DNA from: Planoprotostelium fungivorum
Lineage: Eukaryota; Evosea; Variosea; Cavosteliida; Cavosteliaceae
NCBI GenBank assembly: GCA_003024175.1
Contig: MDYQ01000463.1
Coordinates: 1-64,000, forward strand
DNA length: 64,000 bases
Reading direction: 5' to 3'
Both the position numbers and the translations under genes were made by a program. Numbering within the stretch: the first letter of the stretch is position 1; each line of letters starts with the position of its first letter. Positions 1 through 64,000 of the stretch are shown here, in pieces. The notes below the pieces were generated by a model. That model had not been told where the DNA came from, made no database searches, and saw nothing but the letters and a program-made list of their open reading frames with translations.

Positions 1-146
1 TCATATCGTATCTCCGATTTCGAGATCAGACTGATCTTACTTCCAATGTATGGGATTCCGCCGCTCATGACCACAGAACCCTCGTGGTGTCTATCAGACT
101 GAGCTAGTGGATGCTGTTATAGAGGATGATTCGTCCGAGGATGCCT
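1..146 (+). CDS. Possible 3' end of an unidentified gene
   Basis: A reading frame is open from base 1 to about base 105 on the plus strand. A second, acidic stretch ending in D-S-S-E-D-A and a TAG lies just downstream and could be a last exon. I recognise no family. Bases 147-487 hold no gene I can support, only low-complexity sequence and the 3' flank of the minus-strand AP-5 gene. The call rests only on openness and is weak. Confidence 0.2.
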
Positions 147-487
147 AGAATCCCTCTCTCTCTTTTACATCCGGAAATGACGTCACATTTACACACCGGC
201 CTCCATTTTTTATAGCTATCTATTGGCAGCAGCGCTGGCTTACGTCTCTTCTCAAGGGAGAGAATTGAGATGGTTGTGATGAGATGAATTCGTTATTGGA
301 TGTGTGGAATGTCTTTGTGTGAGGATGATTGTGTCACGGTGGATCATCATCATGATGTATCGATCGATCGAACCACTCTGTGTTTCGTCTTTCATAAAGA
401 TGAAGTGAGAGGATGAAAATAAAACGAAACTGTATGAGATAGAAAGAAGATGTGATGTATGCATCTTCTTAACAGAGACCCATCCCT

Positions 488-3400
488 TTATAGATCCAGA
501 GGGTCAACACCCAGACGACTCAACACATCATCCACGTAAGGCAACAACCTCCAATGATCCGTCCTGATGTCGATCAACGTGAACGTCTCTTCCACGTCAA
601 ATTTGAGCAAGAGGTGATGCTTGGGCGGTAGAAACACCGCCGCCTTCTCTTCTCCTCCTGTTCGACTCAGTATCCGCCTCTAAAGAGTCATCACCTCTCA
701 TCATGAACTGCGAAAAGTCTTTCAAATTCCTTCGAACGACTTCCTCTCTGGTATCTAAGCGTTTGACCGACCTCGCTGCCTCTCTTCCCTCCATCTCGTC
801 ACACTTCTCCCACAGCTCTCCAAACAGTCTCTCTACCTCCTCCTCCGCCTGGAATCTTCAGAGAAAGATCTTCCCGCGCTCCGGCCTCTCACCGCATCGG
901 GGGGCAACCTCAGGGGTAAGAAGAAGTCGTCAAAGTCCAGTGGAAGAGGTGGTAGACTACAACTGCCTCTCTCAGAGTTGGTCAATGTGAACGTGCAAGT
1001 GGTCTGTACAATCGATGGTAGTGGATCCACTGGAACAATCAACACTTCGATCAGGTAGCGGTGAGGGAAATCTCCTGTAAACCTTGAGCTTGTACGGTCA
1101 CGTGATTACGTACGGGGGCGAGCCTCGGGGTGTCGCATTAGTATGGGAACGAGTACGGGTTGTACGTCTTCAAAGTGTTTCGACCGGTCGAATTTCAATT
1201 CGAGCGTAATGATGCGATCGATCGTTGTAGATGGAGACTGCAGGTACAGATCAGCGTTGATGACGTGTGATGACGTGGCAATGTGTACCTCTGAAGGAGA
1301 GAATTGAATGTGAAAGAGTTTCTTGATGCTCCACGTGTTATTTTCCAGATACTGCAGGTAGGTTCTAAAGATGGTCGGTGTGAAATTTCCGTTACATTTC
1401 TCACTTGATGTCGTGGTGAGATGTCTTAACGACATCCATCTCTCTACTTCTGACCGTCTCGACGGGCCATCTCGTCTGCAGGAGTGTCAGAATGAGATAA
1501 AAGTAGAACGAAGAGAAATAAAATGGAATAAAACGAGAGGTCACATCTCTGTGGGGTACGAGGCACAGTAGAGAAGGATAATCGCGAACGCCCATCATCT
1601 CTCTCGGTCTAATTTTAGTCGCAGATACGTAAGAGGCTACCCCACGTCAGAATCGAAATTTCATCGGAATCTCACCGGTATCCTTCGACGAGATCGACGA
1701 GAAAGATCCGAGAATTTTCTTGTTCTTGTCGTGAGAAGAGTGAGTCAATAGCCTCTTCAAGAAGTGAGCTCTGTCTCTGATCTCTATGTCCTTGTTCAAA
1801 GTCAATCAGCTGTACGTATGGGGAGAGTGATGACACCTGATAGTAATCGGAGAGGAAGGAGAGGAGGGTGTGGAGGCTGTTGAAGATGTATTCGCTGGGA
1901 AATGTCTTCAGACAGACCTGTGGAATGTCACACATTTCAATCATGATGATCGACGATGGAAGATGATCATGATGGTGATGTCATTCATGATCAATGATGA
2001 TGTGATGGATGATGATGTGATGATCAGATCCTGATGATGGATGCTGATGAATACCCTGCACGTCTCCAATATTCGATGACCGAAAGCCCACGAGTGATCT
2101 TTGACATCTCTCCGTCTCAACATTGCACTCAGTCCATTCACCATACCCTGTCTACGTAAGGCGACTTCTCCACGAGATTTCAACTTACGTTTCCGGGTGC
2201 CTGAGGTTCTGAACATACGTATTGAATGATATCGATGTAAGAGACCAGATCATTTGGAGGTAAGAGTGACATGGCATCGCCCAGATTAACACACAGAGAC
2301 GTATCCATACGTACCTGTAACGGTGAGGTGGAGTTGTAGACGAGCGATACCTGACTGTTCTTGTGTGGAACGAATAATTGTCTCGTTGTAGATAGACAGA
2401 GGTGAGGAACGGGTCTCGTCTGCAGGGTGGTGAAGATTTGGGAGATTTTCTGTGAGATTTCGATGAAATTTCTTCCGAACTGAGGTCGGTTCATCATCGT
2501 GTCGACGATATACCTGGAAATTTCTCAGAATTTTCTCGTCGCGAACGGAGGCACCTCTGTACATCGGAGAAAAGTATGGGAAATTTCAGCATCAATAAGA
2601 GGAGGTAATGGAAGACGATGGCAACCGTTGTAGACTGAGATGACCACAATTCGTAACCTTTCAGACACTTCAAGACCTGACCTACTGTCATCCTCTCGAT
2701 GTTTCCTCGAAATTTCACCTCCAGCAGTTGTGCCGTAGGCAAGATCGTCTGTTCATCGGACAGGAAACATTCGATCAGTGCAAATCTAGTTTTCATTGAG
2801 TTCTCACTCGATTTTCCACTCACATCTTCGTGTATTTGAGTTGTAGAGGATCGAACGTGGTGGGGTAGAAATTGGGATACATGGGATTCAGTTGTAGTGC
2901 AGATCTGCGATGACGTAATATGACGTCATCAGCACGATTGCAGCCGCGGGGGTTCGATTCTACAACGAGCCCATTACGAAACGGAAAATCCAAGAAAATT
3001 CTGACGCTGAGCGATCGCTGCTCTACGGACCTTCCACGAGTGAGTGACCGTACGTACGGTACGTACGTGAATTTTCTTCTGGATCACTTGTACTCACATG
3101 GTGGAGATCTTTGTGAAGTGGAGGAGACGGGAGACCAGGGACTCTTGTTGCTCTGCCGTGAATATTTCGGGAAAATTCAAATGCATGAGAAGTATGTCGT
3201 GAAACAAGAGAAGATGATGACAAGAAGAATATCTCCAAAAGTGATGCTGAAAGGCCTGACCTGAGTCAGAACTGTCGACGTCGACACATCAGACTCTACC
3301 TCCCTAGGAAGGTCACACAAGTACACAAAGGGCAGCATGCGACTGAAGACATAAGAGATACCCCATTGGTTCAACGTGGTACCACACGAATCCATCAGCA

Positions 3401-4742
3401 GGGCCAGACACCTCGTGATCTCCTTGTGATGCGTCAGGAGAAATGATGACGTGTGATGACGTCATCACATTGTACACGGGCTCGGGAAACCTCTTGGTCA
3501 CTTGTCCGTCGGGAGAATTCTCGGAATCTTCTGCGGGGCGTTGGCACCAAAACGGAGGATTCAAATTTCGAACGTCACCTGACGTGACGCCGGCGGCGTA
3601 GACGGATAGAGGTAAAGGAGGGATGATCTGGGATGGAAGACTGAACGGAATTTCAGGTGGAAACAAAGTCACAAAGTGTGCAACCGATCGACTCATCTAC
3701 AACGTGGTCGTGAGAATTGAATAAACGATTTTTCTTCACCAGGAGAGTGCGATGATGAAGCAGGAGGGAGAAGAGGGAGAGGTAAGATTGTATGGCGTGA
3801 GTTGCTTCACTCTCGCAGTATCGAAACAATCGGCCCAGTGTCCCTCCCTGTGACATGATGAACATACCGGCGATGATTAGATGTTCATGATGTTGGAGAT
3901 GTATAGCGATGAAGAGACGTGGATGATGAAATGTGTTCATATAGAGGACGCACTGTCGAGTTTGTGATGGAAGATGAGGATGATTGTGTGGAGTGGACTG
4001 GTGAATTGTGAGGGGAGATAGAGACTTCGCTGGGAGGTATGTCGTTTCCACACAGTAGTCCGGGGAAATTCAACTCCAGTTCATGAAGACACTGGCAAGC
4101 CTTACATGGATCAGATGGTGTGATGAGAATAATCGACTGACCGTCTCTCGGTACTCTCTATCGTTACCAACACTGATATTGTCTATGATTTCCAGGAAGA
4201 GGGAGACTAATGACTCTAGATGTCTGGGATATCTCGTGAGACAATCACCCTCGATCATCATGGTCGTTAGAGTGACCAGTATCTGTCACATCAGATGAGA
4301 GATCGATCCGCGGATAGACTGTACCTGACATGGTACTTGACAAGAGGAGATTGCATTTTGATTCGAAGAAAAGAGTGATGCTGAAGATTCTGCGGGTTGT
4401 TGTAGGATGCCACGCAGACCTATCCATACGGACTCAAACCTGATCGAAAATGGGTGATGTGAAATCGATGATTCTCTCCAACTGTCGGTCGAACGGTACT
4501 CACTGATCAGATTGTTCAACAATCGCTCTTGGATGTTGCTGAAAACAATAGAGGATGTTGAGACGAAGCCAATCATCTCTTTCTTGTCGATTGAGGAACA
4601 CATTCAACAGCTGTATGACATCTTCTGCCTTCAAACCGTTCTGGATACGAAGCAGGAGCTCTTCCTTGTCCTTCTTTTCCATCGCGATGACGATCGTGTC
4701 ACCGCAAAGCCGGTTGTAAATTTGTGAATAAAATGGGCACAA
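488..4742 (-). CDS. AP5B1: AP-5 adaptor complex beta-1 subunit
   Basis: This is the large beta subunit of the AP-5 adaptor complex, which acts at late endosomes and lysosomes. About ten exons with very short introns are read on the minus strand. The C-terminal part is most telling: I-I-T-L-E-L-K-F near 1190 matches the Y-S-L-E-L-R-F motif of animal AP5B1. The segment L-D-F-D-D-F-F-L-P-L near 900 matches its F-A-D-L-F-L-P-F block. The end, R-T-D-H-W-R-L-L-P, matches R-T-D-D-W-A-V-L-P. The N-terminal helical repeats (R-D-D-W-L-R-L-N near 4560) also align in character with the human protein. The start could be the first ATG (4742) or an internal ATG at 4682. Exact exon borders in the middle were not all resolved. 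The identity follows from motif recall, not from a search. Confidence 0.75.
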
Positions 4743-4892
4743 CGTTCCCTTTCAAATAGAAGGACATCCAAAAGGTCCAAATACAGAAAAGATGGCTATG
4801 AGAGAGCAGAATAACCAACACACCTAACAACGTTTCCAGAACAATCACACAAGAAACAACCTCACACGCTGTACAACAAATTCGATCGTAAG

Positions 4893-6280
4893 GCAGCTCA
4901 TGAAAGAATTGCTTCGACAACACTGCCCAAGGTCTCTCACCTAAAGCCAGAATTAGAGAGGGAGTACAACAAGGACACGACACCATTCCTACTCTTCAGC
5001 GTCTCAATGAGATATGAGAAAGAAAGCATTCTCAATTCACAAGATGTTTATGACCGTCATCTCACACGATGCACTCAGATTTCATTTTCCTTCAACGTCT
5101 TTTGAAAATAAAAGTAGGTGGATCGAGTGATCGATCTCCTCCTTCTGAACTCGAGCAACTTGTTCAGATCGTACTCATCGTCTTCCAGCTGCATCACCGT
5201 TCGGACGATCTGCGAGAGCTGTCGGAATCAAAAGACACAAGCAGAGAAGAGAAAGCGAGAGGAAGAGAATGGAGAAACATGTATGTATCGAATTGGTGAA
5301 TCATGTTGATGTCCCACAATCGAGCAATCACGCTTTCTTTCTTTTACTGAATTGAAGCACCCCGAAAAACGAATTAAGACCATGATGCGACATCTAGTCG
5401 CAGTATACGGCAACGAAGAGGTCGAGTTGATGCTGAGCTTCTGGTCCAAAAATTACGGGGAGAAAGTGCTGCCTCCCACAGAGAGCGTGAGCGTTCTCAA
5501 CATCTTTCAATCGTTCAACTCATCGTCATGAACACCTTCATCACTCTGTCATCGTCTGTTGATCATCATCGTCTCTTAGCTCGAGAGGAGACACGAGTTA
5601 CTGGAAGGTTGGACTGGAAACTTTTTTGAGACGATGAATTCTGACGATAGAAGGTCACTCCAATGTCAAAGATCAAGGTGTATCACGAATTCATTCCTCT
5701 GCATCTCGTCGGTCTGTATGTGTGCAAAGAGCAATCAGGTCAGGACACGTGTCGTGGTCATTTGAGTGGATTGTTAAACAATAAATTTTTCATGATGTTC
5801 CCCGTCGATCATCTCGTCTAATCATCTCCGCCTCAATTACGACTCTGTTCAACAGCTGAACACATTCTACAAGTCCCTCGCCTGGTTCCATCCTTCTTGC
5901 TGTTTCGACACTCAGAGCTCACGTAGGTCTAATCCATTTCTATGGTGTGATACACTTTGGAAAGACTTCTCATCCCCTCTAAAAGATACTCAGTACAACG
6001 AGATCATCAGGGCACCGATGCATTCGAAACACCGCTCCTGACACGTGCACATCTTGGTGAATGTTCTAAACAAACAAACAAAGTTGAATATTGTTGATGA
6101 ACCAAACGATGAACATAAGATTACTTACAGCATGGGTTCAACAGTTGTTTTGACAGCTTCAGATCTAAGTTAAGAGACCCACATCTCGCGTCAGTGAGAG
6201 ATATCTTCTCGACCTATTATCCAGCCTCTATCAAGAAAGAGTGGCCCATCATCGCTCCCGATGCAGCGAGATTCGACTGA
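4893..6280 (+). CDS. Unidentified multi-exon protein-coding region
   Basis: Several protein-like open stretches follow one another on the plus strand: about 4893-5078, 5358-5530, 5663-5815, 5835-5935 and 6128-6280. They are separated by short gaps that look like introns. The second contains M-M-R-H-L-V-A-V-Y-G-N-E-E-V-E-L and the third starts with an ATG at 5663. The last ends A-P-D-A-A-R-F-D before TGA at 6280. The residue mix looks real, and the opposite strand is not better. I could not join all segments in one frame, so this could be one gene, two genes or a decaying gene. No family is recognised. Bases 6281-6500 are the leader of the next gene. Confidence 0.4.
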
Positions 6281-6500
6281 ATTGCGAAATTTCCATCTAC
6301 ACTCCACGAAATTTACTGCCTCTTAATGAAATATGAATCTATCTCTCATTCCGTATGGTTAACACAAGAACCTCGTTATCATCTCCCACCACGTTCACCA
6401 CACGAGTTTTCTTCTGCTGGGCCCTCTGAGGCAGCGCTTCGAGCAGCATCACAATCACAGACACCAACACCTACACACGAGCACTATTTATTCAACAATA

Positions 6501-7476
6501 ATGGTCACCAAGACTCAACCAGGCAGCAAGACGACCGTGATGGGAAAGATCAAGTCCGCCTTCGTGGACGACAACGGAAACCGCCGACACCTTCTTCCTC
6601 GTCATCGCATCCCCTCCCCTCCACCCCAACCCGCTTCATCTTCTTCATCCAACTACCTCCTCAGCTCCCCGATGACCGGAGATCAGTTCTCCAATCAGAG
6701 ATTATCTCTGAAGCCCACTCAAGAGCTGATGTCCGAGAGACAATTTCCCTCTACCCTCTATGAGGACCCGTCCGCACTGGTTGGTCCAACTCTTCTGGTT
6801 GAAAAGGAGAGACCTCACAGCATGACCTTCGAGCCGGTCAACTACGAGACCGTAGAGAAGCCGATCGTCATCCAAGAGAAGATCCATCCTATGGAGAAGG
6901 AAGAGATTCAACCCGGTGAGCTTCAATCATGATCCGATCTCATTTGACTGTCTGATAGTTATCTATCGTGAGAGGGAGCAGCTGGATGTGAAGCAGATCA
7001 CTCAACTTTTGCACGAGACCGAGATCAAGCCAACCACCGTGGAGTCCAGAGAGTTGGCCCCTGAGGTCCGCGAGCCCATCGTAGAGCGCGGCGAGCCCAT
7101 CTCGGAGAATGTGATCCTCCCATCTACTCAAGTCGATGATGTCATTCGCACCCAAGTGATTCACGAGCCCATTGTCAACGAAACGTGAGGAGATCGACTC
7201 TTCGTGCCACATGTTGACATCTCAAACAGGATCAAGAAGACCATCATCGAAGAAATCCAGCCCGTCTTGGAGAGAGACATCATCAGACCCACCATCGTTC
7301 TCCACACTCAACCTATCTACGAGAAGATCATCGAAGCACCCATTGTCTACCGAGAGGTATTGCAAGTGAAGGAGTTGGGCACCAGACACTCTGGACAGTT
7401 AGAGAAGGATGTTCTCTTCACCACCAACCCCATGAGCCCCTCCATGATCGGCAGAGCTTCGCCCATCACTGTCTAA
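6501..7476 (+). CDS. Repetitive Pro/Glu/Ile/Val-rich protein
   Basis: Three exons (6501-6915, 6959-7184, 7230-7476) encode 295 residues. Both introns are short (43 and 45 nt) and use GTGAG donors. After an N-terminal region rich in Ser and Pro, the protein consists of degenerate repeats of the type P-I-V-x-x-E-x-I-x-P, for example I-I-E-E-I-Q-P-V-L-E-R-D near residue 220. It also has P-I-Y-E-K-I-I-E-A-P-I-V-Y-R-E-V. No signal peptide or membrane segment is visible. Such regular hydrophobic/acidic/proline repeats recall cytoskeletal proteins like alveolins and some conserved fungal repeat proteins, but I make no firm assignment. The first ATG after an in-frame break was chosen as start. The short non-coding stretch to 7656 contains the duplicated tRNA flank described separately. 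Confidence 0.7.
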
Positions 7477-7529
7477 GATAGGGGAACAGATGTTATTTAT
7501 AAACCTCTATTTATTATCTAGTCATGTTT

Positions 7530-7656
7530 AGACGCACTTGACGCTGTGTACTCGGCGTTCGGGCTGATTGTAGGAGGACAATTTTTAACTCCGCGAATTT
7601 TGTCGAATATCGAACAAAATCGTTTACTTCTCGCAGGCTGTACAGGAAAAAGATGA
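7530..7656 (-). repeat. Duplicated 3' flank of tRNA-Leu, copy 1
   Basis: The roughly 125 bp downstream of this tRNA-Leu resemble the 3' flank of the tRNA-Leu at 44754. Shared words include GCACTTGA-GCTGTGT, GGCTGATTGTAGG, GCGAATTTTG and CGAATATCGAAC. The tRNA and its flank were therefore duplicated as one unit. Confidence 0.8.
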
Positions 7657-7738
7657 TGCATCCTATGGGACTTGAACCCATGCTCCCGAAGGAACCGCCG
7701 CCTTAAGACGGCGCCTTAACCAACTCGGCCAAAGATGC
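7657..7738 (-). tRNA. tRNA-Leu (anticodon AAG)
   Basis: The 82-nt sequence folds as a type II tRNA. It has a 7-bp acceptor stem (GCATCTT with AGGATGC), a GCC/GGC D stem, a CCGTC/GGCGG anticodon stem with loop TTAAGGC, a long variable arm and a GGTTCAA T loop. The anticodon AAG reads CUU. An oligo-T stretch follows after about 7 nt and would serve as Pol III terminator. The 5' leader TCGGCCAAACACGAA is shared with four other tRNA-Leu copies in the window. Confidence 0.95.
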
Positions 7739-7963
7739 TTCGTGTTTGGCCGACATGAAGCAGGCATTCATATATTGCCAGAATCGTAAATTGTTTTACA
7801 GAGGAGGGATGCACATGTTTCTCCCCCGGCAGAAACGGCCTTTCCTTTGCCCCAAAGTGTTCGATTTTTTTTCAAATCATGTCACGTGATTTAATTTACA
7901 ACTGCCATTTCGTAGAGGAACACAGAGCACATAAAAGTGAAGAACTGGGAAGAGCTCAGCGAT

Positions 7964-10900
7964 ATGGACGGAAGACACCCTGTACATTCCATACAGGAGG
8001 AAACGTTCGAATCAAATCCGCACCACAATAACAAACGCACACCCCCATCCAAATCATTCGGGAGTTCAATTTGGGGCAGACTATTCGTCTTAAATTGGCA
8101 TCAGGTGATGGACATATACAATAATCATGTGTTGTTGTCAATGTTATCCATAAGTCCACCATCAGCCCGATCTTGCCTAACGACTGTAAAGATCAAGACA
8201 TCTAAAGCACGATTTTTCTTGGCCGGTTTCGCAGTTTTCATTGTCGTGCTACTCGTCGCCCTCTTAATTTCTCTTTTCAAGTATGCTGCCCTCGCTTTTC
8301 TAAAGATGGCTGAATTGGAGACCGGCGAGGTGACCCATTCAGATGACCATCTCACTGCATTCCATCCGCACTCCACCATCTGACGTCACGATCAGGTCGA
8401 TGTGGAGATAACTTCCTTTTGGGGTATGAATCACACTCAAGTGAGTCTGCCCGGTCCATCATGCTCTTGCCTCTACCCTTGTCGTTCTAATCTGATGATG
8501 ATTCGCATCGATCTGATCATCATTAGGTTCGCCTGACTATGAACGACACCGCGCATAATTATTCCGCCCCCCGTTTCTCAGGTGATCGTCGACGTAGAAA
8601 TTTCACACAATATTCACATCATCAGGTTGGATCAACGTGTATCCCTCCAGCGTATGCCCCAAGACTGTGTTCTACAACGCGACATATTCGAACAGCACCG
8701 TACAATCGTTCAACATGACGCTGGACCCTTACAATGCCACTTGGCCGTACATGGGCCTCAACGGCTCCGAACCGTGAGTTTTCATCGGGATTTCATCTGA
8801 AATGCACGATATCCAATGATACACACGTTATGACGTATGATGACGTATGCAGGTGCGTGTACGATAAGAAGAATTGCTTCTCTTATCTGTGCAAAGCTGA
8901 CGGGGGAAATCTACCAACTGTCTTACACCTTTACGATTCAGACATGGAGAACACCATGGGTGCAGGGAGAGGTGATCACGCGATCGTTTCATCGTGTTGA
9001 AACCGTGTGTAGAGTGGGCGAAGAGAGGGGTGAAGCCTCCCGATAAAGGAAAGGCCATTCTATCACCATCTGCTGCACAATATCTACAAGTGATCTCTTT
9101 CTCTTTCATTTTCGATCTCATCTACAATCTGTTCTTCTCTCACTCGATTTCACATCCTTTCAATTCTGCATTTCATTCCATATCGTATTTCATTCTATAA
9201 TAAATTTTGCGTTCATTTCCATGCGTTGAATCGATTCAAAAGGTGAAAGCGGGCGATCTGGTCTATCTACAAATCGACGCGTACGATTACCTGGGCTTTG
9301 CTTGGTGGTCACGCATGCCGGAAAAATCACGGAAATTGAACCAGGACCCCGACAATGGTGACGACAAATTGAAGGAAATTTACAAGAAGTGGCTGGAAAG
9401 CCAGGGTAAATCCGTACAGAAACCCGACACTCGAATGTACTACAGTCAGGTGATCCATCCATCTACAACGGCTCAATTGATTGAAACCCTCAGGTCTACC
9501 TCCCCGTCGTCGTCGATCAGGTTTGATCGTGAAATTTCATAGAAATCTCACCGTCGACAGATATTAGACCCGGGCACAAAATTCGCGTCAGACAGGAATA
9601 CGATCATGATGGATCTACAACACTTCCACTCTCACTTCACCCCATTCATCCATCCAAAAATTCCACAAGGAAACGTCAATTCCTGGAAACAAGTAAAACT
9701 CTGGGAATATTCTCAATCGGTCATCTTCAATCTGCCACCCGCAGATCGGGTGGACGTGTACATACAGAGGTGAGGGTTTAGGGTTTACGCGGCATAGGTC
9801 ACGTGATCAAAGATGACATGAAGAGATGCTGATCGGGACAGCTATGATGATGCCGCCGCACAAGTTTCGCATTTTGCATCCGAGATATCTTACAAATTGG
9901 GTTTCCCTCTCATCGACTCCACCTTCCCCGTCATCGAGTGAGGCTCGTTGTAGATCGAATTTTCACTGAAATATCCCAGATCCATGAAGCAGACCAGCTT
10001 CATCGGCATGGTGTTGAATCTCGTTCTAAATTTAGTCATCGTCATTCTATTGTGCCTGGCCTCCCTGTTGATCTACAGCGTCCTCACCATCGATCTCACC
10101 TCCAGAGGATTCGAACTGGCCGTATTGAGGAGGTGATGGCGTCATCTACATCGTTGTAGATTGACGTGAGATAGCTCCGGCATGTCGAACCCGAGGTTAC
10201 TCTACCTCCTCGGTCTCAAATGTACGTCATCATCGTTTCCCGCGCTCGTTCTTGGAATCGTGGCGTCCCAATTATTGATGGCGGTGGCCGTACATTTCTT
10301 TGAAAAATTGACTTTCATGAAACTGACCTACTGGCTGTCTTACAAGGCCGTCATCACATCTGTAGCCCTGGGTGAGAAGATCAAAATACTTGAAATGTGG
10401 ATTCATCTCATTTCTATCCTTACAGCCATCATCATACCGACAATTTCTTCGATTTTTCCGATACGAAGCGTTATGAGCCAATCCATCTTCGAGGCCATCG
10501 ATAAATCCCGCTCGAAGGTGAGATTTGAATTTCAAATTTCGAAACTGAACAAACGTGCAGTCCAGCGGTGTCGTCTACAAGATCGACCGCAGCGAGAAGC
10601 AGCACGATCGCCGAACACCATTTTTAATCGGTTTTATTCTTTTTCTCTTCGGATTCTCCGTCTATTACGTCTTTCCCATGGCCCTCTTGTCCATGTCACT
10701 CGGCATCCTCGGTGAGTCTTTCGAAATTCAAATTTCCCGCCCAAATAACGGTCACAGGTGATGTCTTCCTGGCGATCATTCTGGGCATGATATTCGGACT
10801 GGTCTGTTTATCTCTCAATCTACAAGGCGTAACCGAACGTACCATTCTCAAGGTCCTCTTAGTTTGGTGGGAAGCCACACCAGTCATGAACATCACCCTG

Positions 10901-12624
10901 CGTAACGTAAATACGCACCGCTACCGCAATCGCAAGACGACCATCATGTACAGTCTGTCTTTGGGGTTTGTCGTCTTCATGGCCGCCACGTTATCCCTGC
11001 AGGTGGATCCATCGATGGCAGGTTGTAGTCTGACGTGCTGTAGGTAGAATCCTTCACGGAGATGCAGAAGAAGACGGGAGGGGGGTTCGTCAAGTTTTAC
11101 GGTCGATCGAAAGATGATTTCGGTCCCATCAAACCATATGAAGAATATTTGGAGACACAATCTGTGGTGCAAGATTGGGCCTGGGTGAGTCACCCTCATC
11201 ACATCCATCACATCCATCACATAACATCACATCACATTACATCCATCACATTACATCCATCACATTCATCACATTCACCGTCTCACACCTCTCAGAACAC
11301 GCTCGCCATGGACGTGAAGCGCGAAGACAGCCAATTCTACGTCTCGAACATCGGCCGAGTCGTCAAAGACAAAGCCACCGTCGTCGCCATCACCCCAAAC
11401 TTCTTCCAAGTCACCTTCGATTTCTTAACCATCGCATCCGAAGGTAAAGACACGTCTCTCATCTTCAACCGACTCGGCCAAACACGAAGCATCTTTGGCC
11501 GAGTTGGTTAAGGCGCCGTCTTAAGGCGGCGGTTCCTTCGGGAGCATGGGTTCAAGTCCCATAGGATGCATCATCTTTTTTTCCCCGCTTTGTTTTTTTT
11601 CGGTTTCTCATGAGTCTCTCAGGTTCGGGTCTGTCGGCTGCGAACGGTCCGGACATGATGAGGAGTCTCTACTCTCTAAGAGGATCGACGACTGCCCTCT
11701 TATCTTCTCATGAGACGGACAAGCTTGCGCTCACGAGCGGCGACCAGATCCTCCTCTTAAACGGCAGCCGCATCTTCTCTCGCGTGAAACCTCTGGCCTA
11801 CCTCAGCTCTGCCCCCACCTTTCAGACGTTGTCACCCTTCCCCCACGATGGAACCGAAGTCTTGGTGTCGCTGACGACTTACATGAGGTGGACCAACTGC
11901 ACGTCCCTTCTGGAAATTCCTATGGACACTCTCATCATCCAGTTCAGAGATTCGGCGGGAGACGGAGACATCACCCGCGTGAGGAGAAGATTTGAAATTT
12001 GAATTCGACTGAACGTGAAAAGGTGAAAAATGCCGTTGCGGGCATTGTGGCCAGGCAGGGAAAGAACGTCAAGAGCTGGGATTATCGTGATGCGACCGTT
12101 CGAGGAAAATTCACGGGAATGATTACGGCTTACTTCTTCACATTGGCCATCGGCATCGTCATGATCATCTGTTTCTTCTCACTCATGTCATCCATGTGAG
12201 TGTCTCTATCTTGACGACGTTTCAAAACATTGCGACGGCACGATCTTTTGCGACGGCACGATCTTTTGCGACGGCACAATCATTTACGACCTCCAGGTAC
12301 ACCAACATCACAGAACAGACGAAAGAGATCGGAATCCTCATCGTGTTAGGTCTCAGCCACAAGCAAGTCTACCGCATCTATATCTACGAGGCATTCGCAG
12401 TCATCTTCTCTTCCTCCATGTTTGGACTCCTCATCGGTGCCGTCGTGGCTTGGACTATGTCTCTCCAGCAGCAGCTGTGGCAGCAGATCTCTCTCCCCTT
12501 TTATTTTCCGTGGTATTTTGTTCTCGCCACGTTCGGGCTCTCCGTTTTATTTGCGGGCTGGGCGTCATTCAAACCATTGAGAAGCTTATTCAAGGCTGAG
12601 ATCGTAGAGATATTGAGAGGATGA
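7964..12624 (+). CDS. FtsX/MacB-type multi-pass membrane permease
   Basis: A long gene of about 18 exons encodes a multi-pass membrane protein. The start is the ATG at 7964. An N-terminal membrane helix (F-F-L-A-G-F-A-V-F-I-V-V-L-L) is followed by a large extracytoplasmic region with many N-x-S/T sites (8600-9900). Next comes a set of helices (L-V-I-V-I-L-L-C-L-A-S-L-L-I-Y-S) and I-D-L-T-S-R-G-F-E-L-A-V-L-R, which is typical of FtsX-like permeases. A second extracytoplasmic part follows. The final helices carry T-K-E-I-G-I-L-I-V-L-G-L and a C-terminal P-L-R-S-L-F-K-A-E-I-V-E-I-L-R-G. This fits two FtsX (DUF214) domains in one chain, as in MacB/LolE-like transporters. No ATPase is encoded nearby. 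One intron holds a tRNA-Leu and another an 18-bp tandem repeat. The substrate is unknown. Confidence 0.75.
11196..11285. repeat. CATCACA-rich low-complexity intron
   Basis: This permease intron is largely made of imperfect repeats of CATCACAT/CATCCATC. A similar run lies in the dehydrogenase gene near 27030-27160. It looks like simple-sequence expansion without function. Confidence 0.8.
11489..11570 (+). tRNA. tRNA-Leu (anticodon AAG) inside a permease intron
   Basis: This 82-nt tRNA is identical in sequence to the other AAG copies and carries the same TCGGCCAAACACGAA leader and an oligo-T tail. It lies inside a 179-nt intron (11444-11622) of the permease gene, on the same strand. All structural elements of a working tRNA are intact. 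Confidence 0.95.
12231..12284. repeat. Three tandem 18-bp units in an intron
   Basis: The unit TGCGACGGCACGATCTTT occurs three times in a row (12231, 12249, 12267), the last with a few changes. The array sits inside the last intron of the permease gene and nearly fills it. Confidence 0.9.
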
Positions 12625-13215
12625 AGATAAAGAAGATCTTGTGTACAGTGTAGAGGTGATTCGTGGGGTGACCGTGTGTTGGAGGAGGGTGAAAGTTTGG
12701 ATAAGGAAGATGAGTTCGACTGCTGTATGACGCAATCTACAACGAGTCAGTGAGAGATTCTCTCAGGATATGTACTCGATCACGTGATTCAGCACGTCGC
12801 TCTGTCCTTGTGTGGACTTAGAGTTTAGAAATGGAATCAATAACTGTTCGAAGAAATAAACAGCAACGAACGGTAGCCCGTTTTTCGCTTGCCTCTTCAA
12901 GCAGCGATGGAAATGGGTGGTGTAACATTACACGAAGACACCGGGGGTGACACACGTGATCATGTTGGTGCATGTTGCAACGCAAGGAAACATGTCGATA
13001 TGGTTGAGAGGTGGTAAAGGTATGGAAGCTGAGGGACGTATTCCATCAAATCGCAGGGAGAGAAATTCAGGACAAGAAGGAGCATGAGAATATATGGAAG
13101 TGACTCGTAGATAATATATATATTGATGAATGATGATATGGTGGTGACTGCGTCTGCGTGACAGACGTGCTAAAGAGCATCATTCACACGTCGCAAGATA
13201 AAAAACGAACACCTA
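12625..13215. other. Intergenic stretch
   Basis: I see no supported gene in this stretch. An AATAAA lies near 12857, about 230 bases after the permease stop, and could be its poly(A) signal. Nothing else stands out. Confidence 0.5.
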
Positions 13216-13297
13216 GCATCTTTGGCCGAGTTGGTTAAGGCGCCGTCTTTAGGCGGCGGTTCCTCCGGGAGCGTGGGTTCAAGTCCCACAGGATGCA
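13216..13297 (+). tRNA. tRNA-Leu (anticodon TAG)
   Basis: This is an 82-nt type II tRNA closely related to the AAG copies. The anticodon loop is TTTAGGC, giving TAG, which reads CUA. The variable arm and T stem also differ by compensated changes. It lacks the TCGGCCAAACACGAA leader found before the AAG copies, so it is likely an older, independent isoacceptor gene. Confidence 0.95.
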
Positions 13298-13548
13298 TTC
13301 TCTTTTACATAGAGTACAAAAGGTAGCGCGATATCACAACCTCGCTGCGATCCTCTTTTGCTGGTGGCTCGCACGTTCGTGCACACACATAGTCGGGTCC
13401 TAGATTCCGAATAAATCCAAGGACGTCGAACTGTTTCCGTCGTCTATCGAGGGGTGAAACCGGACGAAAATTCGGAATATCCAGGTTCGTTCCCATCGGT
13501 CACGTGACCGGCGCAGCGCGAGAGACCGAACAAACCACCACAGACACC

Positions 13549-15972
13549 ATGCTGCCCACCCCGCTCAAACCTTATTGGAATGGATTCATCACGTACCTCC
13601 TTGGAGCTTACGCCTTTCTACAGAGGGTGAGCGATCGAATCGAGTTACACTATCGATAGACTTACGTCAGCGTTTAGATCATCGCTTACATCTTTACTCC
13701 GAACAAACCTAATCAGTCTGCTGCGAAGAACTTAAAGAATGGAAAGATCGCAATCATCGGTGCTGGATTATCGGGCGTCGCTGCTGCAGCTCACGCCATC
13801 GCTCACGGTTGGGACGTCACCATCTTTGAGAAGAAGGATCATGTCGGCGGTATCTGGGCTGAAGTCAACGAAACCAGCGGTCTGCAGCTCCATTCGCTCA
13901 TGTATCGGTGAGAGCTCCACCACCCATCTTCGGGAAGATGCCGTGTGTCTTTTGTCTGTTCCTGATCGATGACACAGTTTCTTCCCCGATCTGATATGGT
14001 CGAAAGGATATCCAGAACAACCAGAGATCGTTGGGAACATCGAAAGAATCTGGAAGCAATACAGATTGGAAGAGAGGACTCGATTTGGACAAGACGTGAG
14101 TCATCGTGCCATCCGTATGACGATCCTCATTCACTCGAACAGATCAAGAGCTTGAAGAGAGTTGGAAAAGAAGATGACGACGATGTGAAGCCCAGTCAAT
14201 GGATCATCAACGGAAATGAGAAAGAGGTGCAGAACATCCATTCGTAATGATCCCTCACCCCTCTCAGAAATTCGACGCCGTCATCGTGGCCATCGGCACT
14301 TGCGGAAAGCCCAACTACGCGCACTTTAAGAACCAATCCAAATTCAAGGTCGATCAACATCAGCAATCATCTCATCACCCACCCTCGAACATCATCCGAT
14401 CTCCATCATCATCACCAAATCATCCATCCGTCATCCCTTCTCATCTCACCATCGATCTCCTCTGACCCCAAAAACAGGGAAAGATCGCTCACTCGAGCGA
14501 ACTCGACGGCTTAGACGTCAAGGGAAAGAGAGTCATCGTCATCGGTGGCGGCGCATCTGCCGTCGAAGCCGTCGAATTGGCGGTTAAGAAGGGAGCTGCC
14601 CACACCGAGCTCCTCACTCGCAGCGACAAGTGGATCGTGCCCAGAAATATCTTCTTCGAAGCCATTCTGTCCATGTTCCCCGGACGCGAGATCCTGTTGA
14701 GTCACGTGCCCGAGTGGTACCTCAAACGATTCTTCTATCGAGAGTTCGAGGTGAGGGGAGCGTTGTAGACGGATGATGACGGCATAGCCTCTGGCGCCCA
14801 AATTTGGCATCCACACTTCGACTCCGGTGGTGAATTCTGATTTCTTGGAGCATTTGAGGAAGGGAGAGGTGAAGTGGTCGTTGTAGATTGGGAGTTGAAG
14901 TGGATAGGCTTCTTATCGAAGGGGAGATGTGGTGCAGTTCAATGAGACAGGAGTGACATTCGACCAGAGAGACTCGAGCGATCAACACATGCAGAATGTG
15001 AGTGATCGTCATCATCTCGATCTCCATGATCGACATCATCAATCACTTGACATGATGAGTTGCATCGTGTCGTCACGTCACACTACACATTGCATCATTC
15101 GCACCACATCACACGATGATCGATCATCATCATCTTGAACGTTCGTCATCTGAAGACCCCTGACGCCATCCACAGTACCACAAATCACGCACACCCGAGC
15201 ACGTTGCCAACTTGGCGAAAGCCAACGGAGGAAAAGGAAAAGTGAACCTGGCAGCTGAGGTCATCATCTTGGCCACGGGTTTCACTCATCCCGTCTCCGA
15301 ACAAAAGTTCATCCCCGCAGAATTTCTACCTTCTCACTTTTCTCCTCCCAACATCTACATGCAGGTGAGATCTTTCACGTGTATTTTATTTCATTTTATT
15401 CTCATATCGTGTCATCGTGACGATTTTTACGTGTATCTTATTTGATTTTATTCTTTCTATCCATCTACTTATGACGTGTCAGGTGTTCAGCGTATGCGAT
15501 TCTTCTCTCATGCTGTGAGTCACCCATCTACCTTCTACAACTGAATATGACAGTCTCAACTGCACGTACAAGAATGCCATCGCCACAGCAGGCCACATTC
15601 ACTTGGGTATCTACACTCGCATCTTACTTACCTTCCTGGGTGACCCATCCACCGCACCCTTCCCTGAACTCATGAAATTATGGGTTCGGTTCATCAATTT
15701 ATGTGAGTGAAATGTTCAGTTTGAAATTTGAAGTGTAACGGATGGAAACAGGGAAAACGGAAGATCCTTCTTCAGCCAAGGCACTCTCCTTCATCACTTA
15801 CTTTGAATTGGTGAGAGACGACAGCGTCGTTCTACGTCTGAAGAGATGGCAGATGCTGTGGTTTGGAATGTTCTTCTTGTTCAACCCCCTGCGTCTGAAA
15901 TACCTTCCGTTCATTCTGTTCGGTTGGAGGAGTTCCAGCTTGCAGTCGTCTGCCGCCAGACGCGAAGAGTGA
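13549..15972 (+). CDS. Flavin-containing monooxygenase-like protein
   Basis: About ten exons encode an FAD- and NADPH-dependent oxygenase. A hydrophobic N-terminus (Y-L-L-G-A-Y-A-F-L) may anchor it in a membrane. It is followed by the FAD-binding motif G-A-G-L-S-G near 13760 and D-H-V-G-G-I-W. Then come A-V-I-V-A-I-G-T-C-G, the second dinucleotide-binding motif V-I-G-G-G-A-S-A-V-E near 14545, and the late A-T-G-F motif near 15275. This order is that of FMO and YUCCA-type enzymes, which oxygenate nitrogen, sulfur or carbonyl groups. The C-terminus has hydrophobic stretches (W-F-G-M-F-F-L-F-N-P-L). Introns carry the recurring GTTGTAGA motif (14764, 14881). The substrate cannot be told from sequence. 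Confidence 0.8.
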
Positions 15973-16377
15973 TGATGATGTGGACTCACCGACGTCTAAC
16001 TCGGATAGGATCTACGAGAGGCTGAGAAAGAAGGAGGAGAAGAAATAGAAATCACGTCATGAATAAATCTTCACACACACTTTTCGTTTCGTCTTCTCAT
16101 CACAAAGACGGTGATGACCCGTCAGTATGACGTGATGAACTTGTCTTCCTTTCATCGCATCACACACTCTATCTTTAGTATAGGCAGCTGATAATTCGAC
16201 CGAAATATACCGCTGGGCCCAAATTTTTCTCGAGGGTAAGAGCCATCTACAGTGACAGTGCCTCTCACCCTCTCTTCACTTCACAACCTACACGAACAAT
16301 CACACCCTCTTCCGAACCATCAAACAACACCGACAACAAGTTGATTCACCGTCCTCTGCTGTCTCTTGACCGCCCAG

Positions 16378-16602
16378 GCTGGCCTCATCTCAGCCATCAG
16401 CAGCAGTGGTGCATGGAACACCGGTTACACTGTCTGCTGTGCGAAGCTCGGGCTCGTTGCTGGTGGTGATGAGATGGTGAGAGACGATTGATCGAGGACA
16501 GGCACTTTCACCCTTGGACTTGATGGCCCCTCAGCAGCTGTCTCTTGCTCTGCCGCTCAGGGAGCGTGCATGGCAGCTTGCGCCGCTGCTCCCTCTCCTT
16601 AA
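16378..16602 (+). CDS. Small Cys/Ala-rich protein
   Basis: Two exons (16378-16465, 16502-16602) are joined by a 36-nt intron. The product contains T-V-C-C-A-K-L-G-L-V-A-G-G, then C-S-A-A-Q-G-A-C-M-A-A-C and a Pro-Ser-Pro end. This resembles a widespread family of small proteins in fungi, algae and nematodes with the signature A-C-N-x-A-x-G-x-C-M-A-A-C. Their function is unclear to me. Just upstream in frame is a hydrophobic run (T-V-L-C-C-L-L-T-A-Q) that looks like the end of a signal peptide, but I find no ATG before an in-frame stop. The first exon is therefore unresolved or damaged. Bases 15973-16377 otherwise show only an AATAAA near 16064, probably for the upstream oxygenase. Confidence 0.5.
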
Positions 16603-16844
16603 CGTGTTCTGATTACACACTCGACTGAATAAAGTCCATCATCATCCACCATCGTCTCTTTGTATCCATCGTCACATCATCTTTCATTGTTCGAAAGAGA
16701 ATAGTTCATCCTATCACGTATAACCTCAACGTCATCCATGAGGCATAATCTCTATAAAAACCGTCATCATCCGAAACATCTCTGATGGCAGATGATGATC
16801 GACTTTTTTTCCATCGACAACGTCACACAGGCAATCTTTTATTT

Positions 16845-17993
16845 TCACTCCTGCTTGGCTCTTCCAACGGCGGCGGCCTCGTGGTTTCTGGCGAGTGCGT
16901 TCAATGTCTGGTGTGCAAAGTAGGCGGAAGGTACGGCAAGGATACCGGCGTAGATCAGAGTTGTCATCATGGTGAGCGACAACCAGTAGACGATGAAGAG
17001 GAGGAGAACGGCTCCGAGACAAGCGTGGAAGCCGAGGGCGGCGAGAGATGCAGTTCCTGATGATCGAATCAGCCACGACTTACGTCTGCATCCATCGAAT
17101 CACCTCCGGGAAAGTTTCTGAGGTTGGCACCGACATAAGTCCAACCTCCAAAGAGTACGAGGGCGGGGGCTAAGACGGCGAGAGTGAAGGCAGATGAGAC
17201 GACGGTGGGTGGACGTCTCTCTGCGACTCTGAACTTGTGGTAGATCTCGGGCTTGCGAACAAAAGGATCGACCTTGGCGGTGTCTAAATTGCTGGCGTCG
17301 AGAGAGAGCTTGCCGACGTTCCATACGATGGGCTTGGGGAGAGAGGCATCGCCGGCGAGGATCTGGATGTTGTAGGTGCCACTACCGTTGACGTCGTGGC
17401 TGAGTTCGCTGGCGCTCTATAGACAAATGAGACAAATGAGACGGATGATATGGAATCGAATGATACGTGGAAGACCGAATCACAGACGGATGATATTCAA
17501 TTTCTAAAGTGAAGGATGAGAGGCTCACGAAAGAAGCCTGAAGGACTCCGGATGAAGTCTTGGCGGGGGCGATGAACTCGTACTTGTCGTCAGTGGAGCT
17601 GATTCTGACGAATAATTGGTGGAGGTTCTGTTTCTTCTTGTCGGTCTTCTTCAATGTGATTTCAAAGTTGAGTTTGTTCTTCTCTCCGACGTTTAATTCA
17701 GTCTTAAATGAACCTGGATATTCGGCGCTGAGAATTTAAATCAGATACACACGAAGATGGAGGTGAAGAGAGGTAAAATGGTCACCTGATAGATTTGGTA
17801 TCTTTTGTATCAGCCGAGTTCGAGACGGTAAAAGTAACATCTTGGATTAGGTTTGCGGTGGCGGCAGCCAAAACGACGAGAAGCAGTAAGACAGATCCTA
17901 TCATATCACATTAGACGACACAATTACCCCATGCAAGAGCACGATTCGATTCTCTTCGGGCACGAGTTCCACATAGATCCACCTACCCTTCAT
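16845..17993 (-). CDS. SWP1: Ribophorin II / Swp1, oligosaccharyltransferase subunit
   Basis: This is a subunit of the oligosaccharyltransferase that adds N-glycans in the ER. A signal peptide (S-V-L-L-L-L-V-V-L-A-A-A-T-A) follows a tiny first exon at 17993. The family signature K-P-E-I-Y-H-K-F-R-V-A-E-R-R-P-P-T-V-V-S near 17200 almost equals the human RPN2 motif K-P-E-I-H-H-M-F-R. Three membrane helices follow, the last before Q-T-L-N-A-L-A-R-N. At under 300 residues it matches yeast Swp1 and lacks the long N-terminal part of animal ribophorin II. Introns near 17420, 17730 and 17900 are short. Confidence 0.9.
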
Positions 17994-18198
17994 GATCGTG
18001 TCCAAAAAACGTGACGCTGATGTGATCTCGCTACAAGCGGTGGGACGTTGCGAAACAATCCGCTCTCACGACCTTCATACAACACGATGTCATATCACCT
18101 ATTTCTATTGTGAAGACGTCAGCAAATGAATAGGTCAGACCTGCCGCTAGTGGCTGCCCCACCACATCAGATCACCGTTCGACCATCTTTGAGAGACG

Positions 18199-18707
18199 AT
18201 GGCGGAAAGGCAGAGGGAGAGGGAGATCGTGGATCCACCCACAGACACAAAGACGTTGAGAGCTTGTTTGTATTGTTCACTAGTCAGGGTGAGAAATGCG
18301 ATGATGTGAATGGAAACCGATTGAAATGGTTAGACATTAGACCAGTTTGAGAGGGAAGGATGTCTGAACTGCGATTCTTTTCTACAATTAAAGAGGAATA
18401 AGAACAGAGTGTCACAATGCACGAGTGCCAGTTTTGAAGGGTATACTTCTTCATCCTCCAACGATACATCCTCTGCCTTCTCTATCACTTTTGCATTGAT
18501 ACGTTGGCATCATCTAAATCATTTTGCAGATTGATTTCCATGCTGGACCCTGACACGAGCTGGGTTGGAAAATGGCAGAAGATCAATGGAAAGTCTATGG
18601 CCAAAGGTGTATACGCCGTATCCGTCAATGGAAGACTTCCCAGAGACATTCTAAATGATATGCCGAGTGATGTTGCGAGCCGATATCAGCCGAGGACTCA
18701 ATCATGA
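18199..18707 (+). CDS. SPT4: Transcription elongation factor Spt4
   Basis: Three exons (18199-18288, 18334-18440, 18530-18707) encode about 124 residues, close to the usual 117. Spt4 pairs with Spt5 to form DSIF, a factor that keeps RNA polymerase II processive. The zinc ligands are visible as A-C-L-Y-C and G-C-L-N-C. Between and after them are T-L-D-Q-F-E, the Q-C-T-S-A-S-F-E-G block, S-W-V-G-K-W-Q and G-V-Y-A-V-S-V-N-G-R-L-P. All align without gaps to human SUPT4H1. The start ATG gives a 15-20 residue polar N-terminus as in other species. Confidence 0.96.
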
Positions 18708-18889
18708 TCCACGGTGTATTTCCAGTGTTTATAGAGGAAGGATCTTCGAGAAGAAGAAGAAATAAAACCGACGAATCGATGGTCAAACATTGTCCATGTC
18801 TGACATCGTACCGTGATGCATCAAGAAGCTACCGCAACTATGGTCGCAACTGATCGTGCGTCAACGTCACGAAGAAGTCAACTTCACGT

Positions 18890-19169
18890 ATGGTCACATC
18901 TCCCGTTCTCCTTCACCCTGGTGATTCCCAGGTGAGGAGGTCCCCCTATTTTACAAAAAAAGTGTCAGCGTTCAAATGGTCCCGCTGTTTCTGGTCAGGG
19001 GGGTACGATAGCCCAAAGCCTCGCCCAATGTCTATTTCACATTCTCGACAGATCCGCATTCGAAGCCTTCCCAACACCAAGCAGACTGGTCGACGTCTTC
19101 AGACAATTCAACTTCAATAGTGGTGTCGCACAAGCCACGATCCTCTCTTCCCTTCCCCACCCACACACC
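18890..19169 (+). promoter_or_regulatory. Conserved 5' flank of family copy A
   Basis: These 280 bases resemble the 5' flank of copy C (46973-47240, opposite strand). Shared words include GTTCTCCTTCAC, GATTCCCAG, CCCCCTATTT, TCAAATGGTCCC, CTGGTCG-CGTCTTCA and AGCCACGATCCTCTC. They sit just before the equivalent ATGs. The region is either promoter and 5' UTR or includes an unseen first exon. The rest of 18708-18889 shows no gene. Confidence 0.6.
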
Positions 19170-20794
19170 ATGAACCAAAAAGACAATTCGCCCAAAAAAT
19201 TTCTGGTCAGAAATGCCAACAATGCCCTCTTCAACTACTTCACCGTCGCACTGGCTCAGTTCTACCTCATCCTTTGTAAATATTGCCGAGGCATCAGCGA
19301 CAAGTACCGTGAACAGAATCTCACAGATGGACGTGGCGTCATCAACTTGGTGCCTCAACATTCTGGGAAGGACGGTCATTACCTGCGTTTGATGCCTGGT
19401 TCTACCTCCAACGCCATCCTACAGCTGCACTCTTCAGACCTGAATGGTGTGACACCCCACGGCTTCAAGATGAGATTCGCCTTTCTTGGAGGGAACGATG
19501 GTGGAGTCGCAGTCATCACCCAAGTCGTCCGTCACGAATGCATGGCTGGGACCAGCTTTGTTCACATACATTTTGAGAACCCCAAACTCGATAGAGGCAT
19601 CACCGACAAGCTCGGCAGATATCAATGTACACTGTTAGACACCAGAGAGACCGCCGTATGTACCTTCAAGAGTCGTACGGGTAGCCTTGTCTTTGGTAGA
19701 AAGGCTTTCAACCACGAAATGAGGATGTTCCAGTATCTGAGTGAGTCTCATCTGTGATTTACAAACACACCTTTGGCTCACACTCTACAGACAGTCAGGA
19801 TGAATCGATCTACGAGGACCTCTGGGATAGACTTCCGTACATCATGCCAGCTGCCTTCTTTGACAAACTACAGAGAGTCTACGACAAAAACGGCCCCCAC
19901 CTAGATGAGGTATAAAACAGATCATCACCTGCATCACGTCGCTCATTCGATTCAGGACACGACAAGGAGAATCAAGAGAACTGAGAAACCTCAGAAACAG
20001 AAACAAACGAAGCGGAAACACCACACAACTACGCAGAGGGTTCAGTGTGAATTAACTCAGTTGGAACGATCGAAAGACAGGGGCTCAACCTTCATCTGTT
20101 TTTCAAAAAGTGGCCACCCAATCCCGCCTCCTACCGTGGACGACAGCATGCAGCAGCTGGAATTTGAGCCCAACGATTCTGATTCTTCTGTCCCACCTCA
20201 AAGTGACTTGCAAGGAGACTTAAGGGTCGTGGATGGTATCGGCTATTCCAACCGACACATACCCCGCATGACTGAGGTACATCATCGACATTTTCTCGAT
20301 TGTGATGCGACGCAGGTATCACCTCCTGCAGAGGTCTATGCCGAGGAAATCGAGACGTCCGAACAACTTTTCGAGAGACAGAGAGTAGAGACATCGTCTA
20401 ATGAGCCGAGAGTGGCGCGTCCAGTGGAAGGTAACACCACCTCGCTCCATCGATAGGCTCACCTTCTATAGAAGATGGCCTGCCCTTCACCTCTCTTTCT
20501 TGGTGGCGCTCGGTCCAGTCATCCATGGACGAAGTGCATCAACCGGTCATCAGTACCCCCTTCTACCATTTCGGTGCTTCGGTCCTCTCTCAGGGCAACC
20601 CTTTCACTGGTCCTAGCGTCACAGACAATTACGGCTACAGCGAGCAACAAGATGAGCCTCACCTACACAGCAAGGCGGCCTCTGAGGCAGTCGGAGAATA
20701 TCTTTCAGAGACGATGCATCACTATGTCGATGAGGACCAGTTGAACTTGTTTCCAGCGTCACCTCAATATCCTTCCCTCGAAAAATTCTTTTAA
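19170..20794 (+). CDS. Four-copy family, member A; putative DNA-binding protein
   Basis: The first exon (19170 to about 19741) encodes a conserved domain of about 190 residues. It contains N-A-N-N-A-L, D-G-R-G-V-I-N-L-V-P-Q-H, M-R-F-A-F-L-G-G-N-D-G-G, F-V-H-I-H-F-E-N-P-K-L and G-S-L-V-F-G-R-K-A-F. A 50-nt intron and a short exon (D-E-S-I-Y-E-D-L-W-D-R-L-P) follow. Then comes a Lys/Arg-rich stretch (R-R-I-K-R-T-E-K-P-Q-K-Q-K-Q-T-K-R-K) that could be a nuclear signal. The C-terminal half is Ser/Pro/acid-rich and ends V-D-E-D-Q-L-N-L-F. A basic region plus acidic tail suggests a transcription factor-like protein, and the core vaguely resembles an IPT/Rel fold. Function is unproven. The ATG is the one aligned with copy C. 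Exon borders of the C-terminal half are approximate. Confidence 0.6.
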
Positions 20795-21188
20795 AAAAGG
20801 AGGATCTCGATGTAGACATATTCGGCTATAATAAAGAACACGGAAGTGCATCTTGTTCATCGATCGCTCATGTTCGGGACGGGCTCGTCTTCTCCTATCG
20901 ACGTGCCACCTTAACCGTTTATTTGTCAAATCAATCAAAGTGATCAATCTGTCAAATCGTGCAACGATGGCAGAGACAGCAGCCGAATCGAAGAGAATCA
21001 ATATCCATCAGCCGAAAGAAATTAATCAGGCGTTCATTTTCACCATTCGACATAATCAGTCGTCATGAATAACAGAGTAAGACGTAGTGAATACGCAAAG
21101 AGGAGAAATCAGATGGGGGTGGTGTGTGTTGAGGAGGAAAATGGACTGAAGAGACGAAGAATACATTTTTCGTTCTTGTCGTATTTAT
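20795..21188. other. Convergent intergenic stretch
   Basis: An AATAAA at about 20829 probably ends member A. I see no supported gene between it and the 3' end of the minus-strand E2 gene, whose own poly(A) signal may lie near 21180. Confidence 0.4.
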
Positions 21189-22708
21189 TCAAGAGTTGTA
21201 CAAGTACTGAGCCATCAGTATGAAGATAGACAGAAAGATGACATTGATTGCGATGTCTAATCTCCTCTTGATGATGTTCCTGTTGTATTCTTCTTCTGTG
21301 ATCACGACCTCCGGCTGAAACATCATCAGCATCATCACATCATGACACGCTCATCCCAAATTTCAAAGACGAAAAGTGTGAGAGACAAATGGAAGATATA
21401 AAGATGGAATCGATTCTGACCTGCGTGGCTGCTTCTCTCTGTAATTCAGGTGCAGGTGCAGGCGCAGGTGTCGGTCTCCTCTCTCTGACGCTCCTCCTCT
21501 CTACCTCTTCTTCTTCTTTTCCATTCTCTTCTTCCTTCTCACCGTCCAACAATTGTACGTCTGGCACTGCAGCGATGGCGCCTGACATCACGATCACTCG
21601 ACCATCCCGATCACGTCGACGGAGAAATTTCTGTGAAGATTCTTCCCCTCACCGGGTGCGACCACTGCCGCTGGATCTACAACTAAGGCGGGGACGGTAG
21701 TGGCTACAACGTTGTTTGATTCTTGTTTGCCATTTGTCTCTCCCGGCGGTGCCTGTGGTATCTGGCTCTTCGTTTCATCGATCTACAACGAGTCAATTCT
21801 TCTCTTCTCTCATCGTCATGATGCATCATCACGATCGTCGATTCTATATCATGACGATGATGATCGCGATCATGTGTCGTCACCTGATCTTGGAGTTTCT
21901 GTCTATCTTCTTCCGTTTCCTCCGGTAGTGTTTCTGAATTGAGACATCCACACTGAGGACATCTGTATGTGTGTGATTGTTTCGCGAGGACGATGCGTTC
22001 TTCTGATGTGTAGTCTAATGCACCGATGGCACCTTCTCCTTTCGTGGGCATGAAGCCGATGAGAGCTACGAGGACGGTTCGAACTGATGACGATCAGATG
22101 GAGGACAGAGATGATGATGACAGGACGATGTTGAGGGGATGGATGAGAGTGAGAGTGATTGAGATGGATGACGTACTGCTCCAGCCTGGTTGCCAGAACT
22201 CTGGGTGATATGCAGATATCGACAGACAGATCTTCTTGTTCACTTCGAATCTTCCATTGGGCTGCATTTTCAGTCAGATACACCGTGATTGATGCCACGT
22301 GTATCAATTCATCGACTCTCAAAATGTGATGAGACAATCGTTTGATTCATACGTATTGATTTCTCCACACGTGAGACAAGATGGATGATATGAACTCACC
22401 GTCAGGAGGACAATGTTGGGTGGCTTGAAGGGATAATCAGCGGGTAAAATGATTCTCCCGTGGTAGATACCACCTTCGAACGGTGAATCAGGGGGACCTC
22501 TGATAGTAAAATGCCATTCGAAAAGATTATCCTGATGTAAACCATCAGATATGTCGTGAAGCATTAAAAATAAAAAAGAGGAAGAGGGTCTCACATCTAG
22601 AGGTCTAGCCGTGTAATGAGGATTCACATCTCTTTGTAATTCTTTCACTTCCAACATGATTCTTTTGATAGAACTGTTGTTCATGTTATATTTGGGCTGT
22701 TCTGCCAT
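21189..22708 (-). CDS. UBE2J: Membrane-anchored ubiquitin-conjugating enzyme E2 J
   Basis: This is an ERAD-type E2 (Ubc6/UBE2J) that works at the ER membrane. The first exon holds R-I-M-L-E-V-K-E-L. It is followed by F-E-W-H-F-T-I-R-G-P-P-D-S-P-F-E-G-G-I-Y-H-G and P-A-D-Y-P-F-K-P-P. The catalytic cysteine is in K-K-I-C-L-S-I-S near 22225, with the family's W-Q-P-G-W after it. The next exon has G-F-M-P-T-K-G-E-G-A-I-G and L-D-Y-T-S-E-E-R, diagnostic for the J subgroup. A variable linker leads to a C-terminal hydrophobic tail (A-I-N-V-I-F-L-S-I-F-I-L-M) before Y-N-S and stop, the expected tail anchor. The start at 22708 matches the family's short N-terminus; an ATG at 22735 is possible. Confidence 0.95.
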
Positions 22709-22841
22709 GGTTGTGGTTGCGAGGTGATGAACCAATGATGAGGGGAAATTTCAGAAAATAAAACACGTCAACAACTAATTCGATCTACAGTGTCTCACAT
22801 CACATCACCCCTCCACATTTCTGTAGATCTGATCAGAATCG

Positions 22842-23436
22842 ATGACGTCTCTGGTCTCCTCGTCCACGAACGTACGGTACGAATGATACTCACCTGAAGA
22901 TCTCCATCATTAAACGATTGAAAGGGTCAGCTCTGTATTGAATAAGGAAGTAAAACAGTTTGGAAAACAGCACTTGTTCGATGACAATGAGGAAACGTGT
23001 TGGAATTCACATCCTGTGATCGATCCTCCCATATACATCATCACTGACAAGGACAGTCTTCACCACAATGGATCATGGTCGATTTTGGGAAGAAAGTCAC
23101 AATAGAGAAGATTCTGATCACCTTCCAAGGTGGCTTCGTTGCAACTGTGATCATCTTTCTATGACGACTGTCTCATCGTAAATCAGGAAGTGCTCTTCAA
23201 ATCCAGCGTTGATGGTGGAGATTTTGAGCAGATTTCAGAATTCCACCCATCAGATGATAACTCGTGTCAGGTAACTTGAACATCATGAGATCGTCTTCAC
23301 CTCCTCTGACGCATGACAGACTTTCTCTCTGTCAGAACCCGTTCAAGCTGAGAAAGTTCAACTTGTATTTCCAAAGAGCACAGATTTTTACGGTCGAATC
23401 ACGATCTATCGCTTGGATATATTGGGTTCACAATAA
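22842..23436 (+). CDS. NR2C2AP: NR2C2AP-like protein with F5/8-type C domain
   Basis: Five exons with short introns encode about 140 residues, the size of human nuclear receptor 2C2-associated protein. The first exon (22842-22876) gives M-T-S-L-V-S-S-S-T-N-V. Then come R-V-S-S-V-L-N, Q-F-G-K-Q-H-L-F-D-D-N-E-E-T-C-W-N-S, P-Q-W-I-M-V-D-F, F-Q-G-G-F and the end S-T-D-F-Y-G-R-I-T-I-Y-R-L-D-I-L-G. Each block matches the human protein in order. The fold is a discoidin (F5/8 type C) beta sandwich. In animals it binds an orphan nuclear receptor, but no such receptor is expected in a protist, so the ancestral role must be another. It is divergently placed from UBE2J, with 133 bp between start codons. 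Confidence 0.93.
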
Positions 23437-23592
23437 AATGAAATGTCCAAACTCATCAGATCTCATCATAGCTTATCATCACTTCATTGTCGTTTCACGA
23501 TAAATTGAATTGTTTACTCAAACTTAACAGTTCTCAACACCATCACCAGATGATGATGAGACAGACACGAAGAGCATTCCACACCAACGTCC

Positions 23593-25880
23593 TCAAAATA
23601 GATCTTTATACTGACATCCGAAATCACACGGCCCTCCACCCTCCCCTCCAATGTCCAGCATCTCTTCCCACTCGATCAACACTCTGTAGAAGAAAACGAC
23701 CGTGTCCACTTGTCTCAAGTTTCCCGCCGCAAATTCCATTCCCCTCTCGCCGATGGTCTCCGCCTCTTCCAAGTGCGGCCTCGCAGCGAGAGCCACCGCT
23801 CTCTCTGCGGCCTCTCTCCCCGCGTCTCCTCTCGCGTCCAACATCCTGACGGCCTCCTTCAATTCGATATCGGGTCCCCTCTGGCTGAAGAGTGACTTGA
23901 AACCTTCGAACCAAGTGATGATGTCGTACGTGTCAGAGAATCGAATGTTCATCGGTACGTAATGATACCACGGTACGATGCTGCTGGTGAACCATTCGTA
24001 GACAATCTGTGACTTCAACACCGTTCCACCCATTCGCAGCAGCTCGGGGAAACGAGAGCTGAAGCTGTTGCCGTCTACGTCTAAGAGGTAGCGGTACTCT
24101 GGGAGGACATCGAAGGGTACGTTCTGCGTCATGCGGAAGCAGGGGGTCGCTCTCATGCTGTCTTGTGATCTGGGGTCCACCCAGAAGATGTTGGAGATGG
24201 CCACATCAGCCATTCTGTCCAACTTTTCGGTGGGAATGTTGACGCTGCGGATGCCAAAGGAAGTGTCGACGAGAACGGATTCAGTCGACCTGTCTCGGCG
24301 GTTGACGCGGCAGACCATCCTTCCACGTTGAGTGCCCCGCCAGTCTGCGTTCACGGTGTAAGCACCGGTGGAGCTGCCCCTCCACATCATCTGAGCTGAT
24401 GGAGTGTGAGAGGGGGTCGAGATGAACCATCGATGACTCACGTATCTTCTTCCTCCAATCGACCCTCTTCTTCGTCGTGACGAATTGGTTGAAGTGGAAG
24501 ACTGCCCCGGGGACGAGTATATCGTTGTAGCCGCTCATACTACAACCAGACATGATGGGAAACAGATCGTTGGTCACCACGGACGTGGTGGAGGGTCTCA
24601 GAGTCATGCCGTGATAGCTCTGCATGTCGTTCTGCACACAGATGTCCAAGCTCTGCGAGAAGTTTTTGATGAAGCCTCCCACGGTGAAGGGTAAGGGAGC
24701 GTACTTCCAAGCGGGCTTGACCCAGGGGAAGTAATGTCCCGCCATGGGATCGATGGCTCCGTGACGCGATGGAGAATCGGGGGGACAAGTGTCTCTCGTT
24801 TTGCGCCATAGTGTCGTCATCTCGACCGGTCGCGGCTGATCGAGCTGCTTCCCCTCGTATTTCCCCCATTCATCGGTGCTCTCTCCAAAAAACCATACTG
24901 GGTCCGGTGTTGGATCATCCTTCTTCGCTTCGTCTGCCCAAATTGAGTTTCACGTTATGTTTCCACCTCATCGCCTCACGCTTTTTCGATCTGGCTGCCT
25001 GGTGGTATTTATCGACGACTTCGTATCGAACTAGACTCCTAGGCTCGTCCAGATAATTGTACAAGATTTCGATGTTCTTCAATTCTCCGGGCCCGGCGGC
25101 AGCTATGACGGTGTCCAAATATTTGTCCATGATCTCTAAGACCCACTTGTCACCCTCTTCCACGGTTCCGTTCATTCTCACACCGTTCAATATCTTGTAG
25201 GTGACGAGGCGTCGGTTGAGGTTCTTGTTGACAGCCCACAGCCTCCGTCTCAACTCTTTGGGATGGATGGCGCGGAAGGGTAAGAGGTTCTCCATCATGG
25301 CGTCGAAGTCTGCAAACTTTTAATGTGATGATGATAATGTGATCGCACCGATGAGATTGACCGCTTCTTTCGATCGTTGGGAGACCATGTAAGAGTGCCA
25401 ACGATCAAATCCCCTCGGAGGTTCAAGGTTATACCTTCAATGGTGTCATTTTCACATCACACATCGATCGAGAATCATGTTTACCTCCTCTTGTAATCTT
25501 CACGAGCGTAGGCTAGATCTTTGTATTTCTCTGAATGGATTGATCTCTTTTCGAACTCTTTCTTAGCCGATTCCATAAGCCGCGGAATAGGATGAGACTG
25601 TTAGCTTATGAGCGATTCTGCAGTGCATCTCCGTCTCACTTTTCCAAAGAGTGGGGCTTGTGATGTTCCATTGTAGGGATCGAAATCACCATAGACCTCC
25701 GGCTCTACTGCTGCGCTCAGTCGCATTATTTAGGACGAACTCACCTGGTGGCACATATACTGCTGATCGAAGGACGTGCTGGCCGATTAAGAAGATGGGT
25801 ATGTAGATCAACAAGACCCAGTAGAGTTGTCTCCTCTGTTTAAATTCTCTTCGTATAGAGAAACCACGATTCCAGACCAT
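23593..25880 (-). CDS. GT90-family (CAP10-like) glycosyltransferase
   Basis: A type II membrane protein of the Golgi or ER. The start at 25880 is followed by a basic stretch and a signal anchor (Y-W-V-L-L-I-Y-I-P-I-F-L-I-G). After a spacer of several exons come W-R-G-S-S-T-G, the block Y-R-Y-L-L-D-V-D-G-N-S-F-S-S-R-F near 24070, V-L-K-S-Q and W-Y-H-Y-V-P near 23960. These are the hallmarks of GT90 enzymes such as fungal CAP10 xylosyltransferase and animal POGLUT O-glucosyltransferases. The donor sugar and acceptor are not predictable here. The long last exon (about 24440-23593) contains most of the catalytic part. Confidence 0.85.
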
Positions 25881-26496
25881 GATGATCGTCTCCCGTTGAG
25901 GTTGTTGCCCACGAATCGTAAATACGTGCAGATCCAAAATAAACCTGTCACCTATTGCCGCGATGCAGACAGCTGTGATTCACTCTCAAAAACTTCTCTT
26001 CTGCAGCCACCGACACATGCAAGTCCACTCGTCAAGAGAGCACCACGTCGGCCTCGCTCTGATTGAGACATTCTTGAAGAGAAGAGATGGTGGAGTGACA
26101 GCAGAGGAGCGTCGACGTTCATGAGATCGATTGGGGATGTTATGAAGGATGAAAAGGAGAGTAGCAATGGCAGCATGAATGTTCGTGATGAGAGATATGT
26201 GGGCCGTTGACGCCAGTTGTTCTATGAAAGCGGCCGATATGGACAACGGAACCGCTGATTGCCGTTGTAGTGGGTTCGAGAACGTGGTTGTGGCTTCAAT
26301 TCCCTCGACGAGTGACAATGATTATTCCTTTGTAGGTGGTGGACACTCCTTTAAGAGGTCAGCGTGCACTTGTCACTTGCACGGGTCATCACGATTGGAC
26401 CAGAGATCTGATGCAGATGATTAGAAATTTCTACAGGAGATTCCGCCGAAAGTAGAGGAAGGATCCGTTTCATCACAAACGCTTCACAAGGGTAAA
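25881..26496. other. Intergenic stretch without supported gene
   Basis: A 110-codon open frame on the minus strand (26318-25986) has no ATG and is preceded by an in-frame stop. A plus-strand frame at 26179-26424 looks random. I support neither. The ATG of the next gene is at 26497. Confidence 0.5.
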
Positions 26497-28045
26497 ATGA
26501 GCTCACATAACATGCAACAGAACGAACCTGGGTTCTTCAAGAGGATCTGGATGGTTATGACGGACAAGCCAGTCGCAAAGACAGAGGTAAGTGTCTGTAT
26601 GCTATCAATCGAATAAAGACAAGCAGAATCCTCTTCGCATAGGCATTTTAGGTGCAGCCAACATCGCTCCCAATGCAGTCATCACGCCAGGTGACTGATG
26701 TTCGATTCAATCGTAAGAGACTCAATCCATTCAGCGTCACAGATGTCAAACGTTATCATCGCTTCGGTCGCAGCCAGAGATCCAATCAAGGCACAGGTAA
26801 GCCATACAGGACACACAAAATGCAAACGGTAGAATAGGAATACGCTCGAAAGCATCATATTCCAGAGTTTCACACGGATTACGAAGCTCTCATTCGCGAT
26901 CCTAACATCGACGCCATCTATAATCCTCTACCCAATGGTCTCCATTACGAATGGACAAAGAAGGCAATTCTGGCGGGGAAACACGTTCTCATCGAGAAAC
27001 CCTGCACTTCGAACGCAGAACAGGTCACATCCATCACCACCTCCGTCCATCTCCATTCATCACCATCACCATCAACATCCAACATCCGACACCATTCATC
27101 ACCACATCCACCTCCACCTCCATCCATCTCCATCTCCATCCATCATCACCATCCTATAGAGACTGATCGAGAAATAGGCTCGAGAGATATTCGAGTTAGC
27201 GTCAAAGCACAACGTCAAAGTCATGGAGGCCTTCCACTACGCCTTCCACCCCGCCGTGAGACGATTCGGTGAATTGATCCATTCGGGAGCCATCGGTGAC
27301 GTCCAAGTGGGTCACGCGGGAGAGACACGTCACTGACGAGAAAAGTCTGTGAAAGTGAACATGACTTTTCCAAACTTTTTCAAGGCCGATGACATTCGGT
27401 TCAATTACAAATTGGCGGGAGGTGAAGTTGTACTGCCCCGTAGGTCTGAAAATTCCAGGAACTTTCATGGACGCAGGATGCTACGTACTACACATGGGCA
27501 GATTCATCATGGGAGAGGACCCCGTCTCCGTTGTAGATGCGAGACCCACCGTTTTACACGTGAAATTTCCACGAAATCCCGTTGTCTCATTCGATTGAAA
27601 GGCCGCAGGACAAGATCGATATCGAGATGGAAGCCGACCTCGCATTTTCAAGAGATCGCACGCTGCACCTCATCGCCTCCTTTAACAAAAGATACGTAGA
27701 CGTGAAGAGTATGCTACCGAAGGCCATCGTTCAAGGAACAAAAGGTACCATCACTCTCAGCAATTGGATCGCTCCCAGCTATTGGCACAGCATCAGCGTA
27801 GAGGCAGAAGGTCAAACTCGCAAGGAGAAGGTGAGACCACGGTTCGAATCCCGTTCCCCGCCTTTTTTTGACCGGAAAAGGTGTACCGAGAGGGGTGGAC
27901 GACTTACCGGTACCAATTGGAGGAATTTGTGAATGCAGTGAGAGGCAGAGAGACGAGTCGGTGGATCACTGCGGAGGACTCCATCGGCAACATGAAGTGG
28001 ATCGATGAGGTCTACGAGAAGTCGGGCTTGGGAAGAAGAGAGTGA
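26497..28045 (+). CDS. Gfo/Idh/MocA-family NAD(P)-dependent dehydrogenase
   Basis: About seven exons encode an oxidoreductase of roughly 400 residues. The nucleotide-binding motif is G-I-L-G-A-A-N-I-A-P near 26645. The catalytic-lysine motif of the family is clear as G-K-H-V-L-I-E-K-P-C near 26985, followed by V-M-E-A-F-H-Y-A-F-H-P. A glycine-rich G-T-F-M-D-A-G-C-Y motif near 27460 and the C-terminal beta-sheet domain follow (I-V-Q-G-T-K-G-T-I-T-L). The E-K-P-x(n)-M-E-A-F-H combination is closest to dimeric dihydrodiol dehydrogenase and glucose-fructose oxidoreductase. One intron (about 27024-27165) is long for this genome because of simple CATC repeats. The exact sugar or diol substrate is unknown. 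Confidence 0.88.
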
Positions 28046-28343
28046 AGAGAGAATAAAGAGGAGGATGAAACGTCATCGCTTGCGAAGTGGAGTCGATGAT
28101 GTGACGATCGATTAGATGCATCGACGAACAGATCGAGAGATCGTCTGGATGCAGAGCTCTTTGTAGATGATCATCACCGTCGCATCGTGAAGCTCACTTT
28201 GGCATCTTCCGACAGATCGATCGTTCACAGAAATAGAAACAACCTGAAGGGGAGGCTGCCTTTCTGCGTAAAATGCCTCGTGGTATCGTCAATTCCTCGA
28301 ATGAAAGGCGTCTGAGAATAAGTTGAGACAATCCTTCATTATG

Positions 28344-28423
28344 CCTCCGCAGCCGTCAGCGTGGAGTGCCTCCTTCTGCCCGCATTATTGTGGAAATCCT
28401 CCGTAGCTGTCAGGGTGGAGTGC
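28344..28423. repeat. Two 26-bp direct repeats in a spacer
   Basis: The words CCTCCGCAGCCGTCAGCGTG... at 28344-28369 and CCTCCGTAGCTGTCAGGGTG... at 28398-28423 differ at three of 26 positions. They lie 100-150 bp before the start of the small zinc-finger gene, so they could be paired upstream elements. The rest of 28046-28505 shows no gene. Confidence 0.6.
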
Positions 28424-28505
28424 GAGGACACGGATTCACAGTATCACAACGTTACCATCATTCTCATCTTCTCTTACAAAGAAGCAACACACAACAGCAA
28501 TCATC

Positions 28506-28806
28506 ATGGCACCCGTAGCAGAAGGAACAATTGGCACGCCGAGAGAGGGAAAGAGACTGCACAAGTTCGCATGCGAGCAATGTGAGCGGGTACCCAACTG
28601 GAACAAGGGCGACGGAAAGTGTAAATCATGCAAAGGCCAAGGCAACTTCAATAGCGTGAGCTGAATCAGACTTGAAATGATATGCTGATCGGATCCTGCA
28701 GGGACCATGCAGAAACTGCAATGGAACGGGGAAGTGCCTCACGTGCAATGGGATGGGAAGGATGGAGGTTGAAGTGCCTGCCAATTGCCCCTGCAGCATC
28801 GTATGA
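28506..28806 (+). CDS. Small DnaJ-type CxxCxGxG zinc-finger protein
   Basis: Two exons (28506-28655, 28702-28806) encode about 84 residues. After 20 polar residues the protein is a cysteine-rich module: C-E-Q-C, C-K-S-C-K-G-Q-G, C-R-N-C-N-G-T-G and C-L-T-C-N-G-M-G. A last C-P-C lies near the end. This is the DnaJ zinc-finger repeat, which binds two zinc ions, but there is no J domain and no substrate-binding domain. Similar free-standing modules occur as chloroplast or cytosolic thiol-chaperone-like proteins. The intron is 46 nt. Function in this organism is not known. Confidence 0.8.
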
Positions 28807-29007
28807 GAAAATATAAAAGCATCGCTGAGAAGATCTTGCATTCTATCGTGTGTGATGGGTTCAAATCTCTATCATCTGATGTGTGGATCTGTGTGTTCCA
28901 CAAGATGCTGTGAGTATACGTATCAACATACACGCTACCTAATCGAACGCAACATCCGTCAATCGAGCGACGCATCATCTGCTGGCCGCCCGGCCGGTCT
29001 GTGTGTG

Positions 29008-29108
29008 AATTTAATTGGGCAGGACGGCCGATCGTTACCGTGATCCGTGCACGTTGAATTACCGAGATTACATCTGATGGAGGCCCCGGCCGTCCGTCCA
29101 ATTCAATT
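29008..29108. repeat. Imperfect inverted repeat
   Basis: The arm AATTTAATTGGGCAGGACGG at 29008-29030 (ending CCG) is nearly the reverse complement of CGGCCGTCCGTCCAATTCAA at 29087-29108. The loop is about 56 bp. It lies upstream of family member B. It could be a hairpin, a paired protein-binding site or a remnant of a small element. Otherwise 28807-29231 holds no supported gene. Confidence 0.6.
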
Positions 29109-29231
29109 ATTTTTATGCTGGATGTCACTTTTACATTTTCACGCAATCGAGCAGCAATACTCTGGTTGCCTCAAGCATCAGCACCCACCCATTCAAACTC
29201 GTCATACCATCCTCTCTCGTCCTCTTCAGTG

Positions 29232-32200
29232 ATGCTGGACCTACAATTGCTGCGAGAACACTTCCGTACACAAGATAAACCGGCGTTCAGGAACATCTGT
29301 CTCGGATACATCTCTGGCGTCAAACAGACCACCTTGAACAACTTGAAGGACGGTTGTGGCATCACCAATATGGTCCACTTTCACTCCAACAATCCAGGTC
29401 GGAAGTTGTGGCCCCTCCCCGGTGCAAACTCAAAGAAGGGCCACGCTCAATTCCAAATACGGAGAGCCTGCCTGAAAGACAAAAACGCAACGATCACCAT
29501 GTCCCACAAGATCGAGTTCAGCTACTGTGGAGGAGATCAGGTAGTGACATCACGCCCCAGAGTCATCGGTTGGGAAGAGATACCGGGGACTGATCTCTTG
29601 GTCGTCTACTTCGACAGGCCAAAGCTCACAGAGACCGTCAAAGACTGCAAGAAAGGTCACATCATGTGCTCTCTGTTGGACGGAGGGGATGAAGAACTAT
29701 ATACCTACACGAGCCCTCCAGGCAGTTTCACATACTCTAGAGACAAACCGAAGGGTGAATTAAGGATCGTCCAGTATGCGAGTGAGACACACGGCAGCAT
29801 CTTCTTGACTCATACATGATAGACAGTCAAGATATTCCCACTTTTGACGACGTCTGGGACCTTCTAAGCTCGTCTGAAGGTTTCTTGGGGACACAAGCAC
29901 GACACCTTCTCACGGAGCCAGAAGGGGTTCCTGCGGTATGAGGGCTGTCATGACCACACCTTTGTCCTCAAGTCAGCCATTGAGGACTCGCGCCGTTACC
30001 ACAAGACTATCTTGCTAACTTGGATAGAGCCATCAACGCCTTTGGATCCATGCCACACCGCTACCTCTTCTTGATGACCAGGCTGCTGGGACTCCCGGCG
30101 TACATCCTCCCTATCTTGAAGGACATGTACACAGAGGCCACTCTGTACTACAACCTGCCCAACGGAGATAGAACAAGGATGTTCCGGATGAAGAAAGGAG
30201 TCAAGCAAGGGGACCCGCTGAGCCCTATAGTGTTCAACATGGGTATGGAGGCCCTACTGCGCCTGCTGGAGACATCAGAGGGATACACCTTTCACCAGAA
30301 CCGAGGAGATACATCAGCCCCTATCACTGTGAAGTCAGGGACATTTGCCGACGACCTGGTGGCATTGAACCAGACATTAAGAGGATGGGCAGACACTTCA
30401 TCCAAGATCACAACCTTTGGCAAGTGGACCGGTGTGCGCTTTGGCATCAAGAAGTGCGCTGTGTTCCCACAGTTCTACATCGACACCAAGCTGGCAACAG
30501 TGGACATTGAGTACAAGCTAGATGGAGAGACTCTACCCTGTCACACCATTGACAACTTCTACAAGTACCTTGGAAGCGACGCTGGATACTATCCGAACCA
30601 GCCTCAACTGGAAGAGAAGATGGCAAGCTTCAGAGAGAAATTGATCAAGATTGCCAGGAGTGATCTCCTCCCACACCAGATGGTCCGTCTCATTCAGGGT
30701 TGGTTGAGCCCATCATTGGAGTTCCTCATGAGGAACAACGACTTCCGTATCAAGGAGCTAGAGGTGCTGGACCGTGACATCCGCGACACCTTGAGAGGTG
30801 TCCTGATCCTACCCAAGTGGACATCCAATGCATGGTGGTATGCGCCCAAGGACATAGGTGGCCTGGGCCTCACTCCCTTGACAGACCTCAAGAGGATCTA
30901 TCGACTCCTTCAGCTGTTCAGATCCCTTACCAACCGTGACCCAGTCATCCGACACATCATTGAAGCACAGATTCACGATACTCAGAGAAGAAGAAAGGTC
31001 CGTACAACGGACGGAGAATCACGCTTCCTTGACTGGGACACTACCTCAGACAAGCTCTCAGAGACGTACGACATCCGGACCCTTATCACCAAGTGCATCC
31101 CCTACCTTGAGCGATATAACCTCTGGGTGACCGAGACGGCAAGAGGTATCTGGCAGCTGCGCAGAGGAGATGGAGAGAAGATGCATGAGACTGGCTGCTA
31201 CAACCCTGGTGAAGGACCTCCGTGTGCAGCTCTTGGGACACTACGGGGACATTTGGCTCTCTCAACCACATCAAGGACGAACAGCGCGGGTGCTCAAGGA
31301 GAAGAAGCCCACTACTGCCTCCATCAAGTGGGTGCACGCACCTGGCCCGCTCTGGCCTGAGGAATACAACTGGGCAATCAAGGCTCGCCTCAGACTACAT
31401 CCATGCCTGTCCATCCGTAAGATGTGGGACCCCACCATTGACGATCAGTGCCGACGATGTGGGAAAGCTAAAGAGACACTCAACCACATATTGGGCAACT
31501 GCCTGTACACCATGGACGCCATACGGGGCCGCCACGACCGCATCAACCGCTTCTTGGAAGATCAACTCAAACCCCATTGGCCTCAGGTGCTCCACGACCA
31601 ACGAACCATACTCAGAGGAAACCTCCAACGCCCCGACCTCCAACTGATCAACTCCGACACCTCAACCTACAACCTCTTGGAACTTCGACTCACACGAGAG
31701 GACGTGGGGTGCTACGACGTAGCATACCAGCACAAGTGGGACAAGTACCAGCCAATTGTCCGCCAACTCAGAGGAAAAGGATACGACGTCAACTACTGCC
31801 CTATCATCATCGGCTTCACCGGCATCATTCCGGAGGAGACCATCAAGAAATTCAGTGAATCGACTGGACTGCCCATTGCCAAGTCGAGATCAATCCTGAC
31901 CACGGCCTCCCACATGGCCATTCGAGGGAGCTGGAAAGTGTGGCAAGTCTTCAACCACGGACTACGAGAAGGATAACCCACTGCCCCCATCACTACTACC
32001 ATAACACACATAGCTATACACAACAGGCCCTGGTAGGCCAGGACTCTCCGCGAGGAGAATATCCTCTATGATAGTGGTCATAGAATAAAAGTCTAAGTCT
32101 AAGTCTAAGGGAAAATGCCAGAGAGTATACGAACTGTCCAGATCTCAGGTACGTCATCAACATCACACCACAATGATGATCTTGAATTAGGTTTCCAGCA

Positions 32201-32620
32201 ATCCGGCTGCAACATCTGTCGTCCCGACTGAGAAGAAGAGAAAAGAAAAGCGTAAGATGACACAAGAGACCAAACCTTCCTTTAAGAAGCAGAAAGCGCA
32301 AGAGCTATCGATTGAGAGAGGTGATCTCATCTGTCTCCAACTAGGGACTCACCGTCTCAAGATGATGACACCTCTCCCCCCTACCAGCCCTCCTCCTTCG
32401 AGCTCAACTCACCGGAGTTAGATGAATGGTGTCTGAGGACGACAGGTGATGTCACTTCATCGTCGAGAACGGAGGCTCATCCCCTTTAGACATATCGTCC
32501 ACCCTCTACGATGAAGGCATGGGTGACACCTTTCCATCTCAGCACACGGAAATGGATCAATATCCTCCTTTCCATTTACCGGATGAATCTATACAGGAAC
32601 TCTTGAATATGCTTAGATGA
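29232..32620 (+). CDS. Four-copy family, member B, with a LINE in an intron
   Basis: The first exon encodes the family core: N-N-L-K-D-G-C-G-I-T-N-M-V-H-F-H, H-K-I-E-F-S-Y-C-G-G-D, L-L-V-V-Y-F-D-R-P-K-L, C-S-L-L-D-G-G-D-E-E and G-S-F-T-Y-S-R-D-K-P-K-G. A short exon (I-P-T-F-D-D-V-W-D-L-L) follows an intron near 29790. The next intron, starting near 29936, has been expanded by a LINE. Coding resumes near 32190 with K-K-R-K-E-K-R-K-M-T-Q-E-T-K-P-S-F-K-K-Q-K, an obvious nuclear-signal-like run. It ends in an acidic, aromatic tail (F-H-L-P-D-E-S-I-Q-E-L-L-N-M-L-R). The basic run resembles that of member D more than A or C. Because the insertion is intronic, the gene may still work. C-terminal exon borders are approximate. 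Confidence 0.55.
29939..32109 (+). mobile_element. 5'-truncated LINE with restriction-like endonuclease (R2-like)
   Basis: This is a non-LTR retrotransposon copy missing its 5' part. It begins at the start of the reverse transcriptase with H-T-F-V-L-K-S-A-I-E-D-S-R-R. The active-site motif is F-A-D-D (near 30350), preceded by K-G-V-K-Q-G-D-P-L-S-P. Downstream lies C-R-R-C-G-K-x(6)-H-x(4)-C, a zinc knuckle. It is followed by R-P-D-L-Q-L ... L-L-E-L-R-L ... Y-Q-H-K-W-D-K-Y, which fits a restriction-like endonuclease as in R2, R4 and NeSL types. Coding is shifted by one base near 30015 and again near 31190, so this copy is dead. The 3' end has three GTCTAA units as tail. No target duplication is obvious. 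It sits in an intron of family member B. Confidence 0.85.
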
Positions 32621-32763
32621 CAACAACGATTACATAATGAATAAAAGAACACATACACGATCGTTTCGTTCAATTCATCCCTCATCTCACCGTCTGTAGT
32701 CATCATCATCTTCAATCCCCTCATTCATTCGACATCATCATCTGATCTTTATCATCATCACCA

Positions 32764-35700
32764 TCACGCCCAAGTAAGACGGAAGGCAGAAGAGATCGGG
32801 AGCTTCATGTGAACCGTGACAGTCTTCGATGACTCCTCGTAATCAAACTCGAAGGACTGTCCGTTGACCTCCACCTCTGTCGGCCTTCTATCCACGCCCA
32901 GCAGCGATACCTGCCCCAGGGGAATCTTCTTCGAATTCTCGTAGCTGTCGTGCTGCACCTTGGAGGCCACGGCACCCGCCGTCCCATTCGATTGGGCCTC
33001 GAAGGTCAGGTAGGTGTACTCTCTCGTGTCGATGGTCTTACCGTCTGTGTTTCATCAGATTGAACCCCATCTACAACGCTCACCGTCCAGGTAGAGAGAT
33101 CCAGAGGCTCGGCCGTCGTAGTCGGGCACGACAACGATGTCGTAGGGGTTATTTATAGCATCACGTAAGACGTAAGATGGAGCCTGCCTGGGTAAGATGA
33201 GACCTCCCCTCAGGTGAATGGGGATGGTGTCGAGGGGGGCGGGTAAGGTCACATATCCTCCGGAAATTTCGCGGAAAGTGTAAAAGTCGAACCAGCGAGA
33301 AGATGGCGGGAAATATCCGGTGACCTGATCGCATTAGAATGGATCGTTGTAGATGGACCCACCTCGGTGGCATTCTGGGTCAAGACGGGGGTCACCAAGA
33401 CACTGTGTCGAGATCAATTGGCGGGTTGTAGATGGTCGTTTATCCTCACCCTTTTCCGACGAATATCTGTTCATCTACGTCGAGAGCTTGAATATCTTCC
33501 GGAAAATGGAACCACAAAGGTCTGATGACGGTGCCCACGATGCCCTCATGAGCTTCGTAAAAGAGAGTGTAGTAGAGAGGTAAGATGCTGTAACGAATGG
33601 CGAGAACTTTCCTGGCATTTTCCGCCACGCTCTTCCACAAGTACAACTCCTGGTGGGGTCAACGATGATGACGTCACGATTCGTCACCTGCGATTTCTCG
33701 TTGATGGCGTTGTGATCCCTAGAGAAGGGATAGAAGGCACCGATCTGGATCCACCTGCCACGTCAGGTCCATCTACAACGAGACACCCACCTGGCACACA
33801 ATTCTTCCGTAGTTCCTCCGTTGAAGCCACAAATATCGGCACCGATCATAGGTACACCGTACATGTTGAAGTTTAAGATGTCAGGCAGTGACATCTGTAG
33901 ACTCCTCCACGTCGAATCGTTGTCACCTATCAGATGTCACATGTCGCACGTCAGATGTCATGACCCACCCGTCCAATGTCCTCCGTGGGACCCACTGCCT
34001 GCGTAGGTAGAGCGGGAGATAACTGATGGTTGTCAGGTGAAATTTCGTCGGGATTTCTCACCCAGAGCACGCTCTCCCTTGATCTTCTCCATGGCCATTG
34101 TAGATGAGCGAGCTTCCATGTAACCGTGGAGATTGTGTACGTTGTACTGCAGCAGTCCTCCATAGTGCGTGGCATCCATGTCTAACGACCTCGAATTGCT
34201 GGAATCATGTCAATCTACAACGATGACGTCATCATTCGTCATCACTCACAGTGGTTTCCTCTCTCCCGCATTGTTGATGCCGTAAGGCGGGAAATTGGGA
34301 TCGAACGTTCTGCGAACCTTCAGATAAATTTCTCGGAACCTTCACGGAAAAGTGATGGAAATTTCACCCGTTCGAGACGGGAGCTGTGTATCCCCTGCAG
34401 TCTCCATCACAAAAGTTGATGATCTCGTTCATATCAATCCACATGCCATCGAAAGCCGCCTGACACCTCATTCAGTTCCTCGTTGTAGATGACATTTCGT
34501 TCAATTTTTCGTTGTAGATGAGAAGGCGATGATATCATGACTCACGATGTCGTGATGTCTCTGGACGTTGGCCTGCCACCACTCGTTCGCTGAAGGGTGG
34601 AACCAGTCCGGGAAATAGACCAAGCCGGGCCAGACTTTTCCGAGAAAACTCTCTCCGTGACGGTTCTTCACCCAGAGGTTGAGCTTCTCGCCGTCGTCGA
34701 AGGCAAAATATCCGGATTTATTCTGAATTCCTGGATCTACAATGAGCATGTAGTGCTGTCCGTTCGAGTGCAATTCGTCCACCCATCTACAACGAACGTC
34801 AGTACTCCTTCATTTCTCCGTGAAATATCCGTTTACGCATCGATGAAATGGATAGAAATCCCATGTGGAAACGGAATTGGGACTCACCTCTTCATCTCAT
34901 CGTGAGGGAAGCGTATGGGATCGAAGGTGAAGTCTCTGTACTCGTCCATGTAATCGATGTCAGTCCACATGGTTTCCAGTGGAATGTCTGCATCCTTGTA
35001 GCCCTTGACAACTTCCTTCACCTGCCCTTGTTAGGCGATGACGTGTTATGACGTCATCACCTCGGCGAGGTCTTTGTAACCCCATCTACAATTGTGGAAG
35101 CCCAGGGACCAGTAGGGAGGTAAATAAGGTCTGCCGACTAATTTCGTGTATTGCATGACCACCTAGATGGATCAGCTGTGTCGTACATTGGCTGGTTGTA
35201 GATCGACGTTACCTCCTCTGGGGTGGGTCCGGCGAAGACGTAGAAATCGAAGATACCTCCGATGACACGGTAAGTGAGTCGATCTACACTGTTGTAGATG
35301 ATGAATAAAATGACGAATAAATGGTGAGCCCCACCCATCGGTGGTGGTGTATTCTACGTCCATTCCATTGGAGCTGTGGAGGAAAATTCCGTGAGCTTTT
35401 CCGTCGGTCACTTGCATGTAGAAGGGGTGGGAGCCGTACCTATTCGAGTCAATCTACAACGTTTCATTCGATTGAAACTCACAAGTTCTTCTTCTCTACT
35501 GTGCCTTCATCGAGGGTCCAGAGGCTGAGGTGATGTCAGCCGTGATGATGTCTCATCGAAGGTGGATGCACGATGTCGTCATCTCTTCTCTCACGTGTAG
35601 TTTCTGTAATCCAGTCTCATGTTCGATATCTGTTCACCCAAACCGTAGATGGCAGACTCTTGACCCAACTGTGTCGAAATCTGAAGAAACTGATCTTGAA

Positions 35701-36264
35701 ACTGAGACGAATGTCATTGGGATGGAATCACGATGGATGACGGTCTCACCGTAAGAGAACCTCCCAAGACATTTGTATCGAAGAGAACCTGAGTCCGTCA
35801 TTCAATGATGGAGAATGGATGTCGTACTCTCAGATCTGATTTCCTGGTGATGCGAAGACTGAAGGGCTCGTTCGTCCATTCGACTTCGAATTTGGAATGG
35901 TTCGTACTTCCAGTGGGAAGGGAATGGTCGGCGATGGTGAAAGATGGAACCCTCCAACGAGTCACATTGGGGTCGCTGATGGTGAAGCGAAGGCGGTCCT
36001 CTTGATAACATGAGAAGATGAAAGAGATCACACGAATCACCCGTTTGAAATGTGATGGTCAATCGTAACTGTGGAAGATCTTGACCGTATCGAGATGATC
36101 CCTGAAGTCTTTCGTTCAAATCTTGTGCATAGGAATAGACTTACCTCTACCAAAGATAGAGAACCCACCCAACCATGTTTCGACGCCTGAACAGAATCGA
36201 GGCGATAGATAGTATCTGCACCTAACGCTATCGCCACGAGCAATAGTAACAAGAAGACTCTCAT
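32764..36264 (-). CDS. GH31 alpha-glucosidase
   Basis: About fifteen exons encode a secreted or lysosomal glycoside hydrolase. A signal peptide ([16 protein letters not shown]) begins at 36264. The catalytic nucleophile is the first Asp of W-I-D-M-N-E near 34450. The acid/base Asp is in T-G-D-N-D-S-T-W near 33910. Other family blocks are [22 protein letters not shown] and R-P-L-W-F-H-F-P near 33520. These fit acid alpha-glucosidase and maltase-type enzymes that release glucose from alpha-1,4 chains. No trefoil domain was seen. The introns hold more than ten copies of the GTTGTAGAT motif in both orientations, the densest cluster in the window. Confidence 0.92.
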
Positions 36265-36811
36265 GTCTTTGTTTTGTCCCGATGTCGATGAGGATGTCGT
36301 CGACGACAAATGTATTAAAATAAATGATGGAAATAAAACACTCAAGTCTCACCGTATGATGTGGGTACACCAGGCTACTATAGTAGCCACTCAACGGTGA
36401 CATAGATGACCACAGTGTATCTCCCCTCTCCATGTGGAGGAATCGAATGATGCCATGTTCAATGCGAAATCTTTGTTCGCGTTGCCTTTCGTCAATCACC
36501 TCAATAACGCTGTGACGGTGCTTCGTCAACTGATCATCGCCGTCCATTCAGTACACCGATCGAACCGCCAGTATACAACGACGTAGATCGTCATCACGAG
36601 ATCCCCCACAAGCACAGATCATGCTCCCAGTGCGTCGTACGGTATAGGGTCCAGATGCAATCTAACAATCTGCGCCTTCGCAGTTGCGGTCGCGGCTGAA
36701 ATCTCGTGCCAAAGTCGGACTTTCGTGTGGAGATTTCAATTTACGTTGGGGGCCTAACTCCTTCCACAGAATAATTCCACCAACGCAGACAAACACAATT
36801 CACCAAGACAC
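36265..36811. other. Upstream spacer of two diverging genes
   Basis: A 143-codon minus-strand frame (36547-36116) overlaps the signal peptide of the GH31 gene and is probably chance. Nothing else is supported. Confidence 0.4.
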
Positions 36812-36979
36812 ATGTGGTTCATCACGATGCTCGTTGCCTTCATGGTAGCCCTATGGGCAGGTTTTGCTGGGATCCTACTTGCTGCCTCGTCGCCCTCGAG
36901 CGAGCGAAAGAAGCGTCAGGATGTCTCACATGCACACGTGCTTCGCCACACTACCTTCTATAGTCAGATGGGACCGTGA
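36812..36979 (+). CDS. Small single-pass membrane protein
   Basis: A 55-residue ORF with an ATG at 36812. Residues 2-27 are strongly hydrophobic (I-T-M-L-V-A-F-M-V-A-L-W-A-G-F-A-G-I-L-L-A) and are followed by a basic, polar tail (S-E-R-K-K-R). It could be a small tail- or signal-anchored protein of a mitochondrial or ER complex. No family is recognised. It is supported by composition alone. Bases 36980-37319 hold no other gene. Confidence 0.4.
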   Translation: MWFITMLVAFMVALWAGFAGILLAASSPSSERKKRQDVSHAHVLRHTTFYSQMGP

Positions 36980-37319
36980 AACGAAGAAGAGATGAGAGGG
37001 GGGTGATTGGATTGGATTGAAATGTCCTTCAAAGTCAGAGAGAACACCATCAACACGCGAGATGTACAAGATGCTTGACCTTTTTTGAACCGCTTTGGCT
37101 GTCGAGAGAGAGACCATCAAGATGTTAAATAGAGAGATGATTTAGAGTGTTTTTTTTTCCTCCGTCTCTGTAAGCTGTCAAACTTTCCTTCCCGAAGCAA
37201 GGCTCAGATATTCCTCGAGGTGGATAGCCGATCCACACATCAACATCATCACTTCGACATAGACCACCGTGAAACGACCTCAGGCAGAGCCACCATCGGG
37301 TGACCATACTTCAACGATC

Positions 37320-37799
37320 ATGCACAGGCTGATCAGGAGATTCATGGAGTATCCTGTTGCTGGCGAGATGCAAAGTCCCACTGCACCACCTCCGCCTATA
37401 CTTCATCACATGACTTCCATCAGCACCACGACGACCGAATATGTGGCTAAGAGAGAGATGCCCAACTATATCACGCCTTCTCCTCCTCAACCACCCGCAG
37501 TTCTTCAACAGCAACAAGAGGAACAGTCAGAAGAGATACAATCCAATGCACATGTACAGAGATGGATGGCCAACTATGAGAAGCTCAAGATGTTTAAGAA
37601 GAAGTATGGAACGACAAACGTGACGAGGACGAAGGATGAGTTCAAGACTCTGGGCAATTGGGTTCACGAGCAGAGGAGGAAATACAGAAACGGGGCACTG
37701 TTGCCGTTCCAACGACAGATGTTGGACTCATTAGACTTCGATTGGGTCAAACGACTGCCGAGCTCGACAAATAAGATGATAGATGAAGACGATACATAA
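37320..37799 (+). CDS. Helicase-associated-domain protein
   Basis: A single exon of 159 codons. The N-terminal half is rich in Pro, Thr and Gln. The C-terminal half contains W-M-A-N-Y-E-K-L-K-M-F-K-K-K-Y-G-T-T-N-V, then L-G-N-W-V-H-E-Q-R-R-K-Y and L-P-F-Q-R-Q-M-L-D-S-L-D-F-D-W. That is one full helicase-associated (HA, Myb-like) repeat, as found in bacterial helicases and in expanded families in diatoms, haptophytes and some amoebae. No helicase is attached. The fold suggests nucleic-acid binding. The first in-frame ATG was taken as start; an upstream GTG is not a likely eukaryotic start. Confidence 0.75.
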   Translation: MHRLIRRFMEYPVAGEMQSPTAPPPPILHHMTSISTTTTEYVAKREMPNYITPSPPQPPAVLQQQQEEQSEEIQSNAHVQRWMANYEKLKMFKKKYGTTNVTRTKDEFKTLGNWVHEQRRKYRNGALLPFQRQMLDSLDFDWVKRLPSSTNKMIDEDDT

Positions 37800-38304
37800 C
37801 AAAAGACTCCTTTTTCTCGATGATGCAACATGCGAACGGTGTATTTTTAACGAAATGAATTGCGTTCCATTTCTTCAAGGTGGGAACCTCTACTCTACTC
37901 TCTTCATCCAACAGGAGACGAGCAAGAGGCACCTTCTTAGAGATACATTTTGCGAAAGCGGGAACACCTCCAGGCTCCACTCGTAACCTCGTATCAATTT
38001 CGGGGCATGGTTCCACGTGTGACCACTCCTCAGTCGACACTTTCTCACGCCCAGATCGCCCCACACAACAGAAATAGAAAGAGAGCCCTCTATAACCACA
38101 TCGTAAAGAGGGCTGTGTCTTTCATCTAATGAAATCGAGTAATGAGCACATCACGGAATACTTATGGATGTCACGACCTGCGTTTGACCCGCGTTGTCAT
38201 CGTTACTGAGAAATTCCGAAGAAGGAAGCGGTGCACCCGCTTCAACTTGAAGATATTGGTCTACAACGATGAACAGAGATTTAAATAATCGGTTTTATCA
38301 AAAA
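37800..38304. other. Convergent spacer
   Basis: A 105-codon minus-strand frame (38064-37747) has no ATG and overlaps the end of the helicase-associated gene. I see no other signal. Confidence 0.4.
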
Positions 38305-39519
38305 TCAAAAGTCCATCGTTTCACTCAAGACGGTGTTCATCAGATCATCCAACTCCCTCATGCTCTTCTCGTTCTCCTGTCTCATCCTCAGAGTCGAGCT
38401 GTCCATCTGTCCCGTCTCTTCATCTGCCTCCGGTGGTGGGGTGGAAGGTGTCGGTGTTAGAGGCGCGGGAGGGGGTGTGGTTGGGATGATTTCACTCTCT
38501 GTGACTTCGTTTGTCTCTCCCGGTGGAGCTCCGTAGTCTTCTTCAGGTAGATCAGACATCCTCTTCTTCGAAGACCATCTCATGGTGCGTGTGTCGGTCG
38601 ACCATTGGTACGTCTGCGTCAAGCGATTAGACGTGATGCCAATCGAGATGATGACGATCAGAAGAGAGGAGATCTCACCTTGCTGGGGATGTTGATGGGA
38701 GGTTCTTCCTCTTCTTCCTCCGCCGATGCTAATGGGATATGTGTGATGCGTCTGGTGAAGCTGTCACTCGACTGTAAGAGAGGTGCTGGTGTCTCTCTAG
38801 AGTCTTCCAATTTCTTCTCCTGGGTAGAAGATGCAATGGATGGTGACGTCGAGATCTTTCCCGCCAGAACATCTTCGATCTTGATTGGATCTAATTCTGT
38901 CGAATAGACCTGGGTGAGATGTTAGACGATGTCGCGTTTCGATCGGTGATGGCTCACCAATCGGGGTGACTGTGTTGGTACCACTTTGAGTCCGATCGAC
39001 TGAGATAATTAGAAGATGGAAGGAGGGCTGTCTCTCACTTCGTCATCTGAGTTCGACCCATTGAAGCAACACAATCGCTTATAATAGAGAAGGAAGATGA
39101 GGAGTCCTATGAAGAGGGCTAAGATAACTACAAAACCAGCGAGGATGATGACGTAAGTCCAGGAAGTTTGGAAGCGAAGGCCATTCACTGAAGGCATTCG
39201 ATCATTCAAGCTCACAATGCGACTCACGTTTGCATTGGCCCCAATAAAAGTCTTCACATTGAACATTGCCCGACGGGCCAATGATAGAGCCTGCCACACA
39301 AATCTAAATCACATCAACATACATAGGCCAACATCAAACTCACAGAAGACCCATTGAACGTTGATGAATTCTCACACCAGACACAAGACGCTGTTTTACA
39401 TCCATCACAGCTATCCGAGCTGCATGCTAAAAGAAGGTGAGTCCAACCCACGCTAAATCCGACGATGTACCTGCTGCGATGGCGATGATGATAGACAATA
39501 ATACAGTCCGTTGTTTCAT
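38305..39519 (-). CDS. Single-pass membrane protein with PSI-like cysteine domain
   Basis: The start at 39519 gives a signal peptide (M-K-Q-R-T-V-L-L-S-I-I-I-A-I-A-A). It is followed by a short cysteine cluster, C-S-S-D-S-C-D-G-C-K-T-A-S-C-V-W-C, which resembles the PSI domain of PTTG1IP. After N-x-S sites there is one strong membrane helix (Y-V-I-I-L-A-G-F-V-V-I-L-A-L-F-I-G-L-L-I-F) near 39110, then Y-Y-K-R-L-C-C-F. The long cytoplasmic tail is rich in Pro, Ser, Thr and acidic residues and ends with a predicted helix (Q-E-N-E-K-S-M-R-E-L-D-D-L-M). The domain order matches PTTG1IP-like proteins, but the tail is not conserved enough to be sure. At least five exons. Confidence 0.6.
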
Positions 39520-40106
39520 GCGAACCTTGAGGACCCCCGAATGTCAGACACCCACGGAGAGCGGGTTGTAATGAGTGACCCATTTTCAGCACATTTTTGA
39601 TGGTTTTCGCGTTTGGGGTGCTACCACAGACAGCTCCGACTTCAATCATAAGCAGGAGAATCATTCTATAGATCATGAGGCATGGATGCATTTGAACGTA
39701 GCTGCTGATGCTTATACTTGTGGATCGATTGCTATTCTGCCACTTCATCAACTGTCGTTAGTCATGTCCTGGTGTTCAGCTCCCTTGCTTCCACCGTTCA
39801 CAACACCAACGATTCATCCCTATTCATCCTATGGGCTTTGTCTATCCACCCCACTGAAATAGATATTTCATTCGTGGGACAAGCAGTATGACCTTCAAGG
39901 TGTTCAGATCCTCTTCGTCACCTCTACGACCATCCATGTCTTCACTAGAATGAAGGGTCTTTGAAATCGTAAAGCAGCCGTTGAGATTGGGTCCCGCAAA
40001 AGTGGTTGTGTTTCAGGGTCGCGATAAGAGACCGTGGTGTACAAAAAAATTTCCAGGACACTTCACATCGGCTACCAACCCCCAACGTTAAAGAGGTGCC
40101 ATCAAC
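39520..40106. other. Divergent spacer
   Basis: This lies between two divergently transcribed genes. A minus-strand frame (39751-39520) runs into the PSI-like gene and may be 5' leader. No independent gene is supported. Confidence 0.4.
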
Positions 40107-43100
40107 ATGAGGTAAGGACAGAACGAGCACTCTCTTTATCTCTCTTCCATCACTCCGTATGAATGTGTGGCGTTGCATTTTTTCGATTGACGAGCTCGTA
40201 GTTGGTCAGCAGCTCCATATCAATACGAAGGAGGGAAATGGAAAGTACTAGACAGTACCTGGGGCACTGCTACTTTCACTGATGGAGGCGATCATTTTAC
40301 TATCGTCGTAACGAAGAAGGATGGAGAGGTAAACCCCATATTATCATAGATCTATCCACAATTGTATCGCTGACAATCTCAGAACTCTTTGTCATCGACG
40401 ATCCATGCATCGTGCGTCTCTAAGAAGACCAGCAAAGTCTTTTTTCAGTGGAAAGATGCCACAGGAACCGTTTACGGCGTCAATTTTCGAACAGAAGACG
40501 AATTGGGTGAGCATATCACATGTCCATATCTTCGTTTTTAATCCCAATCAGCCACGTTCGCCGAGCGCTTCGAACAAGCCATCGTTCAACTCAAAACGGC
40601 TCTTCCGACGCTGGCCGATCTCCCACCTCCCATTGCATTGCCTCCCGCAATCGAATCGACGACTTCATCTTCGCCGAGCACTCCCACGTCGAATCAGACA
40701 CCTTCACCCAACAGCACTCTGACGGCGGCCACCACCGCATCCCTGACTTTACCTCCACCCATCGCCACCGGACACCTGCCTGCATCCCCCAACAGCTCTT
40801 TCAACTCGAAGCACTCTTCCTCGCCGAGAGATGCAGACAGTCCAAACTCATCGAGCAGCTCATTCAACGCAGCATTACCTCCACCCGCCCTTCAGAGTTC
40901 GAAAGATGGAGTGACATCACCCTCTATCACCTCACCCGACTCAAAGTGAGACACCGTTCGTTTTCGGCGGGACGTTTGAATTTCGAATGACCGTTACCAG
41001 CAGGGGCTCCCCCGTCGGTTCTCTGAGAAGAACGAGCAGCAACACGTCCAACACCTCCAGCCCAGTAGAGGATAGGAGGTCGCATACTGGTGAAGCCATT
41101 CCAACCCACGAAATTTCACTCACTTTCACAGTGAGCAGTAGCCAGACCTTACGTCCAGACATGACACCCGAGACGAGGAGCAAGTCACACACGTTGAAGG
41201 TGAAGAGAAAGAGGTAGACGTGGAGTGACTCGTTGTAGACGGTCAAGGAGAAGGTGAAAGAGGAGAGCTCGTCCACATTCTCTTCGAAGAAGAGTAAGAA
41301 GGGTTCCTTCTTTGGCTCCGTGAGAAAATCAAAGATATTGGACCCTTCCGTTTCTGGCATTGGTGAGGCGCCGTCTACAGCGTTGTAGATGACCGAAAAT
41401 AGGTGTCAACATCGACACGACTGAGTGGCCCCTTCTGGCCATGCTGCCCGTGTCCGGTGAGTTTTCGTCGAATTTTCGCGTGGAATCTAACGTCACAAAG
41501 AATTGAGCCCTAGAGATCTGGTTGTCAGGGAGATGTACACGTCAGAGGCCACGTATCACGCCCAGCTGCAGAGTCTCGTCACGGTGCGTGAATGTCAACT
41601 GCATGTCAACTGTCAGATTGACATATACAGGGCTACATTCAGCCCGCCAAGGCAGAAAAAGTTTTCACCGACTTCGAATGCAAAGACATCTTCTCCAACG
41701 TGGAAATCTTGAAGAAGGTGACGATCTACACCGTTGTAGATGGACTCATTCCACCAGGTCTCGGAGGATATCTTGAAAGGTCTGAGAGAACCACTGGACG
41801 ATTGGTCTCCCACACAGAAGGTCGCTTACGTTCTGAAGAACATGGTGCGTACAGAAATTTCACAGAACATTCGTCGACGTCGACACAGGCACCCGTAATG
41901 AAGATGTACATCACGTACTGCATCAACTACGATTCCTCTCTGGCCAAATTGGAAGAATCAAAGAAGAGAAACTCGGTGCAAAACTTTTTGAAGTCGGGGG
42001 AGAAGGAGAATCCCTCCCTTCAGACCCTCCTCATCACCCCCGTACAGCGTCTACCCCGTTGGGTCTTACTCCTCAGGGTGAGGCTCGTTGTAGACGGCGG
42101 TCCTCATTTTTCCAGGAATTACTGAGGAAGACTCCGCCCGAGCACCCGGACTTTGATGACATCACGGAGGCACAGACGAAGATCAGCGAGATCGTCGGCC
42201 AATTGAACGAGAACGTCAGGAAATCAGAGACGGTGAAGAAGCTAAATGAGCTGCTCAAGTGAGTGTGAAAAAAAGGCCGGGACTGAGGCTCGAAACAGGG
42301 ACAGGACGAGATTTTCCGGTCTCGAGGCGTTGGTCTTACCCCACCGCGAGTTCCTCCGTGACGCTCCCTTCGAGGTGATTTTTTCGCGCTCGGTAAACCC
42401 TAAAACCGGCAGTTGTGCATTCCCTCCGATCAACCGAAGAGAAGCCATTGGGGCGTCTTATTTGATGATACTCTCGTTTTAACTTATGAGGTGGGACACC
42501 AGGGACCCTCCATGGTCGCTGTTGACATACCCCTCGCCTCCGCCTGGGTCAAAATGAGGTATGACATCATCACACGACATCACACGTCACGTGACCTCAT
42601 CGTTGACTCTGTTAGTTCTTCCATTGTAGAGATCGTCACACCCGATTTCAATTTCACGACTTCACCGCTGGGGAAGGATGGTGATTCACAGACGAACAAC
42701 GCTTGGATCAACGCCATACAAGAAGCACAGAAGAACTTGTTCAACAACTCACACACCGTCAAGCAGGGTGAGAATCTTCGCGGAATCTTCGCGGAAAATT
42801 CCGTGAAAATTCTGGCAGGACTGATGTGTACAGAGGGTGGATTGAGAAGATTCAGTCACGTCTTCTGGCGTGGAGAGAGAGCAAAGGACAGTTATGATGG
42901 TGAATGGGTGGACGGACAAATGGAGGGACAAGGTACATACAAATCGGAGTCTTTCAAATACACCGGACAGTTCAAGTGAGTAGAATTCGAATTTCAAACG
43001 GTGGATTTACGCGGGAAAGGAACGGGAAGATGCACGGACAAGGACTGATCGAGTGGACCGGTGGAACGAGTTACCAGGGAGATTTCGATAACAACCTTCC

Positions 43101-44521
43101 ACGTAAGTATTTTCCCGCCATTTTTTCCCGCCAAAAATTCGTTGCTCGTACGACGAGAAGTGATTGTAGATTGACTCGACTGCAGACGGTAAAGGAGTTC
43201 TCACGTCTCCGTACGGTGTTTACACTGGTGAAGTGCTGGACGCCAGGTACGTAACTCGAAATCTCCGGGATTTTCTGACATCCACCAGACGCTGGGGTCA
43301 GGGCACAATGAAATGGACCGACGGAACATTCTACGAAGGCCAATGGTACGATGACGCCATGTCAGGAAAGGGAGAATTACGTACAGGTACGTACACTACC
43401 CCTCTCGTCGACATTTCTCATGTGTCGACAGCCGACGGACGTCACGTCTACACTGGAGAGCATTCCCAGGGAAGATTCCACGGGCAAGGAAAATTGGTGA
43501 CGAGTGAAGAGATGGAATACGAAGGAAATTGGGTGGAAGGCATGCGGGAAGGTCAGGGAAGCATGATCTACAAACAGTCAGGAGAGACCTACACGGGAGC
43601 CTGGAAGGCCAACCAACGTGACGGTGACGGTGAGTGTTTCTAAAAATAGAACGCGTGATCACCTATACATCTAAAAATAGAATTCGATCAGGATAACAAG
43701 GAAATTTGAGATCATTTCACCTTTCAAAAAAATTGAAGAAAAGACAGGAATTCTCACGTCGAACTCTGGAGAGAAAATTTACGATGGAAAATGGGAGAAA
43801 GACAGAAGAAATGGAAGAGGAAAGAGCTTTGTAGATGGAATTTACGAAGGTTATTTCGTGGACGATAGAAGGGAGGGCAGAGTGGGTGCCATCGTCTGGA
43901 AGAACAAAGACCAGTACATGGGCAGCTGGAAGAGCGACAAGGTGAATTTGAAATTTGAATCTCCCGCCGAAACTGACACGATGGACAGCCCGACGGCAAG
44001 GGTAGGCTGTCGAAAGCGAACGGAGAGAAATACACTGGAAATTTCGTCGAAGGCTTCCGACACGGAGAGGGTGAGACCTCTCTTCCCGCCTCTTCTTTCC
44101 CGCCAAATTCTCTGCCGGCTACGGTCAAGCCCACGGACGATGTAGTGACGTTCAAGGGAACTTACAACAAGAACAAGGTGATCATCATCTCCATCACATC
44201 TTTTATTTTGCACATCTCGCTATCATCACACATCACACAATCGTGATCGACACATGATCGCACATCATCCACATCATCTCACCATGTGACATCATCACAC
44301 GATCACTGACGACAAACCAACAGAGACACGGAAGAGGAGAGTGGAGATCCTTCACCGGAGAGCTGTGGAGCGGCGAATGGGTCAACGATGACCCCCAGGG
44401 TCTCATGACAGTCAAAAGACTGGACGGAAGCACTTACACCGTAGAGTTCACCCTCGGGAGGCAAAAGTATCCAACGGTCAGAGTGCCCATGCTGGTGCAA
44501 CCCTTTCATTGGGAAGAATAA
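40107..44521 (+). CDS. EVH1-RhoGEF (DH-PH)-MORN repeat protein
   Basis: A large gene of about twenty exons. The first exon is only ATGAG, and the second starts W-S-A-A-P-Y-Q-Y-E-G-G-K-W. Residues about 1-110 form an EVH1/WH1 domain, with F-F-Q-W-K-D-A-T-G-T-V-Y-G-V-N-F near 40455. A long Ser/Pro/Thr linker follows. A DH domain starts with V-R-E-M-Y-T-S-E-A-T-Y and contains the hallmark L-L-I-T-P-V-Q-R-L-P-R-W near 42050. A PH-like segment (W-G-V-L-F-D-D-T-L-V-L-T-Y) is next. From about 42840 to the end there are ten or more MORN repeats such as Y-D-G-E-W-V-D-G-Q-M-E-G-Q-G-T-Y. The protein should activate a Rho-type GTPase near membranes or actin. DH-PH-MORN recalls ALS2, but ALS2 has RCC1 repeats where this has EVH1. 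Confidence 0.88.
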
Positions 44522-44639
44522 ATACGAGGATAGTGGATGACCTGCTGTTTCTGACAGAGACATGAACGGGAGGGAAACGGCAGCACGTGGACTTTGGATT
44601 GCCGCGGCAGCGACACATGGATGCACCTCTATTTACGAT

Positions 44640-44753
44640 TCAGTCGTGTTAAGAGGCAGGCACTTGATGCTGTGTTTGTCTGGCTGATTGTAGGCGATTC
44701 TGCGAATTTTGACGAATATCGAACGAAATGTTAGACTGAACTGAAAAAGATGA
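44640..44753 (-). repeat. Duplicated 3' flank of tRNA-Leu, copy 2
   Basis: About 110 bp next to this tRNA are similar to 7530-7656. Shared words are GCACTTGATGCTGTGT, GGCTGATTGTAGG, GCGAATTTTG, CGAATATCGAACG and the AAAAAGATGATGCATCC junction. Confidence 0.8.
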
Positions 44754-44835
44754 TGCATCCTATGGGACTTGAACCCATGCTCCCGAAGGAACCGCCGCCT
44801 TAAGACGGCGCCTTAACCAACTCGGCCAAAGATGC
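44754..44835 (-). tRNA. tRNA-Leu (anticodon AAG)
   Basis: Same 82-nt sequence and structure as the other AAG copies, with leader TCGGCCAAACACGAA and oligo-T tail. It is intact. Confidence 0.95.
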
Positions 44836-45045
44836 TTCGTGTTTGGCCGAAAAGATCTGCGTGCAAAACCATATGTATGATAGGCAGTTACACTTCGACG
44901 AGGAGTGAAGAGGTCGTGATGAAGTTTATATTTGCATCAACGGCAATTCCTTGATCAAATTATGAAGCCACATTTTTTGAAAGAATTAAAAAAGGAAACT
45001 TCGGGTCATCAAGGAAAACGATCGGTTCAAACACAGACAGACACC

Positions 45046-45514
45046 ATGAACCTACTCTCTATCATCGTATCTAACAACTGAGATGCAAAGAAACCACTGC
45101 CAATCGCTCGTGCCGAAAATCTATCCTTGTTGGGATTCGGGAAGAGAAATGCCATTCGAGAGCTGATCACCTTCGTTTCCAGACAATTGGCCTCCTCGAC
45201 TGCACAAGGACAACACCAAGCTGTCGCACGCGATATGTCCGCCGATCCACAGGACGGTTTCTCCAAGTGAGTTGTCACAGCGAATGATAGGTCGCCGGGC
45301 TGGATGAAGAGATCAAGAAGTATCAGAATCCATCCGTCGATTCCATCGCCAACATACACAACGACTTGAGTGTCGCCAGATCATGGTGGAGAACAACGAG
45401 AAGGTCATTCGGAGAGGATTCTGCACATTGGAGAAGATCGAATCCAAGACGGATGAAATATCGTTCGAGACATGGCCTGTCAAGAGGACGAACGGCTACT
45501 GCACCACACTGTAA
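45046..45514 (+). pseudogene. YKT6: Decayed YKT6-like R-SNARE gene
   Basis: Pieces of Ykt6, an R-SNARE of Golgi, endosome and vacuole fusion, occur in order. They are M-N-L-L-S-I-I, then R-N-A-I-R-E-L-I-T-F-V-S-R-Q-L of the longin domain. After these come E-I-K-K-Y-Q-N-P, matching S-R-Y-Q-N-P of the human protein, and Q-I-M-V-E-N-N-E-K-V-I-R-R-G of the SNARE helix. The end N-G-Y-C-T-T-L is a CaaX-like box. About 40 residues of the longin core are missing after A-V-A-R-D. The SNARE part is shifted by one base near 45370, and an in-frame TGA near 45078 can only be avoided by a 24-nt intron. I read this as a broken host gene copy. An unusually spliced gene is the alternative. Confidence 0.65.
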
Positions 45515-45667
45515 GAGAAACAAAGAGGAGGAAAACACAATGATGATGATGATGATGATGGTGTCAAACCGAGATCCGTGCCGAACGTGAGCGATCGATG
45601 AACGAGATGCACATCATGCCGTGTGTGTTCTTTATAATAAATGATGTTGTCTACATCGAGGGGTCCT

Positions 45668-46972
45668 CTAAAAGTCATAGAAAGAGGACGGATTCCAGTC
45701 CTGTGGTGATGCTCGAATCAAGTCCAACAGCTCCTGGCTGTGGTCGAAACGGTCCGTGATGGTGGGGCCATCGAGATTGTCTTGAAAGAGGAGGGAAAGA
45801 TCGAAATGGTCGTAGTCCGAGCGGGGAGAGGGAAGAGAGGTGACGGCCCAGTCTTCTTCTATAGAGGATGAGTCTTTCGATGGATAGAAATGGTTTCACC
45901 TTTCACTGGATGTGCCACTGTTGGCTCAATAGAAGCCCTCCGTCTCTTACAACGTTTCTTATTCGTCTTCATTTCCTCGGCAGAGATTTGTGTAAGAGGT
46001 GATGTCTGTGTCGCATCAGGATCGTCAAGATGATGGTGTCGATGATGTACCTCAGATATGCTGGGCTCGTGTCGATTGATGTAACTGATATCGTCCTCGA
46101 CGTCTCTCGTTGGAGAGGTGACATCACATTCCATCGCTGAAAGATACTGAGCCTCTGTCTCTTGGCTGTGGGGCGCTTGGCCTTCGACTTTGTTTGTTTC
46201 TTCTTCTGGGGTCTCTTGATTCTCTTTGTCGTGTCCTGAATGGAATGAGACGAGATGCAGGTGACGATCTGTTCTGTACCTCAGGGTGAGGGCCATTTTG
46301 TTCGTAGACGCTCTGTAGTTCTTCAAAGAAGGCAGCTGGCATGATGTCCGGAAGTCTGTCCCAGAGGTCCTCGTAGATCGATTCATCCTGACTGTCTGTA
46401 GGGCATGAGCCAAAGCTGTGTCTGTGACGAGACTCACTCAGATACTGGAACATCCTCATTTCGTCGTTGAAAGCCTTTCTACCAAAGACAAGGCTACCCG
46501 CAGGACTGTTGAAGGTGTACACGGCAGTCTCTGTGGTATCTAACAGTGTGCATCGGTATCTACCGTGCTCGTCGGTGATACCTCTATCGAGAATGGGTGT
46601 CTCAAAATGTAGGTGGATGAAATTGGTCCCAGCCAAGGTCTCGTGATGGACGACTTTGGTGACGGTTGCGACTCCACCTTTCTTCCCTCCAAGAAAGGCG
46701 AATCTCATCTTGAAGCCGTGGGGTGTCACACCATTCAGGTCTGAAGAGTGCAGCTGTAGGATGGCGTTGAAGGTAGAACCAGGCATCAAACGCAGGTAAT
46801 GATCGGCCTTTCCTGGATGCTGAGGCAGCAAGTTGATGATGCCACGTCCATCAGTGAGATTCTGTTCACGGAACTTGTTGCTGATGCTACGGCTGTATTT
46901 GGAGAGGATGGTGTAGAACTGAGCCAGTGCGATGATGAAGTAGAGGGCATTGTTGGCATTTCTGGGCGGCAT
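45668..46972 (-). CDS. Four-copy family, member C
   Basis: The closest relative of member A. The core has N-A-N-N-A-L-Y-F, D-G-R-G-I-I-N-L-L-P-Q-H, the identical H-S-S-D-L-N-G-V-T-P-H-G-F-K-M-R-F-A-F-L-G-G, and F-I-H-L-H-F-E-T-P. A 42-nt intron near 46430 is followed by D-E-S-I-Y-E-D-L-W-D-R-L-P-D-I-M-P-A-A-F-F. Then come a basic, Gln/Glu/Lys-rich part and an acidic segment with S-E-V-H-H-R-H-H-H. The tail is F-D-H-S-Q-E-L-L-D-L-I-R ending F-Y-D-F at 45668. The 5' flank (46973-47240) is also shared with member A. The two are inverted relative to each other and 25 kb apart. Exon borders near 45900 and 46250 are approximate. Confidence 0.6.
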
Positions 46973-47240
46973 GGTGTGTGGAGAGGAAAGAGAGGAGAGG
47001 ATCGTGGCTTCTGCGGTACCACTAGTGAGGTCAAAGTAATGAAGACGCCGACCAGCTTGCTACTTGTCGCTCGGGAATACTTTGACTGCAGATCCATCTA
47101 GAATGCAACACAGACGGCCAGGCGGCCACCTTATCAGAAATAGGGGGACCATTTGACACTTGGATTTGCAGGGAATCTCCCCGTCTGGGAATTACCTGTT
47201 CGTGTGAAGGAGAACGACAGACGTCCTGTGAGGCGTGACC
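46973..47240 (-). promoter_or_regulatory. Conserved 5' flank of family copy C
   Basis: These bases align with 18890-19169 upstream of member A, both directly preceding the ATG. An ATG at about 47097 opens a short frame (D-L-Q-S-K-Y-S) that in copy A has no ATG, so a coding role is unlikely. Confidence 0.55.
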
Positions 47241-47324
47241 ATGTTGATGCGATTTAGCTTATTCTTTACAACGATGAAAGTCGTCGATGCGAAACCGATG
47301 AGGAAATAGTGGATAAAAAGATGA

Positions 47325-47406
47325 TGCATCCTATGGGACTTGAACCCATGCTCCCGAAGGAACCGCCGCCTTAAGACGGCGCCTTAACCAACTCGGCCAA
47401 AGATGC
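47325..47406 (-). tRNA. tRNA-Leu (anticodon AAG)
   Basis: Another intact copy of the 82-nt tRNA with leader TCGGCCAAACACGAA and the ATCATCTTTTT tail. Its wider flanks are not shared with the other copies. Confidence 0.95.
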
Positions 47407-47533
47407 TTCGTGTTTGGCCGACCCGACTGATGAAGGTGGATGCAAAGACCAGTGATAGGCAGAGGAGAAGAGAGTGAAGAAGAAGGATAAGAGAGAAGGA
47501 AAGAAGAGAGGAGAGAACACAGAGATGGTTTAT

Positions 47534-50096
47534 TCACGATGAAGCACCCAACTTGTTCAATTGTTCCAAGAAGTGATTGGGTGATGTGATCTCCGTGCTT
47601 CCATACACAATCCTCTTACCCATGCTCTTCTGTTCTTTCTTCAGTCTCTCTTCTTTTTTTTTCTCTTTTGAAAAAATTTCTTACCTTTGCATATTCTTGT
47701 AGATTCTGATATTCGTTGTAATTTCCACCACCGATGACAAAGGTGATGCACTCTTTGAATGGTGTATTCCTCCTGGGAATCCCTCCAGCCCTCATCTTCT
47801 TGTTGACCTGTCAAACTACAATCAGCCACTCTGGACTCTGGGGTGACGTTCACCTTAGGGTCCAGGTAGAGGTAAGACTCTGTCTGTGGAACGGGTTTCA
47901 ACTCCATGATACTGTCCACAATCCTCGTGATGGGCAGCTCCTTCGTGGTAGGCAAGATGGCCCTGTTTTTCATCAGATCTTCCATCTACAACGAGACATC
48001 AAATAAGAAGGGGGGAGATAAAACCAAATAAAATGAAATAAAATACCTGACACCGGCGTTGAAGAGAGTACCGAGTTGGTCAGAGACAGCTGCACCCAGT
48101 CCAAAAGACTCTACGTTCACCTTCTGAAACAGTCCCTTCATGGCTCCTCCCATGACCGATGAGCTGTTGATGACTTGGCTCGTTGTAGATTGGACGAGGT
48201 TAGACAGGGCCGTGTTCTTCTTCAGGTAATCGAGACAAGACGTATCTACGCCGGACCTCTTGATGGTTTCCTGGGAACGGTGAGTTTTCCGTGGAATTTC
48301 GGGGACGCACCAGGAGGGAATCCATCTCGGCTGATTGTAGATGGTCGTGATTGGCGATGTAATAAATCAAGAATAATCTCAACTTATCAAAGGGTGTGCT
48401 GCTGTGCTCGGGGGCCAAGAGGTTCGTCATCTCCTTCTTGTCCTTTTCCCGCTCAGAATTTCACGGAAATTTCGCCGTCGCGGTCGACTCACCCTGAGAG
48501 AGTGTGTGATGATCGATTGTTCTACAGAGTAGTAAGCGTCTAGATTTCTCGATTCGATAGAGCGTAAGAGGCTGGTGGCAATGTTAGTGTGGACGTCCAT
48601 GACTCTCTTCTTCTCCCTCAACTGAGGGATCGTGTTCACAAAAGAGCCCAAGTCTTTCGTGCGGCCTGTCGATCTACAATCAGCCACGGAAGATTCCGGA
48701 ATATTATATATCTTCATTTCACGTGATCTTCCTCACCCAATATCTGTGACTCATCGTAATTGTCAATGTCCATACCACCAGACATCTTGTTGAAGTCATC
48801 CAAGGTGGACTTGTACTCTTTCAGATACGTGTTGATGGCTACTGCGATGTCGTGGAAAGGTGTGAACAAGTTCTCCGTCCAAAACTTGTCGTGATCGTCT
48901 AAATCGTAACTCTTCTTCTCTGTCTTCCTCGTCGCTCCCTCTCCCTCCGTAACTTCCACCTGTACAAGTCTCAACGTTTCGAAATTTCATCGAAATTTCA
49001 CCTGCACTCGGTTGAGGGTGAGATCGAGGGTATCGTGTACGAGCGGCTGATAGTTCCACGTATGTTGGAGCATGATGGACAGATCGATGTTTCTGTCTAA
49101 TAAGAGGAGAACGGGTCGCTGGAAGGCGGAGCCGCCGGTAGAATTTTCCGAGAAGAGGTTGCCCATGCTGTTGAGATGATCGGTGAGTCGATTGTCGAGA
49201 CGGACGGCGATGGCTTCGGCGGCTCCGTTTCTGGGGCAGCGGATGATGGGCACGACTCCCTGTGCATGTGAGTCATCTGTCGAGATGGATGCAAATGAGA
49301 TGGATGCAAATGAGATGGATGGACGATCGTTTTTCATGACAGACAGAGACCACGATGGAACATGAGAAGAGAGAGGTGGATGGAGATGACTTCTCACCAT
49401 CGTGACGAGAACGGAGAAGAGGGAGTCGACCAGTGAGTCGATGTTCTGTTCTGCCTGCAGATCGGAGATCTTTGGATCGTTGAAGACGACGTAAGAGTCC
49501 TTCTGAGCGACGGTGAAGAAGTCTTTGTCCAAAGATATGAAGTTGACATACTGATCGAACACGCGAGAGATCTGACCGACGGAGCCGGACTCGAGTGCAG
49601 AAGTGGCGAGCTCTTCTAAGAGGGCCTCCGAGACGGCCGATGCAAAATTGAGATGGAAGCTATCATACAGGTGGTTGGCACAATCCTGTGAGATGTTAAG
49701 AAGAGAGTTTACGTGAATCACCCATGAATGGGTGATGATGAATGTATGACTAGGTGAATGCATAATACAAACCTGCTCGATCCGTTTGAGGTTTTCACGA
49801 GTTGGGAGGACGAAATAAACCGCAGGGACGTCTATGACGGGTTGTCTGTCGCTGTGCAGACTCAAATGTAATGTGACTCCGTGTTTCCTGAGGTCACCCA
49901 CACGCAGAAGAGGTGATAGAATATCTCTGCAATAATCGTCATAGATGAGAATCTTCCAAGGCTCGTCCAGTGATTCTTTACTCTCGGGAGCCTTGTTCAA
50001 ATTGAGCATGCGAACCAGACTGGCTATTACAGGTCAGAAGATGACGTCACAAAGAATAGAATCACCCGTCTGGTTTTCCTTCACAGACATCGTCAT
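47534..50096 (-). CDS. SLY1: Sly1, Sec1/Munc18-family protein of ER-Golgi traffic
   Basis: About twelve exons encode the SM protein that controls SNARE assembly between ER and Golgi (human SCFD1). A short first exon ([10 protein letters not shown]) leads to R-M-L-N-L-N, W-K-I-L-I-Y-D and [11 protein letters not shown]. Later come [17 protein letters not shown] near 49060, [13 protein letters not shown] near 48900 and [16 protein letters not shown] near 48600. Further on are K-L-R-L-F-L-I-Y-Y and, near the end, [11 protein letters not shown]. The order and spacing follow human SCFD1. Two ATGs (50096, 50090) are possible starts. One intron contains a 15-bp tandem repeat. Confidence 0.95.
49282..49320. 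repeat. 15-bp tandem repeat in a Sly1 intron
   Basis: The unit GAGATGGATGCAAAT occurs twice and then in part (49282, 49297, 49312). Confidence 0.85.
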
Positions 50097-50943
50097 TGGA
50101 TGATTTGTGACCATCATCACCTACGCAACGGGGTGTAGATGAGCCGAAATTGTAAAAATCATTTTGCACATTTTCTGTCGATGAGCGAGCAACATATCAA
50201 ATTGAACGTGTACCGATAGAGAGAATGATAGTGTAGAGTCTATATCAATTCATCCGTTCTACGTCCGTTCTTCTCCTGGCCGTGACTGCTGTTGACACAC
50301 AAGGTGGTGGAGATCCTCTATAACGAAAATTCCGACGTCGTCCGTAAATTTCGTACCCGAGCTGATGCCATTGAGGTCTAATCGTGATGCATGCAACACA
50401 CCCCTCCATCGATCACGAAACCGATGACTTTGGGCCTCGGTTGGGATAAGAACGTCATTCCACTTCCCCGATCTCGTCACAACCTCTTATGCGCGAGCAT
50501 GAGCCCACCGAAACAGCGACAACGTTCACGTCCACCGTCTCCCAATTCTCCACTCCTCTATCTCTTCGAGACTCTCTGAAAACTTATGTCGTACCAGCCT
50601 CGTCGGGTAACCTCGCAACCCTTCCGAATCTTTCGGCTGCGTCACCGTGACAAGAGGAACGTACCCGCCTCATGAGTCTAAAGTGGAAAACTAGTAGAGA
50701 AGTAGACACTGAGGTATGAAAGTCTCACTCCTGTGGGTGCATCTCAGACAACCACAGTCACCCGCTGCCTTGCGGGAAAAAGAACATTGCAATGTTCTAC
50801 GGGATTTCTCCTCGTGTGTCAGATCATACAGCGGTCACCATCGATTTACTGGTAATTCTTACAGGTCGTTACTCATCCGCCTTCCATTACAAACGTCTGT
50901 GTTTGAGACGCCTCTTCAGCATTCTCTCCTCCCCACGCACAGC
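50097..50943. other. Divergent spacer, 847 bases
   Basis: The longest spacer without a clear gene. A 73-codon minus-strand frame (50480-50259) starts only with GTG and I do not support it. The stretch 50700-50943 is the probable leader of the kinase gene; it has several short upstream frames. Confidence 0.4.
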
Positions 50944-51863
50944 ATGATCGCCCCCGAACGATACGAATTATACGCAAAGATAGGCGGAGGAACGTACGGT
51001 ACCGTCTACTCCGCTTACGACTGGGAGAAGGACAGAGATGTGGCCATCAAGAGACTGGACAACAGAGGAACTCAGGACGATCGGGTTCTAAACGAGATCA
51101 AGGTCAGCACCGTCGTGTCTGGTGTGGAGGGAGTGGCCACCTTCCACGGATTCTTCCGCTCGAGCAACTTGACCGTGAGATCGTCATCTTCCATCTTCTA
51201 CGTCCAACCGCTGATTCGCATGTGCAGTGTCTCGTCTTCGATAAGATCGATGGAGTCGATCTCTTCACTCTGATGGAGAAGAGAGGGTTCTTACCCGTGG
51301 ACGAGAAGGCTGCGAGGGACATATTATCGGCAGTCGCTCACACCTTGTCTGGATGCCACACGAGAGGCATCGCACATCGCGATCTCAAATTAGAAAATGT
51401 GAGGTCGCCATGGTCACATGGTCACTTACGTACACACAGATCATGGTCGATGCGAACGGCTGTGTCTTCCTCGTCGACTTTGGACTGGCATCCATCATGA
51501 GAAAGGTCGAAGGGAAGGAGAGACCCACGAAAGACATCTGCGGCAGCATCAAGTACATGGCCCCAGAGTATCTCAACCGAAAGAGAGTCATGTCGACGAA
51601 GGTGACATCATCTGCTGCCGCCGGCGATTGATCGTTTGCAGATGGACTCGTGGGCATTGGGAGTCACCGCTTACATTCTCCTCTATGGAGAGTTCCCATA
51701 CGACGAAGACGATCTTTACGCTCTATCGTTGGGCTTAACATGTGTGGAGATACCGCGGGTCACATCTGATGGAACCGAGATCTCGCTAGACATCAGGCAG
51801 AAGCTGGCGGACCTGCTGCACGTGGACCCTGAAGAGAGGGCATCTGTGGATATATTAATGTAA
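50944..51863 (+). CDS. Serine/threonine protein kinase, catalytic domain only
   Basis: Four exons encode about 260 residues, just one kinase domain. The glycine loop is I-G-G-G-T-Y-G-T-V and the lysine motif V-A-I-K-R-L. The catalytic loop is H-R-D-L-K-L-E-N near 51385, the metal-binding motif V-D-F-G-L-A near 51476, and the activation segment ends M-A-P-E-Y-L. S-W-A-L-G-V-T-A-Y-I-L-L-Y-G follows. H-R-D-L-K-x-E-N with C-G-S-I-K-Y-M-A-P-E points to the CAMK/AGC side of Ser/Thr kinases. All catalytic residues are present. The ATG at 50944 lies about 10 codons before the glycine loop, so there is no N-terminal regulatory part. Confidence 0.92.
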
Positions 51864-51990
51864 AGAGTGTGAATAAATTGTATCTGTTCTGAAGCTCGTA
51901 CGGTGCGAAGATTTCGATTTGTAAGTTTTCGTTGTAGTGAACGGTCACGCTCGCGTCATCAGCCAGACTGCATCGCAGACGAACATAGAG

Positions 51991-54169
51991 ATGTCTACGT
52001 TGAATCGAGAGTGAGTGACGAGAATGATCGCGTGTAGCTGGTCAGCAACAACAAATGAACATCATTACAGGCTCACAGAAGAGCAACTGAACCAGTTGTC
52101 GCTGGAAGTGAAAGAATATGCCGCTTGCCACGGGTTGGTGATGTATAATCGTGCCTCCCAATTGAATCATGCACCCATCACATTGTTACCAACTCCCATT
52201 CCACGCAGTTCGTACGAAAAGGTGACTGTCACTCGTGCTCGATGGAGACATCATCATACAACTCCCGTCTGTAATCGATCTCACGATCGAAATGTAGGTC
52301 TGGGATTTCGCCCCTGAATTAAATGTTCTAGTCCATCGCGTCTCACTCGACCACGAGTTCCTCCTCAAACATTTAGAAGGGTGACGATCGTCACATTTAG
52401 ACAATCGTCTCACCTGAACAGAGTCGTCGAAGATGAATTCACTGCCTCCCTCATCGACATCTACAAGAAAGTTTTGGAGAAGGGAATCAAACAGGTGACA
52501 TCCTTGCACGTCCATCCATCGAGACGCCATCGATGATGATGATGATGGACACTCAACTTGTAGCAGAAGATCACGTTGGGCATCCATCGTTCAGATTACA
52601 TGCTCCACGCAGTGGACAAAGAGGAGCCCCTCCTCAAGCAGGTGACACATCTCATCTTCACTCATCGTCTTCACGTCTCTGTTCACTTCTCACAATGTAC
52701 GCAGGTCGAATTGAATACCATCGCGGCTTCTTTTTCGAATCTCTCTTGCATCCGAGCCGATCTACAACGCTACGTGTTATCCACCCAAAACATACAAGGC
52801 TACTCCCCCGAAAATGTCCCCGACAATTCTGCGCGGGAAGAATTACCCGCCTCGTTGGCCCTGGCCGTACAACTCCACGGAGCAAAACAAGGTTCTCATT
52901 TGCTCCGATGTCCCAATTGATCGAGACGCAGGGGTGGTCGTCATGGTAGTGCATCCGAATGAAGTCAACGCGTTCGACCAGAGGTGGCTGGAATATCACC
53001 TGTGGGACAAGTGAGTGACGTTTGACACGTTATGTGTGAGGGGTGTAACCTGGGAACAGGCACGGCGTGAGGATGTTGAGGAGGAGTTTACTCGATTTTC
53101 ACGAGAGGAGCGTTGTAGATGAGTCCGGTCGCCTCACCATGTGATTTCTCTTCTTTTTCACATTGATTGAATATTCCTCCATCGTGTGACAGAAAGGTGT
53201 CAAATAGAATGAAACATCTCATACAGAATGAAATATGTCAAATAGAATGAAAGAATTCACATGGTACAGCGACGGTCACGCCGTGTCCGTGGTTTACTTC
53301 AGAGCGGCTTACACGCCAGACGATTTTCCCACGGAGAAGGAGTGGAAGGGTAGACTCATCATTGAAGAGAGTGATGCCATCAAGTGTCCCAACATCGCTT
53401 ATCATCTCGTGGGAACGAAGAAGATCCAACAGGTGAGAGAAATTTCACTCGTTTTTCTACGATCTTTCCTCGACTTCTCGATGACATCAGAGTAGGTGTT
53501 AGCCGTACCCGGAGTTCTGGAGAAGTGAGTTTTCCCGCCCGATTTCGCATTTGAAATTCGAATCTGACCGAACCAGGTTCGTCTCCGAGGACACGGCCAG
53601 GGACTTACGGCTCTTGTTCGTCGGTCTGTACAGTTTAGATGAGAAGGACGAATCTCTCTCCCAAACTCTGCAGAAGGCCAGAGAGAATCCTCACGATTAC
53701 GTCTTGAAGCCACAGAGAGAAGGAGGAGGAAACAACATCTACGGAGAAGACATCGTCAAGAGTTTAGACACGTTCAGCGCGAAGAAGTTGTCGAGTTTCA
53801 TTCTCATGGATCGAATTCGAGTCCCAGAGGTATCGTGCTTTTTTCTTCATGATGATGATGGGATGCTGATGGCGACAGGTGCAAACGTATCTCATGAGAG
53901 AAGAGAAGATATCGAAGGTGGAAGGTGTGGCCGAATTGGGCATCTTCAGCGTCTTCGTCAGGTGACATCGTGCATCGTGCTCTTATCTTCTTCATCATCG
54001 TCGGTGATGGACGAATGAGATTGAAAGCTGAAACTTTGACAGTGACGCTGAAGACAAGGTCGTCTATAACAAAGCTGCCGGATTTCTGTTGAGAACAAAG
54101 GTGGCCAAAGTGGAAGATGGAGGTGTGGCTGCAGGAGTGGCCGTGTTGGACTGTCCCTATTTGGTCTGA
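51991..54169 (+). CDS. GSS: Glutathione synthetase (eukaryotic type)
   Basis: This ATP-grasp enzyme joins gamma-glutamylcysteine and glycine, the last step of glutathione synthesis. About twelve exons are present. Matches to human GSS run through the whole chain: [15 protein letters not shown] near 52430, G-I-H-R-S-D-Y-M-L near 52580 and [10 protein letters not shown] near 52705. Then come [15 protein letters not shown], and the ATP-binding glycine loop [14 protein letters not shown] near 53705. The end [12 protein letters not shown] matches the human A-G-V-A-V-L-D-N-P-Y-P-V. The first exon encodes only M-S-T-L-N-R-E. Confidence 0.96.
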
Positions 54170-54337
54170 TAAACGTTCCGTGTGACATCATGTAATCAAT
54201 GATGATGCAGGAGATGGATGATGAGATGATTGGGCGAGACAATGGTGCATCGAGTTGAAAACATCAGCATGCGACGACTCAAACACGAAGAAATGTGTAT
54301 GTGCGGCTTTGTTCATCTATCAATACATATCTACAGC

Positions 54338-54747
54338 TCAAGCGCTCTCTTTGTGTTGCTGGTGGTGCTGCTGTAGCATGGCCTCTCTCTCCTTCTCTGC
54401 TTTTCTCGCCAGGTGCTCATCGAATGTAATGGTTTTCATCGGTGAACTGAAGACTCGTCAGAGCGGCTCACCATTGTCCAATACTCACACATAGACCTCC
54501 GGCTTTGGGTTCGCCATCGTATATAGACCCATTCCGGTGCAGGCGATTCCGACAATGGCGGCACCCATAGGCATGATTATCTGTAACGACATTAGTCGAG
54601 ATAGAACGCGGGCGTCACGAGGACTGACACACATATCATGAATGAGATGAAGCATTGGAGTACCTGAACATAGTTGAACCATGTGGAGTGTCTGTTTCCA
54701 GCGTAATGACCGAATCTACGTGGGTTAATGGGAACTCTTCCTGACAT
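54338..54747 (-). CDS. Small single-pass membrane protein, possibly mitochondrial
   Basis: Three exons give about 93 residues. The N-terminus is basic and aromatic (S-G-R-V-P-I-N-P-R-R-F-G-H-Y-A-G-N-R-H-S-T-W). A membrane helix follows (I-I-M-P-M-G-A-A-I-V-G-I-A-C-T-G-M-G-L-Y), and then a Lys/Glu/Gln-rich helix after D-E-H-L-A-R-K-A-E-K-E-R-E. The splice from V-Y-V to S-P-M-K-T uses a perfect GTGAG donor. The layout resembles accessory subunits of respiratory complexes, for example complex I or IV. I cannot name the subunit. Confidence 0.65.
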
Positions 54748-55174
54748 GATGTGATGAAGGCGTGACCGAAATGGTTGGAAAACTCAGATTTGGTTGGTTG
54801 TAATTTCAAATTCCAATTTCAACCCAATTTCAGGTGGGCATAGAGATCAGTGTGAGAGAAGAATTGTACGTGCATACCACCCCATGTCTTTTGTATGAAC
54901 GGACACATCGAATCGATATCTTCTCTATACAAGATTGGATATCTACCATCTCCTGACAGCTCATCTGAACGTATATGATAGAGATGTGATGTCTTCAGTG
55001 TGGGCTCTGTGCAGTAACTCAATCCAACAGTACGAGGCGGAATCCATAAATTATCAAATGATTGTAGAGCGACAACGATTCATTGAAATCTACACGGATT
55101 CCACCAGTGAAATCCATTTTTCCTTTCTGCAGAAACAGAAACCCACCATCACAGCCAACCACACACACGCCAAT

Positions 55175-56096
55175 ATGACAACCGATCCAGCCGCAAACAC
55201 AGCCACCCCCACCCCCACCCCCACACCTGCCCCTCAGACGACCACAGAGGCAACCAAGGAGAACATTCAGATCACCGCCGATGCCGCGAAGAGTGCAGTC
55301 GATGTCGTCTCCAACAAGGTGAGATCTTGATCTTTTTTTATTACGTCTCTTTGAAATAACAATGGGATCTGATGGAAGGTGAAGGTCACAGCCGCCTCGA
55401 CCTCCGCACAGAGTGGTTACGAGATCGCTAAAGTCGCAGTCGTCGATACCATCCAATACATCAATGGAAAGGCTGACGAAGCCACCGTTGCCACCACCGA
55501 ATTCACCATCCAGGCCGGACAGGTACATCCTCTCTTCCCATCTCTTCCTCTCACAAACTTTTTTCTTCTCACACCTTCTGCAGGCCATCCGTAACGGTGC
55601 CATTGCCGCCAAGGACTTCACCGTAGAGACCGCCGTCGCCGCTAAAGACGCCATCGTCGAGGGCTTCCAGAAGTCAACCTCTTACGTCGCCGAGAAGACC
55701 GAACAGCTCACAGACGCCACTCGCTCCTCCTTCATCGGCGCCACCGAGAGTGTCCAAGCCGCATCGAGAGACGCCAACAACGTCATCCAGAAGGGAGCCG
55801 AAGAGGTCAAGCAATTTGCAGAGACCAAGATCAGATCTGGATCGTCCGCATCTTCTGATGCACCCGCCACAGCCATCTCGAGCGATCCTCAGATGGCATC
55901 TGCAGTCAGTCAGTTGGCCGAGTTGGCAAAGGAGACACCCAAAGTCGATGAGATCGTCAAGGAGAGCAGCGGAAAGGTCTACGATGATGTTGCCACGAAG
56001 GGAGAGATCAAGTCAGAGACGGACGTTCTCAGCTTGAAGCCCGACCCAGTCATCTTGTCCACGTTGGACGAAGCGAAGGCGGCCGCTCAGCACTAG
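55175..56096 (+). CDS. LEA-like amphipathic helical protein
   Basis: Three exons encode about 245 residues. After a Thr/Pro-rich start (T-P-T-P-T-P-T-P-A-P) the chain is almost entirely Ala/Lys/Glu/Val/Thr with an 11-residue-like periodicity. Examples are A-A-K-D-F-T-V-E-T-A-V-A-A-K-D-A-I-V-E-G-F and T-S-Y-V-A-E-K-T-E-Q-L-T-D-A-T. Such chains form long amphipathic helices, as in group 3 LEA proteins, perilipins and apolipoproteins. There is no signal peptide or membrane helix. A role in desiccation or cyst tolerance, or on lipid droplets, is plausible but unproven. Confidence 0.75.
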
Positions 56097-56401
56097 ATAA
56101 AGACTTGTATTGAAGTGATGTTGAAAGTGATGTGCATGGGGAGATCTGTATACAATTTCTGTTCACGTTCGGCACGTGCCACCGCGATAGCATTCGCTGT
56201 CGCGGTCGGAGTCGTCACCTGGAGCTTCGTATATCCCTTCTTCTTTGTACCCTCTCTGTTCAACATTCCTCTGCGCTTGGGACATTCGAAGGGCTTGCAG
56301 GACGCTAGAACCTGTGAGCCTGATGCGAGATCACCTCCACCAACTGACCGTGACAGATCGGCACATTCGCCCTCATCTTAGCCATCTGCTCTTGCATCTT
56401 G

Positions 56402-56680
56402 ATGGCTAGGCAATTCGTCATCATCGGTCTGTTCTGGTGGATCATCACTTTCTACTCGTGGTTCGTCCGAGATAGCGAGGCACAAGATTCCTCCCACCGT
56501 GAGCAATCCTATGGATATTACTCTGTCATTCCAATGTGGCTCTTCTTCTCCTTCTTGGTCTTCTTCCCGTATTGGCTGGCTAAGCGCCACGTTGGACAGG
56601 TTTGCAAACAAGTTCACACTGGTCGTCTGATTCATCACGTCACCACCCTCGAACTCCTTCAGATATGCAATGGTTTATGA
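56402..56680 (+). CDS. Doubtful two-helix membrane ORF (PIGY-like?)
   Basis: The ORF has two hydrophobic stretches, F-V-I-I-G-L-F-W-W-I-I-T-F-Y and M-W-L-F-F-S-F-L-V-F-F-P-Y-W-L-A-K-R-H. The pattern Y-Y-S-x(2)-P before the second helix recalls PIGY, a tiny subunit of the GPI-GlcNAc transferase. However, the opposite strand is equally open and rich in Glu and Lys, and antisense of such sequence always looks hydrophobic. I could not decide which strand codes. The region 56110-56400 has the same ambiguity. Confidence 0.25.
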   Translation: MARQFVIIGLFWWIITFYSWFVRDSEAQDSSHREQSYGYYSVIPMWLFFSFLVFFPYWLAKRHVGQVCKQVHTGRLIHHVTTLELLQICNGL

Positions 56681-56796
56681 TAGATAAAGGAGACATGTGA
56701 CAATAATCTGGACGTCCAGAGTGTCAGCCATCCTCGATTTGGGAGTCATTCTGCTTCTCTCTCGGAAATCGAGGCTGCGCGCACAACAGCAAAAGA

Positions 56797-56869
56797 TGCC
56801 ACAAACGTGGATCGAACACGTGACCTTTAGATCTTCAGTCTAACGCTCTCCCAACTGAGCTATTGCGGC
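56797..56869 (-). tRNA. tRNA-Phe (anticodon GAA)
   Basis: A 73-nt canonical tRNA starting GCCGCAATAGCTCAGTTGGG. The anticodon loop is CTGAAGA and the T loop GTTCGATC. The acceptor stem pairs GCCGCAA with TTGTGGC (one G-T pair). It has no intron. Confidence 0.96.
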
Positions 56870-57034
56870 TTTCCATTCGCGCCGCTGCAAGGTTCATCTC
56901 GTAGCGTCATTTAAGTCATGTAAGTGAAATGTCGAGCCTGAAAGCAATTGACGTCAGAATCGGGCCGAAAAACGGAGAAACGGAAAAATCCGCCCACTCT
57001 GTACGCGTCAAACCCAGTGACGACACACGCGAAG

Positions 57035-59396
57035 ATGACGCATTACACAGACACCAGCCGTATCGCCTCCATTGTATCCTCCGTTCGGGCAGGCTTCGAT
57101 AGTGGAGTGACTCAATCTATCGAATATAGAAAGGGACAACTGCAAGCATTGAGGAGATGTCTTCTGGAGAACAGAGAGAAGGTGATACGTTCTATGATAC
57201 TCTGTTTTCATGCTCACCTCGATTAGTGGACTGAAGGCGTTGTGAAAGATCTTCGTATGGACAAATTGCTTCAAACGAGTGAGTTTTTCACTTCTTAAAG
57301 ACTTCTGATCGACTTCATCAGGCGAAGTCGACTTCACCGTCGCAGAGATCGACGGAGCTCTGAAGAACATCGACAAATGGGTCCAACCCGAGAGCGTCAA
57401 CGTCCCCATGTCTATGGCCCCAGGTAACGTAGTCGAATGTTCATCACAATCACACATAACAGCCACGGGATACATCATCCGAGAGCCTCTGGGAGTCGTC
57501 TTAAACATCGCCCCCTGGAACTACCCAGTCTCTCTCCTCTTGAAGCCACTCGTTGGAATCATCGCAGCCGGCAATGCAGCTGTCCTCAAGCCCAGCGAGG
57601 TATTTGAAACCTCCAATCCAACTCCACGATTTCATCTCTCACACCGTCCTCCATCGTCTCACCTGCATCACGTCGCATGCACGTCGCTGATGTCTACAGG
57701 TTAGTCACAACACTTCAGAGAATGTGGCCAACTTGGTGCCCAAGTATCTCGATCCCAAGCTCTACGCTGTCGTCTGCGGAGGTGAAGATGACAACGATGT
57801 CTTAATTTTCTGACCTCATGTGCAGGTGTGAAGGAGACAACTGAGCTACTGAAACAGAAGTTCGACCACATCATCTACACTGGAAACGGTACCGTCGCAA
57901 AGATTGTGGCCAGAGCTGCGGCAGAGCACCTCACACCGGTGAGTCCCCGCCAGAAACGGAGGTTTGAATTTTGAGCAGGTGACGTTGGAACTGGGAGGTA
58001 AATCACCCGTTGTGATCGATGACACCATCGACATACCCACTGCGGCAAAGAGACTCGTTTGGGGTAAATTCTTAAACTGTGGTGAGTCATCTTCTACATT
58101 GTCAATGATGGAAGCGCGATCCGATGATGATACGATCATCCAAATCACCATCACCATCTTCTTCATCACCTTCTAAATCGTCACAGGACAGACTTGTGTC
58201 GCTCCCGACTACATCCTGGCGAAACGCAACATCTACCCCAAGATCATGGCCGAGTGTGTCAACGCCCTCCACTCTTTCTATGGAAAAGACGCGAAAATCA
58301 GCAAGGACTATGGAAAGATCATCAACGACAAGTGAGTCACACTCTTTCATTCTTCTCCGTGGTCGAATTTTTCGGCCAAACACGAAGCATCTTTGGCCGA
58401 GTTGGTTAAGGCGCCGTCTTAAGGCGGCGGTTCCTTCGGGAGCATGGGTTCAAGTCCCATAGGATGCATCCATCTTTTTGTCTTTCTTCTCTCTCATCGA
58501 CGTCGACGCTCACACGTGCATCGCACGTGATCATGATGACGATGACGATGTGATGGATTTCTGAATCTTCTCGCAGACACACTCAGCGTATCGCCGATCT
58601 CGTCAAGGGAAACAACGTCTACTACGGAGGAGACTATGATGTCGACAGACACTACTTCCAGCCCACCCTCGTCGACAATCCAAAATTAGACTCGAAGCTC
58701 ATGAGCGAGGAGATCTTCGGCCCCGTCCTTCCCTTCATTCCATTCGATGATGTAGACGATGCCATCAGAATCATCAAGCAGAGAGCGAAGCCACTCGCCC
58801 TCTACATCTTCTCTCAAGATACTGCAACGAGGGTGAGATTCTTTTCTTTTCTCTCCCTCTTATTTTCTTTTCTCTTCCTTTCATTCTCTTGAGAGGATAG
58901 ATGGCTTACGTGTGGGACAGGAGAGAGTATTAAAGAACACGTCTTCCGGTGGTGGTGGAATCAACGAGACAGTCAACCATGTCATCTGCAAGGAGCTTCC
59001 CTTCGGTGGAGGTGAGAAGAAGATATCCGAAACGTCTTTTATTTCATTTTATTTCGTTTAATTTCGGACTTGTCTCATTCGAATGCAGTGGGTGACTCTG
59101 GTGTGGGATCGTACAACGGCAAGCACACCTTCTTGACATGTGAAATTCCATCGAAATTTCAAATCTGACGTTTCTGTACAGTCTCTCACAAGAGGAGTAT
59201 CTTGTCGCGCTCTGGCATGGCCGGATTGGACCCCAGCATCCGTTTCCCGCCATATACCGACTTCAACTTGAAGCTCGTCAAGGTTGTCCAAAAGCTCAAC
59301 CAGCCCAGACCTTCCCTCTCTGTTCTCGTCGGTCTCCTCGCTGTCTTTGCCGCCTACTTCTTCTGGGATCAGATCAAAGCTCGCGCCTTCAATTGA
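57035..59396 (+). CDS. ALDH3: Fatty aldehyde dehydrogenase (ALDH3 type), tail-anchored
   Basis: About thirteen exons encode an NAD(P)-dependent aldehyde dehydrogenase. The ALDH3 hallmarks are N-I-A-P-W-N-Y-P near 57510, the catalytic glutamate in L-E-L-G-G-K-S-P near 57985 and the catalytic cysteine in [13 protein letters not shown] (split by an intron, 58080-58190). E-E-I-F-G-P-V-L-P follows near 58710. The C-terminus has a hydrophobic helix ([15 protein letters not shown]) before a short basic end, as in animal ALDH3A2, which sits in the ER membrane and oxidises long-chain aldehydes. One intron (58332-58576) carries a tRNA-Leu in the same orientation. Confidence 0.94.
58387..58468 (+). tRNA. 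tRNA-Leu (anticodon AAG) inside an ALDH intron
   Basis: Same 82-nt tRNA as the other AAG copies, again with the TCGGCCAAACACGAA leader and a T-rich tail. It lies wholly within a 245-nt intron of the aldehyde dehydrogenase gene, sense to it. Confidence 0.95.
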
Positions 59397-59573
59397 TAGC
59401 AAATAAATACATTCATTACGTATTGCATTTCACTGGGCTGAAAAGTTCTCATGAGAGTACCGCGATGACTCTGTTATCTCTTTTTTTTGGTTATAAAATT
59501 ATCGATCATCGTACGATGAGAGGCGTGAAGGTGATCGGATGGATATTATACAGCTATACACGTTTATAAATCG

Positions 59574-60332
59574 TCTTTGAAGGTATCTTCCACTGCGGGA
59601 TCATCTGATCCCGTGCATTGTGTGTTGGCAAATTCAGTTCGGCAGTCGATGGACAATGAGCAGCGGTTCTTGGCTTCATAACAGACCGACCTACAAGTCA
59701 AACCAAATTGTAACGCTGGATGTTCTTCATCGACACATCTGAAGAGGAGATGTTAGACGTCGAACTTCATCTGATGTGTTGGACACCTCTTAAAGACTTC
59801 GTAACAAGCGAGTTTCTTCAGGCTGCTATTGCAAGCTTCTCGAGATCCTCCAAACTGGCGCAGATCTTGGAATCGCCTGGACAGGTTCACCTTCCATCAC
59901 GACGGCATATTCTCACTTGTAATACACGGCTGCGAGGGCATCTAGATCACCTTTTAGACGTCAGATCGTGGTCATCTTAGAGAGCTCTCACTCTGACCGC
60001 AAGGTGAATAGAGATCGTTATTGATTCCGTCCGTCGCTTTGAATGTGGTACAGTTGCAATACGTGAAGTTTTGTTCCAACATGACGTCTTCACAGAAGCC
60101 AGGATTCTTCACATCATAGTGCAGACAGTGTCCACCGCTGCATTCCTCTAATACTCTCAAATCCATCATATTCGAGAGAATGGAATTAGGCCGGAAGGTG
60201 CTGGGCATCTGTGGCCTCACACTAGCCTCTACATTACGTTCATCAGTGTCTAACGAAAACCACAATCTACTTACCTGTGACTATGATGAGACCAGATAAA
60301 CAGCACAGTAAAAGGCGTGTGTTGAACTTCAT
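59574..60332 (-). CDS. Secreted cysteine-rich protein with Frizzled-CRD-like module
   Basis: The start at 60332 gives a signal peptide (F-N-T-R-L-L-L-C-C-L-S-G-L-I-I-V-T). The next exon has C-S-G-G-H-C, C-E-D-V and Y-C-N-C-T-T. The C-terminal part contains C-N-S-S-L-K-K-L-A-C-Y-E-V-F-K-R-C-P. After an intron it continues T-C-R-S-V-C-Y-E-A-K-N-R-C-S. This is the L-x(3)-C-x(3)-F-x-x-C ... C-R-x-x-C-x-x-A-x-x-x-C pattern of Frizzled cysteine-rich domains. The chain ends soon after without a membrane helix, so it is likely secreted. Exon borders around 59900 are approximate. The ligand is unknown. Confidence 0.65.
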
Positions 60333-60429
60333 CGGTTGCTCTCAAAAACAGCTCATCATTTTGTCGCAGATTCGCAGAACTTTCAGATCACATCACATCC
60401 AACATTCGATCATTATTTGATTAACGGCA

Positions 60430-63177
60430 ATGTCTGGGAGCGGTGAGAGACTGAAGACGTTAAAAACCTACTCACAATATCAGTCGGTCTCACGAAGGGT
60501 GATTGGACGGAATACTTCACCGATGATAGAAAGAAGTATTATCACAACAAGAAGACAAACAGCACGACATGGGATAAGCCCTTAGAGTTTAAATCGACCG
60601 AAGAGGTGAAGAACAAGAGGATAGGATGTGATTATCATCCTGTTAACATGGAACAGCTCGCAGCCACACCTTGTGTTTGGAAGGAATTTACACACGATTC
60701 TGGACGGAAATATTATTACAACAGCAGTACAAAGACGTCGGTTTGGGAAGAGCCAACCGAATACAAATGTGAGATGTCGTTCGAATGAAGCCATCACCTT
60801 CACTTTTCTCATCCATTCTCGCAGTGATCCGCGATGCCCAGGAGATAATGAGACAAAAGTGATTCTTATCGTCACTTAATGGACACTCACTCGATGCAGG
60901 AACGGTGAGCCCGAAATCGACGATAAACCGGCACCCATGTCCGAGAAACAGAAGAACGCCATCTTCCATCAGCTGTTGGAGTCAAAGGTGTCCATCATCT
61001 CTCATACCTCCTCTCATCCATATCCCATCAACGTTCTCATCTGACTCTCGTCTCATCACCCTCCATCTTTCTCATCGTCCATCAGCTCGTGACATCGACG
61101 TGGACATGGGACATGGCCATGAGAGCCATCATCAACGACGAGCGCTACGGGATCCTCCCCTCCCTCTCTGAGAAGAAGGCAAGCTTCACTGAATACGTCA
61201 CAAACAGAAAGAATCACGAGAGAGAAGAGCAGAGGAAGAAGACGGAGAGACAGAAGGAAGCTCTGTTCGACATGCTGAGGAACTGCGAGCACGCCAGGCC
61301 GGGAGCCTCTTGGAGGTGGGTCGTGGAGCATCCGTGGAGCATCTGTGGAGTGATGGAGAATTGATGGGACGACAGGAAGGTCTTGTCGTTCATCGAGTTC
61401 GATCCCAGGCTGAATCCTTTCACACCTCAAGAGCTACCTGGATTGTACGATGACTTTCTATATATCTGGGAGAGAGAGCAGAAGGTGACATCTTTCATCA
61501 TGATGAACGATCATCTCGATGACATGTTCTACATGTTACGATCATCTGATCATGATGCTGATGTGTCGATGATGTCACACGTTGATGATGTGACTCTTCT
61601 GATCTATTAATAGGAGCAAGCAGCTCAGGCCAGGAAGGAAAACATGCAGAAGCTGCTGTCAACCTTCCAGGCCGACAAGACCATCACCTGGGAGTCTGTA
61701 TGGAGACAAGTGAAAGCCGAGTACGAGACGAACGCAGCTTACCAGGCGTTAGACAAGAACGATCGCCTCACCGTCTTCCAAGGTAAGTCATCGGTCATGA
61801 CGATGACCTCCCTCATCACCTCCATGACTGAAAGTGTACCGCAGATTACATGAGAGATCTAGAGAGGGACGAAGAGAACAGAAAGAGAGCCGAGCAGACG
61901 AACAATCGCGTCCGATCGAGGAAGAATCGCGAGGCGTTCCGGGTGAGAGGCACCGTTTCGATCCCCGTCCCCTTCCTTTTTTTTTACCATCCTCAGCGGC
62001 TGCTGTTAGAATGCTACCAAGACGGTAGGCTGGGCCTCCACACGAAGTGGAAAGATTTTCAAGAGTCAATCAAATCGGATGAGAGGTACCTACACATGGT
62101 GGAGCCCACACAGACGGGGTGAGACGTCTCGAAGCAGTCACGTGACTTTCAACTTGAAATTTGGGACATGGGATTTGGGACTGATTTGGGACAGAAGTCT
62201 GCCGAGTGAGTTGTTTGGTGATTTTTTGGATGAGTTAGAGGAAACCTTCATGAAGGAGAGAAAGAAGATCAAAGAGATCGTACAGGTGAAGACTGTCCGT
62301 CTACAACGTTGTAGATTGACGTTTCCAGGAATTACCCGTCGAATTCTCCGTGAAGATGAGCGAGGCAGATTTCCTCGCGGCAATCTCTAGACATCAACTG
62401 TACCAATCTCTCAACCCCAGATTCCACTCCGCCTTCTACCTCGACGTGAGTTTGAAATTCGAATCTTCATTTTGGCGGGAAACTCAACCGTCTCAGTTCA
62501 TGGACCACTTGGCTGAAGAAGAGAAGAGGAGAGTGAAGGCCATAGAGAGTAAGAAGAAGCATGCAGAAGAGAGATTTTTAGATCTTTTGTATGACGCTCA
62601 CGTGAAGCCCGCGACGAAATGGGAGGAGATTCGAGAGGTGAGCGTCTACAACGCCATTGTAGACGGATAAATTGGGACGGTTTTGGGACTGAACGGCAAC
62701 AGACGATCTCGGAAAAATCGGCTTTCCAGGCGATACCGACGGAAGAAGACAGACTCAGATTATTCAATGACTTTGTCACGGTCCGTCACACTGTACGTCT
62801 TAGACATCCTCCTATCATCCACATGTCTCATCATCACCTCGACATGTCTCATCATCACCTCGACATGTCTAATCATCTCGACACATCATCATGTCCATCC
62901 ACAACATCATCACAAGGACACGATGAACGAGTCGATCTCATTTCTATCAGGAATACGAAGGAGGTGATCGAGAGAAACGTCACAAGAAGGAGAAGAAGCA
63001 CAAGAGCCACAAGAGACACCGCGATGATGACAGAGACCGCAGGAGGGATGACAGAAAGAGAAGGGCCAGCGTGAGTCCCCTCCGTCATCATCATCATCAT
63101 CTGATCGAGAGCAGCATGACAGAAGAAGCAGCTCACCACCAGCCGAGATGGAGGAAGGAGAGAGCAGGATCGAATAA
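60430..63177 (+). CDS. PRP40: Pre-mRNA processing factor Prp40 (WW and FF domains)
   Basis: A U1 snRNP-linked splicing factor of about fifteen exons. After M-S-G-S come two WW domains: D-W-T-E-Y-F-T-D-D-R-K-K-Y-Y-H-N near 60500 and W-K-E-F-T-H-D-S-G-R-K-Y-Y-Y-N near 60690. A chain of FF domains follows, for example F-H-Q-L-L-E-S-K, then W-D-M-A-M-R-A-I-I-N-D-E-R-Y near 61110. Others are T-W-E-S-V-W-R-Q-V-K near 61690, K-W-K-D-F-Q-E-S-I and K-W-E-E-I-R-E near 62620. The C-terminus is a Lys/Arg/Asp/His tail (H-K-K-E-K-K-H-K-S-H-K-R-H-R-D-D-D) ending R-I-E at 63177. Its abundance of minimal introns is fitting for the product's own role. Confidence 0.94.
62821..62880. repeat. 21-bp tandem repeat in a Prp40 intron
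   Basis: The unit ACATGTCTCATCATCACCTC (plus G) occurs twice exactly (62821, 62842) and a third time shortened (62863). Confidence 0.9.
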
Positions 63178-63347
63178 ACTCATCATCTTCCGTCTCGTCT
63201 CATCTGCATCGTGTGTTCGACTCTTTAGAACGTGTGAACTTAGTCGACTCATCATCATGAAAAGACATGGTTCGTGAGAGAAGATAAAATCCTTTGCACT
63301 GTGCCTTTTATTATTGTAGCTATCTACGTGTGTGTTGTTGTCATCAT

Positions 63348-64000
63348 CTAAAAGTCCAGCAGTAGTAAATCTTCCAGGGGCACATCATCCAATGACTCGA
63401 ATGTGAAAGGATAAGAATGGACTACTTGTGTGTCCTGCATCGTTTCGAAGAGGACATCTAAAGGGATGAGCTTCCGTTCTCGATGATGATGTGACGTCAC
63501 CTGTCTCTCTCAGAATGTGGTTCTCGGCGTCCATCGTTTCGGCATCGGGAAGATGAAGTTGATGTAGCTCCATGACGTGAGACTTGTGATGTTGTTTGTA
63601 TCCGGGTCCGTTTACGACGGCCAGATCATCAAGCGGCTTGCATTGAGCGAGGTTGGGCAAAAGAGAGCTGTAAGTTTTGAAATCGGGCTGGATAGACGCC
63701 GACGAGGGGGCAGAGGTGAAGGATGGTGAAACTCTTCGAGACGATGAGTCTAGACGGAGACCACCTCTCTTGGTCAACAGCTCTTGCGCTCTCTGTCTCT
63801 TAGAGGAGGGTTTGATCTTCTGCTGTCCTTGTGTCATCTTCTCTGCTTGCTTCCTTTTCAGAGGCTTGTACCGCTCGATTCTCTCGGTCAAGTTCTGAAC
63901 CGTGTTATAATGGTATTTCATCTGATGATGATGCACCTCGTTTGTATAGGGTCCGTTCTCTTCGTAGACTCTCTGAAGTTCTTTTAAGAAGCCACCCGGC
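63348..64000 (-). CDS. Four-copy family, member D (cut by the window end)
   Basis: Only the C-terminal half is in the window. It begins with G-G-F-L-K-E-L-Q-R-V-Y-E-E-N-G-P-Y, the counterpart of F-F-E-E-L-Q-S-V-Y-E-Q-N-G-P-H in member C. An intron ending near 63902 leads to a basic part with K-M-T-Q-G-Q-Q-K-I-K-P-S-S-K-R-Q-R-A-Q-E-L, very like member B. The acidic tail ends P-L-E-D-L-L-L-L-D-F at 63348, the kind of hydrophobic/acidic mix seen in activation domains. The conserved N-terminal core should lie just beyond base 64000. Confidence 0.55.

Follow-up and report, generated by a model that had tools for sequence, protein, structure and literature searches.

A dispersed and partly decayed gene family of Planoprotostelium fungivorum with a candidate role in nuclear regulation

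Four related genes in the window

The window analysed in this work, i.e. the whole stretch of 64,000 bp at positions 1-64000 of contig C432, belongs to a genome of 36.86 Mb assembled in 471 contigs. It holds four related genes, A (19170-20794, + strand), B (29232-32620, + strand), C (45668-46972, - strand) and D (from 63348 past the window edge, - strand), at the places assigned to them in the original prediction. Their homology is far above chance, the reading frame of C matching A with an E-value of 2e-91, D with 3e-44 and B with 6e-14. The predicted pairing of A with C was confirmed by 79 % identity between the proteins and 80 % between the DNA sequences over 1045 bp.

Gene A was modelled with four exons on the + strand. 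The first (19170..19740) is an open frame encoding the core and is followed, after a 50-bp phase 1 intron, by the exon of the SQDESIYEDLWDRLP... segment (19791..19909). The third (19956..20430), preceded by a phase 0 intron, carries the basic, NLS-like stretch DTTRRIKRTEKPQKQKQTKRKHH and a spacer. The fourth (20472..20794), preceded by a phase 1 intron, encodes an acidic/hydrophobic C-terminal tail with a net charge of -12. The model, whose splice sites were picked by hand, stops exactly at 20794.

On the - strand, the spliced model of C includes an open first exon coding for the core (46438..46972), a second exon with the DESIYEDLW segment (46280..46395) and a region of basic stretch and acidic tail (45668..46235). 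The 42-bp intron before exon 2 is itself open, and the ORF of C therefore reads through it. Core, second exon and basic stretch are open, but in the present model the basic exon and the acidic tail are not read in one continuous frame, a point that the original prediction does not mention. For D, the window covers the 3' part of the gene (63348..64000, - strand), i.e. exon 4 (63348-63457), exon 3 (63501-63894) and part of exon 2. The spliced model, again with hand-picked splice sites, ends exactly at 63348, and the core lies outside the window with a start codon at contig position 64655.

Gene B, also on the + strand, is interrupted, which the original prediction had not noted. Its first exon (29232..29781) encodes a divergent core, identified by search match and alignment with the exon end set by eye. 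The 5' part of exon 2 (29823..29894, by eye, end approximate) is severed by an R2-like non-LTR retrotransposon in the same orientation (29895..32110, boundaries approximate and set by eye). The remainder of exon 2, the basic stretch and the tail were placed by eye at 32111..32620, where short DNA matches to the 3' end of D occur (75 and 86 %). The insert matches RVT_1 in Pfam (E = 1e-9) and has TAAGTC repeats at its 3' end. The usual target of R2 elements is the rDNA. The insert in B resembles them in its reverse transcriptase, whose best match among PDB sequences is an R2 retrotransposon protein (E = 1e-28), but differs in being apparently 5'-truncated and in occupying a protein-coding exon instead of rDNA.

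Copy number and condition of the copies

The four members originally predicted turned out to be too few. The family comprises at least 11 loci (A-K) dispersed on eight contigs in both orientations, such counts from genome searches being lower bounds. Ten loci were reached with the C frame and with the B, G and I cores as queries, and the eleventh, K, by a motif search. Besides A-D on C432, the loci lie on contigs C461 (E), C2 (F), C51 (G), C13 (H), C152 (I), C470 (J) and C12 (K). Apart from that of A, the cores are only 26-51 % identical to C.

The copies are not all evident pseudogenes, as A, D and I retain open multi-exon frames of 495, 391 and 299 residues, respectively (hand-picked splice sites). 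The core and second exon are also open in G and F. The end of the G model is less certain, no canonical donor being seen by eye for a third intron; in F, the start codon is uncertain and the frame stops, by eye, shortly past the basic stretch. At least five of the 11 copies were judged by eye to be broken, namely B by the insert in exon 2, E by shifted frames and truncation, H and J by frame shifts inside the core, and K by deletion of most of the core. This is a real gene family, larger and more decayed than originally predicted; its regulatory reading is interesting but unproven.

Exon plan and charge layout

One exon plan is common to the five modelled copies (A, C, D, G and I): the core, about 175-190 residues long, comes first, then a short exon and then a third. 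In all five, intron 1 measures 42-50 bp and is in phase 1, and intron 2 measures 42-49 bp and is in phase 0; a third intron, in phase 1, stands ahead of the tail in A and D. The short exon is usually followed by a basic stretch and then by an acidic tail. The succession of core, DESIYEDLW-type exon, basic stretch and acidic tail described in the original prediction was recovered on hand-cut segments, with net charges of +9 (A), +13 (C) and +11 (D) for the basic segments and of -12 (A), -9 (D) and -20 (I) for the tails, that of D having 17 hydrophobic residues out of 36. Both kinds of segment are found together in A and D, C having the basic one with its tail out of frame and I the acidic one only. 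As I runs directly from the second exon into the acidic tail, the basic exon is not universal; G is devoid of a strong basic stretch and none was seen by eye in J. A helix was predicted in the second exon for C only, at low confidence.

Searches against known families

The description of the family as unrecognised held within Pfam, NCBIfam, PHROGs and the PDB sequences, where no named domain family was matched. With A, B and C as queries, Pfam returned no family at E ≤ 1; at E ≤ 10, the scan of nine cores (A-I, i.e. all but J and K) yielded two families, each with one core and with a best E-value of 0.077, neither of them credible. Nothing credible was obtained from NCBIfam and PHROGs with A, B and C. 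Among the PDB sequences, the best match to C had an E-value of 0.12 and the nine-core profile gave nothing at E ≤ 10. Known DNA-binding domains were matched neither in Pfam (cores A-I) nor in the PDB sequences (C and nine-core profile), and no conserved Cys/His cluster was seen in the core alignment. Viral contigs (C as query) and prokaryote genomes (A as query) provided no confirmed relative, single-protein scans of this type reaching close relatives only. The best match in NCBIfam and PHROGs, of C to Se_dep_XDH (E = 0.0014, 16.8 bits for a cut-off of 830), was taken as chance. Judged by sequence comparison against these four collections, the family appears to be novel, provisionally.

Evolution of the family

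A tree of the cores was inferred from ten sequences, three of which are partial. Groupings were obtained for A and C (support of 95 for the branch separating both from the rest), G and H (94) and I and J (100); B, very divergent, falls with G/H and I/J (85). A pairing of B with D had also been proposed: it holds for two short 3' stretches only (86 % over 59 bp and 75 % over 84 bp), in the core tree, D joins E, located on a different contig (UFboot 91), and the sequence of B is divergent.

Core dN/dS ratios were calculated for eight pairs by the Nei-Gojobori method with bootstrap bounds. They amount to 0.55 for A-C (0.32-0.97), 0.51 for D-E, 0.43 for C-D, 0.42 for A-D, 0.46 for G-H (107 codons), 0.25 for C-F, 0.58 for B-D and 0.56 for I-J (first segment only), dS being near saturation for C-F and B-D. 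In each of the eight pairs, the upper bound stays under 1, if only just for A-C. Because E, H and J are broken, the pairs including one of them blend constraint and decay. The range of 0.25-0.58 points to a loose purifying selection on the core.

The original prediction had further suggested a recent, ongoing expansion. Recent events are indeed found in H-K, about 91 % identical at the DNA level in two blocks (1977 and 1538 bp), flanks included, and in A-C (dS of about 0.19), but D-E, G-H and I-J are older (dS 0.34-0.70) and B is very divergent. The identity between H and K reaches past the gene and marks a segmental duplication. As five or more of the 11 copies are broken, birth-and-death describes the family better than a burst.

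A separate observation concerns the flanks of two copies: the stretch from -179 to -15 upstream of D is also present upstream of E, in inverted orientation and with 71 % identity.

A rare element upstream of several copies

The 10-mer GGACGGCCGG lies upstream of B on the - strand (29086..29095, from the genome motif count), and a motif scan gave a second element with one mismatch (GGACGGCCGA) at 29022..29031 on the + strand. Upstream of C, a GGCCG-rich stretch resembling the B element was noticed by eye (47109..47130, - strand). The exact element is absent upstream of A, C, D, E and F. In ten stretches totalling about 141 kb once overlap was removed, GACGGCCGG occurs five times, always upstream of a copy (B, G, H, I and J), most of the stretches other than the window having been picked because they hold copies.

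Over the 36.86 Mb of the genome, GGACGGCCGG has 29 sites, compared with 19 for the reversed control, and is therefore rare without clear overall enrichment. Five of these sites stand no more than about 150 bp ahead of copies B, G, I, J and K; over 11 copies x 150 bp, 0.0013 sites would be expected at the genome rate for a motif that was, however, chosen after looking. One of them revealed copy K, missing from the protein search results. Around the 25 sites other than those of B, G, I and J, K is the sole further copy, the remaining matches being at chance level or very short. Open frames of at least 120 aa hold 19 of the 24 other sites as well as the sites of B, H and I, i.e. overlap with an ORF does not discriminate.

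In a shared-k-mer test on the 250 bp upstream of seven copies (A, B, C, D, F, G and I, the start of F being approximate), GGACGGCCGG was the only 10-mer common to three regions, a number reached in nine of 1000 Markov resamples. The 9-mers gave a weaker result, as 52 of 1000 resamples reached three of seven and one unrelated 9-mer did so too. Among the literature matches listed for GGACGGCCGG, nothing was obviously relevant in the portions of text available. A query on the 9-mer as a promoter motif had one match, which concerns a LytTR-type response regulator. Since B, G/H/K and I/J stand on one side of the core tree, common ancestry of their upstream regions is a possible cause of the distribution; even so, the retention of the element across such divergent cores argues for function.

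Two contigs, C150 and C272 (L065 and L074), have identical 90 bases round a motif site within an open frame, by duplication or assembly redundancy.

Candidate function of the family proteins

Our preferred reading, to which we give a probability of about one half on the strength of protein architecture, is that the family encodes nuclear transcription regulators evolving under birth-and-death. The order of core, short exon, basic stretch and acidic-hydrophobic tail is the one expected of such a regulator. The core would most likely serve DNA binding, dimerisation or both. The DESIYEDLW exon may add a short extension of helical form, nuclear localisation could be directed by the basic exon, and the acidic-hydrophobic tail could act as an activation domain. 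Through the rare upstream element GACGGCCGG (B, G/H/K and I/J), family members could control each other or themselves. We infer in this way nuclear location, DNA binding, activation and autoregulation for the family proteins.

A more ambitious proposal, which we put forward tentatively, is that the core is a new lineage-restricted eukaryotic DNA-binding domain and that the family forms a self-regulating network via the palindrome-like GGACGGCCGG, with turnover by segmental duplication and decay. DNA-binding domain repertoires are described as strongly lineage-specific in a study that also calls knowledge of transcriptional regulation still very limited for the protists it covers (PMC2937223). 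With its exon plan conserved, its core unassigned and a candidate target site at hand, the family would make the existence of a new DNA-binding domain directly testable, the strongest prediction being that a family core binds GGACGGCCGG.

The proteins might instead be nuclear cofactors or chromatin adaptors, with a core that contacts another protein instead of DNA and a tail that recruits machinery. This is possible, if rather doubtful: basic and acidic segments suit any nuclear regulator and no DNA-binding signature was recognised in cores A-I, but the rare common upstream element suggests a dedicated regulatory loop, although another protein could bind it.

That the family consists of very divergent Rel/NF-kB or velvet-type transcription factors, with an Ig-like fold, is unlikely. 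In Rel proteins, the core is succeeded by a basic stretch and then by an acidic, activation-like tail; the present family shows the same order, and its core may be strand-rich as well. AlphaFold models of C aligned with A and B (pLDDT 43) and of the C core alone (pLDDT 49) both start with an N-terminal helix and continue mostly with strands, seven to nine of them being predicted in the core. Their confidence is low and so no fold is assignable; searched with Foldseek, these low-confidence models had no match at E ≤ 0.001 in the PDB (both models) or in BFVD (first model). Rel/TIG homology, prompted by the strand order and by the resemblance of HFETP to FRTP of p65, received no support from hhalign: in a comparison with five RHD dimerisation domains (four of the five Rel sequences being provisional), the best Rel match does align HFETP with the p65 FRTP segment, but with a P of 0.18 over seven columns against 0.36 for the reversed control, which is not significant. 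None of the nine cores scanned (A-I) had an RHD or velvet match in Pfam at E ≤ 10, and the RHD recognition-loop motif was not visible by eye in the core alignment. Sites of the kB-like type GGGA-N4-CC exist upstream of C and D, but they are not enriched in the window (four matches vs 7.7 expected), and autoregulation via kB sites was dropped for that reason. Rel/NF-kB proteins are reported in unicellular opisthokonts (PMC8763368), and the fungal velvet regulators are described as DNA-binding and structurally similar to NF-kB. Should the core turn out to be a divergent form of a known fold, the family would keep its value as an example of birth-and-death turnover.

An origin as mobile-element cargo or as a domesticated gene, mostly decaying now, seems quite improbable. 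Dispersal in both orientations, the proportion of broken copies and the retrotransposon inside B would fit it, but the five modelled copies keep their introns and were therefore not retroposed, the H-K duplication reaches past the gene, dN/dS is below 1 in the eight core pairs, and none of the inverted-repeat pairs shown bounds a copy at the five of 11 loci covered (A, C, D, G and I, with five of six pairs shown for D). Finally, fast-evolving recognition proteins unrelated to transcription are very improbable, for high turnover and the low identity of most cores to C would agree with them, but neither the dN/dS ratios below 1 (8/8 pairs) nor the basic and acidic segments, which would be left without an obvious role, do so.

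Other features of the window and assembly

Six of the seven tRNA genes of the window are tRNA-Leu genes (five AAG and one TAG; 7657, 11489, 13216, 44754, 47325 and 58387), one of which is about 350 bp upstream of C, and two more are found just outside the window (L006:7984 and L007:5899). Two domains were detected on this eukaryotic contig, an FtsX-like permease C-terminal domain at 12091-12621 (E = 1e-17) and a helicase-associated HA domain at 37263-37796 (E = 1e-15). Domain searches of the assembly gave seven Zn_clus matches and none to chlorophyll-binding proteins. Elsewhere in the assembly, contig C346 (L054:5502-7644) carries eukaryotic SSU and 5.8S rRNA genes, and the surrounding rDNA looks AT-rich by eye in comparison with the window, the GC content of which is about 48 %.
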